Source: Calycina herbarum (Eukaryota > Ascomycota > Leotiomycetes > Helotiales > Pezizellaceae). Taken from it: a stretch of DNA of 64,000 bases. Within the stretch, counting starts at the first letter, position 1, and every line of letters begins with the position of its first letter. Positions 1 through 64,000 of the stretch are shown here, piece by piece. The DNA is taken from NCBI GenBank assembly GCA_001414485.1, contig LLEY01000060.1, positions 248,001-312,000 on the forward strand. The letters run 5' to 3'. The notes under the pieces were generated by a model that was given only the letters and a program-made list of their open reading frames with translations, was not told where the DNA came from and did no database searches. The translations under genes were made by a program, and so were the position numbers.

Positions 1-778
1 CTTGTGTTTGAAAGGCCAAGTTAATAGGGGACTCGGTATCCGACTGCTTTCACATGTCTCATGAGCATTCCTCTCTCCTTCTCCGCAACCGATTCCAAGC
101 GCCCCACGCAAACCCCGGATTCTGCTTCAACATCTCACCTTTTCCCATCAGCTGCGGCAGCTGCGACCATCGTCGGTCATGTGTCACAAAATGTTACGAT
201 TCGAAGGCGTCTGATTGGTTGTCCTTTAACATGTGAAGATTCGGAGATGCAATGACGCGCTAAAGCGGACTTTGGACAAATGAGCGAAAGAGGAAAGTAC
301 CGAGGTTGTTTGGAAGATGGCTCGGCGCATTGAAACGAGTCAGGTGATGCATTTTCAAAGTCTCCATCCTTTCATCTTGATTAAGATACAATTCCTCTTT
401 ATCTTCAAATCAAGAGTATGTTGAAGCGAGAAGCGACAGTAGTTGGGCGGTATCGTTTTGCTTTCACAACTCGCGTAGAGCCGCTGTCACACTCGTCTTC
501 TCCGCTTTCTTCTTGTCCCTCTCTGTGCACTTTTCTCTCATGTTAGAAAATCATTTCATTTAAAAGTCTTCTCAGTTTGTAGAAGATATTGCAAGGCAAG
601 GAAAGAAAAGAATGAAGTCATTCGCGGAATTTTGTCAGCTTCAGTTGTCATAACAACTGATGCTGAAATAAGCGGACATCCCAGGCAACCATCCTCACTC
701 AAAACGAATATATCTTTCCACACCTTTACAACTCAATGATTCTCACGCTCTCTTGATTTTCCCATACAACCCCTAAAA
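1..778. other. Intergenic / upstream of sirtuin gene
   Basis: No convincing gene is visible. The short open frames near 54-255 overlap each other and lack coding character. The last 250 bases are pyrimidine-rich and carry a T/C-rich stretch (about 500-560) of the kind common in fungal promoters, so this is read as the promoter and 5' leader of the sirtuin gene that begins at 779. Confidence 0.5.
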
Positions 779-2776
779 ATGGCAGACTCAGCCCCCTCAA
801 TCGCCCTCCCCGAACTCCAAGACTCCCCCTCAACTCTCAAAACCAAAGCCCTCGCTGTCTCCACCCTCATCAAAGAAAGTAAACATCTCATTGCCTTCAC
901 CGGCGCCGGAATCTCCACCTCAGCCGGTATCCCAGATTTCAGAGGACCAGAAGGAGCATGGACTTTGAGAGCTCAGGGGAGAGAAAGGAAGGGAGAGACG
1001 ACTAGTACTTTACAGGCTATTCCTACGAAGGCTCATATGGCGCTTGTGGAGTTGCAGGATCGAGGGATATTGAAGTATTTGGTGAGCCAGAATTGTGATG
1101 GGTTGCATCGGAGGAGTGGGATTCTGCCTGTGAGTTTTTGGCGATTTTTTATTTCGGGGGTGGTAAAACGTGAGGAAATGGTGGCTCAAAAGCAAACCTC
1201 GTGGCAGTCTGGTGACGGACATTAAAAATGGCTTCAGCTTCGTACCTGCCTACCTATTTCGTTGTTCCAACTCTCTAGGGTAATTCAAGTAAATTATCCT
1301 AAAGACTTGGAGCAATTTGAGACTGTTAACTCAGGTGTTTTAGAACAATCAGGTTCGATTATCCCAACTATCTGCAGTTTTCTGTTTGAGCGAAGGGGAG
1401 TGCGGGTGGATGAGATGAGATTGCGAAGTTTGAAAAGAATACCTGGTTAATCTTGTGTGCGATGTTCTTATAGGATAAAATCTCAGAGCTGCATGGAAAT
1501 AGTAATAGAGAGTACTGCAAGAAGTGCTGGAAGGAGTATATTCGTGGTATGTTCTCTCTTTCCACGCTTACTCCACTTTCTTTCCTCTCATTATATCACC
1601 GAAAATGCATTGAAACCCATCCCATCTCTCTCTCGCGATGGACATTAAAAGTGGCAGTAAATACTTCGGTTCGTACCTACCTACCTAGCCCTCCTTGGTC
1701 CAACTTTCTAGGATAAATCATGTAAATTATCCTAAGCACTTGGAGCAATTTGAAATTATCCTACGTAGTTGGCGTAATCGACTTTAATTGTCCCAGAAAG
1801 TTAGAACAACGAGAACTTCCGCTTTTACTGTCCACCGCGACCAATTTTTCTTCCCCCATAACAGACCAAAAAAATCAAATCGGAATTTCAGGACCTAACA
1901 CAGCCACCAGACTTCCGCGCCGTAGCAACCTTCTCAAAATCAATCCACGACCACCGCACCGGTCGTCAATGTACACGAGGATCATGCAACGGTCCCCTTT
2001 TGGACACAATAATTAACTTCGGCGAGAACCTCCCTGAAAAAGAGCTCTCACTAGCTTATTCCCACGCCCATTCCTCAGACTTATGTCTAGTCCTAGGCTC
2101 ATCTCTCACGGTCACTCCAGCAAATAAAATCCCTTCTATCGTCGTAAAAGGAGAGGCCGGAAAAGCGAAAAAAGGAAAAGGAAAAGGAAAACTCGTGATC
2201 TGCAATCTCCAAGAAACCCCCCTTGATGTCTTAACCAAAGAAGGAGGGCTAAAAGTCGGTAGTAAAGCCGATGAATTCATGGAATTAGTTATGGAGAATC
2301 TTGGAATTGCGATTCCGGAGTTTATTTTGAGGAGGCGATTGGTGGTTTCGTATTTCAAGGGGAAGAGAGGGAAACAAGAACTTTCCATCCAAGGAATCGA
2401 TATAGATTTCACGCCCGTCACATTTTTGAAATCCGTCAAAAGTGTTTACAATCGCCGACCAGCGACTACAGAACCCTTCCTTATTCCTTTCCGGGATGAG
2501 CTTGGGGAGGGGACGGAGGTGCGGTTGGAATTGGAGTTTATGGGGCATTATGGGGAACCGAATTTAGAGATTGGGTATATCATTCCTGGGGTGGATGGGG
2601 GGAAAGAGGGGTGGGGAAATAGTCTTTATTTTTTGGAATACAATCCTGGGAATGGGGAGTGGAAGGTGAGGAGGCAGGATGGGGTGGTGGTGAAGGAGAG
2701 GACGGATGATTTGAATCCTGATGATGGGGTGCTTGATTTGGGAGTTATTGATCTTACTGGGGATGACTCGGAGTAA
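779..2776 (+). CDS. SIR2-family NAD-dependent protein deacylase (SIRT6/7-like)
   Basis: Sirtuin, expected to remove acetyl (or longer acyl) groups from lysines using NAD+. Proposed structure is join(779..1129,1474..1546,1911..2776), giving 429 aa with all phases consistent. Visible motifs are GAGIST (NAD binding) and GIPDFRGPEGAWT near residues 40-65, QNCDGLH, then SELHGN across the first junction with the catalytic His. Zinc Cys pairs follow as CKKC and CTRGSC, then a NFGEN segment and GSSLTV. The order and the short zinc module resemble SIRT6/SIRT7 (class IV) more than Sir2/Hst. The C-terminal 200 residues are an extension with no recognised domain. Intron 1 (1130-1473, 344 nt) and intron 2 (1547-1910, 364 nt) are far longer than most others here and share a foldback repeat. 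The exon-intron joins are inferred from splice consensus and family alignment from memory. Confidence 0.9.
1218..1320 (+). repeat. Foldback repeat copy 1, inside sirtuin intron 1
   Basis: Two 24-nt arms at 1262-1285 and 1292-1315 are near-complementary (TTGTTCCAACTCTCTAGGG... against ...CTAAAGACTTGGAGCAA) with a 6-nt loop. The block from GACATTAAAA to AGCAATTTGA is repeated with small differences in the next intron at 1641-1753. It may be a mobile intronic repeat. Alternatively, the introns could have exchanged sequence by local duplication. Confidence 0.7.
1641..1753 (+). repeat. Foldback repeat copy 2, inside sirtuin intron 2
   Basis: This matches the intron 1 block in the same orientation, including GACATTAAAA, the CTACCTACC-type tract and the TTGGAGCAATTTGA end. 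Arms at 1695-1718 and 1725-1748 form a foldback around a 6-nt loop. A further degenerate half-unit follows (about 1753-1815, ending TTAGAACAA), so intron 2 seems to hold more than one unit. Confidence 0.7.
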
Positions 2777-3054
2777 CAGTTTGTCTTGCATGAGGGATTT
2801 CTCAATTACGTCTTTCACCTATTCAGAGTTTCATGAATTATGTATGGTCTTGGAAACTTGTATGTTGTGATAGAAATAAGCGAGCTCTGTGAAGCTTTCC
2901 TCTCATTATATTGGGTAGATGAAGAATAGCATACCCAAAAAGAATTAGCATTCCGATGTGTTCTCCTACACTGTAGACCACTTAGAATCAACAACCTAGT
3001 ATACCCATGACCTCATTCAAGAATGAGCGTGTAGTACGATAAATCTACTACACT

Positions 3055-3723
3055 TCAATTCGGCAAGAGATCTGAAAGTCCCATCGCTTTCAAGGGGTAT
3101 CCCAAGACCGCCGAAGGGACTTTGGCGGTTGCATGCACTGCCTGGAGCTTGCATTTGTCGGGAATGAAAGTGAGGTTTGCTTCGAAGTAAACGTCTGCAG
3201 GTACCGGTACATAATGACCAGCCGCAAGGGTCTATTTTGCGAATTAGTCTCAACAACAAGTGGCTAAGCTTGTAGATAAAGGAATGAAAGTCGTACAACT
3301 GTAACGTTGAAGTAGGTGCTCGTGTTATCCAGATTAAGGTACACTTCCGGGTTCAATTTGTAGACAACCTCATACAGGACTGCCAAAGCTACAAGGGCGG
3401 TAACACGATCAACGGAAATAGGGATGTCTCCTAGGCCATTTGGGTTGCTATTTCAGGATTCATAGCTGTTAGTAAAGCTTCAACACATGACCCTTTGAAG
3501 CGGCCGGTACTCACACTACAATATGCGCATCACTGGAAAAGGGGTATCTCCCATATGCCAGCAGAGACTCGACCGCAGTAGGGAGCTTCATATTGTCTAC
3601 AGCCAGCTTTGCGAGCTCTATGCGCTTCTCTGCTGTGCAGGAGGTCTCCACTGTCGGCATTGCGGTGGACGGATAAGATAAGTACAGGATGGCTGGGAGC
3701 AGCCCAAAGATAGAAAAACGCAT
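3055..3723 (-). CDS. Small secreted protein, function unknown
   Basis: Predicted secreted protein of 178 aa, complement(join(3055..3231,3297..3447,3515..3723)). The N terminus has a hydrophobic signal peptide of about 21 residues (MRFSIFGLLPAILYLSYPSTA). The mature part has a hydrophobic helix (VTALVALAVLYEVVYKL) and several N-glycosylation sequons (NTS, NVT, NLT). The last exon reads ...AAGHYVPVPADVYFEANL... and ends GLSDLLPN. Both introns (67 and 65 nt) have GTGAGT or GTACGA donors, TAG acceptors and plausible branch sites, and splicing keeps one frame across three exons. That is the main support for a real gene. I do not recognise the family; an NTF2/SnoaL-like fold is a guess from length and spacing. 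AT-rich empty DNA lies upstream. Confidence 0.65.
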
Positions 3724-6443
3724 GGCTGAGGATTTTTGATAGGTGGTATTTGAGGTCAGGGTTTCAGTGTTGGGAAGACTGTGTCAAAGAAGTCGGCTGC
3801 TCAAATCTCTTATACCTGCCCCATAAGCTGGCTTTTATGCTGTATCATGTAGAGGCGTGCTGGGTTTTCGTGTGGCTGAAGAGAGGGTGTAACCGATCGT
3901 CACTAAAATACATTCTTAGGTAGCAAAATAATATTTGCTTTTGTGTGTTTATCCAGAAGCTACCATGAAAAGATATCATTCAGACCTAGTGAACTCACTT
4001 AAACTGTGCAGGATGTATACCGAGAAAAATATACGCCTTATTAGAATTATTCACACTGACCTTGCAGTCAAATTAGCGAGTTGGGTCCTCAAAGCTTTAT
4101 TTCATATCAAGACCTTGATATGGATGCAACTCAGCTTCAACACCAGGACAGTCCATTTCCGAGCATATCTGTATGATAACGAGTGGACTTGGATGCGCCA
4201 CCATTCAACCAGAATCGTCACACCTAGCGGGAGAGGAAAGAAGCATTGAGCTGAAATCCTGTCAAGAAACCGGGAATTCGTGATAACCTGTGTAAAGTAA
4301 CTCCGGGTACTGGTATACTATTGCAGGATAAATTGGTTCAACCCGCATGATGCATTAGTCTGGGAAGTTGGTCTCGCTTTCTGAAGATCGCCTCCCTTGC
4401 CATTGACTTGGATTTTTTTATTCACCATTCTACAGCATCCACCTTTTGAAGACTGATGTCTAGAAATATACGATTTCTGTTAAGTTTCGATTGTCAAATA
4501 AATTCCTACATTCCCTAGTATTGCTTTTTACCGTGATTAACAAGCAAGATATAGCAATCGAGGCTAGAAATTTGGTGTAACTAAATTCAACCGAAATACA
4601 GTGCAGAACACAAATAAAACAAATATCATTGTACCGCAGAGACGATCCCCCAAGATCCAATACGAAGGCTCTGAGTTGTTTACGTTGAACTACGAAAACA
4701 AGTAGGGGGACTCAAGGCAGCAACTCTTATCAAAATTGTACACCCCCGGAAGATGAGAATAAAATAAAAAGGTGATTGGATGGACTTCCCCAATCTATGT
4801 AACTTAAGTGGTGTATTCAAGTAAGAAGGCTTGAAAGTGCGTGGCGAATGTTCTAGTTGAATATTGATCAGTTTGGGTGTCATTTAGAAAGCAGATTTCC
4901 AAGCTAAAAGTCATGTTCTCAACACAGGCGACAGATAAATAAGGTTGCTCCTTGGAAAAGTCATACTGGTTTCCCGAAACAGACTGTCTTATTTTTTTTC
5001 TTTGCCTAGCTTGCTTCGGAGCTCGAAATGGCCAGCGAACGCCTCCCAGGCATTAGTGGCCTTGACTTGAATGTATTATAGACCTTAGAGATCAGCCACT
5101 TCACTTCGAGGAACCCGCCAAGAAGCAACATTCAGTACCCCTCCTATGTCAACAGCAAATGAGAAATAATTCAGCTTCAAATTTTCTTGCGACTGGGAGC
5201 AGTTCGAAGAGTCCATGTGTATCAATACGAACGAAGGCGTGCTGTATTTCTCTTCAGTTATATCATTTCAATATGTAGCTCGAAACGCCTTTTCCGTGAG
5301 CGATCCACCGTTATTTCATGATGCTTTTTAAAGCGCATGTGAGGCATTTCCGAAAACGAACAACTGTACAGATGTGGTAAAGCACAAGCATACTTGACAT
5401 TGCAGTATGTGCAAATACTCGCCTACCTATTTTCGAAGAAAGGCGGACTTAAACTCGTGGTACATACATGCAGCAAATCTAACCTATTTAGCTTTTCCGA
5501 GCACTATTCTGTGCAACTCTGAAAGTTTTCTTATCTAGGGTCATAGAAGATGTTTAGATAAGAAAAATGGCACCCGCATTTGTTGCCGCTTGCTAGGTAT
5601 TATGCCGTATTGTTTTACGATTTAATTTATTGCTGCATGCATGCTCGTACTGTAGCCCGTTTCTACCCTATGGTTATTGGGACCTTGAACATGAGATGGT
5701 ACCTTAGCTCCCTGGTGTTACAATTACTCGGGCGCGGACTGATTGTACTTCGGTACTGCAACGTTGAATTTTTACTTTTTGAGAGAAGAGGAGCGGAGAG
5801 AAGAGTAAATAACGATCATCTGATTTCTTTTTTTGGAAATAGGTTGTTGTGTACTCATGACTTTCGCGAATTCAACATGCTCATACTCACTCAATCGAAT
5901 AATTCATTACTGGACGGACTCGTATTCTCAATGGCGTTAGGATCTTCACAGGGATATTATGCATTGCCAATCCTACCGCTTTTTGCCGCTGCAAAGACTG
6001 ACTAATCGGAGAACTTCTCAACTTCAATGCGTCGCTATTATAGGCTAGAGCCTCTTCGGTCATGTCGCGTGTGGAACGAAAACGAGTTGAAGCTCGCTTG
6101 AGTTGCCTCCGATGAATTCATGGTGCATTCTCCCAAAGCACTTGGACGAATTAAGATTTAGAATTTGGAGAAAGACTCGATGGTGGAACTGAAACCACTG
6201 GTTATAAAATGACTAATGAAAGGGTCTTGGTTTTAGAATTCAGAGAAACAGAAGTCACAGAAAGAAAGAAGAGAAAAACTTGAAACTCAGAGTAATTAAG
6301 AACTGAGAGTTGTATTTGTAGCTACCGAATAAGCTAAGCCCTAAAGTAAATGAAAAGTGGTTTTCCTAAAAGAAAACATCGTTTCTCTCATTTTCTCATA
6401 TTCCATTACAACCTCACCCCTCCCCTCCCCTCCCTCATTCTTC
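3724..6443. other. Gene-poor AT-rich stretch
   Basis: No gene supported. Open frames at 3935-4249 and 5580-6005 have no recognisable domain, no intron continuation and composition like the surrounding AT-rich DNA. The last 150 bases are probably the 3' end of the bHLH transcript, which comes in from the other strand. Confidence 0.5.
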
Positions 6444-7565
6444 TCACGTTATATTTCCCCCTATACTATCCAAGTGTTGACCTAAGAAAATGCAATCTTT
6501 TTCCAACCCTTCATTCTCCCTTTCCAGGTTCTCAATATAATTCTTCGCTAGAATCAAAGTCTCCGCTTTCCCTATCCGTTTCTCATCTTCTTGACCGTAA
6601 GGGTCCCCAAAAGGTGATGATGTCTCTGCTGCGACAATTTCTCGTGGGAGGGTGTTGAGTAATTTGGAAAATTCTCCGTTCAATCTGTTTCTGTACTTTT
6701 TCTCGCAGAGGTTATGGGTTGTTTTTCGAGAGGGTGGTGTGTTGCTTTTTGTGCTTGGGCTTGGATTCGGAGATGTGGGTGTATATGGTGGTGGGGATGG
6801 AAGTTTCGACTTTTTCATTCCTGAAGAATTTATAAGTTGAAGGGAGCTGGGCTTCTTCTGCTGGGATTTTGGACGGGAGCTTCTCCGGTTTGTCGGCGGG
6901 TGTTGGGGTGATGATTTTGTTTTGGGGATTGCCGAGTTGCGTTTGGATGGCAAGACTATAGGGCCCATGTCCGGGAAGGATTCTGAAATGGGTGAGGGTA
7001 ATCTGGGAATGAAGATCTGTGATAGTGTCGGGTCAATCCCTTCTTGCCCCATATTTGTATCTTCCTCATCTAAGGTGGGTGAAGGTGAAAAGTGAAACAG
7101 GTGAGGTGAGGTTTGTTTCTCCCAGAGATTTTGGCCCGCGGGAAGAAAACTGTCGTTGCCTTGAAGGTTTCCAAGCGGCGAAGTGGACGTGGAAGTGGAA
7201 GTGGAAATTGGAGTGTAACAATTGGGTGAGGCTGCGGCTTTGAAACTTGCTTCGAAATAGTTCATGGCTTCGGTGCTGATGGGAGTGTACAGGTCTGGTG
7301 AGAGGGGTGGGCACTTGAGATAGTCTTCAAATTTGGTCTGTACCATTGTTTGATTGATGTCTGAAGACCACGGTGAAAGAGGCCATGATTCTAGGTCGTT
7401 GTCAGACTGAGATGATGATGGTAGGTAGTCATTCTGTGGTGGTGTTGTAACTTGTTTGGATTGTGTAGTTTGTTGAGTAGAAAAGGGGAAATGGCATGGA
7501 GGACAAGTAAGGACGTAGTTTTGTGCCATAGCTTCCCCGATATTTGGTATGTATGTGGTGGTCAT
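6444..7565 (-). CDS. bHLH transcription factor
   Basis: Intronless 373-aa protein. The N-terminal two thirds is low-complexity, rich in Ser, Thr, Pro and Gln, with a run of alternating Ser-Thr, typical of an activation region. The C-terminal part (about 285-360) is a basic helix-loop-helix: HNLCEKKYRNRLNGEFSKLL as basic region and helix 1, a long acidic loop (DPYGQEDEKRIGKAET), then LILAKNYIENLERENEGLEK as helix 2. The Tyr in KKYRNR sits where SREBP-type factors carry their diagnostic Tyr, so E-box or sterol-element binding is possible; I infer no target. The first ATG is at 7565; codons upstream in the same frame have no ATG consistent with a start. It ends soon after helix 2, so there is no SREBP membrane anchor. 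Confidence 0.85.
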   Translation of the reverse strand: MTTTYIPNIGEAMAQNYVLTCPPCHFPFSTQQTTQSKQVTTPPQNDYLPSSSQSDNDLESWPLSPWSSDINQTMVQTKFEDYLKCPPLSPDLYTPISTEAMNYFEASFKAAASPNCYTPISTSTSTSTSPLGNLQGNDSFLPAGQNLWEKQTSPHLFHFSPSPTLDEEDTNMGQEGIDPTLSQIFIPRLPSPISESFPDMGPIVLPSKRNSAIPKTKSSPQHPPTNRRSSRPKSQQKKPSSLQLINSSGMKKSKLPSPPPYTPTSPNPSPSTKSNTPPSRKTTHNLCEKKYRNRLNGEFSKLLNTLPREIVAAETSSPFGDPYGQEDEKRIGKAETLILAKNYIENLERENEGLEKDCIFLGQHLDSIGGNIT

Positions 7566-8702
7566 CAAGGAGTAAGTTGTTGTGTATCGTTGGTCATTCA
7601 AATGTGTTGATGATTGTGAATGTGAAATTTTTTTCTTTTTCTCGACTTTAAAAATTGTAATTCTCAAAAAACATCGATGTACTATATAGAAATTATATAT
7701 AAAAATTCTAGAAAGTTGTGAAGACCGGCATTGCCTCCGGTATATACCCCGCAAGCAGTGTGTAACCCGCGATCGACGATCGGGGACCCAAATTTCTGTC
7801 TTCGGCCATTCCCACCACAATCTCGGACCATTTTTGCATCCGATATAGAAAAATTACCAAATTTCTGGACAAGGTCGTGAAATTCATCAGGCCACTTTTT
7901 GAGGAGACTACGTTTGGCGCCATTCCGCGAAGACGTGATTGGCTGGTGAGTCTTGTAGGGTTAAGCGAGACTTCTACTGCATGTGTGGGGCGAGGGGCGG
8001 TTTCCTGGTGCCAGTTATAAAGAAGCAGCTTGTCACTACAACAAGCTGAATGTGGCACATCACAGATATGAACATTTCCTGGGGTTACAGTAAGAATGAG
8101 GATCATAAGATCCTATGCCGGGTTACAGGTTGGTGAGCCGAGTTTTACCTCGGTTACGATCATAATAACCTTATGTGAATTGTGTTGTTTCGTCTCCAGA
8201 GCTCGAAGGGTATATTATGGCACATATAAGGTTATTATTCTTCATTGTGATTTGTCATTTTTTTCTTTTGTTCTCAATCCAGCCATCACAAGCGCTACCC
8301 ACTACCTGCATAATGTCCGCAATAAATGAAATCACCTTTCATGAACGTCCTATTTGTTTAAATTGTTTTACCTGCATGAATTTAGGGACACCTCTGGCAG
8401 CAGTCATAGCCAAAGACAACAGTATCGGAGTCTACTCCCTTGACAACACAAGAGGGATCCGAGAAAGTAGCGCAGATTCTGTCAACCAACGGGGAACTGA
8501 ATACGAAGACTGGAACTCGGTGACTACTCGAGAGAACAATGTTCAGCATCCCACATTTCAGCACTTGATTGACGAAAGTAACCTGACTTGGAAAACTTCG
8601 CTAACAATAATGGCCAGACTCGAATTTGCTGCATTTCGCCTGAAAACAAATTACAGCAAATCTGGAATTACTTCGTACAGGCTCGAAATAATCACCCCTC
8701 CA
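7566..8702. other. Intergenic, bHLH promoter side
   Basis: No supported gene. Frames on both strands (7708-8106 minus, 8175-8792 plus) overlap each other and the transposon remnant and have no recognised motif. A small foldback around 8133-8156 (CCGAG...CTCGG) is the only structure seen. Confidence 0.4.
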
Positions 8703-9050
8703 CAGTGGGCCAGACTAAATGCTTGGTACATGCCGCTTTATACATCTTGCTTAAAATTTCTTAGTATTTTGTATAGCCTCCATCAGCAATAATTACATCT
8801 ATACATCGATTAGACATTCCACGTATTAGATCCATTATATTTCTTGTCAGGTTTAGCCGTAGTATAATTTCGTCTTGTGTAAAGCCGGCATCGTGGTATA
8901 GGGTCTGCACCCGTATTCGATCGTCTCGCGTGCACTGTTTTGAAGGTGTCTTAGGTGTAAGCACATAGTAGGATGCTTCCATAGTGTTGAATTGATCGAA
9001 AATGGGTGGAAAAGCGGCATCCGGGGCATATTAATCTCATTGGCTGCGAT
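8703..9050 (-). mobile_element. Internally deleted Tc1/mariner-type element
   Basis: A 348-bp remnant. Imperfect inverted ends lie at about 8703-8741 (CAGTGGGCCAGACTAAATGC...) and 9012-9050 (complement CAGCCAATGAGATTAATATG...), both reaching ATGCCGCTTT on the inside. Between them a 73-codon frame (8761-8982, minus) starts with a Tc1-like helix-turn-helix segment (RDDRIRVQTLYHDAGFTQDE, then LRLNLTR). It passes directly to a segment like the very end of the transposase (GMSNRCIDVIIADGGYTKY). The catalytic DDE core is absent. No clean TA duplication is visible at either end, so the ends are worn or my boundaries are off by a few bases. It cannot encode an active transposase. Confidence 0.7.
8761..8982 (-). 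pseudogene. Tc1/mariner transposase, N- and C-terminal ends fused by deletion
   Basis: An open 73-aa frame inside the 8703-9050 element. Residues about 10-45 look like the first helix-turn-helix of Tc1/mariner transposases (KTPSKQCTRDDRIRVQTLYH). The last 20 residues (SNRCIDVIIADGGYTKY, stop) resemble the family C terminus. Roughly 250-300 residues between them, including all catalytic acids, are missing, and the frame is preserved across the junction. Identification is from memory of family style; a database search would settle it. Confidence 0.65.
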
Positions 9051-9288
9051 GACGTTAGCGTGGAATCTTCTAGCGTATCGTGGTGGTGGCGAATGGTGGT
9101 TATTTCGGCCCTGTACGAAGTATACAACCTCAGCTGGCAGCCTTGCACTAAGCTGAACAACTTGAACTTATCTGTGGCTTGTTTTTCCTAACCCCGGCCC
9201 TGCATCTTGCCCGATAACCACACTGAATGCCTCGGGGTTTTCATCCAACTGCCAGATAACACCATCTAGGAATATGGAAACGAATGTG

Positions 9289-9371
9289 CAAGGGACGCGT
9301 AGTATGTATTGAGTACCACGGCTGGCAGCGCTTGGCCCCTTCTCGTGGCACTCAATACATATTGCCCCTTG
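9289..9371. repeat. Short foldback element (TIR family A)
   Basis: An 83-bp inverted repeat. The left arm CAAGGG...TATGTATTGAGTACCACG and the right arm CGTGGCACTCAATACATA...CCCTTG are separated by a loop of about 25 bases. The same arm sequence forms the perfect 28-bp terminal repeats of the element at 50098-50386, so this is a short member of the same non-autonomous family. Confidence 0.75.
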
Positions 9372-10450
9372 TACGGAGCTTCACTGGCGTGTTCGAGAAT
9401 CACCTCTCCATAATACCACCCTGTTATAGAACCTACCGTGGTTCTAGCATGTACTTCCAAGAACAATCTCAACTGACCATGTGATGTACCTACAGGGGTT
9501 TACCCGAAATAGACCCCACAAAACAATATACGACCTGCACTTGGGGGGGGTTCCGCTGCCATGACATGTCATTGGCCAAGTGGAATTGAAACCATAAAGT
9601 ATCACCATTGCATACTTTCCTTCGATTTTCAATGCATGAGTGACGAAATGAGGTCACAGGGCATATTTACAAGTCCTCAATCTCTAAAAGGTCCACGTCA
9701 ATGGCGGCGACTGGTCCTGAAGCTCTTTTTCCATTACCTTCATCGAAGTCATAAACTTCAACGCTGAATTCCCCAAAAGCAATTGGTGTGTAAAATTTTA
9801 CTATTTTAGAAAAAGACAGCGGCATCCACGAGATGTGTTACAATGACAACTAAGGGAAGTAACGTGGAAGTGTTGGCCTGGGGAAGTTATCAAAGTCTCT
9901 GTAGCATAGTGTACTCTCAATATGACAGAAGGTTGCTAGAGTTGGCGAGTTGTGTTATGATAGGACCAAGGGAGGGAAGAAGGGTCAAGATGATTGCCTG
10001 CTTTGTAAGGGGAGTGAGTGGTTGATGTTCTGGGTTCCCATTTTCAATCTCTTTCTTCTTTTTCTTCTTCTTTTTTCCATATAATTTCATTCCTTTAGTT
10101 GGGTTGTATGATTTCTGTTGGTTTAGAAGGAGGGTTAATTATAGAAAATTTGATGATCCCTCTAATTCTCTCTAATATTTTATGTACTGCAGCCAGATTC
10201 TTAAAATTTCGTTTATCCCAAGGAATTCTGTTAGAAAAAAGTTGTATTTTGATTCGTTCTTCCCAAAGAACATAATTATTGGCAGCTTGGCGAGAAGACT
10301 TCTATCGGACTTCCGGACCTAGTAACAAGGCGAAAATGCCTCGGTTTAGCAAAGTTATTGAAAATGTGACCTGTAAATATTGGCCTTTCCTCCCAACATT
10401 CCCAAAATCTCCCAACAAAGATTTATATCATAAATAATCCCAAGACAGTC
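9372..10450. other. Intergenic, AT-rich
   Basis: No supported gene. The stretch contains poly-pyrimidine runs (10050-10080) and a G8 run at 9543-9550. The region just before 10450 should include the promoter of the 5S gene. Confidence 0.4.
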
Positions 10451-10570
10451 ACATACGACCATAGACTGAGGGATAATTGGGCATCCCGTCCGCTCTGCCA
10501 TACACAAGTCTCAGATCGGCAGATTAGTAGTTGGGTGGGTGACCACCAGCGAATACCTGCTGTTGTATGT
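10451..10570 (+). rRNA. 5S ribosomal RNA
   Basis: About 120 nt with the hallmark fungal 5S pieces in order: ACATACGACCATA at the 5' end, ATCCCGTCCGCTCT in loop B/helix III, TTAGTAGTTGGGTGGGTGAC (internal control region) and CCAGCGAATACC...TGTTGTATGT at the 3' end. The 5' and 3' ends pair (ACATACGAC with GTTGTATGT). A T5 run at 10570-10574 is the expected Pol III terminator. It stands alone, away from any rDNA unit, as is usual for dispersed 5S genes in filamentous ascomycetes. Confidence 0.93.
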
Positions 10571-10574
10571 TTTT
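10570..10574 (+). terminator. Pol III T-run terminator of 5S rRNA
   Basis: Five consecutive T residues directly at the end of the 5S sequence, the standard RNA polymerase III termination signal. Confidence 0.7.
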
Positions 10575-11577
10575 GCCATTATTTTTTTGCCACTCCGATG
10601 GATGGAAGACGGGAAATGGGGAAGGCCATGGAAAGTGCGATATGCAAAAGTTTGGAAGATCTGAGCGATTGTGGCGTGACAAAGATCCGGGGTAACGGGG
10701 AGATTCGTCATGTCCCGATACTTACCTACCACATATATTGTGCTCACTCATGCTCCCTTATCATGCCATTCCTTCATGCACCAACCACCAGGTCCTTGTC
10801 TCCGTTCCAGCCCGAGTGATAAATACCATAACTGACTTCTGATTTCGCTTCTTCTTAACGTATCGATGCTCTATTTCAGGAACATCCGAAAGTACTAGAA
10901 GGCGAGGAGTTGGTCACAGTTATTAAAGTCTGGGGTGGCAAATATAGTGGCGGGTGTATTTCTATCTTCATACTATTGTTCCTGGAGTAAAATCGATGTA
11001 TTTTTTACTACTATGCTAAATCATTACAAGATGAAATCACATAGCTTTATAGAAGTTATCCTCGTAAATTACATTTAAGTAATGAAGTTACTAAACAAGT
11101 GAATTATTCTAGGATATATACGACGGATAGAAATACATGTTTTATATCTTAAAGTCATGAAATTATTCTAACACACTAATATACTCACTTGAACAAAATA
11201 ATAGTTGGAGAGAAGTTATGATAACGAGAAAGAATTCTAAGCTATAATTCCTCTTATCTCAGAGTAAATTTGATTTACGGAATCGTTAAAATAATAATAA
11301 AATGATAGTCATTACGTTTTAGAAATTTGGATAAACTAGTGTAAGACTTTCTAAAAACGGCCAAATAAGAGAGCAAACGATAACCTCTAAAGTGTTACAC
11401 AGGTCTTCACCTCTCCTAGTGGGTCAGGTTATCATGTTGACTAGGAGAAAAAGCCACTCGAATAAGAGGAACATCGTAATTCCATGATAAATTACAAATA
11501 ATATCTTTTGAATCCTTGCCCCAATAACCATTCCATATTAAAACTCTCAATGAATTCAGAATAACCGAACTTCAAAA
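10575..11577. other. Intergenic, very AT-rich
   Basis: No gene seen. 10980-11400 is strongly AT-rich, consistent with decayed repeat DNA. The last part is the probable 3' untranslated region of the Thr-rich gene on the minus strand. Confidence 0.4.
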
Positions 11578-13592
11578 TCAAGCTTGAAGCTTCCTAAAGG
11601 TATAATCCCACCGAGCACAATATGCATTTCCGCCACTAACTGGGTCGGGAACAGCAGCAGGACGAGCAAGGTCAATTCCCATGGAGAACCTGGACATGAG
11701 GTTCTCGGAGTCAGTTTACTTCTTTAAGGAATATTCAAGAGCTTTTGAGTATGTCTCGGGAGTAAGAAAGAGCATGACTCCCGAAACCACCAGAATAGGA
11801 AATAATTCTCTGAGAATATCATTTACCTGTTTGTTGGGGCACATGTGCTAGGAGTTCTGCCAGAGTCCCCAGGGACGATGAAATAACAAGTGCCATAGTA
11901 AAACATAAACGACGAACAATCCGTATTAGGGAACTGGAAGCAAGAACTGCAACAGGAATTTGCGCCCTGTGATGCAGGGTAAACGTATAATCGTTGAAAT
12001 TCGTTTAGCCATTACCATCTATGCTTATATCAACAAAAGGGGATCCGTTGATAGAAGATATTTGGCTGGAAGAATGTTAGAGGAAATAGTTTATGTTATG
12101 GTAAATGGACTAGGTCTTTTTTGAGGAGGAAGATATCCCAGGGAGCTTCTGGGTACAATATAGAATATAGAAAGCAAGGGGAGTTATACTTATCAGCATT
12201 ACACTGTGTATATTGTGTTGCAATGGTTTTCTCAACGGTTACAGTTGGAGTCTGGGTTATGGTACTAGTATGAATAGAGATTGAGGTGGTTGTAGTAGTC
12301 TAGAAGAGGGGTGTCAGTAAAAAATGTCTCAGGCTTCAGCATAGGATAGATGCTAGGGTTCAGGAATGATTCAGAAGTGATTTAAGAGAAAGGAATTGGG
12401 AGAACGGTGTCCCCGTTACATACGCTGGTATACGTTGTTGTAGTTGTTGCTGGGGGCTGTTGAGCCGTTTCGGTGATTGTTGTTATTTTTGGATGATCAG
12501 AAAAAGATAATCAGTAGTAGGGTTTAATGGATTCTTACCTGTCGTGGTCACCACGGTGGCAGTAACAGCTGCGAAGTATCTCTGGGTCAGTGTTGTCATT
12601 TCTAGAAGTATGTTCAAGGAAACGAGGATGAAATAGGAGTGTGTTGGGAGACAATGGCCTCCTAAAACCATCCGAAGGATGAAAATAAACGCCGAGAACA
12701 CGCACCTTTGAGAGTCGTTGTAGTTGTAGTCTTTGCGGTTTTCTTCATGGTGAGCGCAGCAAAATACTTGACAAGTGTGTAGCACTTCACAGCAGCGGGA
12801 TAATTTGGTGTGGACGACTTGGGAGGTTTCCTTTGACGGGAAAAAATACCAAGACCCCAGCGTGAGAGAATTGCCTTCTCGACCCGTGAGACATCCCGGT
12901 TTTTAGCTGGTACGAACTCAGAGAGTGTCTGCTGGCTGGATTCATAGCCGGCGATTGCTGCAGTTGTAGTGGAGGTAACGAGAGATGTTTGAACAACTGT
13001 AAAGGTTCCCGTTGATGTGATTGTAATCGTTGCGCCGGTGGGAACAGCAGTATCCGTAACGATTTGTGTGTTCCTTTGAGTGTTGTTGTTAAGTGTCAGA
13101 AAATTTCAGGAGATAGATAGGGAAAAGGCAAGTTTCAGAAGCTCACAGTTGTTTGTGGTAGCGTTAGTGTGCCTGTTGCAGTATTTTTTATTGTACTGTG
13201 GAAGACCTCGAAATCAGTATTGCCATTCCTGGAAGTAGGTCTACAGAGTTGGAGGGGGAAACAGGGCTGTAAGAAGACGGAAAGTGTTGTCCCAAGGTGG
13301 AAAGTCTCAACCCTCCCAAACCAACCTGAAAGGATAAACACTCAGAGAGTACACATCTGGTCGAAGTAACTGGAGCGGGGGTGATGACAACAGACGGGGT
13401 GGAGGTTGTAATCACGAGCTTCGGAAGTGTGACTGTCGCAGCTTTGTTACTCGTGGGAACTGGATTGACACTTTTCGTAGCTCTGCTAGTAACGCAAAGA
13501 CTAGTAGTTGAAGTGGGAAGTACAGCAATTGCAGCACTTGCGAATGAGATAATCGACAGAGCCGCGACAAAAATATTCTGTAAAGTCTTCAT
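11578..13592 (-). CDS. Secreted Thr-rich protein with Cys-rich C-terminal domain, multi-intron
   Basis: The N terminus (ATG at 13592) is a signal peptide (MKTLQNIFVAALSIISFASA) followed by Ser/Thr/Val-rich, probably O-glycosylated sequence. The 3' half can be resolved on the minus strand: exons 12539-12601 or longer upstream to 12706, 12424-12449, an exon ending ...QYTQCNADK near 12190, one with SSINGSPF near 12030, 11827-11966 and 11578-11689. The 11827-11966 exon has eight Cys-region residues (SCCSSC...DCSSF...YGTCYFI), like fungal PAN/apple-type cell-surface domains. The stop is at 11578-11580. Introns are unusually many and 100-140 nt long; one (12300-12423) is a repeat shared with another gene. 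The joins between 13000 and 13360, and the donor near 12010, could not be resolved without breaking the frame, so a frame lesion or missed exon is possible. Likely a wall or matrix protein. Confidence 0.6.
11690..11826 (-). other. Intron with foldback in the Thr-rich gene
   Basis: GTAAAT donor and CAG acceptor, splitting an Arg codon. The middle forms a perfect 7-bp stem (CGGGAGT...ACTCCCG). It shares the 11-mer TCCCGAGACAT with the intron at 45738-45885 but is otherwise only loosely similar. Confidence 0.6.
12300..12423 (-). repeat. Introner-like element, copy 1 (whole intron)
   Basis: A 124-nt intron on the minus strand, donor GTATGT, acceptor TCTTCTAG, lying between ...TTTYTS and TTTTTSISIH in frame. 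It starts GTATGTAACGGGGACACCGT and aligns along most of its length with the intron at 45738-45885 in an unrelated gene. The first bases after the donor form a small hairpin (AACGG-GGACA-CCGTT). Homology begins at the donor and resumes at the acceptor, so the repeat and the intron coincide. Confidence 0.85.
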
Positions 13593-15484
13593 TTTAAAAG
13601 GAGAAGGAGAAAGGGAATGATCTAGTTAAGCGAAAAAAAGAACGCAAGCAGGGCTCAGGCGAATCATTTATATATGTACGTAGAGGAGAGAGTGAAGCTA
13701 GGGTCTTGAAAATTTAGCATATCAGTAGTTTTTCGGTCTAGAAATGAATAAGTTTGATGAACGAAAATCTTGTATGTTCTGAATACCATGTGTAGTAAGA
13801 CACGGCATTTAGCTCGATATTTTGCGGAGCCAAGCAGTATAGGTCGAGCTGCCACAGCATTAAAATTCATGGCACAACTGATATCACGCCAAGATCTACT
13901 GGTCTGGTAGGTTTACTCACGCACTGAGCTCTTCACATTTTGCGAGCGAACTCGTGTAGCTCATATCATATCTCTTGGTTACTATCACTTTTAATTGAGA
14001 AAACTATTAGTTGGATATTTCCATAGACTTTACGAATACTAGATCGAAAAGGAGAGAAACCAATTGGGTACCCAGTAGTATGGTAAGAAATCCTGGGTAC
14101 CATTGAGTAATGCGCCACTTTCAGGTGATCGGGTGGAAGTGCAAAGTCAATCTACGGAGGCTAGAAACCAGCTAGCCACAGACGTCCACCTCAGACTACC
14201 CGGCGCCACAAATGTCTAGACTGATGTTTATCATGTCAATCTCCAAGTTGTATTATCTTTGGGATGAACGGTGTAGAAAACCCCTTCACCACCCCACAAA
14301 TGCCACATAAGGCAGTGAGTACTGCCAAGTAATCTTATTGAGACTTGACAATCAGCAGCTGGCACCTAAAGATATCACGAACCTGTCGATAAGAAATTAA
14401 AAGAGTTACGGTAGTCTTGCATCGTACGTAACTTCACGTCTCATACGAGAACTTACCGCGTATGGCGATGTCTCCTTGAATTTCTTGAACTTACTCCCAA
14501 CCTGGACTAAGAGAATTGTCAGTGGCAAACTGGAAAGATGCGGCTGATAATATTTTACGATCCTCGGGACCCTAACCCCGCCCCCCTTTTTTTTTTGCTT
14601 GGCTCGCCGCGGCGTGTGATTCCGATTGACTAGTATAACCCCAATATTAGGTAGGTAAATCGAGATTCTTTCATGTTATGAGTTTCTGCGCCGACTGGTG
14701 AAAGTGAAGAGATAGACCAAGGCAAAAATTTGCGGAATACCTCTTTAGAAAAACCTCCAGTCGAGGGAACCATTAGACTTAAATGGAAGTGCTAAAATAT
14801 TACAAGGAACCAAGAGCAAAATACCAGGTAGAGGAAACCAGAAACCCCAGTATCTCTCCAGCATTCACAACCACAGTTTTCAAAACACAACCAACACTAT
14901 AAAGAGGACACATGCAAATCACTTAATCTTCATTTAATTAATCATCCCCCCACAAAGCTATGCTCAAGATCTGCCCTTCCGTTCGTTTCCCTTCCTATAC
15001 ATTACGACCATCCATCCCCCCTATCCACCCTTGAAAATACAACTAGAGGAAAATTTCCTCTACAGCAAAAGTGCACAGCCATATGACGGGGGCCAGTGCG
15101 AAGATATATCTTACAAAGAGAGAAAAAAGATTGGTGAGAGGTTTTGTGAGTGTGAGAAGCAAAAGAAAAAGAGAAAAAAAAGAAAACAATTGGTAGTAGC
15201 ACTAAACATTAGGCTCTCCGTATCTCAAAAAGGTTTGTAACAAAAAAAAAAAAGGGGAAAAAATGTAAGTACGAAGGTATCGTAGATCCAGCAACTAAAG
15301 TGCTCAAGAGGCCGTGAGGTGTTATCTCGTATAAAGCGGGGGGTTGGGTCGCCTTGCTTCTTGTAGGGGAACGCCGAAAGTGTATGCCGCAAAAATAAGC
15401 ATCGTCAAGAAGTGTAAAAAAAGCCCACAAATCCAGCCTATCCAGAACGCCAATTATGTCCAGTACTCCATTAATTAATCATCT
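13593..15484. other. Intergenic between Thr-rich gene and rax2
   Basis: No supported gene. It includes a T-run at 14587-14596 and purine-rich, low-complexity DNA at 15120-15260 whose short frames on both strands lack features. The part near 15300-15484 is probably the rax2 3' untranslated region. Confidence 0.45.
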
Positions 15485-18400
15485 TCATATCCGTGTCGAC
15501 TGCTTCTCGACTTGACTCCGACCTTGACCAAGGGACCCGAACAGTTGTTCAGGCGGTATCCTTGTCATTCCTATCTTGTTGTCTCTGTCATAACTCGATG
15601 TTGGTGCTGGCATGTAGCCATCGCGTTTTCTTCGGAGACGTTCGGCGACAACACCGGCGACAACGATAAGGAAGATCAAGCCCAGCGCGATGGCCAATGC
15701 TATCAGAACAACAAAACCTCTTGCAATACGAGAGCCTAAACATCAGATTAGCAGGAGCCGGGAATATTGGACTAATTTAAAACTTACGTGTTGGTGCAAA
15801 GGAAGTCTGTTTCTCCGAGAAGAATTGAGAGATGCTGCCACCGGTTTTCGAGGAACTACTACTGGTGAGTGCGAAGGGCTGGAGAGTTGTGCCATTGAAG
15901 ATGACTGCGGAGGCGTTGCCAAATCCGGGTACCATCAATGAACCCGTAATCATCAGTGCTTGCTTAGTTGAGAGGAGGCTGGATGATGCATGTTCTGCGG
16001 TAAGAGGCAAAACCTCTAAAGACTGAATTGTTGTTCCACTTCCAAATACGTTGCCAACTGAATTCCAAATGGTCCCGTCAAACTTCATGAGGAAGGCAGA
16101 ACCGTTTGTAGCTGTCCCACCTACCCATAGCTGGGTAGCATCATCGCTGGCTGTAGTCATGGCGGTGACAGGTCCTGGAATAGTGTTTGCACCAGTGGCC
16201 ATGGTCCAGTTCTGGGCTTTCGTGTCGTAAGTTGCCACAGAAATATTACCACCATTAACCGCAAGCTCCCCGGCAACAATCAACGAAGTGGCTGACTGCC
16301 ACATCATAGCACGAGCAATGCCAGCAATATTGGATCCTGGTCTATCCCACCGAGCAGCAGAGGCAGTGAAGACACAAACACCAGGGCATTGAAGAGATCC
16401 AGCTGATGAGAAACTTCCACCAACATAGACATCGGCGGTGCCAGGTCTGACAGCAATGGCATTGACAGCAGCATTGGTGCCAGAAAGAGCTGGTGGTTGG
16501 GCGCCAAATGTTGAAGTCTTGAGGTCGTAAGAGAACAAGCCATTGACATCTGCGTTATTAATGTTTCCACTGAGAGATCCGCCGGCCCAAAGAGTATCGC
16601 CCATAAGTGCTAGAGCTAGAATGGTCGAGTCATTCGATATTTGACTGCCGACACCAGTAACTGCATCGGCGTTCGAGCTATTGATGAACAGCAGGTTGTT
16701 GATATCGGAGCCACTGGTGCCCGCCGCAGTAAAATGACCACCGAAAATGGTAATGTTGGTGTTGGTGGTCGTATTTTTATAGAAAAGCCCAGTGACGACA
16801 CCTGCAACGTTTTGCCCGCCGGTTGCTCTTTTTGTGATTGTGCTTGAAGATCCCGATGTCTGTTGTTTGATTGCTACAGGAAATGTACTCAAAGAAGATT
16901 TCCCTGATGTAGCGGACAGCTGCACCACTCCGTTAGAGTTAAACTGCGAAGAGGAGAGAGCGCCAGCAAATAGAGAGCCTCCATCGGGAAGATCAACAGC
17001 AGCAGTAAGTGACCCGGTTATAGTGGCTGATGGATTCACGTTCTGGAGCCAGTTGTTGCGAGATGGCACCCAAATAGCAAAGCTGGGGACTGATATGGCC
17101 GTGTTGCTTCCAAAGGCGAGTATTTGGGAGAATTCTCCAGTGATCGTCAATACGACCTCGGGCACATTTGCGGTGACATTGAATGACAGTGGTACGATAT
17201 CGGTTACCAAGCCGTTAACGCCAGCCCCCAATGCAGCCCATGTGTTCTTCGAAGTATCGTATACAGCAACGTGGCCCAATCCGGTTACGCTGGATGTATT
17301 TGTGTTGGTAAACTTCCCACCAACATACAAGGAAGACCCATTGACAAAAGTAGCCAACACCTCCCCATTCAAGCTACCTCCAGTCAAGGCTGCGGCTCCA
17401 GAGTCCGTGATGGAGAGGATATTTTGGAAGGCATCGGTTGAGAAGTTGCCTCCTACGAACGTGGTGGTGCCCGAAGTTACTAATGTGTTTACACCCGAGC
17501 CCACTCCAATACTGATGCCCGCTTTATCGAAAGTTGAATTGGCGAAATCGGAAGTATTGATCACAGCCTCATTTGGGTTATATTCGAAAATATTGTTAAG
17601 CCCACCAGTGGACGGAGACGTTAAAATGAAGCCCACTCGTTGGGCCACAATTCTGAGATTAGCATTGTTTTGACCAGCACTAGGCGAGAGAGTGACGGAT
17701 GCCTGGAAGGAACTGCTCCCAGCTTCAATATGTCCAGAATATATCTGATCGTATTTGTCAAACAGGTTTGTCTGAAAGATTTCGGTATTGAAGGTTGAAT
17801 TAGTATTACCACTGGCCATGATGCCTGTAATGTTGACACGACCGCGCGTAGAACAGGTGTCATCCTGGTTGCATCCAGGTGTGTAGATGTTGACCGAATA
17901 ATCTCCCGATTGCTTGATATCTGGCTTAAATACGACATTTACTGATGTAGATGTTCCAACGCTGGCTGTGAGATAGTCGGATGCACTTCCCCCAGATGGT
18001 TGGACAGTCCATGGACCGGTAGAGCTAGCGTTTGAAGCGATCTGGATATTGGCGCAGGTTGGCTCATTGAAGCTGTTGATAGCATAAGAGAAGATGTCGT
18101 CCTCGAAGAGCTCAATCCCATTAAGCCCCCCTCCATTACCATAAAAAGCTGAGATATCAATTTGAAAACCGTTCATGCCAATGACATTGACAAAATGAAA
18201 GTCCTGGAATTTCAAGGTGCTGTTGTCGCTCAGAGGGCACTCAGAGGAACAAGAAGCGTTTTGCCCGGTCGAAGGATCGATGTAGGTAAAGTTCAGGATG
18301 CCGTTAATCGGTTGAGCGGTGTACCTCCACGTCTTTGTGCCCCTTCCATCCAGATGGGTATTGTAGAGGCGCAATTTCGTTGGTTGAAACCCAAAACCAA

Positions 18401-19247
18401 AACTTGCCTTCCAGGCGCCTGGAGTGTTATCTGCCAAAAGCCAAGTATTCCCTGTTCCATCCGTTCCACTGGTCTTACAAACGATATTTTTGGGATCGCT
18501 GAGCCCCGTCGTGGTTGCTGATGAGACAGCAGTGATGTTGGCACCAGAAATGTTGATAACCTGTTGATCTGGGTTGCTTGGGGTAGTCGTATTTCCCAAT
18601 CCAGTGAACGATCCTCCAAATATAATATTTCCATTCGAAGCCTTAGAAATGGACGTGACTGGACCATTGAATCCTTGGAAAGGAAGGTTTTGCCAACCTT
18701 GGTCGCCAACCCACACAATGGCGTTCGTCGAATTGGCTCCTCTTAAATTACCTCCAACATAGACCCTATTCGAAGATGAATCGCACAGTAGAGCATTGAC
18801 CTTACCAATAAGTCCAGTAAGAGGTATAACCGCAGAGGTATTCGGGTTGAACATCGCTGCGGCTTGTGATTCTATGCCCCCCAAACTCGTAAAATTACCT
18901 CCTACCACCACTCCCGCCATAGATCCGTTCTTTAAAGTAAATGAGCACATTGCCTCTATAAGCCCATCGGACGATGCCAATTGATCGAAGGCGCCATTGG
19001 GAAACCTAGTAAGTATGGAAGAACTGGTATTGCCACCCTGACGCTGCCCTTGAAATTGATAGAGTGATATGCTGTCAAAATCTCCCGCCAATCCTACTCG
19101 ACCCAGTTGAGATAGATCGAGGTTGTCCGAGGGTATCGAGTTGAATGTTATCGCATGCCCCAATGGCGCGAGAGAGGCAAGGAGAAGTCCATGTCGCAAT
19201 GATGGCGGTAAGTCCCCCACTGAGCTCCACCATGAAGAGAGCCTCAT
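15485..19247 (-). CDS. rax2: Rax2-like cortical cell-polarity protein
   Basis: Homologue of yeast Rax2, a membrane glycoprotein marking sites of polar growth and division. Structure complement(join(15485..15735,15788..19247)), 1236 aa. The ATG at 19247 (MRLSSWW) opens a signal-anchor-like segment (LRHGLLLASLAPLGHA); codons further upstream in frame have no ATG. The ectodomain carries many kelch-like units of the form VYVGGNF / LWAGGSL / VGGSFSSAG and dozens of N-glycosylation sequons. A 52-nt intron (15736-15787, splitting an Arg codon) precedes the last exon. That exon holds the transmembrane helix (VVLIALAIALGLIFLIVVAGVVA), a basic stop-transfer and a short tail ending RIPPEQLFGSLGQGRSQ..., the conserved Rax2 C terminus. 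The length is normal for the fungal family. The gene shows no sign of damage. Confidence 0.93.
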
Positions 19248-21139
19248 CGCTGTGTCCCGCCGTCGTCCTCCTTGCTTCACGATACTCGACGACCGTTTCG
19301 CAGGTGGCGTGTCTTCACCTTCGAGATTCGCACCGGCCAATCGCGACGTTATTCCATAACCCTGCTACAATCAATTGAATCGATGGTGTTTTGCTGCTCG
19401 CGATCGCGCGTCGAAACGATATCGCAACTATCCCCCTACTAACGAGTGTGGTGGTGGATGTCGAATTGTTGTTGTGGTGAGGAGGTTGGGCGAAATCTTG
19501 GAATCGCTAATTAGCTTCGGTCGCGAAAGTGGTCTGGGGTCGTCGAATCCTCGGCGGTCCGGACAAATCAGAAGCAATTTTCTCGAGATGGAAATGGTGT
19601 GAATCGGTGATGCGTATAGGATGAGAGAGTGAATCCTCTTGCGATCAATTGTGATACTGAGCTGACAATGGTGAGAGTCGCACGGGTGAACCTGCCGCGC
19701 AGAGGAAAAAAGATGTGTTGTACGAAGCCTAAGCTTGGTGGCTGTGACAGACCCGTATTTCGCTGGCTGCGTCGTCTGACTACGGGTGTCACGATGCGGA
19801 TGGGGTCCTATTAACTGAATTTGTGTTTCAAGTATGGTGGTGTATGTTTATGTACGGGATGAGGAGTCGACGAGGACGATTTGTTTGTACTGTACGGTAA
19901 AGTGAAGTGTGCGGGCAAAAGAGTGTGTATGGTCCTCGACCTGCACGACAGGTAGGTTAGAGATGACGATCTTCGAATTGAAGCCAGCCAGACACCAGGC
20001 TCGGATGCTGTCGCACCCAGGGGGCTTTCGAGGTATATGAGACCACGGTTAAGAGCGCAAAACTTACCAAGGGTAAACAAAATGTCCGGCTCTTCAAATG
20101 AGTGACGGTGCAACAAGTTGCACGAATTGATGGTGGCCGACGAGTCTGAAGCTTCAACAGTGAGAAGATATTTTGACAGGACAGAAAGGGAGATCAGAGA
20201 TCAGATGGTGGGCGCTCATCTCCTTTTCCCCGTTTTGTTTGCTGTACCGGGGGTACCTGACTGAAAGCGTACCTCCTTAAAAATTACGACCTGGGATTGG
20301 CCTGTTGCCCAGGTACAAAGTGTTACTCGATACGAGGATCACACCTTGGAGCGCCGTCTCAAGATGACCAAAGACTTACAACTTCACCAGAATCATTATA
20401 CCAAGAGGCGAGCCAAAGGGGGCGGTCCGTCAATTGTTTTGTTCAGCTGTTTACTGGAATTTTCCACTCAGACATTTCACCAAATTGCATCACACTTCGT
20501 CACCCTGATTCATTGGTAGCCATGGATTTGGTATCCTGGGCGATGGCTGGAATTCTATTAAACTCGTTGGCCAATCAAGTCGTCCTCTCCCGTATGCAGG
20601 TCAAACACGTAAGAAACCATTGCAGTCGGATTGGCAAACCCCCCCTGAAGCGCATGAAAGATGTTCACCATCAACGTGGAAATCTTCAGCATGCATCGCA
20701 CCAGCAGATATGTTACTATTGCTATTCAACCAGGTAGAGAAGCCTGCATGGAGAATACCCACGTTGCAGGAAAACACTTAGTTTACCCGGTGGTCTTTGC
20801 TATTTGAAGCAAAAGTCCGGACGAAGGCGCTGTCTTCCCCATGGGCCAGTCCTTGTGTGTCGAGGTTGTTTGACGGAGAGAAGAAAAAAGTTCGGATCGG
20901 AAGAATACTTGACGGGACAAGTTTAGATTGGGTAGGAACTTGCTAACCCACCCTCTCACAACAAGCAATCAATCATCAAACTCGTCTCATGAACTCCCCG
21001 AAAAAGCTGCTCTTATCACCTCACCTTAGAACAGGCAAGTACTGGTGGAAGAACTGAAATACCAGGCGAATTTCGGCGAACCACCGATAAGTTCTCTCCA
21101 TTCCAAACTCCCAATGCAATCTGGGTATCATTTGATTCT
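19248..21139. other. Intergenic between rax2 and lcl3
   Basis: Upstream region of rax2 and, beyond about 20800, 3' flank of lcl3. Short frames (19629-19814, 20297-20737 plus; 19811-20116 minus) have no recognised domain and overlap one another. A 470-nt frame at 20297-20737 could be a small unknown gene but has no supporting feature. Confidence 0.4.
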
Positions 21140-21957
21140 CTACTTCGTCGTATTCGTCGTGGAAGTCCTCGTCTTGTAGTCTCTCGGACTTTCATAGTCC
21201 TTCTGGTCTCCTACCCACATCCCCACCTTCTTCCGTTTGGCAACTACTTCCGCCTTCCTATATTTCTGCTCAAAAGCTCCAAACTCAGCACCCATCTTGG
21301 CTTCATAAATCGTCGCATAACCCGCCTTGAGCATCTCTTTGCCAACATCTCTGCGGAAAAGAAACCTCCGTACCCAAACCGTAGCCACCACACGATCGTA
21401 TTGATCTCGTTTGTAGATATACGCCCGTACTCGACGATCGAGGATGTAATTCTTAAGCCACAACAAAGCTTCTTCGGAATGTGGTTGTGAGGGTTTGCCG
21501 AAGTGAGCGCCTTCAGGCGCATCGATACCTGCTATTCGTACATGTATCTGCAGATATGTTAGCACCAATTGTTATATTGAATCCAGCTTGGAAGCCTTAC
21601 CGTTTTGCCCTTCAAATCCAACTTCTTTTCAGGTACCTTCCTCAACCATCCCCATCCCGATAACCTCCCACCCGGCGTATGAAAAAGATGGAAATTATCC
21701 GCATCACCAACTCGCGTCACAGTCCCAAACAAACTCCTCTTTCGAAAGAACCCAGGTCGGATATGTGCGACTTCCGGTATGCGACGTAAATAAGAGCGGT
21801 GGAGGTGGACTGCAAATAGGATTGTGGATGTCAAGATAATGGTTGGGATGACCGTCCTAGGGTCCTTGTAGTGTTGCCAGTCGGTGCCATTTAGACTGTC
21901 GCTCCATTTCACGTATGGTTTCTTTTCATCGCGATCGGAAGACCATGGCCATCGCAT
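21140..21957 (-). CDS. lcl3: Lcl3, membrane-anchored TNase-like endonuclease
   Basis: Probable mitochondrial-membrane nuclease of the staphylococcal nuclease (TNase) fold, 254 aa, complement(join(21140..21547,21601..21957)). The start [10 protein letters not shown] is chosen because it matches the family N terminus; an in-frame ATG lies 17 codons upstream. A transmembrane helix spans about residues 36-52 ([17 protein letters not shown]). The nuclease domain follows: [53 protein letters not shown] and AGYATIYEA, with the Asp and Arg residues expected for Ca2+-dependent phosphodiester cleavage. The 53-nt intron (GTAAGG...CAG) falls in phase 0. The length matches ascomycete Lcl3 proteins. Confidence 0.93.
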
Positions 21958-24564
21958 TGTGTTTGAATGGTTGAGAGGAGAGAGCGTGGGGAAGGCTGGC
22001 GTTATCAAAGTAAATGCAGGGATCTGGAGCGGTCACGACGACGATAAAAGCGGCGATTGAATTCATAATTCAAAGAATTGTACAACAGCAGCAAATATCA
22101 TTCCTTATTTAAAACAAAGTATCCTTCAATTTGTTCGTTACCTGTTTAATCTCTTCACAAAACAGCGAGTGCAATTGATGGCACAAGTAGGTTACCACGT
22201 TCTAGTACTCGTAGCCTCGTCTCTCTTCGAGCCAATTTTTTTACTGTCGATTCCTTTCTCTCTCCTCTCCCCAAATCTTGGGTCGCAGACTTCGAAGAGT
22301 TTCTGCGTTGAGGAGGTCAGAGAGGACTTGGAATCTAATAATACCCCATCGGAGAATTGATAGTCCTCTTTGTATTCTCTTGAGAGGTGTATCTGAGTAT
22401 TGTACTCCCCTTCGACTGTAGCTCCATATAAACCCCCGTACCAGGGAAGTTGACGTGTACCGTATCTGGGTATATAAGATCAAGATTGGCCACCTCTCCT
22501 CTCTTCTTCTCTAACAACAACACACGCTGTGATCGACACCTGATTTGCGTTATCTCCACTCAAAGTACAAACTCGAAACGACGAAACGTGGTTCTCGAGG
22601 CTGCGAAGCAAAGAAAGTGCTCAATCACCAACTTCCCATCGATACAAGCTTGGAAGTTGAGCTAGTGAAATTTCTTGCTGTCGAGATGAATTCTACTCTC
22701 GAAATTCAAAGTTCGTTGTGACATGTTTAAATATGTTTACAGTACAAGTATGACCGCTTGCGTATCTCGAGTTATTTCATCTTCTCAAATAGCGGACAAC
22801 GTCTATCGTGGTATCGTTTGCTGGAAGATTCATGACCAAATGTTCCCCATCTCGTTGAATTGGTGGTGTAAAGCTTATTTGAGTCTATCTCCCCTCTCTC
22901 AAGTATTTAGCTTTCCATTATGAGTATAATAAATATGTTGTGTTCATTCCGATAGTCTCTTCTCGCCAGTCTTAGAAGAATACAGGCTTTTCCCCCTGTG
23001 GAGATTGAAGGTGCTCTAGAATTCGCGAACAGTAAGTTCATGATCCAGGACACTTTGCAGTATTATTGAAACCATTTTTTAATTTCAAGCTGTAGCATCT
23101 CGAGCAAAAACTCGCATTTTATTATAAGCAAGCACAGGTTGTTCTCGTTATGTTCAACAGCTCTTGACTTCTTTCGCTTCGTGCGAAGAGCTAGGTGAAC
23201 GTTGACGTCTCAACGAGATCTTAGATCATAGAAAGGGCCAAGTGGTGCTTGTAAAAAAATTACACTGTCCCCCGGCTTCTAGCTAGACGAATTCGATAGG
23301 AATCTAGGTCTTCAATCGTTCTAGGTACAAACCCATTTTATTTTTCTAGTAAATATGAGGGTGTTTTCGAAAGTAGAGTTCTTTTCGACAGTAAGAAATA
23401 TGTTTCATTCAAGAATACCATACTCTCCAAAAAGTAGTCAGAACGAGAAAGGGAAGAGGAAATCAGCCCACGGGAGTCGTCATAATAAACGTTAACATTA
23501 GGACTTGGTGAGCGTTCTGAGGGCTTTGCGCCTCCCATGTCATCATCAAGTGCCCATCTAATATGTAAAAATAAATCCAGGAAAGTGGCCCTGTTTCCTT
23601 CTAATATAATTCTCTATTTTGCCCGGGTATTCTTGAAAGATTCAACTGGATATCCGTATGTTGTAGTTACACATTCCAACAGCGGAACATGGAATCTTGT
23701 GCTTTCAACTCGTGGTATTTCCCGTAAAAGAAGGTTGGGCTTTTGAAGTTACCACTGCTCTTGTCGAGGTATTACAAAAATAAATCTTAAGTAATAAATT
23801 CGTAGTGCCGAAGTAAATTATTCTCTAACTCTCAAGACCCCCAAATTACAATTGAACAATTACGCCTTGTTTAGAACATTTGTAGAAGAGAAAAGGTACA
23901 GGAAGATAATAAACACCCTCTTCTGTCCTAATTTATGTTCATCGAGACGGCTGTTATACCACCGTTAAGTGGAGCAAATGGTTTTCTCATACGGGTCACC
24001 AACCATTTATATTTGATCTCTGATTAAAAACAAGTGTCTGTCTCTTCTGCTAACTTACTTTACTAGGTTGCTATTTCTATTCAACGAAGAGGTTAAATAT
24101 TACCCCACGAAGTAAGGATAAAGTTCGTAACGTGTATGAGGGTGTCCTTCGATAATATATTAATATCTTAACAGCAAGAAAAGTCTGCAAAAAACCCCCA
24201 CAAAACCTCACATTTTCTTCCTTCTCATAAGAACTACAGAATTACCTAATTTATAACACCCAGATTTCCTACTTGGATAACAAGAACAAGTAAAGAGGGG
24301 TGACAAAAAGAACAAGACGAAATGAAAGTGGGGATGGAAAGTTTTGGCATCCTTGTAGCATTACTGAGGAATCTTTCAACACTTCTTAAATTCTTAAAAA
24401 ATAACGCAGCACTTGAGAGAACTTCAGCTGTACAAACCGGTTCACGGGAATTGAGTTTGATTGAGCTCAGGTAGTGTCAAAACTTGACTCGACTCAGCTC
24501 ACTTCGATAGAGAGAGATTGATATGGAAGTAACCGGTTCTTTTCAATGACGTGGGTACGGCTTA
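21958..24564. other. Gene-poor AT-rich block
   Basis: No supported gene. Composition becomes AT-rich after about 22700, with many short overlapping frames and no domain. This looks like decayed repeat DNA. Confidence 0.45.
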
Positions 24565-25097
24565 CAGTGAGTTGCGATTTAAGCTTGAATTTCGATCTTT
24601 TTTTGTAAACCGAGCTTTTTTTGAAAAAATCTCTTCTTTTCCCCTCTTCTCTATCTTATTTTGCCCTTTACTAGATAACAATATATGCTACTAAAATCTA
24701 GATAATAGGAAACAAGAGCCCTATATGTCTTCTATCACTCTATAAACCTTTTATATATAAAACAGACGTTTATATTTGTCTTCTACTTTTTGCGAGGTCT
24801 TGGCAAAGGCTGTGATGCTTAGTAAGCTTAAGATAGGGAATGTGAAATTTTTTTAAGAAAAGGGGTTTTGTCTAAAAAGCTTTTATTCCTTATTTATATT
24901 TGTTATACTTGTTTTTAAGTAGTAATAGATAGAGGAGGAAGATAACTAGATATAGCGGTTCTTTCTAGCTAGGTCTTGTTATTTTTAGAGTACTTTTATT
25001 TCCTACTTTTCAAATAAAAGAGGGAGAAAACCTGAAAATAAAAAGAGCTCGGTTTTTAAAAAAGTGCTTGAATTAAAGGTTAATTCGCAACTAACTG
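24565..25097. mobile_element. TA-flanked TIR element (MITE-like, 533 bp)
   Basis: Left end CAGTGAGTTGCGATTTAAGC and right end complement CAGTTAGTTGCGAATTAACC are clear inverted copies; similarity continues inward for about 55 bp to AAACCGAGCT. Each end abuts the dinucleotide TA (24563-24564 and 25098-25099), the target duplication of Tc1/mariner/pogo elements. The interior is very AT-rich and has no open frame of note, so it is non-autonomous, perhaps altered by C-to-T decay. Confidence 0.8.
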
Positions 25098-25213
25098 TAA
25101 TTTCTGAGTTAGAAAGACGCCATTTCGAAAATACTACTTGTTTCAACAAAGAGCATTTAATTAGCCTAGTTCATTTTGACAAGCCATGGTGAAGAATTAA
25201 GGGATTAAATATC

Positions 25214-25603
25214 ATGCTGTTCCCAAACAAGACGAACACAAACATGTTGACACTCCACGGCGTGAAGTTTGTAGAATCATTCTCTCGTATAAATGTTGTT
25301 CGAAATAAAAATCGATACATGAAATTAAAAGAATCCTTCTCAATCTATTCGACTATATTGGAAGTCCTCTTACCAGCAAGCGATTGTTTTATGGAGGTTC
25401 TCGGCGTCACATTTGGGGATCAACTCTCCCCGCACCATCTTCTCTTCCTCTGTCGGGTTCTGGCATTGATTCTTGACATCGGTCTCATGTCATACGTGAG
25501 TTCTCATGATTCACGATGTGTTGCACAACGAGAAATTGTCAATTCGTATACATACAAGTGCAGTGACAGTAAATTCAATTTCGACAGCAAGGAAATCGAG
25601 TGA
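25214..25603 (+). pseudogene. Possible fragment of a fungal membrane-protein gene
   Basis: A 129-codon frame beside the TIR element. The middle (VTFGDQLSPHHLLFLCRVLALILDIGLMSYVSSHD) reads like part of multi-pass fungal membrane proteins of unknown function. The frame ends at once on both sides in AT-rich DNA, with no other exon. It could be a relic or chance. Confidence 0.25.
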
Positions 25604-26059
25604 TCTAAAACAACTCTCACGATTACCTAACCTCACGTTTTCCATCAACTGGAGCTCTCAACAGCACTTGTCTTCTTCCCAACTTCCAAGGGTTGAGTCT
25701 CCTGTGTGCTCAAGTCCGACGACAAGATGCTTGATTGATGGCGATGAAGTCGATGAGGGATACAATTATGGGTAATAGGCGGTATAAGATGTGATATAAT
25801 GAACTTCAATTGCCAAAATTATCTCCGACATAATTACCGCTGTTTTGAATCCGCTGGCAATCGAGAACTGTTCAGCATATAGCAATTGTCCGAGAAGACT
25901 TCAAAATCCTTCGCTGGCCCAAGTCCTCTCAGTTTGACTTAAATTCAAGGAGGTTGGGATAATTGTGGCGTTCAAACCCTCTCCGATAATCGGACACATT
26001 AATCCAAGAGGTTGGGAGCCTTGAGATCCCCACCCTCCTTTTGTTTATCTCTTTGTGGG

Positions 26060-26130
26060 TAAGCTGCGAGTTAGCTGCGAGTTAGCTGCGAGTAAGCTGG
26101 TAAGTAAGCCACCAGTAAGCTGCGAGCGAG
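26060..26130 (+). repeat. Short tandem repeat (GCTGCGAGTTA type)
   Basis: Three tandem copies of an 11-base unit close to GCTGCGAGTTA, then variants TAAGCTGGTAAGTAAGCC and TAAGCTGCGAGCGAG. Loosely similar units in the other orientation (CAGCTTACTTGT) lie near 39930-39990. Confidence 0.6.
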
Positions 26131-26193
26131 GCGTATCAGCCACTCACGTGTCGTTCACCCCGCTATTGCTGCTTTTGGATTGACGTGCATGTG

Positions 26194-26224
26194 GAGTTTT
26201 TAGTCTATCATAGACTAAAAACTC
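26194..26224. repeat. Near-perfect palindrome
   Basis: Fifteen-base arms (GAGTTTTTAGTCTAT and its exact complement) around a single central base. It lies in gene-free DNA, with the tandem repeats 70 bases to the left. Confidence 0.85.
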
Positions 26225-26299
26225 TCGAGTGGGAGAGAAATTGATGAGGGTGGTAGTAGTGTTGAATAAGAGAGAGAAGTTCTCTTGGTTCTAACTCGC

Positions 26300-26391
26300 C
26301 GGTGCGATTTGAATTCTTAACTTAGACCTTCTCAGATGTTTAATATTTATTGGAAAGGTGTTTACGCTGTTGAACTAACTATCTCGGTCCC
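26300..26391 (-). repeat. tRNA-like remnant, possible SINE head
   Basis: Read on the minus strand, the segment starts GGGACCGAGATAGTTAGTTC and contains an A-box-like TAGTTAGTTCAACAG. About 65 bases later comes a B-box-like GAATTCAAATCGC. The spacing suits a long-variable-arm tRNA, but the acceptor and T stems do not pair properly. It is either a decayed tRNA or a tRNA-derived SINE. Confidence 0.35.
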
Positions 26392-28141
26392 TTCGGCCGT
26401 ACCACTCCCTTGGGTGTGCCGCGCGATCGGTGGAAGAAGTTTGAATCGAATCAGCACTAAAATTCAAAGAAAATGAGAGGATCAGGGAAGCATCATGAGT
26501 ATTTGAGTAGAAAAGGGCGAGGATGAAGTAGAAAAAGCCAAAACTAAGCTGTAATACCTCGTTAGATTGGATCTATTCCAACTTTGTCGACACCAGAAAA
26601 GAGGGCATGAATGATCATGGATCCCTCTTTTCTCTGTGAAACTTTCTCGCAATAAGAGAGCGCTTTATAATGCGCGGGGTATGCTCGTATAACGAAGTAC
26701 CATAATTAGTTATTCCATAATTGGGGAATAAAGTATAGTCGTTCCTTAAGAAATTTTATTTTATACTTGGTAAAAGAGACGTGTAATTAGTTTTGAGTTC
26801 AACGTATTGGAGACCCCATCAATTAGTCTTTACACTTACCTCTTACACCCAAAAATAATAATCTTCTTCTTCCAAATTCCACCTCATCATATGCTTTTTT
26901 ATTCTCTATCACCTCGACACATGCATCCTTGCTAGACTAATATATCCTAAGAATTGTTGTCCTGTTTCTTTAAACGCAAGAGGAGCAAAGTTAATCTAAG
27001 ACCTCTCTCTGCAAGCTACAACTTCATGTGTCCCATTAAGCTGCTATTGAGACAGTACAATGGCATGCCGACAGAACTATTTAATGGGCCTACACCCCAA
27101 CGCCCTGTTTTAGGTAAACTATATCGTCGCGGGACACCAACCAAAACTCGCTAAACTCAAACGTAAAACGGAACTTCGACAACAACTCCCCTGTCGACAG
27201 CAAGAAACATACTTTCTTGAAAACAAGCCTATCTGCTAGAATTTAAGGTGAGTTATTGGCATCTAGAATCAAAGCTCTTTAGTAGATTGGCTTTGGAGAG
27301 GTCGCGATTGAAATTCAACATCGCCTTACATCCGAGACAACCAAGCCATACAGTTGCCACAAGTATCTTCAGCTCTGTGGTTGATATTGACAAGTAAGCA
27401 AAGACTACTTATATAGAAATTCATCAAGAAAATGTGATGTATGAATTTTGGTGTAATACTGTATTTATAAGATCACAAGAACTCCAACTCAACCTCTAGC
27501 CTCCTTTCAAGAAAGGGTTTCCAGTCTACAAGTACGCTCAAGTACAATTCGACAACAGGCCCCGTTTCGGCAGCAAGCCACCAACCTATCCCAAAACAAA
27601 ACTCAACACCACCACACACAAAACAAGAGAGACAAACACTCTATAGTAAAAGTCTAACAGTTCGACCTTAAGCTATACAAAAAGAGTGATTGAAATGTTT
27701 CGCGAATACGCGTGGATAGCAGTTGCTTGACTCAATGAGTGATCGAGTATTCAGTAAGTTAGACTGAACGCTTACGTATGAACGATTATACAAAACTCAG
27801 CAATTACAGCCCGTCAGTTTGGCTACTTGCTCTAATTTAAGGTTGATCGTGATGTGGGAGCACTCGAACTTCTCTTAGAGTGACAGAATTGACGGGCCAA
27901 CGCGGTACGAGAAGACCGATAGATCACAGAAGCCTGGAATGAACAAGACACACAAGTCAGGTAGGTTCATTCATTCGTCTACTCTCGCACAGAAAATCTA
28001 CCATGCTCCCCTAAAAAGAAAAGCAATCACATGTCACACCCAGAAAACGCCCCAACCCCTCTCAACACACTTCTGCACAACTCTCGTCTGATCCCTCATC
28101 CCCTCTCCTCACATTATTCAATGCCACCCTTCCACAACACC
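26392..28141. other. Gene-poor stretch downstream of apc1
   Basis: No supported gene. AT-rich, with one frame (26954-27154) lacking features. The segment next to 28141 is the apc1 3' flank. The C-rich look of 28040-28400 belongs to coding sequence of the minus-strand gene and its immediate 3' side. Confidence 0.4.
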
Positions 28142-31100
28142 CTACCGCCGTCCCTCAACCAAAACCCAAACCCCACTCTTCAACCTCTCCACCACCTCCC
28201 TCCTAATCCAACCCACCTCCTCACCCCCCCTAACCCTCCCATCAACCCACTCAAAAAGGAACCTCAATCCCACCACCCGATCCCGCTTCCCACTCCCCAT
28301 AGCCCCCTCCAGCAACAACCTAGCATCAACAACCGTCCCCATCATCCCCCTCTGCATATCAGAAACCACACTCACACTCGACACCCCTCCACTCGCTTCC
28401 CCAGCCACCGGCAACACAAGCGCCCGTTCCGCCTTCGTGAAGGTTTTGAAGGCGTCGAGATCAAAGATCCATTCCAGACTATTGACAGGCGAAGAGGAGA
28501 CGAGCGCGGTGGAAGAGGTCGAGAAGTCGTTTAGGGTTTGGAGTGTAGCATTAAACACTGAGGTTTTAGAATCATGGGCCTGTCGTTTCCTTACGTGAAT
28601 AGTTTGATTCGATTTCAGGACTTGGAGATGTTGAGGGTTGGATTGCAAATCCAAGACGACATTCCAATACTCCGAGCTATCGGTACGAATACTTTGTATC
28701 TGCTCAAATTCCGGCAAGAGACAAGGAGTATGTTTCTGGATCTGAGATCCGTCGCGGAGGGTGATGGTAATGGGTGTTGGAACAGGTTGGTTCGTGTCGA
28801 TGTCTCGAGTTACTAGACATCTTGATTCAGCAGCTAGTGCCCAGAAATGCCGGAAGGCTTGGAGATGAGATTTGTTGTCTTGCACCGAGGATGGGAAGAT
28901 GGGGTAGAATGCCACAAGCAATGAAGCGATCGCCATATTTGATGTTCCAAATGTGAAAGTTCCGCCACCTAGGAAAAGAGCACCGATCGCGAGGTGAGAA
29001 GCGAGGTGACTTCCATATGGAGTTTCGTTATCGTCGCGACCGTGAAGAGAACGAAGACGTCGGAAGACTACTAGATCTCCGGTCCCTGCCATGATGGTTG
29101 CAAGACCGAGAGCTACTAAATCCTGACAATTTCGAACGGTACTTCTGGTCAACTTTTTATCATAGGTGTCTGCTTCGATTCGGCAGATACGCATCAATTG
29201 GTCAAGATAATGAATCAACAGATCCCGGACAGGAAAAGAGCCAGAACCAGCATATCGCAAGGCAATGCTGAAGCAGAGGCCAGCGATAATGTCGTAAAAT
29301 GGTAGGTCATCACTTGTCAGTACCTTGACATTTTCGAGAGAAGCCCTGTAACGGTAACTTATTGGCAAGCTATTCTTGATCCAAACGAATGATGGCTCAA
29401 TCTTGCTCCACATGATCAGATTCTTCGCCAGAGTTCGTAGCAAGAATACATCCGGTCGGACATAATCAAATTGCAGAAGAGAATCTGGGACATCGACTTT
29501 GCGAGCCAGAACTTGGTTCTCGGATTTCATGAATATAAGTGCTATCGCCATAACAGCAGCAGCAGTAGCCTTGTCCAGAACATGAACAAGATCAACCTTC
29601 TTAGCACCTGCCGCCAATGCAAGCAACCTTTCAGTGAGTCGCATATCGTGAAGACCTTGGAGATCAGAGCCTTTTCCAAGATTGATGAAACCAAGAGCAA
29701 ACCCTGCAGCAAGTCTATAGCCTTCGTTTCTCAGCGGTTCTTCTTCCGTCTCAGTGTCGATATGTTCAATCTCAGACACCATGATTTCGCTCATACGACG
29801 ATGTTGTGTATTGCAGTATAATAGACCGATCCCCATGATACCGGTTGTCTGGGTCAAAGTCGATAGATTGAGCTCGGCTGCTCCCGGTGGTAACATTCGA
29901 GTAACGTGGACGGACAAAAGTCGAGTTATGAGCGAGTCCATTGTACCCATGTACGATGCAGCCAAGCCCAACAAAAGTCCGATGGAGGTCATGGTGTGCT
30001 TGGGTGTTAGATATTTGAATGCAACCCATTTAGCTACGGATTTCAAGTGCCCATTAAGCCCCAGTGCGAGTAGAAATCCAGCATGTCGATTACTCAAGTC
30101 CTGGACGGGTTTATTAAAAAGAATCCAAGATGTGTCGATACCTTTTGCGTCCCGGGATATGCTCAATCCTGCAGCAACGCCTGCATGGAAGAATGACCAG
30201 CATACTTTCTCTTCAGTGTATGCGTTTTTGTCAACCCCAACAGTATTGTTGTCGGGTTTCATCACACAACTCAGATTAAAACCACCAATCATAAGCCGCT
30301 CGGTCAAAAGTGGCACTCGAGCACTGAAATACATCAATCCTCGGCCAGATGGGATTGCCAAAGTGCGGTAAGCCAACATTTGGGCATGTTCTTTTTGTGC
30401 TTCCAGTAATTCTGACTCTGACCAATGTGGTTCCGACCTACAACGTGCTACGGTAGGTCGTGATGTATTGAGTATATCCATGGCTTCGTTCATTCTTCTA
30501 TCATCTTTGAATATGGCACGAGTAATTGTCTGTCGCTCCATTTCAGCAGCACCATCAAATGCTCGCGTGGATTCCGAGTCCAAGGTTGATATGCATATTG
30601 CGTGGACATCAATATTCGACTCGTGAGAGGGGGCCAATAAGTTGGACTGGGCTACCTGAGGTCGCTGTGCCGGGTTCAACAACATCTTGACATCCTCTCG
30701 ACCTGCCATGGCGAGCAGCTTTTCACTCCAAGTCGTCGGTGGCTCTGGTTGGCATTCAGCAAGGGCTTCTTGCAAAGGAATTAGAATCGCCTCAGGCAAT
30801 GTCTCTAGCAGGAGAGTATCTACTCCAACAGCGAAGAGAGCTTCTACAAACTGCACAGCAGACCAATTTGGCAACATGAGACTGAAAAGCTTATCAAAGA
30901 GTAACGTTCTGGGCGTTAACCGCATCCATTGATCGAGAGAAGGAGTTCTTCTAGCTAAACCCTGACTTCGTGTTCGAAGTAAGAGTGGCAATGTCATGAA
31001 ATCGTTTCGAACTCCGGATGTGAAGCAAGTCTGAATCCAGTCGTATACCGAAGGACATTCAAAAGGTTCATGTATCGGAGATTCAATGGAGGACTCTTCA

Positions 31101-34045
31101 TACAAGTTAGCACTATTCAACTGATCAAATTGAGATGACTTACCAGTATCATAGATCATATCTAACAATTGGGCTTCTTCAACTTTGTACCGTGCAATCC
31201 AATTTGGCCATTTTAGCCACCTAATGATCTGTGCCAGAACGGGCGTCAATGTAGCTGTCCCTGTGCTAAAGGCATCCGCCGTCATAATGTCAAGTTTTTG
31301 CTCCTCCCGCAAGAGGTGGAGCCCAACAACTATATCTACAAGAGCCGCCTTGCGTGTCTTTAAATCTCTCTCTCCAGTGGTGGGTAATGTGCCGCGGACT
31401 GTAGTCTCGCCAAATGAAGAGCTTACAAATCCACGCGCCAACTTCAAATGCCTTTGAAGAAATTGACTCTCATCGTCCGTATTTGGCGCAAGTATTGGCT
31501 CAAAAATTTCTGAGCCGGAGCGGTCATCTTCTGGCTCCGCAAGCCAACTCCAGGCAGGATTGTTCGCCCAAGATGGTAATGGGTTGCCATTTGCGGTTTC
31601 CTGTGAGAGCATAGCCTCCCAACTGGCAGAGTCGGTTTGAGCACCACTGCTGGATCGCATGTGACCCTGTGACTTCTTCTTGGGATTGGTCCTACGTCGC
31701 CTTGTTTTGGCCTCATTACTCAGACCTAAGAAGAGAGAAAATATTGTAATAACGAGAGCTGTCCACTCAGCATCCACGGTTTCTATTGACTCGAGGCGAA
31801 GCCATTGCATCACCGTCCACCATCCAACGAGTACTCCCTCTCCACCATTTGGCCCTGGAATGACAGCTCTGCACACTTCGAGTATCTTGCAGACATGAGG
31901 ATTTCGGGGCTCAAGAAGAATCTGAAGTTGATGCATCTTGCCCTCGTCATCAAGCAGATCCACAACACCACGAGGTTTCGCATTTCGTATCCCACGTAGA
32001 GCACGAGGTCCTTGACTGAGAACGCGTTTGAACCCACCTTCGCGTCTCGCTCGTGGTGTGGCATTGTGACCCAGACTTCGAGTATTGCTAATAGCAAATT
32101 TGGCTGGAAGTGGGATTTTCATCAAAATACTCCATGGTGCTTGTAAACTGATTTCTCCGTAGCCGTCAGGGGTCTTCGTCAAGACCAAGATCCGAGACAC
32201 ATGGCCATCATCAATTCTGCAAGCGTCGATAACATCATCCGCCCTCACTACTGGGGCCAGTGACAAAACGTTGATGTCCTTCTCCTTTCTCCCTCGGATC
32301 GGGTTATCATGACTGACGCTGGAATGAATCTTCCTATATAGAGGCAAGACTAAAAGTTTCTTCTCATCTGGGTCCAGAACACATATCACAATGGCGTTTC
32401 CTTGTTGATCATCCGTAGCAGACATAGGAGCAGTGAGGGTAAAAACTTTGCACTGACTCGTGGCTGGCAAATGTTGACTGGAATATCGAACATTACTATG
32501 TTCAACGGGAACTGAGCAAACCTTGGTTAAAACGACTTCTTGACGGAGGGCATCAAATTCTTCATCGTCTAAGCCCATATTATGAAAGCCTTCAAAGTCT
32601 CCTCCTGCTCGAAGCTCGTCTAGTAGATCATCTACTGGTGCCTCTAAGAAGCTATTTAGACTCTGGTTGAATTGAGGAGGTTGAGAGAAGTTTGGCCCGG
32701 TCACTCCAGCATAGCCAATGCTACTTCTTCCATGTTGACTTCCTAAAGACTCACCACGTCGGCCTCCGCCATGTTGGGCAGATTTCTCGGCAAATGCAGA
32801 TCGCTCATGGTTTGCAGAAAGATCCGCTCGGGCGAGCATTGAGCTAACTCTGCGAGACTTTCTCCTTGGAATGGTTCCACCCTCAAAGTCCGGATCGAGT
32901 GTTGCCACAAAATCTACCACTTTGTCCTTGGTTCCATCCTGCTTCTTGCCATTCTTCACTGGTTGGGTATTTCCGAAGCTCTCTCTACGGAAAGTAGCCT
33001 GGCTATTCATAACGGGTGTGGTGGCCCCTGTTGCAGTACCTGGCATGAATGAACTTCTGCGTCTGCTGGGATCGCTGGCCACTCGTTGCTTTTCGCTCAA
33101 GCTCTCTTCTCCGATATATGCCATCTTCCAAACCGTGTACATGCTAGTTTCCCGGTTCAGCGTCAAGGCCAAAACGAGAGACTGTTCGCTGCACTTGTCA
33201 AATTCTCCTCGGCGAGAAATATGCAGTATCTCCTCAGCACTATCCAGTGCTGATATTTTCATTGGTCCCTGTCGGTGTCCTTTCATGTCTGATTTTGAAG
33301 GTTGAGCTACCACCAGACCTAGTTCCGAGAGAGGGTCCGTAAGAGAAAACAATCGAGGCCAATTCGCATCACTTTTTAGTGCCGGAGGTTCCCATAAGTC
33401 TTTTAATGTGGCATTGAGCTGGAGGGAAATTTGTTTTGGAGCACCAAGGTCCGCAATGGAAAAGGTAGACTGCTGTGAACTGGATGCAGACCATGGTACC
33501 GGTTGTGAAGAGATGAAGGAGTTTGGTGGAACTTTTGGAAATTTCAATGAAGCCGCAGCAAGATTATCGACTCGCAGTTTCCGTTGTATTATTATGCCAC
33601 TCGGGGCCGCAATCGCACATTCCACTTCGAATGGCAGATGTACAACATGGCTAGTTCCTGAGAGAAAATAGACATGCGCCTGGGTTAACAGGAATACCAC
33701 AATAGCAGCCTCTCTTTTCGCATCCCCCTTCTTCTTTTCTCCGTCCTTTGTGCCATTTTTGTCCAGAGGTCCGAAGCTTGGGAACGAGGTCAACAAGGCC
33801 TGACTGACAGGTTCCTTTTCGAGGTCGAATTTGTAGCTTTTCCGAAAGACTCCCCCTCTCGACCAAATTACACATCGTGGGGTTACGAGTAGCTCGTCTT
33901 CGTCATGTGCCGCATCGGGATCGCCGTTCGAATAATTATGCCATTTATAATCGGTGCTCTTGGGGTCGTGGGGAAGGAGGTGCTCTTGAATGGCATATTG
34001 AAGGCCAGTGGGCTGGTCAAGGCCTAGGGAAAGGACCGAGGCCAT
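28142..34045 (-). CDS. apc1: APC1, scaffold subunit of the anaphase-promoting complex (BimE-like)
   Basis: Intronless gene for 1967 aa. APC1 is the largest platform subunit of the APC/C ubiquitin ligase that drives anaphase and mitotic exit in the nucleus. The start reads MASVLSLGLDQPTGLQYAIQEHLL, then RCVIWSRGGVFRKSYKF, the first strands of the N-terminal beta-propeller. A Ser/Arg-rich insert (about 330-490, RRRSSFMPGTATGATTPV, SRRVSSMLARADLS) corresponds to the phosphorylated APC1 loop. The helical middle region follows. Proteasome/cyclosome-type repeats lie around residues 1340-1640 (IMGIGLLYCNTQHRRMSEIM, GYRLAAGFALGFINLGKGSD, GALFLGGGTFTFGTSNMAIA). The length agrees with filamentous-fungal BimE (about 2000 aa). 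A divergent short intergenic region lies upstream; no co-regulated neighbour is evident. Confidence 0.94.
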   Translation of the reverse strand: MASVLSLGLDQPTGLQYAIQEHLLPHDPKSTDYKWHNYSNGDPDAAHDEDELLVTPRCVIWSRGGVFRKSYKFDLEKEPVSQALLTSFPSFGPLDKNGTKDGEKKKGDAKREAAIVVFLLTQAHVYFLSGTSHVVHLPFEVECAIAAPSGIIIQRKLRVDNLAAASLKFPKVPPNSFISSQPVPWSASSSQQSTFSIADLGAPKQISLQLNATLKDLWEPPALKSDANWPRLFSLTDPLSELGLVVAQPSKSDMKGHRQGPMKISALDSAEEILHISRRGEFDKCSEQSLVLALTLNRETSMYTVWKMAYIGEESLSEKQRVASDPSRRRSSFMPGTATGATTPVMNSQATFRRESFGNTQPVKNGKKQDGTKDKVVDFVATLDPDFEGGTIPRRKSRRVSSMLARADLSANHERSAFAEKSAQHGGGRRGESLGSQHGRSSIGYAGVTGPNFSQPPQFNQSLNSFLEAPVDDLLDELRAGGDFEGFHNMGLDDEEFDALRQEVVLTKVCSVPVEHSNVRYSSQHLPATSQCKVFTLTAPMSATDDQQGNAIVICVLDPDEKKLLVLPLYRKIHSSVSHDNPIRGRKEKDINVLSLAPVVRADDVIDACRIDDGHVSRILVLTKTPDGYGEISLQAPWSILMKIPLPAKFAISNTRSLGHNATPRARREGGFKRVLSQGPRALRGIRNAKPRGVVDLLDDEGKMHQLQILLEPRNPHVCKILEVCRAVIPGPNGGEGVLVGWWTVMQWLRLESIETVDAEWTALVITIFSLFLGLSNEAKTRRRRTNPKKKSQGHMRSSSGAQTDSASWEAMLSQETANGNPLPSWANNPAWSWLAEPEDDRSGSEIFEPILAPNTDDESQFLQRHLKLARGFVSSSFGETTVRGTLPTTGERDLKTRKAALVDIVVGLHLLREEQKLDIMTADAFSTGTATLTPVLAQIIRWLKWPNWIARYKVEEAQLLDMIYDTGKSSQFDQLNSANLYEESSIESPIHEPFECPSVYDWIQTCFTSGVRNDFMTLPLLLRTRSQGLARRTPSLDQWMRLTPRTLLFDKLFSLMLPNWSAVQFVEALFAVGVDTLLLETLPEAILIPLQEALAECQPEPPTTWSEKLLAMAGREDVKMLLNPAQRPQVAQSNLLAPSHESNIDVHAICISTLDSESTRAFDGAAEMERQTITRAIFKDDRRMNEAMDILNTSRPTVARCRSEPHWSESELLEAQKEHAQMLAYRTLAIPSGRGLMYFSARVPLLTERLMIGGFNLSCVMKPDNNTVGVDKNAYTEEKVCWSFFHAGVAAGLSISRDAKGIDTSWILFNKPVQDLSNRHAGFLLALGLNGHLKSVAKWVAFKYLTPKHTMTSIGLLLGLAASYMGTMDSLITRLLSVHVTRMLPPGAAELNLSTLTQTTGIMGIGLLYCNTQHRRMSEIMVSEIEHIDTETEEEPLRNEGYRLAAGFALGFINLGKGSDLQGLHDMRLTERLLALAAGAKKVDLVHVLDKATAAAVMAIALIFMKSENQVLARKVDVPDSLLQFDYVRPDVFLLRTLAKNLIMWSKIEPSFVWIKNSLPISYRYRASLENVKVLTSDDLPFYDIIAGLCFSIALRYAGSGSFPVRDLLIHYLDQLMRICRIEADTYDKKLTRSTVRNCQDLVALGLATIMAGTGDLVVFRRLRSLHGRDDNETPYGSHLASHLAIGALFLGGGTFTFGTSNMAIASLLVAFYPIFPSSVQDNKSHLQAFRHFWALAAESRCLVTRDIDTNQPVPTPITITLRDGSQIQKHTPCLLPEFEQIQSIRTDSSEYWNVVLDLQSNPQHLQVLKSNQTIHVRKRQAHDSKTSVFNATLQTLNDFSTSSTALVSSSPVNSLEWIFDLDAFKTFTKAERALVLPVAGEASGGVSSVSVVSDMQRGMMGTVVDARLLLEGAMGSGKRDRVVGLRFLFEWVDGRVRGGEEVGWIRREVVERLKSGVWVLVEGRR

Positions 34046-35496
34046 TGCTTTTTGATGTGCCCAGGTATGGCGTGTAGGGGGTTCTTCATGGACGGTTCAT
34101 GTTCGTGTTCGTGGGTTGGGTTGGGGTGATAATTTATTTGGGTCCTTCGAAGACTGGAATCTGCGACATTCTCTCCCCTGATACTTTCTCCTGGACTTGA
34201 CTTGTTGGTCTTGATATTTCCATCTCAGTTCGCGCTTTCCTTCACCGACGCGTCGCAAGGCTGAAAGGCTGAAATCAAAATTCGGCCGTGCACCAACCCC
34301 CTCTTTTCAGTTCAACACCGAAGACCTCTAACCTTAAGCAACGATTACGAGGACATAAAAATATGCGCAAATTATCTCCTCCGGGCCTCCCGCGTGTTGT
34401 CTCATGAGATGTTCCCGACTCCTCAATCACTGAATCTCCGACTTCGCGTCACAGCGTTCATGCCCCAAGAGGAGTTAACAGCGGTTTGCGGAGTTTGAAA
34501 TTCATCGCGTGAGAAGGGGGGGTAGATGGGAAAACCACCTAAGAAGATGGTAACCGTTTACCAACCCTGAGGGAAACCTGCCTAATGGGACTTCGTCAGT
34601 TTTAATTCTTCAAAGAACCCGGGTGGGCGCGTGTTGTTCTTTTGGTGAGGAAGGTGCGATGGAGTTCTCAGGTCAGTGAAGAAGGAGCGACCCGGTTCGA
34701 CCAATTCGCAGCCCACGGAGCCAACAACTTCCCAATCTTCACCATTCCTTGACCGACTTGTAACATTGAGGCCACTGATTACCATGACAAGTCTCATGAA
34801 GCCACAGCGCGCACTACTGCTTGTATCTACTCGGACTGGTCTTTCGGGGGTTGTAACGGGATGACAAGCCATCCACAATATCAGGCAAGATTGCAAATCT
34901 TCAACCAAGTGGTAGCTTATCTGGCAGCCATTCAGTCCTCATGACGCGTTCTCTTTCTCTTTGTTCTAAAGTCTTTACATTGTTCTTCAAATCTTCGAAA
35001 TTCTTATGATCAGTAATCACTTCCTCCAGGCTTCACTCCATCACTATATTTCATTGGCTATGGCGCCAGCCCTTTTAGGAAATTTCAAGAACCCTGCTCG
35101 GGCACGATGATTAGTAGCTACTACAATACAGGAGGATAAGCTATTTCAAGCATGTTTATTGGCTTTCTTTCCTGTACCTGATCAAATAATTACTTTCCGT
35201 CAGCCTTACAAGAGGGGTCTTGCCGGAAATGATTATGAAAACCTGTACTTTGAAGTTTTAAAGAAGCCTGGTATTGCTTCGGGGTTTGAAATATGCTTTT
35301 AGTAAGACACGAAGGAGACTTTGAGCGGAGTTTGAATGGAGATAGAGATTTGGTGGAGTCGAAAAGGATATAAATCCCAGGCAGACTCCCTCCCAAAACT
35401 TACATCTCACGATCATCACTGACGAACATCATTACTTCTCTAAGCAAGCGTCTCTAAATTTCCGAAAGTACCACCACTCTTCGCACCACCCTCAAA
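34046..35496. other. Intergenic between apc1 and GFA-like gene
   Basis: No supported gene. A frame at 34582-34908 (minus) and its antisense have no domain. The last 100 bases before 35497 are C/A-rich with CACC motifs, typical of a fungal 5' leader. Confidence 0.45.
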
Positions 35497-36124
35497 ATGC
35501 CAGAATCATCTTGCCTCTGCGGTCAAAACCGGATCTCCTACCCTGGAGAACCCATCCTCAATTTCCGCTGCCACTGCATGGACGAGCGCAAACTTACCGG
35601 TGCAGCTTTTGCCCTCAACAGTGAGTCCTTCCCCTTCTCGTCCCCTTGCTCCCTATCCCCCCCCCCAATACCCATATCAACCCCAATCTAACAACCTCCA
35701 CCCTAGTCCTCTGGTCCTCCACCGACCTAAAAGTTCTCTCCGGAACCCTCTCCACGTATACCAAAAAAGCCGGAAGCGGAAACAACATTACCAATCATAG
35801 CTGCAGTACCTGCGGCTCCCTCCTCTATCGAACCTCAGATGGATATCCGGGTACGATGGTGATTAAGGCTGGTTGTATGGATGGCGTCGATGCTGCTATG
35901 ACTTATGTCCCGCAGATTGAGATTTTTACGAGGAGTAGGGTTCCTTGGGTTCCTGCTGTTGAGGGGGCGAAACGTGAGTTTTGAAATTTCCTTTTCTGAT
36001 AGAGGGGGGTGTTTTGTGGTCTGGGGTAAGGGGTAGCGATTGTTTGTTCTTGCTTTTGCTGGTTGGATTTTTGCTAACGTTTTATTTAGAGGAGGTTGCT
36101 GATTTTACTTCATTTGATTTGTGA
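35497..36124 (+). CDS. GFA/CENP-V-family zinc protein (Mss4-like fold)
   Basis: Small 141-aa protein, join(35497..35620,35707..35973,36090..36124). Members bind one or two zinc ions; some act in glutathione-dependent formaldehyde handling, though most fungal members have no assigned reaction. Zinc-ligand motifs seen are C6-L-C8 near the start, C25-H-C27 followed by RKLTGAAFAL, and CSTCGSLLY in exon 2. In the usual motif CHCxxCRK the third Cys precedes RK; here that position is Glu30 (CHCMDERKLTG), so one ligand seems to be missing. The C-terminal PQIEIFTRSRVPWVPAVEGAK matches the family. Introns are 86 and 116 nt with GTGAGT donors and TAG acceptors, and the last exon encodes QEVADFTSFDL. Confidence 0.85.
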
Positions 36125-36224
36125 GCTCATGGAGTGAGTGTAGGATGGGATGAGTTCTCGGTTTCATTGAAAGGCCCAAGGTAGAATAATAAGAAAATTT
36201 GTGTGGACAATACATTCTCCAATG

Positions 36225-36395
36225 TCATACCGAAGCTTTCCCCTTCTCATCTCTCCACTCTCGATAGAACTCGGCAACGTATCCAAACCCCGCTTGACCA
36301 AGTTTATCACCAACTAATTTTCCCCAAGCCATTCTATCCCCATTCGTAGCCATAACACAATCAAGATACATCGCACCTCCCCCCGAGAAACCTTT
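36225..36395 (-). pseudogene. 3' end of a gene, cut off by AT-rich DNA
   Basis: An open minus-strand frame of about 55 codons ending at a stop (36225-36227), with normal coding composition: GGGAMYLDCVMATNGDRMAW... then GKLVGDKLGQAGFGYVAEFY and REWRDEKGKASV. Directly upstream (above about 36396) the sequence changes abruptly to AT-rich, TCTAG-rich repeat-like DNA with a stop in frame and no start codon. It reads as the preserved C terminus of a protein whose 5' part was lost or displaced. I do not recognise the family. Confidence 0.5.
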
Positions 36396-36720
36396 TTATT
36401 CACTAATTATAGAATAGACGAATAGACCAATTCTGTCTAGATAAAGTCACTATACTCAATCTCTATACTTTGTTGAAATAACTAAAGTCTAATAAAATAT
36501 CTAGAATATCTATATTGAATAAATGTTACTTGAGAAAGTATCTAAAATACTACATACTATTAAAACATTCAAGTCTTTATTTGATTGATCTAACTACTCT
36601 AGATACTCTTAAACAATATAGTTTAATAGCTTAACTTACTAGACTTACTGCTAAATACCATAAAGTAGTAACGTAATTGGTAAGTAAAGCATACCAGGTC
36701 ACGTCATAACACTAGGTCCG
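36396..36720. mobile_element. AT-rich decayed repeat
   Basis: Strongly AT-rich with many TCTAGA/TCTAAT-like words and no open frame, beginning sharply at the end of the gene remnant. It resembles retroelement or LTR sequence decayed by C-to-T mutation, but no ends or target duplication could be identified. Confidence 0.35.
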
Positions 36721-36939
36721 AGGGGAATCATTGTTCATTTTGTTTTTGCTTGATATGCCTAGAATCTATCTTCGCTAGGCACTTATCATAATGACCTAGA
36801 AATCTCCCCATACCCCGCAACCTTCCAATATCTACCTCATGCTTTCTCTACCCAAAAGACACAGAGCGACGACGACAGTATTTAAAGACTATGTCTGCCA
36901 TGGAAAGTCGTAAGGTGTAGCGAAATGTAACTGAGTGCA

Positions 36940-38087
36940 TGCATCCTCAAGGTTAGTAAATATAGTGAGCTATGCAACCGACATCTTTCACCAAATGCTA
37001 CGTAGCAAAGTTTGGAAGGCAGGTAATGAAAATACGACGACCTGTAGAACACGATACTTGAAGTAACCGGGGCAGAGACTTACCATGTAATCGTATAGGA
37101 TCTTACTAAATAAAGCTCAGTTTGGCTAAAAGTTAGGTTAGCTGATGAACAACCATAGAAAATGGGTACTATTACATGGTATTTTTTAGAATTTGGACGA
37201 AAGTTTCTTGAGAGCGATCGACCAAAGCGACCTAAGTGATGATTGAAGTCATGACCGAAGCCACAAGACTCATCACGAAAATGGTGATACCGAAGATCCT
37301 AGGAATAAGGAGAATAATGAGAAATTGAAGAAAGGGTGTAGTCCATTCAGGTAAATATGATAGTGCTTTGGGGAGGACATTTTTGCAGTCGTTTGATTTT
37401 GCTCGTCGATTATTTTTTGGATGTTTGGGCGAAATGTTTGAAGTCGTGTTGTAGAAGATTGGCAGCTTTATAGAGTACTGTTTTGGGTTTTGAGGCTACT
37501 TGTCCTAATGATATTTTAAGCTAGGTGGATTAATATAGACATATTTAATGTCTCTGTGGGGGAATTCACTGTCTTAAGTAGACAAAGAGCCAAGCCGATA
37601 CATATTCTACAGTTGACAATTTCAAAGAAAATATAGCATTAGCGGTATCACACCGAAGAACTTCATTTTGGTTAGAAGTCTGTATTGGTTCAATTTTGAC
37701 TTCATAAGTACGCCCAAAACCAAACCTCGCTAACCATCACAGCGACTCGAAAGAAAAATCCTTCCATTTCGCTCCCAGAGAGACCAAGTGGCGACGATTG
37801 TACGGGCGATAGAATGGCGTAGGAGTATCGCGTAGCGTAGCCGAGTATCTGTAAATATAACCTCGCAGTTAGTAAAGTATAGTGCATTATTTGGCGAGTT
37901 TTCCCTCTCAAGCAAGGGCAAAGTTTGGAAGACGCCTAGTGAATATACAACAAACTTGAGAACACCAGACCTGGAGCAATCAAAGACAGAAACTTACTAT
38001 GGAACAGAGTGAAGGCGGTTGCAACACGTGGAGTGTATTTGCTTATCAAAAGCCACAAGAAATAAAATAGAAACTTACTATGCATTC
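36940..38087. other. Decayed duplicate of small membrane-protein DNA
   Basis: Segments at about 37011-37083 and 37922-38000 align without gaps (GCAAAGTTTGGAAG... to ...GAGACTTAC / GAAACTTAC), and both end in a minus-strand splice-donor sequence. Minus-strand hydrophobic coding fragments (for example IPRIFGITIFVMSLVASVM near 37260-37320) suggest worn or multi-exon genes for small membrane proteins. No intact reading frame could be assembled. Confidence 0.35.
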
Positions 38088-38432
38088 TTATCCAATTCTC
38101 GGGGTATACAAAAGCCAGGATAACGCAAAACAAACCAGCCCCACGTAAAACACGCTAAGCGCGAGACCAACGTAAAAAGAAACCTTGGCAATCCAAAGCC
38201 GGCGTTCTGCTTTACGGTTGGCCTTGGCAATACGTTCTAACCTCTCTTCGTTCCAAGTTCCAGGCTCATAGAAGAGGGCTTCAGCCTTCTTCCAGATGGG
38301 GTCTACCCTCAACCGAATCCAAAGGGAAAACCACACCACGAAAACCATGTAGAAAATGCAAAAACAGGCAAGTAAAATAGGAATCCGGCGTTGTGATTGA
38401 AGGGTGAGCTCGGCAAAGGCTGAATTTGTCAT
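38088..38432 (-). CDS. Small two-helix membrane protein, unknown
   Basis: A 114-aa frame from the ATG at 38432 (MTNSAFAELTLQSQRRIPIL). It has two hydrophobic helices, about 17-38 (ILLACFCIFYMVFVVWFSLW) and 85-108 (VSFYVGLALSVFYVGLVCFA), separated by a charged amphipathic segment (RLERIAKANRKAERRLW). A stop follows at 38088-38090. The sequence 3' of it has two GTAAGT donor-like sites, so further exons are possible. No family recognised. It sits among duplicated, partly decayed relatives. Confidence 0.5.
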   Translation of the reverse strand: MTNSAFAELTLQSQRRIPILLACFCIFYMVFVVWFSLWIRLRVDPIWKKAEALFYEPGTWNEERLERIAKANRKAERRLWIAKVSFYVGLALSVFYVGLVCFALSWLLYTPRIG

Positions 38433-38970
38433 ATTCGCTCCAGGTGCCCCTACCCTTACGGATGATGGCTTCAAGTTCCGTCCAAATGGGGCTTAGGTCG
38501 AGTTGAGGTGGTGAGGTTTATCGTGTGGTTGTAAAAAGAAGAGGGTTGGTATTCTTCAACTCAATGGCATGGCAAAGCATGAATTATATCTCTTCCTTCA
38601 AATTAAGCAAACTGAACTACTGATAAGACGTGAATATTTCAAGTTTTTGGTTTTTATTTGTAAAATACAATCAACAAACCAGATGCTGTTATAAAAGATA
38701 AAAAGAAATCCTCGCATATCTAAGCAAATTATGATCATACGAAACACACACTTCTCAAGTCTCAAGACAGAAAGAATTGATGATTCAATTTATTCTCCAA
38801 GAACATCCCAGCCATCAACCATGGGATCAGCTACCCGCATCCCTAATCACGATCCAAATCCCGGTCACTCAATTCCCAACATCCGCCCATCTACTCCCAG
38901 ATCCCAGACTTAATACTCAACTCTCTGCCCAAAGATCCAAGCTGCCTGTTCGTGACCACAATCCTATACT

Positions 38971-39399
38971 CTAAATTAGCATCCACCCAAACACACTAAA
39001 ACAAAAACCAAAACTTACAAAGGTCTGAGTCTCATCTCCATGCAAGAAATAAGTGATCAACTTAGAAAGACCTTTTCCTACAACCTCAAACACCACGTAT
39101 CCGCCAAAACAAATCAGAACAATACCGAAGATACCCACGAGAAGATCAAGTCTGAAGTTGTCGTCACCGGCTGGATCGAGTTTAGCTGGATCGAGTTTAT
39201 CGACTCTGGTACGGAGTTCCATAACCTCCTCAGTGAGTTTGATGATGGCGATGGAGAGGTCTTCGGTGGTGTTTTCGGTGGTGCTTAGTACTGAGAAGGA
39301 AGGCGATGGGGGAGAGATACGTTGATGTTCTGTAGAGTTTGGAGGTTGGTGGCTCAAGTCGCCATTTTTAGGAGAAGATGTTGATTTGGAAAACATCAT
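38971..39399 (-). CDS. Small single-pass membrane protein with coiled segment, unknown
   Basis: A 142-aa frame starting MMFSKSTSSPKNGD. A Ser/Pro-rich N terminus (1-45) is followed by an amphipathic helix with heptads (IAIIKLTEEVMELRTRVDKL), a DPAKLDPAGDD linker and hydrophobic helices (LLVGIFGIVLICFGGYVVF and FVSFGFCFSVFGWMLI). A consensus GTAAGT at the FVSF codons could mean a 3' intron, but the next acceptor is only about 23 nt away, so the unspliced stop is preferred. Layout (coil then membrane helix) recalls small fungal membrane proteins of unknown role. Confidence 0.5.
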   Translation of the reverse strand: MMFSKSTSSPKNGDLSHQPPNSTEHQRISPPSPSFSVLSTTENTTEDLSIAIIKLTEEVMELRTRVDKLDPAKLDPAGDDNFRLDLLVGIFGIVLICFGGYVVFEVVGKGLSKLITYFLHGDETQTFVSFGFCFSVFGWMLI

Positions 39400-41131
39400 A
39401 GTGACTTGCGTAAGTCGTTGGATGAACGTTGTTAATAATTAAAATAGTTAATGTTTGTTGTGTTTATCTAAGAGCATTGACGCTGTTATTGTTTCAAATT
39501 GTCAACTCTGTGTATGTAGAACCTTTATTTATAGACTTGTAGACTCATGCACAGACGATGTGTAGAGAACACACAATCAACAACGTAATCACTGTCTGTA
39601 TGCTGCTCGCTAAGAGAGGTAGCTGTTAGATATACTTTACACCAACTCAATCAGCTCCCAGTCAAAACGAACTTCTCATATACGCTGTAGTTAATAAGCT
39701 AATATCATTCCCGTTCTTCGTGATATTACCTCCTATTACACTTCGAAGTATAATGGACTAGAAAAACCAGTTACGCAAGATGTTTGAAATTGATTTTAAA
39801 GCAGAGGAAGTAGTTAATACTTAAGCTGATTTCATGTAGAAATATTTCGAACCTGATATCAAAGTATTATTCAACTTTTCCTTTATCATTTAATCCCATT
39901 CAGTAAGGTAACTAGTGATATGTGGCAGCTTATTAGCAGCTTACTTGTAGCTTACTTGTAAAGTGACAGATAAAGAGTTTTAGCTTACTCGTCACTTACT
40001 TGCTAAATGATACCCAATTGAGGTTGGATCGTCACACCTGGTGCCATGCCCAAATTTGAGGATGCGATCACTTGTGATAAATTCCCTTTCGTTAGTCGCA
40101 CAAAGAGAGAGCTTGAGCATGTACTTTTGGATGGTTATCCGCCTTGTTATACATAGGTGCTTCATATAGTAAATAAAAACTCCATACACCACTCGATAAA
40201 AAGCATTGAAGACGTATCTAGAGGTGGCCGGATCATTGATATTGTGCTAAGCGCATCTTCGCCGGCTCAAAATGAGTGGACGAAGCGTGGTGAGCCCGTG
40301 GGCTTATTCTCCTGGAGATCTTTTCGTCCTACGATTGTCAATCGTTTAATACAACTCTTTGAAAACATCGAGAGGACATTTCCTGATGACACCAAAGTTG
40401 ATGAAGTGCTCCACTTGTTGGAGATTTGCAGCAAATTTGACACGCAAAGTATCTAGATTTCTAAGCGGATTTGAGAATTCCAAGCTTTGGCGGGCAATCG
40501 AGAAGGAATGTTGGCTTGTTAGTGGTACTGGTGGTGCTTGGAGACGTGGCCCGAGGGAAATTATGCAATGGGTTTGAGCAAAACCGCAACGTGCCTTTGT
40601 AATTGAAGATTTTCTATGAGGGGGGTCTCCGCACTGCCCTGTAGCTGGACTCCTCCGGCGACCGCAAACCCCGGGAATTTTTGATAACGATTTTTAGCTT
40701 ATATATCAATAGTCTTCGATTCTAGTTATTCTAGAATAAGAGGCGATTGGCAGGTTACCCATCTTTCGCCTTCACGAGAAAAACTCGCTATTTGTAGATT
40801 ACGTACAAATAGCTGGAAAAATTGTGCTATTCGCAGGTTACCTGCAAATTGCAAGCAGGCAACATTCCTATCCACAGCCCACATTTCGGTCCATGGGCTG
40901 TCCAACTTGGATCAAACAAGATTCACAGAAGTAGTAGAATAATTTGATTTTGTCTCCTAATGATAATAATGGCAAGATATGGCAAGATAAAACATGAATG
41001 GCAGTAATGGCAAAACAACAACACCAAACACCTAAACCCGACAGACATTTTCGAGAGAGTGATGTGACAAAAGAAAGAGACAGTATATGCTGTACATGAG
41101 ATTTCTCATCCCATCAAGAACGTCCCACCCC
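39400..41131. other. Intergenic with repeats
   Basis: No firm gene. A frame at 40157-40456, continued in another frame to 40577, has protein-like text (RLIQLFENIERTFPDDTKVD; FENSKLWRAIEKECW) and may be a broken relic, confidence low. Repeats of AGCTTACTTGT lie at 39930-39990, and two foldbacks at 40787-40849. Confidence 0.4.
40787..40849. repeat. Two adjacent foldback palindromes
   Basis: GCTATTTGTA...TACAAATAGC (40787-40813, 10-bp arms, 7-base loop) is followed at 40829-40849 by a palindrome centred on GCAGGTTACCTGC with nearly matched flanks. A partial copy (GGCAGGTTACCC) lies at 40749-40760. Confidence 0.7.
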
Positions 41132-43468
41132 TTATCTCTCCATATCAACTTCCGTCTCATCGCCCTCTTCCAAAAATCCGAGTCCGCTGTCGTACCGTCT
41201 TCTCTTCTTGCCACCCTTTCTTGCCAGAGCACCATCAAAGAACTGGCCTGGACGAATGACCTTGTGACCAGAAGTCGAATTATCGGCCTCGGCAGCGATA
41301 GGGCTACTTGAAGGTCCCTGAACTGAGATGTTTTCATTGAGATATCCTGTGCTCATCTCAATAGCACCGGCTATCTTATCATGGAGCGCTTGCATAAAAA
41401 GTGTGCCTCTCTTCTTTTCTCCTTCCACTTGTGCTTCAAGTTCCGAGTTCGATCTGCGGAGGGAGGCGATCGTGGAGTGGGCATTTTCAAGAGAAGAATT
41501 GATACGTTGTACTTCTTGTCGAAGCTCAGCAACACGAGCATCGCGGAGAGCAAGAGCTTCGCCATGCGATCTCTCCCGGTCTGAGGCAGAAGACTCCAGT
41601 TGTTCGATAGATTGATCCTTTTCCGCATTCGACATCTCGAGAGCCGTGATCTGGGCCTGCACTTGTAAGTGAGCTTCCATGACGGCCATAAGTCGACGTT
41701 CAAGTTCCTTTCTTATCATATCTTTCCCCTCGTCCATTGCTCGAGTAGTATCATGCCTCAACACCTCAGTTTGGAATTGCTCCTGCAATTCAGCAATTTC
41801 GGCTTCTAAACTTTGTTCCTTTCCATAACCATCTGCTTCCACCTTTTCAATCAACTTCTCCAAACCTGCGACCTCCTGTCGGTAACCTTCAAGCGCCGAT
41901 TGAAGTCTTTCGTTGCTAGTATCTGCTTGCTCTAATTCATCTTTCAAGTTGTTGATCTCATTGTTGGCGAGGTACAATTCTTTATTCAAGCTCTCTCCAA
42001 TATCGATCCGGGTACTGAGTTGCTGCCTCAGAGAGACTTCTTGCTCGTGATACTCATCAATTGTTTCATCGTTCCTTTTAGATTTCTTGACCAGAACTTT
42101 GATTCGAGAAACAAGCATGTCGAGTAATTTGTGGTTTTCGAAGCCTTCGGGAATCTCACCAGGGTTTAGATACTCAAGGTCTAGGCGTGCTTGTCGAAAT
42201 TGCCTTGCGATGATCTCCAATGTTTCCTCCGGTCCGGAAGACGGAAAGCCAAGATTATTAACTTCTTCGCCCAGGGCTGAGAATGCATTCTTGTTTTCGA
42301 TGGCTTGGGATTGAGATAGTGCAAGTTGGGTGAGAACACCGTCAAGAGCAGAATCTAGTGATGTGTCGTCATGGGATTCCGTGGCCGGCAGATATTCAGA
42401 AAGCTTCTGCTCCAGGCGGGAATGATGATCTTGGTTGAATTCGATAGTTGAGGTTAGTTTTGAAACTTCTGATTGGAGCGTCTCAAGTTGTTGCTTGAGT
42501 TGGTCCTTTTCGGAGTCGACAATGGGTAGGCTAGTTTGGATACCAGCACTCATTGATGCTGATCTGCTGGGCGTATTTGGAACCGTGGATGGCGGGGATG
42601 GGAAAGAAGTATTTAGGCGTGTCGGTGTCGTTACCATCTCATCATTATATGTGAACTCCAGATCGTAGTTCGTAATCATATTATCGTCATCGTCCTCGAA
42701 ATCGAAAGGATCCTTTGCCGCCATTGTCCAATTGGGATCATCGATTGTTGCATCATCATCCTCCTTGCTCTGCAGCTCGGCTCTCAGTTGTACAATAACT
42801 CTCTCAAGCTCTTGAATCTTGGTGGATTGACTTGAACTCGTGTTCAATGAGAGTCCGGATTCCCCCTCAATCTGGCTTACAATGTCCTGTTCATCACGCA
42901 TGCTTTGGACTTCCAGATCTTTAGCTGCCAGCTCCTCCCTCAACCTTTCCACCTCCAATTTCCGCCCTTTGGCTTCGTGTCTCTTGTCCCATTCAATTAG
43001 GTTGGTCTCCTCACTGAGCCTATTCCGTCTCAGTCTCCTTGTGACCCTTCCATCAAGTACCTGCCGCAATGGCGCGAATTGTAGTTCCCCGGATATCGGC
43101 GCGTCATATTGGGCCCGGTTGGACAGCAACAATTTGGCAGGAGTCGAGTGTCTTCGTTTGGAGGTAGGAGTGGGGAGTAGGGAGGTTCTTCGAATAAAAG
43201 GGGTAAGACCCGAGGAATTTGAATTGATTGGGGAAGGAATTGATGGTCCTGGGTCGGAAAAACGTACTCGTTTCTTCGTTCTTTTAGGCGTCGATGGCGG
43301 GGTTGATATGCCATATTGTTGTCGAGAAATCGTCGATGTTCGAAAATTAGCCCTCAATGGAGAACTTCCATTCGAAGAAGGGCCAGCGCTACTGCGTCGT
43401 TTTCTGCGAAGTGCTATGGGTTGTTCATCCTCCGAGGTGAGGATGGGTAGGTGCTCGAGGTCTGCCAT
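41132..43468 (-). CDS. Coiled-coil protein with basic ends, probably nuclear
   Basis: Intronless, 778 aa. The N-terminal 110 residues are basic and Ser/Pro-rich (ALRRKRRSSAGPSS, STPKRTKKRVRFSDPGPS), with many SP/TP sites suited to cyclin-dependent kinases. RRLRRNRLSEETNLIEWDKR begins the first coil (about 145-245). An acidic patch (FEDDDDNM) and a Ser/Thr/Pro linker follow. Long coiled coils occupy about 315-700 (QLKQQLETLQSEVSKL, KDELEQADTSNERLQSALEG, RELRQEV-type heptads). The C terminus has a bipartite basic cluster (RKGGKKRRRYDSG) and an acidic end. This layout suits a structural nuclear, spindle-pole or kinetochore-associated protein, but I cannot name the family. Confidence 0.85.
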   Translation of the reverse strand: MADLEHLPILTSEDEQPIALRRKRRSSAGPSSNGSSPLRANFRTSTISRQQYGISTPPSTPKRTKKRVRFSDPGPSIPSPINSNSSGLTPFIRRTSLLPTPTSKRRHSTPAKLLLSNRAQYDAPISGELQFAPLRQVLDGRVTRRLRRNRLSEETNLIEWDKRHEAKGRKLEVERLREELAAKDLEVQSMRDEQDIVSQIEGESGLSLNTSSSQSTKIQELERVIVQLRAELQSKEDDDATIDDPNWTMAAKDPFDFEDDDDNMITNYDLEFTYNDEMVTTPTRLNTSFPSPPSTVPNTPSRSASMSAGIQTSLPIVDSEKDQLKQQLETLQSEVSKLTSTIEFNQDHHSRLEQKLSEYLPATESHDDTSLDSALDGVLTQLALSQSQAIENKNAFSALGEEVNNLGFPSSGPEETLEIIARQFRQARLDLEYLNPGEIPEGFENHKLLDMLVSRIKVLVKKSKRNDETIDEYHEQEVSLRQQLSTRIDIGESLNKELYLANNEINNLKDELEQADTSNERLQSALEGYRQEVAGLEKLIEKVEADGYGKEQSLEAEIAELQEQFQTEVLRHDTTRAMDEGKDMIRKELERRLMAVMEAHLQVQAQITALEMSNAEKDQSIEQLESSASDRERSHGEALALRDARVAELRQEVQRINSSLENAHSTIASLRRSNSELEAQVEGEKKRGTLFMQALHDKIAGAIEMSTGYLNENISVQGPSSSPIAAEADNSTSGHKVIRPGQFFDGALARKGGKKRRRYDSGLGFLEEGDETEVDMER

Positions 43469-44720
43469 TTCGGACGCGGCTTTGGTGGGGTAATGTCAAC
43501 AAGGTTGGAAATTGCAACTTTGCAATTTGGAAGGAAAATAAATCTAAAAACCCCAGAATACTCGATGCAATTGATGAGGCATCAAGAAAATAAGCTGTGG
43601 AAGTTAGAACGCGGTTGTTGAAGCGACAAAAGTAGTGTAAACATGGATAGCTCGATGGTTTGTTTACTCTGCATCCCAAAATGGCTAGGCGACCACTACG
43701 GCGACCCGGGTTTCAGGGGCCATCCGCGAATTGCCACAGCGCGAGAAATCCATTGGTTCTCAACACGACAACATTGCGTCAATAGACGCGTTGAGTCACA
43801 CCTGTGGAGCAACAAAAAGAAGAGGTTGGGCTCAAGTGGGTTCGGTAACTTCTTCATGTCTAAGAAGTCTATTAAGAGCCCCCTCAATTTCGGAGGAAAC
43901 TCCTTGTGCCTTGACTAGTGTAGGCTCCTTTCGCCTGCCTAGAGTTCATCCTAGACTTGAGTATTTTCGAGGGGTTGGCAAGCGCTATAGTTTCGAAAGA
44001 CAGGGATTTTGCGCCTTATTTATTGGTTTAGTTCTGCACAGATCCCGAGTACCTGACATCATCCATCCCGTTGTCTGCTTAGTACGAATAGTCATTGTTT
44101 CCATCTTTTAGACTACAAGTCACATTCTACAAGTCACATTCAAGGCTTAGTTTAGATGTCAATTCAGTATAATTCTGGCTGGGAGATTTTGCCGACTTGT
44201 TGAAGCCAGACAGATTCACCGCCTACCTTGCTGCTTCGTTGTCCATTTTCTCTAAGCGAGGAAAAGGGGGAGGTGAGTATGTTCCTACAACCCAACATAA
44301 TCACTGTAGAATATGGGTAGTTATAAATTTGACTTGCTAAAAATTCCCAGCTTTGGTATGTTTGTTCGACATCAGAACAGAAGGATTAAGAATTCTAACA
44401 CATGAAATCATATCCAACGAAAAAGGTAAAGGTGTTTATTGCTATAATACGTCTTGACAATCTCACGAGACAGGCCTGTTTCAAGAAATAGACAAGCTAT
44501 ATTATCTGCTCAGGTACCTCCACAAAACATTCCTAAATCCACGCCACCAACAGGTACCCACTCTTATCCCCTCAACGCACTTTTCGAATCAGCAGTATTC
44601 TGGCGCTTCATTCTTTGTTGATCTTACATAGTGTTTCCGGTGGTAGATGTTTAGCTCTTGAAAATATAACGGAATATTCCTCAAAAATTGAAGTTTGCCG
44701 GTGCCCATGACTGAGGTGAT
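43469..44720. other. Intergenic
   Basis: No supported gene. Overlapping short frames at 43643-44111 lack features. A duplicated 14-mer (CTACAAGTCACATT) occurs at about 44113-44142. Confidence 0.45.
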
Positions 44721-46318
44721 CTATCGAAAACGGGAAGGACATTCACCTGTAAAATGGTCACTACTCGCACACAATTTGCAAGTTGCTGAACGAGCTGAAG
44801 TTCCAGAAGTAACAGACTGTTTTTGTTTTCCGTTTTGGCGTACAGGAGTTGTTTGGCTATTGCCCTGATTTGTTGAATCCGAAGCCTTCATGATCGTGTC
44901 CGCTTCCCGAAAATCAATATTATTCCAGCCATCTCCTGCACTACTGGATTTGTTGGGGCAGTCGAATGAAGAATGATTTTTTATATTACATGTCGCACAT
45001 GTAATCTCGTAAATCAAAGTCTTCATGAAATTTCCAGCGCCTTGCTTACACAGTGGGCAAATTTTTCCATTCGAGTGGTTTGTTGGCATCGGCACTTTTG
45101 AGTTCTTCGGCTGCATGTATGCGATTCTGTTCCAGAAATCACCTTTTCTTGTGGCGGAGTTGGTGCAGTTGAATGGAAGATGACCTGTTTGATTACATTT
45201 CCCACAAAAGTAAAGAAGACGTAAAGATTGTAGAAAATTTCTGGTGGCGGAATCGTGGCTAATTTGTTGACATAGTAGACAGACTTGTGACTGAGGGCTG
45301 GTGGTGACGACCTTTTTCTTGGGGATGGTCTGCATCTCTGGTGGATCATACCAGTCAGACTTGACTGTTCTCGAATCCGGATCCTGTTGTGCGTTGTACT
45401 CAGTTAGAGTCCAACCACCCTGCCCACAATCTTTACAATGACTTCCAAGATTTAATTTCCAAGTTGGAGGTAATTGTTGTATGACTTGGAGAGCTTTTGT
45501 GCATGTTGCGCATGGTTTCTTTGTAGTCGGCGCAAGGGCGACTCCATAGAGTAGTTGTCCCAACGTTCCATTATTACTGATTCCGCCGGTCCCTTTAGGC
45601 TCTTTGTTTTCTGATGCATAACTAACGCTCTTCTTTGGCGTGTTCATTTCATTTCTGATAGTCTTCTTAATTGCATCTGTAATAGTCGGAAGAACCAAGT
45701 GCTCCAAAGCCGCGGAAGATTCTTGCATTTCGATGCCCTAGAAGATGGGCGAGTTAGTATTTGCCTATCAAAAAATGTCTCGGGATTCGGCACAGGATAA
45801 ATGCTAGGGTTTAGGAATGATTTAGGAGTAATTCAGGAGCGATTGAAGAGAAAGGAAATGGGAGAACGGTGTCCCCGTTACCTACAAATAACTCTAATAC
45901 GTCGTCTACTTCTTTTGGGGTACCATACTGGTATGTTTCGTCTGGCGAGGGGTGTTCATTGCGGCTGGTAATAATGTTGATTTGAGTGCGTGTGGCGCGG
46001 TCGATACGATTTGCAAGAGGACTTTTGGAGTCAATAAGATCCTTTAATGTATAGGCAGTAAATACCCCTCTTGGATGCATGGCTAAAGGAGCTTCGATGA
46101 TTGTTTCTGTGAAATAGGGTTGTTGGTGCGAGATGTATCGGTATATCTGTCAAGAAAGACGGAAGTTGATGAAGTCCACTTGTGTTCTGTTGAATTTCTG
46201 TGTCTGGACCCCATGGGTATTTATGCATGAAGTTCTGGGAGGCTATGACTGATAATTTCCAACTTCTGCTGGACTTTTTCTTCTTCACCAGAGTCTTGAT
46301 AGATTGTTTCAAAAACAT
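44721..46318 (-). CDS. Multi zinc-knuckle protein of unknown function
   Basis: At least three exons on the minus strand. Exon 1 starts at the ATG at 46318 (MFLKQSIKTLVKKKKSSRSWKL). The next part is best read as ...IYRYISHQQPYFTETIIEAP... leading into MHPRGVFTAYTLKDLID...; the join between these two near 46140 is not resolved. The exon ends ...EVDDVLELF at 45886 and is followed by a 148-nt intron and GIEMQESSAALEHL. The main exon (44721-45737) carries repeated zinc modules of paired CxxC plus CxxCx4Hx4C: CATC...CKDC, CLLC...CGKCNQTGHLPFNC, CPLC...CATCNIKNHSSFDC and a last CKLCASSDHFTGEC. Zinc knuckles commonly bind single-stranded nucleic acid, so RNA binding is likely but inferred. The intron at 45738-45885 is a repeat shared with the gene at 11.6-13.6 kb. 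Confidence 0.65.
45738..45885 (-). repeat. Introner-like element, copy 2 (whole intron)
   Basis: A 148-nt phase-0 intron, donor GTAGGT, acceptor TCTTCTAG, with branch-like TACTAAC. The first 27 bases after the splice site match the intron at 12300-12423 with one difference (GTAGGTAACGGGGACACCGT...). Similarity continues through CCTTTCTCTT, ACCCTAGCAT, TATCCT and GAGACATTTTTT to the shared acceptor. It is longer by a partial duplication of a CTCCTGAATTACTCCTAAAT-type unit. Confidence 0.85.
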
Positions 46319-46671
46319 TTCCCAACCTTCATGGGATGTGGTAACTTAACTTCACTAGTTAGATGAGACAACCATGAGAATAGTTAGGTCAGTGAATCTG
46401 ACTTTGAGCACAAGATAATTTTCATTGAAATAGTAAAGTTCAACCAATCCCAGCCACCTCCTTGATCGAATTCACAAATTCACAAGAAGGATGGACGTGT
46501 CAGAGCCTCCAGACCCCACAAAAGACTTTCTGAATTCCACCTACCTCAACATCTTTAGAAAAGAATTTATTCCGTCCTTCTTTGCCTACTAGTTCCCCTC
46601 GTTCTCTACAAAAACGAATCCACAACCTCAATTCTCCCAAACCACGACAATCCAACCCCTTTACTTTCAAA

Positions 46672-47184
46672 ATGCATCAAGAACTCCTCCTCTGCGCTTA
46701 CCGCCTCCAAGCCCTCATCACCCAAAAACACTACAGAGCGCGCCAGATCGATGTCTCAAGCCGAAAACTCATCTCTCTCATCACAGAACTTCATCCTGAG
46801 CCACTACTCCCCAACCCCCTTCCAGTATCCAAAGAAGACATCGATCAAGACCTCGAGTTCCTCGCTACCGAAGTTTTTAAGTCCCGAGAAATCTCTCTCG
46901 ACACCGAAAAGTTTAAGAATGAAATTAGAGAGGAGGTTCGGGGGGTTGTTAGGGAGGAAGTAAAGGATGTTGTTAGGGAGGAGATTCGAGGGGAGTTTCG
47001 TGGGGCTGTCAGAGAAGAGATGCGGGAAATGAACGATAAGAGAGGAAAGGAGGAAATAGAGAGGGATGTTAGGAAGAGGGAAGAGGATAGTGAGAGAGGT
47101 CTTATTGAATCTGCTATTCGGGGGTATCAACGCACAATGATGACTACTAATTGGGGTTCACCTACGGCACGTACGAGATGGTAG
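46672..47184 (+). CDS. Helical protein with tandem REEV/REEI repeats, unknown
   Basis: A 170-aa frame from the ATG at 46672 (MHQELLLCAYRLQALITQKH), preceded by CAAA, a good fungal start context. The first 90 residues are helix-rich. Residues about 85-130 are an amphipathic repeat (IREEVRGVVREEV, KDVVREEIRGEFRGAVREEM), with Arg-Glu-Glu every 8-11 residues, followed by a charged KEEIERDVRKREEDSER coil. No intron, signal peptide or known domain. Strong charge periodicity suggests a long single helix or coiled coil. Confidence 0.6.
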   Translation: MHQELLLCAYRLQALITQKHYRARQIDVSSRKLISLITELHPEPLLPNPLPVSKEDIDQDLEFLATEVFKSREISLDTEKFKNEIREEVRGVVREEVKDVVREEIRGEFRGAVREEMREMNDKRGKEEIERDVRKREEDSERGLIESAIRGYQRTMMTTNWGSPTARTRW

Positions 47185-47587
47185 AGGAGTATTGGGAGCT
47201 GATAATTGTCACTTTAAGTGAAATCTGGGCATAAATTGAGAGTAACCAGGCCGGCTAAGCAAAGATTTGGGAACTCGGGGGAGGTTTCTACTTGCCGGGA
47301 ATCTTGAGAGCGAGTAGCTTGGTAATAGTTATAGAACACAATAATACTAGCATTCCACTCTGCAGGTATCGAAATAGGAGCCGTGAATGGGTTCAAAGAT
47401 CAAATGAGCAGTAATATTGTCATCATATGTGACATTCCAAATATGTACTTCAATATAAACATTAGAAAATAAACTCATAATCTCGTACTTTGGTATCCAT
47501 ATCCATAATCCCTCCCGATTTTTTGTTCCACCAGAAAGCCGTAGTCCTACATACCAAAACAGCGAAATCCAAGGCCGATAAAGTCAT

Positions 47588-48983
47588 TTACAGATACGCA
47601 GCCTCAATCAAAAAGCCAACAGTGAACTTGGCGTGACGAAGTATGGTGGTAAAGCTGATAGTAGCATATGTCTATAAAAATTAGCACTGTACTCTTTCCT
47701 CCAAGGAATAGTTACTTACATCGCTAGAACTGTGGATGTATGGGCTGGAAGTATCAATTGGCTCGTCACAAACATAAGCAGCAGCTAAATTCCAGTCAGC
47801 CAACCCGTCACTCAACCTTCCCCCGCAAGGAATATTTAAACTTACGGAATCCATTGGCGTAAGCAGAAGCGTGATCCGAGCACCCGTAACCACAAACATC
47901 AGTAGTGTAAGTCAAACCAGTGTACTGAGTGACAATTTTTCGCACGTAAGAGACCAATCCACTGTCACTGTAATCAGTGTAAACAGAAACCTTGCCACTT
48001 GGACTGTATCCGGCCATATCTTGCGCGACCATGGCGAGCACTGTTTTTCCAGCCGAGGCGTAATTGGCGAAGACTGCTGCAGAGCCAAGTAATCCACCCT
48101 CCTCACCGGCGTAGAAGTGGAATTCAATTGTGTTCTTTGGTGCAAACTTGGCGGCAGCAATCACACGGAGAGCCTCCATTTGAACAACAACTCCGGAACC
48201 GTTGTCGTCTGCTCCTGGTCCTCTTGCAGTGGAACTTCCTCCAGTAGAATCGTAATGAGCTCCAACAATGACTGGAGAATAAATTAATAACCTTGTTCAC
48301 GAATACTAAACCCTTCTGTTTTCTTTACTTACTCAAGTTGCTACTGGTTCCTGGAATCTTGACAATGATACTAGGTTGCGCAAAGGAGTGGGTGAAGGAA
48401 GTAAAAGTGATAAGTGGGTTGGTTGCAGCAATACTTTTGACTTCAGCGAGTAGCCATGTCCCAGCCTGTGTACCGTAGGTGGAGCGATAGTACCGGTTGT
48501 AAAAGCTGGCTTAAATTAGCATCTTCGATGAAGATAACTTTTATAGAGTAACTTACTTGGTGAGAGTTGTAAGCCAACTTTGTGGGCCAGCAGTGGTAAG
48601 AGAAGCAATCAACGCATTGGCCTCGGTTTGATGGGTAAGTGTTGTTGGGTATGTAACTGCACGGGCTTGAATGGCAGGTACTTCTTCAACTGTAGAAAGC
48701 TTTGCTAATGTAGTTGCATTCTAATCTTCGATTAGCATATGAGGCATACGAATGAAGTCACGGATTTTCATACAGTGATGTCAGTAATATCAATGAATCC
48801 AATGTTCTTGGAAACATAATCCACGATCTTTTGTTCTTCAGTGACCCAAACTCCCGGGTCAGCCTCAGAAGTCTTGATGAGGCGCAAATCCCCGTCGATG
48901 TTGAACGGCTTGGTTGAAGGTGGTAGAGCCACAACCAATGAAGATGAGGCGATCAAGACTGAAAAAACTGAGGTGAAATGCAT
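47588..48983 (-). CDS. Secreted M28-family aminopeptidase (leucine aminopeptidase-like)
   Basis: Zinc exopeptidase predicted to release N-terminal residues from peptides outside the cell. Six exons, complement(join(47588..47671,47720..47784,47846..48271,48333..48505,48557..48720,48774..48983)), 373 aa with every junction in phase. Signal peptide MHFTSVFSVLIASSSLVVALP, then a propeptide. The catalytic core shows IVGAHYDSTGG (metal His about 188), GADDNGSG (bridging Asp), FYAGEEGGLLGS (general base and metal Glu), AQDMAGYS (metal Asp) and IHSSSDTYATI (near the last metal His-type position). CGYGC gives the conserved disulphide. The C terminus KFTVGFLIEAAYL is typical of fungal LAP1-type enzymes. 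Introns are 47-61 nt. It lies next to other secreted enzymes only loosely. Confidence 0.93.
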
Positions 48984-50097
48984 GATGAAAGAATTGAATC
49001 GATTAATAGACTTTAAATTCCTTATGATCTGCCAAAACTGTCGGATGCCCTTCTATTTAATCAAATGAGCCTGCGGCCACCACCGATCCAAGGATTCTTA
49101 GCCATGTAAATCTTCTGGAAGAAAGCCAATTACACCTTGCAATCGGAGATGGTCAAATGCTAAGAAACTAATGCCTCGGTACCTTCCTCAAAGCTGCCTC
49201 TTCCCGTGGTGGAGGTATCATTGTGAGCTTCTTCATTGGGAACCATGCAAGATGGCGAAGAAATCCGATTTAAATGACTTGCAGCAGAGCATCGTCGTTC
49301 TCAGGGGGGAGGATCGAAGCTTCTCTTGGGTCCTGCCAAATGTCGCCTTGGTGTGTCCATGATTGAGGCTCACAGCGAATCATTCATGGCTAAAAGTGCC
49401 AAGTACATGAATGCCGAGAATGCCAAGTGAGCCAAGGCGAGAAACTGGCTGATGTCCTGGTTTTCTCTTATCTTGGCTTGATAGGGAAAATAATCCTCGT
49501 TGCCACAGCACATCACGATAAGAATCAGTAAATGGGTATTTGAAGGCCGTTTGTAATTCGTTGACCAATGTTTTTATGAAAACCTTAAATAGGCGCGAGC
49601 CGTACCTAAAGTACTTCGAAGTATCAAAAACTTAAAACGTTCATCAAGACAATAAAAGTCATTGCTCGCATAATTCGCAAAATGAAAACAAAATGAGGTG
49701 CAAAAGGTCTCCGCAAGTCCTCTGAATTTGAGGTGGGTGCACTTGCTGCAGTGTTTTTCGGGATCGTAGGTTACAAGTGTCTCGAAACACCATGATTTGA
49801 AGCATACCAAAAACGAATCTATGTACGGTACAAGAGATGTTCAGCACTGCAAGCACCACTTGGTAGTACGTCCGAACGAAAAAGAGAGGGAAAAACAGGG
49901 TTCAAAAGGAATGGAATGGCAACCATCATGAGCAAAGTCGTGATAATACATCTGCAAATGGTTGGGCAGCTGTGTGAGGTACACGCGTCCATGAGTTGCC
50001 TGCAGAAGGATAAAGACAATTGATGCAGCAACAGTTGCTTGGCTGCATATCAATGAAGCTTCGAACTGTAGCAAAGCCCATGTGGTGTGTAGCACAA
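48984..50097. other. Intergenic
   Basis: No supported gene. Short frames at 49171-49362 (plus) and 49574-50149 (minus, overlapping) lack features. The first part is the promoter of the minus-strand aminopeptidase gene. Confidence 0.45.
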
Positions 50098-50386
50098 AAG
50101 GGCTAATATGTATTGAGTGCCACGGCGGGGTCGGCCTCAGGCTGCTCACACACCAAATTTACTACTGTAAAATGTAGTGCTCACAAAATCCACGATTCTA
50201 AGGTATTATACAACGGAGAGCTTTTATATTCTTCACAGATTATTAACTTGCCATTTCTCCTTCGCATCAAGTTGTTTTAGTCTTATTTGGACATGTGGCT
50301 AACTTATATATTTATAAAAAGTAGTGAGATTTCGTTAAAAAAGAGTACTGCGCTTGGTCCGTGGCACTCAATACATATTAGCCCTT
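50098..50386. mobile_element. Non-autonomous TIR element (family A)
   Basis: Perfect 28-bp terminal inverted repeats at 50098-50125 (AAGGGCTAATATGTATTGAG...) and 50359-50386 (its exact complement), with 233 bp between and no coding capacity. The repeat ends match the arms of the 9289-9371 foldback. No clear target duplication is seen. The transposase family is not evident. Confidence 0.8.
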
Positions 50387-50673
50387 GCAGTAGTGTTGTG
50401 TGGCGAGAAGAAAACGAGGGGCTGGAAATGAGATGGAATTCTGCTACGGCGGCGTCAGGAAACCATCTGTGCAGAACGCGGTCACGTTTTCCTCTCCCGT
50501 GCTTTCCTCGGTTCGGCGTTAAAGCCTTGCCCATTCGGGAATCCTTCCATTCCAGCTTCAATATCTTCAAACAAATATAAAAACGACAGTCTCGAAGACT
50601 TCCCGGGCAACTGTTATCAAATCAAGATCCGATATTTACAAGTCCTTAGCAATTCGTGGATCCATCCGCCGTC

Positions 50674-51718
50674 ATGACCGTCGCCAAGGTGTTGGTGCCC
50701 ATGGCTGACTGTGGCCATGACCCAACTGGTATATCAATCCCAGTTGTCGAATATATGATCAAATAACTAACACTAAGACTTCTCAGAGACAGCAGTACCA
50801 TTCATGGCTTTCAAGAAGGCTGGCTTCGAGGTTCAATTTGCAACTGAGAATGGCAAGACACCCGAATGTGATAAGAAGATGTTGGAAGGCATCACCCAAA
50901 AGCTTCTGGTGAGAGTTTCGATTTTTCGTATTATATTCCCTTGCTTGAACCAAGGTTATGTACTTTCGTATTCCTTCATGGGCCTTTGACTTGTTAGCAT
51001 GCTTTTGCTCATTGCTCACGATGAACTTACAGGGAGCAAGTAAACCAGCAGTACAAGCCTACAAACAAATGGCAACCACACCCGAATTTCAAAATCCTCT
51101 ATCTTGGTCATCCCCAGACTTCTCTTTGGATTCATACAATCTCATATTCTTGCCTGGTGGCCATGAGAAGAGTGTTCGTCAACTCATCGACTCTCCAATC
51201 ATCCACAAACATCTCGCAACCTATTTCCCCGCAACTCAAAAGCCAAGCACTAAGTCGGTTGCCGCTGTATGCCATGGAGTTATGGTTCTGTCGGAGACTG
51301 AAGGTGCAGATGGAAAAAGCATCATTCATGAGTGTGTCACCACTGCACTGCCGACAAGATTCGAACAAATTGCCTTTTGGGGAACTCGCGCTTTCCTTGG
51401 GGATTATTATAAGACGTATGGTGCTGGAAGTGACAATGTTGAAGAGTCGGTAAGTATGAGGGACGTCGGGGGTGCTTATATGTTCTCTGACTGTGGTTCC
51501 AGGTTCGAAAGCGTCTCGATAATCCTGAAAAGCAATTCAAGGCCAATCTTGGCATGAGTCCGTAAGTAATGTTACGGTCAGTATGAAGACAATGTACTAA
51601 ACAGTTTAGGTTTGTGGTTCAAGACGAGAAATACAATTACCTCAGTGGGAGATTTCCAGTAGATGCAACAACGCTAGCGGAGAAAGCAATTGCTTTGGTG
51701 GAAAGCACTTTATCGTAA
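50674..51718 (+). CDS. DJ-1/PfpI-family protein (class I glutamine-amidotransferase-like)
   Basis: Five exons, join(50674..50728,50787..50908,51033..51449,51503..51561,51610..51718), 253 aa. Starts MTVAKVLVPMADCGHDPTE. DJ-1-superfamily features are FKKAGFEVQFAT (second strand and helix), YNLIFLPGGHEKSVRQ, and the nucleophile elbow SVAAVCHGVMVLSE with Cys139. PGGH and the catalytic-type Cys-His fit the PfpI/ThiJ group of cytosolic proteins with glyoxalase-like, chaperone or hydratase activities. The actual reaction is not predictable. The end reads VVQDEKYNYLSGRFPVDATT then LAEKAIALVESTLS. Introns 48-124 nt; the 124-nt one (50909-51032) is the longest. Confidence 0.88.
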
Positions 51719-52873
51719 AGTTCGCCACGCCGCAGTTTATGCTTCGCTCAACACACACGGAATAAATAAAAATAATCATTCCGAAAGTTCCTGAAAGTTG
51801 CTTAGCTGCACCAATGAAACCACATGATTTTCACAAGCTTGCTGGTTGAACCCAGCCACTTCGGGTGCAAAACTTGACATCATCCGATGTTTTCATCTCT
51901 TCATCTTGTCGCAGACGAAACAGACTTGCGGCCGATACATAGCCTCAATCCTTTCACTTCCAACGAACGAGATATTTAATCAAATAAATGGGGCTGGTGG
52001 CAACGTCTTGCTTTTTGCAGTTCAGTTTATGCTATATATGACTTCCAAAAACGGAAGAGGGGGTCGGCCCGTACATCCCCTGCTCCGATCGGTGTCGCGA
52101 TGCGGGGTGCAGAAAGAGAATGGGGTTTCAGTTTCAAAGTCCCGATAACAATGACGAAGGCTTATATCCTCAATATTCTTATATTTATGACTCACTTGCC
52201 TTGATGTAGTCTCGTCTGATATGGACATCGTCCTTTCCAGGAAGTAGGTTACATTCAGGGGGCTATCTCGAGATTTTTTGAGCGCGACCCCAACTTCTCA
52301 ACGGGCGTGATGAATTAACCTGAGCTTCCTCAAGTGAGGGTAGTATTCCACTAGATATCTAACTGGCACCCTCGTTTGGTTGAGAGTAAGGCAAGTTGTT
52401 TAAGAACACGAGGACATTTGTTAAAATTTTAGTTTAAGCTGATTCCTATCCAAGTGGAGTTCAGGTGATCCTTCTACTTCTAATATGCACACAGTTTCCC
52501 CAAGGGTTCTGCCTGTTGTATTGTTTACTGGTTACCAAGTCGCTGTCATCCGGACTTTTTTCCGGATTTGACGTTTTTATGAGTATGTATCCTTTCTCGT
52601 CGTATTTACTACCGATATCGCATTCGGAGTCGGAGGGTTATGCGTGCTATAGCTGCTTTCATGCGATCCCCAAGCCACCCCATTGGATCATTGCCGTCTT
52701 TAGAAAATGCGAGGTGCAACACGCAAGTAGATCAGCTTGGCAAATTATTGAGCCATGACGCTAGGAAAATAAGATAATATAAGGGAAGTGCCTCCCTCAA
52801 TGATAGATTTTTACTCCATCCAAAGATTTCCACATCTTTGCACGCACTCTTTTATTTCCTTTCATCAGTAAAC
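51719..52873. other. Intergenic
   Basis: No supported gene. Frames at 51846-52148 and 52465-52758 (plus) have no domain, and the second overlaps probable promoter sequence of the FAD oxidase gene. Confidence 0.45.
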
Positions 52874-54712
52874 ATGGTTTCTACTCGTCGCAGTACACTC
52901 CTTGCGGTAGGAAGCTTCGCTGCTTCTGCCGCTGCTTGGGATTTTCCAAATAGTGTGGATGTTACCTTGAATTCGAATTCCACCAATACATGCACGTATC
53001 TCAAGTACAAATACCCGAACATGACAATAATGCCAACAGACAGCGGATATGCCGATGAAAACGAATGTAAGCTAGTTCTACAGATATTACTGCCTTAAGA
53101 ATATTAAAAGCTAACATCACGTAAAGTCTCGTGGAATGCTGGAGCGGTGAGTACCCAGTTTCTCTGAGTAAAAAGTCTCCTTTGGGTAAATCCCAGCGCT
53201 GAGACATTCTTCCTTCGCGAACTTTCTACAATGGTCCTGGAGACTCTTACTCACTCTACTCCTTAAACATTCCTCAAGAAGTTTACTGACTCCGAGATCC
53301 TGTAGTGGCTCAGCCCTGCTTGCGTTTTGACTCCATACAACGCAGAACAAATGTCCTGTGCTGTCAAGAAACTTGTCGAATTCGCGACCCCTTTTGCCAT
53401 TAGAGGAGGAGGACATATGCCAATCCCAGATGCCGCAAATATCAATTCCACGGGGGTTTTGATTTCCAGTTCACAACTCACCACATTGAAACTTTCAGAA
53501 GATTTACAAACTCTATCTGTTGCACCCGGACATCCATGGGGAGATGTGTATGAATTTCTTGATACTACGAAAACTGGAAAGATGGTAGTAGGCGGCCGAT
53601 ATACTCCAGTGGGGATTCCCGGTTATCTACTGGGAGGTGGAATGTCTTTTTACTCTTTTGAGTACGGATTTTCGTCTACAAACGGGAATGTTCGAGCTTA
53701 TGAGGTAAGCTTTCATAACTACAGTAGCCCCAAGCACGCCTAACTCGTAACAATCCTACAGTGTGTTCTCGCCGATGGCTCAATTGTCACAGCTACTGCC
53801 GATAACGAACAATCCGATTTGTATTGGGCCCTTCAAGGAGGCGGAAACTCTTTCTGTATCGTGACCAGATTCGATCTCCGAACAATTGACTCGCCCGTCA
53901 TCTCCCTCGCATTTCCCTCATACGGTGGACTCGAAGTCAAGGACGCCTTCTTGGATAGCACACTGAACTACGTTCTGAGCGGCGATAAAGATGTCAAGGC
54001 CACTGTCATCCCAATTGTTCGTTGGGGCCAAAATTCCACCGAACCAAGCTACGAGGGAAATCTGTGGTACAACGGAAATGTCACCAAACCAGAAATCTTC
54101 AACGACTACCAAGGTGGTCTTCTCCCAGAAAACAATTCCACTGCGCTGAATGCTTTGACTATGGGTACTTTCTCGAAGATCTTGGGTCCTTCCTTTGCAA
54201 AGGGCGGAGTGTCGAATGGCAAACATCAACTCTTCCATGTTCAATCCATCAAGGCAACCAGAGAGGCAATGGACATTGTACACGATATTTTCTTCGACGG
54301 AATCGTCGCTCACGGACTCTCAGACGTCCCTGAGTTTGTCGCAGCCCTAGCTTTCAACCCCATCACCACATCATTCATCGCAGCCTCCAACACTGGAACC
54401 GGTTGTCCCCAGGGTGTACCAGAAGAAGCTGTGTTTTGGGTCGAAGAAGCGCTTACCTGGGGTGAAGCCGAGGATAGCGATAAGATTGATGCCTTCATTG
54501 CAGATATCAATGCAAACATGACCTCTCAATTGGCTGCTATCGGTGGTGCATCGACGTATATATACTTGAATGATGCGGAGAAGAATCAGCCTGTGTTCCA
54601 GGGATATCCTGCTGAGAATGTCGTCCGTCTGAAGGAGATCAGAAGCAAGTATGATCCAGATATGATTTACACCAACTTGATGCCTGGTGGATTTAAGGTT
54701 GCACATGCATAG
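52874..54712 (+). CDS. Secreted FAD-linked oxidoreductase (BBE-like/PCMH type)
   Basis: Flavoenzyme of the berberine-bridge/6-hydroxynicotine oxidase superfamily, 520 aa, join(52874..53066,53127..53146,53306..53704,53762..54712). Signal peptide MVSTRRSTLLAVGSFAASAAA. The FAD-binding PCMH domain has CVLTPYNAEQMSCAVKKL, then FAIRGGGHMP, whose His108 is the expected covalent FAD attachment. PGHPWGDVYEFLD and GIPGYLLGGGMSFYSFEYG follow, then LADGSIVTATADNEQSDLYW and ALQGGGNSFCIVTRF. The C terminus (YDPDMIYTNLMPGGFKVAHA) is family-typical. The second Cys used for bicovalent FAD in some members is not present in the GGRYTPVGIPGY segment. Exon 2 is only 20 nt (encoding FSWNAGA) and is needed to keep frame. 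Substrate unknown; family members oxidise alkaloids, sugars or polyketides. No biosynthetic cluster surrounds it. Confidence 0.9.
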
Positions 54713-55304
54713 TGGTTTTGATTGAGGGATTGGATTTATTATTTGTCGTCTTGATTTTGTAGGATATCGGTGGTTTGCGAATTTGTCAGAATATAGTTAC
54801 TTCTTAGTGCGACACTAGTTTCATTTGTTTGTTTCAAATTGGCGTTATAAAGAAATCAAATTGCCTCACTCTTTTGTTTTGAGGTACTCCCTCATCTGAT
54901 CATTTTCTTTTAAAGGTTCTCGTGATGGGCTTATGCTAGTCTGCTTTAGTGACCTTTTGAGTCGTTTCGGAAAGGCTGTATCTTGTTGCTATTGTGATAG
55001 CCCGAAGATTACGTCTTTGAGCAAAGACGATAGCCTGGAGTGAAGTTTAACATTTCTTTATCTCTATCGCTCAATAACAATCAATAAGCTTGTACCTATA
55101 AATACACAAGCGAAACCTGACCGAAACAAAGAAAACCACACCCTGCGATTATCAACATCTACATTCCGCTTCGAGTTTAGGGAATTCCTTTGTTCCATAT
55201 CAAAAATTTCGAAAATTTAATTCGGCTTCTGCGGCGATGTACCAATCAACATTTCACTTATTTGTACCATGTCTCAATGACGGAGGCTTTCAACCAGGAG
55301 TCAA
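54713..55304. other. Intergenic
   Basis: 3' flank of the FAD oxidase and promoter of the next gene. ATG triplets at 55269 and 55277 upstream of the chosen start open very short frames (3 and 23 codons) and could act as upstream ORFs if transcribed. Nothing else seen. Confidence 0.5.
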
Positions 55305-57706
55305 ATGGAAGCCTACACACCTTTCCGAACAAAATACGGCTATCTTGATGGGTACGAGAACACCAACAAAAGCGGTCTCACCCCTACCCAATATATCTTC
55401 CCTGGCGACCTAACGGACCCAAAGTTAGAGTCACAAATTAAAAGCAAGGAAAACCAACAACAGGAGGCTCTCTTTGGCTGGACAACCCGAGAACTCGTGG
55501 ATTTAGATTGCCTCACTATACGAGATGCCAAGCAAGGAGATCTGGAATCTATACCTATTCTCCCCCTTCTAAATCGTCCCGTTTGGGAAACGTCTCCTGC
55601 ACCGGATTTTGAGAGAACGTATATGTATGTGTTGACTGGTAACCGCGGTGATATTGCGGCTCACAATGATTTGATTTGGGAGGCTTTGAAGCCTGCTTTG
55701 AGGATTGCGTCGTTTTATTTGTCGAGTGTTCATATGCTGCCTTTTGTAATATTGCGCTGACTCTCATTCGTCCTTTTAGCTCCTTTGCTAATGATTTATA
55801 GTTTGATGCCTTATTAAATGGCCCATGGGAACTGATTCCCGAATTTCGAAAAATGCAAAACGATAAAGGGAAAGGGCCATTTTATTCCTTCCGACCCCCG
55901 GAAATCCCTACACAGCCCTCCGTACTTGAAAGAGAGAGAGATCTCGTATTTGATGACTTACGCATCAACAAAAGACTTCAAATTGGTTTTATGAGTGCAG
56001 ATGAGAATCCCGAAGACCCTGATGAGTCCTGGGTTGACGAAATGGTTCATGGGTATACGACTGTGAATAACGAGCTCATGCATTCCGTACCCAAGGACCC
56101 TAATGCAGCGTGGAGAGTTTTCGTTTTCTTGAATAGCCTAGGAATTGAGAGGCTTCTTGAAGATGATCTGAACTCTTCAGAACGAGTGACGATTGAATGG
56201 TTTCTTGCTCTTACGGTGAGCATCCTTGTTTCCATGTTTTCCTCCTGATGTATCTGACCATTCTGCTTGTAACCAGCTATCCCATGAAATCATCCATGCC
56301 GTCCAGTATTCGCTGGGAATTAATATCGGTGGCTGGACCGAGCAAAGTTTTCAAAAGAACTATGAGCCATATTATATGGATCAACCTATAGCGGAACTCG
56401 GATGGTGCTTTGAAAGGGAAGTAAGTAACCAGTGCAACTGATCAAAACAATCATGATTTCCTAACTTTTCAAGATAAATGGGGGGATCCAGGAAACGATG
56501 GGCAAGAAAGAACTAAAGTTTACTAGAGGTTTGCAGCTGGGCCAATTCTTCATTCCAACCTGGCCTTCGATGAAATCGAAAAACGTTCGTGACAGTGGTA
56601 CTATACTTTTGGTACAACCACACCCTTATTTATACGACATTAGATATCCTGTTCCAATATCACTAATGGAAGACCTCCAAACACAAAATTTCTGGAATCT
56701 CGGAGTACGAAACTTCGGCATCCAACTCCTCTTTCTCCGCGTCTTCAAAGTAGGAACTCGAACGACTTACATTTTTAACTCAAAAAAGAAGGTGGAAGAG
56801 AAACCACCAGACCCTTATATAAAGGAAGGCAGAGCTTCCATATCTACTACTATTGACCAGAAGGTTGTATCTACTACTTCTAACCTTCAACAATTGGCAT
56901 TCCTGAGCCCAGAACAAAGAAGCATAGCAGAATTTGGACACGCCTTGATACTTAGTTCTAACCGAGATTCGACTTTCTGGGCAGAAAGTCAAAAGAAAGC
57001 TGGCACCATGCAGAAAATCAATGATCTCCTCTACAGAGATCCAAGAATCAGAACACCCTTCCAAGGATTAGGTATGATATTCAACGATATACTCCCCCAC
57101 GCCATCAGGAACCACGAAAACATGATCACCTTCACGATTGATATGGAAGACGAGAGAGAAAGTGTAAACTCCGCGCGCAAAAAAAGTCTTATAGCATGGA
57201 ACAAAGGAACAGCGAGTTTCGTGAGACAGATGGTCATGGAGGTACAAGGTGTTAATTCTAGCCTTCCAACTCCCGAGGCAGATGATTTCTTGATCAAACT
57301 TGAGAGAGGACGTCTTCGGCTCGCCAATCCCAGCCCCAGCGACGACACTACAGATGAAGATGACCTCCTACATCTACGTTTGGGAAAATGCAAAAAGCTT
57401 CTCGCAACATCCAACCCTTCCATGGCCGAAGCCCAGCAAATGGAAACCCTGGCCAACAACGTGTTGGGAGATGAGGGTTCCACAATATTGGCATGCGCTT
57501 GTGCGAAGATCTTAATTGCCGTTCTGGGCAGTCAGACTGCGCATGGTTGGAATGACAGGGTGAGGGTGGGAGGAGGGGCGGCAATGAATAGTTTTGGAGC
57601 GTTGGCCCAAACTGAGGGAGAGGATATTGGGAAGTTGTGGAGGGATGAGATAAATTCTTGGCAAGCGATGTTGATGCAGGTCGCTAAGATTGGGCCGCCG
57701 CAGTGA
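55305..57706 (+). CDS. Large unknown protein with HEIIH zinc-peptidase-like motif
   Basis: 743 aa, join(55305..55745,55802..56215,56277..56420,56474..57706), all junctions in phase with introns of 53-61 nt. No signal peptide. Exon 3 opens with LSHEIIHAVQYSLGINIGGW: His288-Glu289-x-x-His292, a metallopeptidase-type HExxH. It is preceded by a hydrophobic strand (IEWFLAL) and followed 33 residues later by MDQPIAELGWCFERE, whose Glu325 could be a third zinc ligand as in gluzincins. The N-terminal 285 residues and the C-terminal 410 match no family I know; the latter includes a helical segment LLHLRLGKCKKLLATSNPSM and ending MLMQVAKIGPPQ. It could be an uncharacterised fungal metalloprotease-like protein or an inactive relative. 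Confidence 0.8.
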
Positions 57707-57835
57707 TAGACTCAAATGTTAAGATGATGTAGAAGATCGTCCTAGGGGTTTTTGATTCAAAATGTGTCTTACTGTTTTTGTTAATAAGATAAATCGGCCT
57801 TCTTGTAAAATCATAGCATTCAATATCCAAGCACT

Positions 57836-60129
57836 CTAATACCAAAGAGCCTTATTCCAAAACAAACTTTTCTCGTTCGCCAAAGAATCATCCTGTGTAG
57901 AAAAGGTTGTATTAAACACCAGCTCTGTCCCCACTGCCGAAGAATTATACAACGGCCACGCAATATTGTCATCCGGAAAAACCGTATTCTACGAAAAATT
58001 AGCATATATGTTCCTGTCTGGAGAAGAGCCGAGAGGATTGAATCAGGATGAAATATCCTTTCGACTACTAGTAATAGAGATGTTCAAAACGGGGAGCAAA
58101 GGGAAGGTTGCATACCGGATTCCCAGTTAAGACAAAGGAAACGAGATATTTCTGCATTTTATTTGCGATCGTGGGATCGATGGAGATGTCTCCTCCAGGT
58201 CCACCACCGCCACCTGCACCTCCTCCAACTGTTGTTGTATTCGTTAGGGTATACGTGCTGTAGACTGTTTATTGGGATCAGTCTTGTCCCCAACGGGGTT
58301 TTGTCTTTGCGAGAAATGGGAGACAACATACAGTAATAATTCTGATCTGTTCCATGAACAGAGGGGCCAAGAGCAACTAAAGCATTCCAAGTTTGATTAT
58401 TAAGAGCATGAGTGAGGGCAAGATTATGAGCAGTCAAATCGAAAGATTGCTCCATATCCGCAAACCGAAGTCCGGGAGTGGCATAATCAGCTTCTGGGTA
58501 AAGTTCGAGCGCTTTTGCTATGGTGGCGTCTGTTATGGATGGAAGGTAACTTTTAAGTTTGGCGGGAATGTCTTCAGTTGTGTTTACTCCGGCGTAAGTG
58601 GTAGCTGCTGTGTTTGACTCGTGTTGTTCGTGAGTTATGATGAGAGGGCCCGTGAAGTTGAATCTTTGTTGGTAGAGTTGTGATTCATCTGGGGGATAAT
58701 GTTAGTGAATTAATCTCCAAGTTTTGATTGAGATGGAGTAGGGGGTTCAGTGATTGCTCTTGGTAGGGATCATGAGCTTTCATCTACGTATTCCCCCCCC
58801 ATTATTGTAGAAATTCTTGGGCAATCTCAAGTATTGTGCAAGAGTATTCAGGAGAATTGAGAAGTCGGCTTCCCGATTCTTTTGAACATTCTCGGGCAAT
58901 AGATATGATTGTTTTAGACCTTTTCGTATATTGCTTGTGAAAACAGGTGTACTCAGAGGAAAGCCCGTCTCTCTTTATCTCCAAGCTCTATAGTATTTCT
59001 GCAAACATCCTCGGTCGCTATTGTTAGAGGAGGTTTAGGCGAACTAGGAAATTAAGGCCCTGACTCTCCTAGACCTACTCAAACAATTCCTTTTATTATT
59101 GTAGACATTTTTGGGGTAAAAAAAGGTGGACAGAGAGCAACCAGAAGAAACCACAGGACTTACAAGTATCTGACACGAAATCACCGTCAACACGAGGTTG
59201 TAAAGTGTATGCGACCTGGCTAACCAGATTGGTAGCAGCAGTGCTGAGAGTATTGAAATCCACAGTTCTCATACAGTCAATAGCACCCCCATTACAACCA
59301 ACAGTTGTCGAAACATTCTGCCAAAATGTCTAGATTGCACAAGTTAGTTCATCATCCTCAGTCTATTACTTTTATGTTCAAAACCCACCTCAGCATGCTC
59401 ATGTCCAGCCCCTGGAATGAAGCCCGGAGACATAAGATAAGCCCTCTGATACAACTGTTCCGCCCTCCCCGCAAACCTCGTCATCTGAAAAAGAGTCTGC
59501 GAAGCTCCAGCCGAGAACCCAACCGCCGCAATATCCTCCGGATTTCCCCCAAAATTTGAAATATACTTCTTCGTCCATTGAAAAGCATGTTGCACATCCC
59601 ACAAAGCGATATTTGAAGTTCCACCTTCGTGGTTGATAGTAACGCTGTTGGCGACACCAGTCATCCCCAATCTATAATTGTAGGAGACGTATATGAAGTC
59701 TTTGGAAAGGTCGAAGAGTCCTTCAGGTGAGTTTTCGGATTTGGAGCCTTTGATGAAACGTCCGCCATATGTGAAGACCATGACGGGGAGGTTTCGGCCG
59801 ATAGCGTCGGCTGGAGCCCAGATGTCCATGTATAAACAATCTTCTGCTGTACTACAGGCTACCGCGGCGTCGGCTAAGGATCCGATATTGACATCGGTCT
59901 CGGTGAGAGGCCATTGGGGTTTCTCCCATCGAAGATCGCCTGTTGGTACTTGTGCGTATCGAATATTTTGATATTTGTAGTATCCAAGGGATGCATTTCC
60001 AGCTGCTGCAACAATGGTGTTGTAATCGAGGACTACTGATGGCATTGAAGAATCGGCATCCGTTGTTGGTGTGCCCGCAGCTACTACGCTGGCTGCCAAT
60101 GCCAGCAAAAAGGAGGAGTGAAAATGCAT
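57836..60129 (-). CDS. Secreted type-B carboxylesterase/lipase
   Basis: Alpha/beta-hydrolase of the cholinesterase-like group, 517 aa, complement(join(57836..57988,58116..58264,58332..58688,59164..59317,59389..60129)), all phases consistent. Signal peptide MHFHSSFLLALAASVVAAG. Family marks are YQNIRYAQVPTGDLRWEKPQ, AEDCLYMDIWAP, NYRLGMTG and GGNPEDIAAVGFSAGASQTL. The nucleophile is Ser206, here in GFSAG rather than the usual GESAG. The catalytic-type His is in PSVHGTDQNYY. The oxyanion-hole segment reads TYGGRFIKGS where most members have HGGGF. A Gly-rich insert (GGGAGGGGGPGG) precedes the last helices. Intron 3 (58689-59163) is 475 nt and contains a 22-base direct repeat, quite unlike the other short introns. 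The two altered motifs may mean changed specificity. Confidence 0.88.
58689..59163 (-). other. Unusually long intron with internal direct repeat
   Basis: A 475-nt intron in the esterase gene with donor GTAAGT, acceptor CCCCCAG. On the plus strand ATTATTGTAGAAATTCTTGG (58801) recurs as ATTATTGTAGACATTTTTGG (59095), bracketing 294 bases. No coding sequence inside. Inserted DNA is the likely cause. Confidence 0.7.
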
Positions 60130-60969
60130 CGCTAAATGCAAATGAAAGACGATATAAACATGAGCTCAAACCAAAAACAAAAAGAGACTCAAACGAGTGA
60201 GGTTGGAAAAAAAGAATTATTGGGGAACCTAGACCCCATATAACAAACTCATACATGAAAATAAGGCTACAGACCATAACATCATCGGAGAACATGTCCA
60301 CATACCGTCCACCTCCCCGCACATGGTAAACTGGAAAAGAGAGCGCGTCGCGTTCAGAAAAAGGGAAGACCGGAAAGTGGATTTGTAACCAGGTTCTTAG
60401 CTATGGAGATCTCGGAAGATTTTGATGAAGTGGACATTGAAATTATGAGTGGAGACTGCGGGGTCAAATGAAAGAATGGGGGTGAATCCTCTCGAGAATG
60501 TGCATCGAAGATTGTGAAACATTTCTCTTGTCGTTTCAAAAATCTACTCTTGTATAAGAGCTTTCGAATTGAAAGTGATTCTTCACCTTCATCAAAGAAA
60601 GTAGAACAATCCTTCCAAACTTTTTCCATACTTGCAGCCAAGAAACCGAATGACAGGATAACAAATTACAATTATGACTTTACAAGAACACAGAATTGCC
60701 ACCAACCTGTTGGAATAGAAGTACTGTATAATACAAGTAGGCGGTTTTGTGGCATGAATTCCCTATGGATAAACCACCAATGAAGAGGAAAGGAGTTGAC
60801 CCCGACCTTGCCGACAGATCAGCTTCTGACTTGTACTTGGAAGTACGGGGATTCGGAGATAAAACGTACCATGCCAGCCTCTTTCTTCTCGCATATGAAT
60901 GATATCTATAAGCCACATGTCCCAAGAATCACAACTCTCATGCTTATCAATAATCATAGCGGAATTTTT
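60130..60969. other. Intergenic
   Basis: Promoter side of the esterase gene and 3' flank of spt10. Short overlapping frames on both strands have no features. Confidence 0.45.
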
Positions 60970-62838
60970 TTAGTCAGCATCGGAAAAGCCTCTTACACCA
61001 ACACCCCTCAACGCCTCCTCTGTAGCTCTATTCGCAGCTTCTTCTTGAATTCGCATGACCACTTCGTCGCTAGCATCTTGATCATCATTCGTCTCTTCGT
61101 CCTCGTCTCTCGCATCGTGGTTCGGATCCTCAAATCCCCCACTATTACCATCAGTATCCACATCGCCATCAACATCGCCATCATGATTAATTAACATATC
61201 CAAATCATCACCCATTCCATCTCTATGGTGGCCCCCTTCCTCTAACATCCTCTCATCTTTATGATCGCTCGTAACGTGAGAACCTGAGATCATAGCATGG
61301 AAGGGATCTTGGTCTTTCCACGCTGAATCATGAGGGTTGTCGTCGTGTTGGTGGTGATGATTATCGTCATTGTATCCACCCAGATGATGGCGCACATCTT
61401 CCATGATCTGCGGGTCCATGATCTGAGGGTCTAAAGGTATGTAATCATGCTCTCGAATACCCATACGCGCGATTGGGGCCGAGGGTTGTTCGTGGGATAG
61501 TTGCATAGGTGGATGGGTATTGGTATGAAGTTGGCGAGCATGAGATGTTGGAGCTTGTGGGTTTCCAGGTAACCTACGATTGAGAACTTGAGGGGAGACG
61601 GAACCTTGACCCGCTTCTGCTGGGTAGCCGTCTTCGGAAGATGCAGGTTGATGTTGATGTTGATGGTGATCTTGGTGTTCTCGAGCAAGTGACATGGCAC
61701 GACTAGCAGCACTGACACTTTGACTAGATACAGGAGTTGCACTTGGAGTAACAACTGGCGGACTGATTATAGGGAAGCTGGAATCATTTGCACGAGAGGT
61801 TGTTGTTTTGCCAATTTCTTTGCATTGTGCGCAGTTTCGAATGACCATGCTAACTGTCTCCTTGATTCGAACCCAGTGATACCTTTCCGTAATGGTGGCT
61901 GTTGTTTTATTGATTCCCCCGTGAGTTTGAACATGTATATCCCTTGCAATCTCGTATTGTTTCTGGGGATCCGATATGACTTCTTTATCCTTCAACATCA
62001 ACTTGTCCGTCTCGGGAATCAGTTTGTAATGTGTCGCCGCGCTTCGGAGTCTGCTTTTTTCGGCTCGATCAGCACCAGCAGGATATTTGCCGAACTTTAG
62101 GTAGAATTTGATCTTGTCGAAGCGTTCTTCACTCACAAAATCCTCGCCCTCTGGCGTTAAATCTCTTCCGTAGATGATGGCGTCGATCAGTTGACCTGGG
62201 TAGCTCTTGAGATTGCCAGCTCCCTTTATCTTTCCAACTCTTTTGAAGCCGAGAGCATCCCAAATTCGACAGGATGCTACGTTCGTTTCGTAGACGAGGT
62301 TGAACACACTGTAGACGTAGCCCAGGCGAGGAGCCCAAACGAGGTAACTTTCTCCCATAAGGCGACCTACACCTTTGTTACGTGCGGCTTCGGTGACTAG
62401 AAAACCAGCGTTGCTGACGTGGCTGCTTCGACCTGGATAGTTAGGCTTGATGTAGAAACTTCCCAAACATTCCCTAGCCCAATCTTTTCCTTCAACAACC
62501 TGATCCACGCTGGTATAACTTCCCAGCAACATAATAGCACCGAAATTTTGAAACCAGTAAGAAGCGAATTGGGGTGCCAGCATCCCATCCATCATGGGGT
62601 ATGTATCTCCATTTTCAATTTCCTTGTTCAATTGATCACTGAGATATGCGAGCAGGGAGTTCGGGACTTGATGCTCGGAGGAAAATGGTATAATGGTAGC
62701 AACTGTCACTCGATCCCGTAGCGTGACTTGCCGAGGGAGTATATCGAATGGAAGGGGGTGGTGGGGGTCAGGGTAAGGGGGTGCACCAGAAGTACGTGTG
62801 ATGGTGGCAGCCGCGGGGTCATCAAGCATGGCTGGCAT
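60970..62838 (-). CDS. spt10: Spt10-like GNAT acetyltransferase with integrase-type zinc finger
   Basis: Intronless, 622 aa from the ATG at 62838 (MPAMLDDPAAATITRTSGAP). Spt10 controls histone gene promoters and chromatin in yeast. The N-terminal GNAT domain (about 45-220) contains GSFYIKPNYPGRSSHVSNAG, then FLVTEAARNKGVGRLMGESY (acetyl-CoA loop) and ASCRIWDALGFKRVGKIKG. An HHCC zinc finger of the retroviral-integrase/zf-H2C2 type lies at about 300-345: HVQTHGGINKTTATITERYH then VIRNCAQCKE, the module yeast Spt10 uses for DNA binding. The C-terminal 270 residues are disordered, rich in His, Gln, Ser and then Asp/Glu (DDLDMLINHDGDVDGDVDTD). Upstream in-frame codons have no ATG. Confidence 0.9.
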   Translation of the reverse strand: MPAMLDDPAAATITRTSGAPPYPDPHHPLPFDILPRQVTLRDRVTVATIIPFSSEHQVPNSLLAYLSDQLNKEIENGDTYPMMDGMLAPQFASYWFQNFGAIMLLGSYTSVDQVVEGKDWARECLGSFYIKPNYPGRSSHVSNAGFLVTEAARNKGVGRLMGESYLVWAPRLGYVYSVFNLVYETNVASCRIWDALGFKRVGKIKGAGNLKSYPGQLIDAIIYGRDLTPEGEDFVSEERFDKIKFYLKFGKYPAGADRAEKSRLRSAATHYKLIPETDKLMLKDKEVISDPQKQYEIARDIHVQTHGGINKTTATITERYHWVRIKETVSMVIRNCAQCKEIGKTTTSRANDSSFPIISPPVVTPSATPVSSQSVSAASRAMSLAREHQDHHQHQHQPASSEDGYPAEAGQGSVSPQVLNRRLPGNPQAPTSHARQLHTNTHPPMQLSHEQPSAPIARMGIREHDYIPLDPQIMDPQIMEDVRHHLGGYNDDNHHHQHDDNPHDSAWKDQDPFHAMISGSHVTSDHKDERMLEEGGHHRDGMGDDLDMLINHDGDVDGDVDTDGNSGGFEDPNHDARDEDEETNDDQDASDEVVMRIQEEAANRATEEALRGVGVRGFSDAD

Positions 62839-63753
62839 CTTGAACAGCAATTGAGAAGCGAACTATCGGTTCAAAGTCTCTATTTACTTTGTTAGAGAGT
62901 GTAATATAGATGGATTGCACAATTGCTACCCCGCACTAGAGCGCGGATTGTTTGGACGATGACCTACTATAAAGTGTGCCACCTACAATTTCAACACAAT
63001 ATGTGAGAATCCAAGAAATAATTATAAATTTCTAATTGGGGTGGATGGTGTGGTAGCGAAAGGGGGTGGAGATGAGATGTTCGACGTTGTTCTGAGAACT
63101 TCAATTGAATAATCTGGCATCCGATTTTAGTGCGGTCACGTGTAACCTCGGAGTTTCAGAGTGTGGTGTTACTTCTCCGTCCCAACCTCTTTCTCAATCT
63201 TCGGTATTGGATGATATACTCACCTGTCACGAGCCGTTTCCTTACTGGAAGCAGGTATATGGGTTTAGAATTACCCTCAAGAATTGATGCAAGAGGTCTA
63301 CTCGAGAGACAATTCTCCGGCCCTGCACCTGAATGACCCGTATAAAGCGGCTAGAAGGAGCCATGAGAATACTCGAGTACCAATTCCTTATGTCTATGAC
63401 ATCGTTCGGTTGGGTTTCCTATTCTCGCAACAGTCGAGTCAATAGAAGCTTTAACCTCAAAAGTAAGTTATAACCAACAGTCTGATTCTGCTTGATGGGA
63501 ACAAACTGGTAAGTCACCTTGGTCGACTTGTCCCGCCAGGTTTGATAGGACGTTGGCGGGGTAAAATGGGCAGCTTCGACCCCACCATTTCAAGTCAAGA
63601 TCAGCCTGATTCCCTGATACCCACCCCTCTCTCTCATCCCGTCTTGGGTGTGGTGATACTTCCACCACAGGCAGGACACATAATTTCGTCATCTTCATTC
63701 ACCTCACCTGTTTCTCTCAAAACTCAACTTGCTCCTTCCTTCCACCACGACGC
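62839..63753. other. Intergenic, divergent promoter region
   Basis: Separates spt10 (minus) from the epimerase gene (plus), so it is a shared bidirectional upstream region. Short frames at 63105-63336 and 63468-63757 have no features. Confidence 0.5.
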
Positions 63754-64000
63754 ATGAACACCTTCTTCCGCAAACCTCTCTACAACACAATCAACCCAAT
63801 CCTTCAACGAACCCATCGAAAATACTTCAGCATGTCTGCACCAGCCGCTTTCGAGTTCCTCCCCCTCGGAGCCATCATACAATCCTTCTACGTCGGAAAA
63901 ACCAACATCGTCCAAGGTTTCCCAAAGCAATCACACTACGAAGCCCTCAATAGTCCCTTTTTTGGAGAAACCATTGGACGAATCGCTAATCGCGTCAAGA
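63754..64000 (+). CDS. Aldose 1-epimerase (mutarotase), 5' part only
   Basis: The gene runs off the window. From the ATG at 63754 the frame reads MNTFFRKPLYNTINPILQRT, a basic, acid-free leader that could be a mitochondrial presequence. A second ATG at 63832 (MSAPAAFEFLPLGAIIQSFY) starts the conserved domain directly and could give a cytosolic form. The domain shows LGAIIQSFYVGKTNIVQGF and FFGETIGRIANRVK, the GalM-type substrate-loop signature GRxANRI/V. Family members interconvert alpha and beta anomers of hexoses. The catalytic His and Glu lie beyond the window. Confidence 0.85.
   Translation, partial: MNTFFRKPLYNTINPILQRTHRKYFSMSAPAAFEFLPLGAIIQSFYVGKTNIVQGFPKQSHYEALNSPFFGETIGRIANRVK

Follow-up and report, generated by a model that had tools for sequence, protein, structure and literature searches.

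The window, by which we mean the whole 64,000-nucleotide stretch of Calycina herbarum DNA analysed here, carries two introns of one repeated family (family A), each lying in a different gene, and two introns of a second family (family B). The introns and the parts of their host genes are as follows.

11690..11826, minus strand: family B copy B1, 137 nt, GTAAATGATATTCTC...CTGACTCCGAGAACCTCATGTCCAG, about 470 bases downstream of family A copy 1
12096..12299, minus strand: open frame of host gene 1 on the downstream side of copy 1 (TTTTTSISIHTSTITQTPTVTVEKTIATQYTQCNADK), from the translation
12300..12423, minus strand: copy 1 of family A (124 nt, phase 0), with donor GTATGT and acceptor CTTCTAG, inserted at the junction AGC/ACT (here and below, a slash in a junction marks the insertion point)
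12313..12317, minus strand: CTGAC of copy 1, branch-point-like by sequence reading and 13 nt upstream of the end of the acceptor
12424..12482, minus strand: exon stretch upstream of copy 1 in host gene 1, which codes for a Thr-rich protein; our reading of the translations, border at 12482 tentative
near 13593, minus strand: signal-peptide-like start of host gene 1, MKTLQNIFVAALSIISFASA, our reading
44724..45737, minus strand: exon of host gene 2 that follows copy 2; several Cys-rich motifs in its protein look like zinc knuckles by eye
45738..45885, minus strand: copy 2 of family A (148 nt, phase 0), with donor GTAGGT and acceptor CTTCTAG, inserted at the junction TTT/GGC
45753..45757, minus strand: CTAAC of copy 2, likewise branch-point-like by sequence reading and 15 nt upstream of the end of the acceptor
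45886..46149, minus strand: open frame of the exon preceding copy 2 in host gene 2; predicted excision joins it in frame to the exon that follows
53147..53305, plus strand: family B copy B2, 159 nt, GTGAGTACCCAG...CTGACTCCGAGATCCTGTAG

The two family A copies align from GTAACGGGGACACCG to TCTTCTAG, with indels before the branch point and at an 11-base internal repeat that copy 2 has once more than copy 1. An earlier note on this DNA had matched the two minus-strand introns, at these coordinates and lengths, from donor to acceptor, and the alignment bears this out; the exon flanks of the two introns fail to align, as it had also claimed. The shared 5' stretch that it described is near-identical, but begins only after the first four bases (GTAT in one copy, GTAG in the other) and not at the donor. 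Copies 1 and 2 supply the longest direct repeats reported in the window (70 nt at 84% and 65 nt at 88%), and a third family A copy lies about 7 kb to its left (C337:240998). Copy 1 and B1 are probably in the same host gene. The window also holds a 5S rRNA gene at 10451-10571 on the plus strand (Rfam RF00001, 70.4 bits), a 62-nt direct repeat of 87% identity at 1259-1320 and 1692-1753, 433 bases apart, and, at 50098-50386, a 289-bp stretch between perfect 28-nt inverted repeats that has the look of a MITE-type element; sequence related to it recurs at 9300-9325 and 9344-9371.

Searches were made in the window's own genome (68.8 Mb, 379 contigs), and the counts they gave are lower bounds. The blastn search proposed for the 124-nt intron, run with the 121-nt core of copy 1, found 41 matches, the best non-self match at E 3.9e-28; another family A copy as query found 42. 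A 25-nt 5' pattern, allowed up to three mismatches, occurs at 70 genome places and its reversed control at none, an internal 27-nt core pattern at 43 (control 0), and a short 13-nt pattern at 61 (reversed control 13). When all pattern and blastn places are clustered they number 99, or 85 without the places unique to the 13-nt pattern; six of the 14 places found by that pattern alone were read, and four of the six are copies, one without a clear acceptor. We extracted 86 distinct copies, and these contain the 5' pattern 70 times and the core pattern 43 times, equal to the genome-wide counts of places. Locus L128, which had been taken from the wrong side of its match, was left out. Because own-genome searches give lower bounds, we state the total for family A as at least 90 copies. 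The prediction that two copies in 64 kb meant many more in the genome thus holds, and the opposite outcome that had been envisaged, matches lying mainly outside introns, did not occur: the 43 core-pattern places are equalled by the 43 extracted intron copies with that pattern, among them a single copy whose acceptor is lost. Rfam, searched with one copy at E up to 1, gave zero matches to a known RNA, and one exact pattern searched in a set of viral and a set of prokaryote contigs was found in neither.

The copies are closely similar, with a median identity to the consensus of 90.7% among 81 copies, 91.3% between nearest neighbours and 97.7% for the best pair. In length they mostly span 107-168 nt, and their median of 136 nt (81 copies) exceeds that of ordinary introns, 66 nt for 42 introns from a rough de novo scan. 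An 11-base unit, GAATCAYTCCT, whose number differs between copies, explains much of this spread; two copies are shortened, to 71 and 84 nt. The copies cluster modestly along the genome: neighbours up to 20 kb apart form 8 pairs, against 2.0 expected, and those up to 60 kb apart form 10, against 6.0 expected. Same-strand pairs 0.2-1 kb apart occur at L110 (447-769), L052 (1133-1620), L028 (471-1631) and L006 (872-1633), in coordinates of the copy's strand, and the closest such pair is probably in one gene.

Splice signals are carried by the element itself. Donors in the 86 copies are GTAGGT (70), GTAAGG (7), GTAAGT (3), GTAGGC (2), GTATGT (2), GTGGGT (1) and GTACGT (1), and acceptors are TAG in 71 and CAG in 14, with one copy lacking AG. 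Typical acceptor ends are TCTTCTAG or CACCCAG, the branch points being CTGAC or CTAAC, and a CTRAY motif lies within the last 40 nt of 78 of the 86 copies. In a conservation profile of 74 full-length copies, information is 2.0 bits at the intron's three leading and two final bases, drops to 0.45 and 0.22 bits on the exon bases next to them and is at most 0.19 farther out; the borders of the repeat are therefore those of the intron, as had been suggested from two copies.

Excision at the first GT (GTAG) gives a longer frame than excision at the donor 4 nt downstream in 74 of the 86 copies and a shorter one in 9, so the second GT (GTAG/GTAATG) is rejected as donor. On the sense strand, the excised frame beats that of the antisense strand in 80 of 86 copies and loses in 5. 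A stricter three-frame test is noisy, with the correct frame strictly best in 54 of 86 copies, tied in 9 and worse in 23, against 29, 1 and 56 for the antisense control. Twenty spliced proteins, chosen for long frames, were compared with Pfam, and a domain runs across the junction in 14 and in none of the other 6. One copy (L025, 1469-1617) interrupts the CCCH finger of a splicing factor, CWC24. Aligned with yeast CWC24 and human RNF113A, its predicted spliced protein has no gap at the junction; identity to a Hymenoscyphus fraxineus protein is 93%, the next named matches, from other Helotiales, being near 80%. On this single protein the host stands nearest Hymenoscyphus among the Helotiales, and is probably a species other than H. 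fraxineus. In another copy (L096), predicted excision restores the adenylation-domain motif TSGSTGKPKG. Most copies sit within coding sequence. Judged by sequence, family A introns are of the U2 type; since each copy has its own donor, branch point and acceptor, their predicted excision would leave the host reading frame intact.

Some copies depart from the usual form. The acceptor is lost in L049, and the 84-nt copy L091, in a gene of the sugar-transporter family, reads through in frame with no stop and so could become an exon. Two shortened copies, L039 and L073, have 3' borders at internal AG sites of the element (CCCTAG and GATAG), which suggests acceptor switching after deletion. A nested intron was also considered, as an internal acceptor-like CCTGAACCCYAG is present and L039 ends exactly there; by eye, no workable nested donor was found, and the idea was rejected.

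The junctions of family A are far from random. Among 85 copies with both ends, T/G occurs 26 times (5.5 expected), C/A 17 times (6.2) and T/T 13 times (6.3), and A/A does not occur; base -1 is a pyrimidine in 72 (41.9 expected) and A in only 4 (23.7 expected). T/G and C/A together make up 39 of 77 junctions, compared with 10.1 expected at exon- and phase-matched random positions and a maximum of 24 in 5000 simulations, and the -1 and +1 bases are non-independent (p 5e-5, 83 copies). G is enriched at +2 and +3, with T/TGG at 10 of 77 sites, and T/GG (15 of 77) and CC/A (6 of 77) mirror each other. Three copies that were read after the motif had been defined, with both ends present, fit it (T/TGG, T/GGG and T/GTA). 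AG precedes the insertion in 1 of 86 copies, and GT or GC follows it in 13 of 86. Ordinary introns of the same sequence (rough de novo scan, n=42) have G or A at -1 in 69% (Fisher p 3e-9), so splicing alone does not require the junction pattern. The insertion motif (T/G, C/A, AT/TGG) is thus non-random and unlike that of ordinary introns, and it is new here. A strand-symmetric target was considered, with G at +2 of T/G (60% of 25) mirroring C at -2 of C/A (44% of 16), but full symmetry is not accepted because T/T occurs 13 times and A/A never. A position-matched test for target-site duplication in 81 copies gave no in-register signal; of several hundred cells, two scattered ones, both off register, passed z 3.

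The seven copies with a GTAAGG donor (L016, L025, L027, L028:471, L065, L077 and L079) form a subfamily with the insertion point shifted by one base. Four of the seven stand directly before TGG, compared with 11 of the 79 other copies (Fisher p 0.016), and the intron's own 5' end may help to set the position of insertion.

The ends of the element may pair with each other. The family A consensus has an imperfect terminal inverted repeat, G[TAGG]TA[ATGGGG] with [CCCCAT]CT[TCTA]G, and 47 of 77 copies have more than three expected end-to-end pairs. For the near-terminal inverted repeat, 91% of cells are paired in 42 copies, a signal that is weak by permutation (p 0.023) and without covariation. 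Stable secondary structure was not found among 77 copies (mean z 0.08, none below -2), and a conserved RNA fold, with a consensus energy of -2.0 kcal/mol and no covariation, is not claimed.

Family A is not the only repeated intron in this genome. B2 aligns end to end with an intron of L007 (2967-3119) at 82% (E 2e-44), an intron of L123 (63-161) is itself repeated, with 14 blastn matches including the query, and a 24-nt 3' pattern of family B occurs at 77 genome places (control 0). Six copies were read (B1, B2, L123, L007, L030 and L052), each with GT at the donor and AG at the acceptor. B1 and L123 align at both ends, and in the other comparisons similarity is mostly confined to the 3' portion. 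The frame becomes longer on excision in B1, B2 and L052; the result is indecisive in L030, and the sequence is too short to tell in L123 and L007. Resemblance to family A is weak (best E 3e-4), and the junctions, with G at -1 in 4 of the 6 copies, AG in 2 and a following TGG in 2, look different from those of family A. The earlier proposal that this lineage carries an introner family is thus supported for family A and has to be widened, the genome having at least one further family.

We consider it very probable that family A consists of introner-like elements that have been copied at least 90 times into protein-coding exons of this Helotialean fungus. As to how they were copied, on balance we lean toward a route through the excised intron RNA, either reverse splicing or the capture of such RNA, or of its cDNA, where the DNA is nicked or broken. 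Here the excised RNA would be the intermediate from which a new copy arises in an exon, and sense orientation, exact borders, the lack of target-site duplication and the lack of copies found outside genes would all follow, more simply than from ordinary transposition of DNA. The RNA route alone does not predict the T/G and C/A bias. As biased junctions follow from neither random break repair nor AG/GT recognition, they point to a selective DNA step, and the motif would then reflect the preference of a cleaving or joining activity; T/G together with C/A hints at one dinucleotide recognised on either strand. Our more specific proposal is a tentative one, that RNA or cDNA of a site-selective introner is joined without duplication at CA/TG-type steps, with T/GG and AT/TGG as the best motifs, by a cleaving or integrating activity distinct from both random break repair and AG/GT recognition. 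If family B uses other sites, each family may have its own target choice.

A competing account, modelled on the stwintrons of Hypoxylaceae, has intron RNA or cDNA captured during double-strand break repair, the motif marking sites of breaks or nicks such as CpA/TpG. Seamless insertion without duplication and the CA/TG bias agree with this account, as does a near-terminal inverted repeat arranged as in NTIRE-10, but random breaks should leave random junctions, as is reported of stwintrons, and those of family A are strongly biased; we regard it as rather unlikely. Somewhat less likely again is a non-autonomous DNA transposon with terminal splice sites, moved by a duplication-free transposase, Helitron- or recombinase-like, that prefers CA/TG steps, where selection would have removed antisense and out-of-frame insertions. 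Such a transposase would fit the enrichment of both T/G and C/A, one dinucleotide on two strands, with their mirrored triplets T/GG and CC/A, and an imperfect terminal inverted repeat is present. Helitrons end at 3' in CTRR, to which the CTAG end of family A is similar. The transposon account is opposed by the lack of target-site duplication, by a strand symmetry that the T/T and A/A counts break, and by an inverted repeat that is weak and free of covariation. Extragenic insertions should moreover be tolerated, yet none of the 43 core places is longer, antisense or border-free, and our lower-bound search, in which these places equal the extracted intron copies, found neither copies outside genes nor an autonomous partner.

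For evidence of intron gain, we examined three host families by searching the genome with the spliced protein, counting from match ranges with about 10 residues on each side. The match of the host gene itself breaks at the junction in all three. In the FAD-binding oxidase family of L002, 21 of 43 other matches cross the insertion point without a stop; in the adenylation-domain family of L096, 12 of 23 do so, some of the matches being other modules on the same contig and strand; and in the alcohol dehydrogenase family of L015, 19 of 26 do so, with no nearby break in those 19. About ten matches in the L002 family start at residues 58-61, and by our reading the introner point is followed 3 nt downstream by an intron of ordinary appearance in the four paralogs examined (L124-L127). 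Likewise, we read introns in L096 paralogs 2 nt upstream (L123) and 11 nt upstream (L129), all within TSGSTGKPKG. A simple presence/absence gain at L002 and L096 was dropped once these were found, and because paralog introns sit nearby, parallel gain or replacement of an older intron has to be considered there. Insertions in these two families crowd near one point, and L015 is clean. L096 and L123 carry copies of two different intron families 2 nt apart in paralogous genes, and the adenylation-domain motif is possibly an insertion hot spot. Such crowding recalls Dothideomycete introner-like elements, for which the cited part of PMC4457414 describes three parallel gains within a 15-bp window.

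That the repeat inserted into, or replaced, introns already present seems very improbable for the family at large. The older-looking intron in the four L002 paralogs, as we read it, speaks for it, but the introner point is 3 nt off that intron, similarity reaches exactly both splice borders in the 74 full copies, and the through-running L015 matches are unbroken around the insertion site. Shared ancestry or gene conversion among duplicated genes can be set aside almost entirely, and is refuted for the copies examined: copies are sometimes close, as the pairs within 20 kb attest, but the 150-nt flanks of 83 copies are unrelated, except in two pairs of neighbouring copies whose flanks overlap, and host protein families differ. 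A duplication covering exons as well as introns, which the earlier note had set as the contrary case, is accordingly not what these unrelated flanking exons show.

Known introners offer partial parallels. Dothideomycete introner-like elements, as far as the cited descriptions go, are also canonical U2 introns inserted seamlessly, in many similar copies, into unrelated genes; they exceed ordinary introns in length, sometimes occur twice in a gene and can insert a few bases from other introns. Family A differs in lacking the AG/GY preference given for those elements in the relevant passage of PMC8469720 (AG precedes it in one copy), in showing none of the stable folding cited for them and in having a Leotiomycete (Helotiales) host. 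The comparison with Dothideomycetes in the earlier note therefore stands as regards an introner-like family, and not as regards host class or insertion-site preference.

Sister stwintrons and cropped sister introns of Hypoxylaceae and Xylariaceae, in the portions of the literature cited here, resemble family A in seamless insertion without target-site duplication and in occurring on the coding strand only. A near-terminal inverted repeat, short and placed ahead of the acceptor after the branch point, may be a further likeness; that of family A, at p 0.023 and without covariation, resembles the NTIRE-10 of Xylariales stwintrons. Unlike [D1,2] stwintrons, in which an internal intron splits the donor between nt 1 and 2, family A starts with GTAG/GTAATG and not G/GT, and is not nested. 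Its exon context is strongly biased, whereas the cited passages report no exon bias for Hypoxylon (PMC8469720) and no bias for 288 stwintrons (PMC12403724). The DNA-transposon introners of Micromonas, Aureococcus and Symbiodinium, in the sections of PMC9860276 cited, are similarly whole-element introns in exons; family A differs from them in having no target-site duplication and no clear terminal inverted repeat and in carrying both splice sites itself. Ascomycete introner families have neither feature, according to the same sections (PMC9860276). By these partial descriptions, the junction motif sets family A apart from all the systems compared.

At the level of titles and abstracts, we found no introner family described for Hymenoscyphus, Helotiales or Leotiomycetes, and the phenomenon appears to be extended here to the Leotiomycetes. 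The finding bears on the long-standing question of how new spliceosomal introns arise, ascomycete introners being, in the cited account, an outlier group without target-site duplications or terminal inverted repeats. Family A has a measurable insertion motif, includes copies as alike as 97.7% and a subfamily whose insertion point is shifted, and shares its genome with family B; this makes the DNA step by which these introns would enter exons testable.
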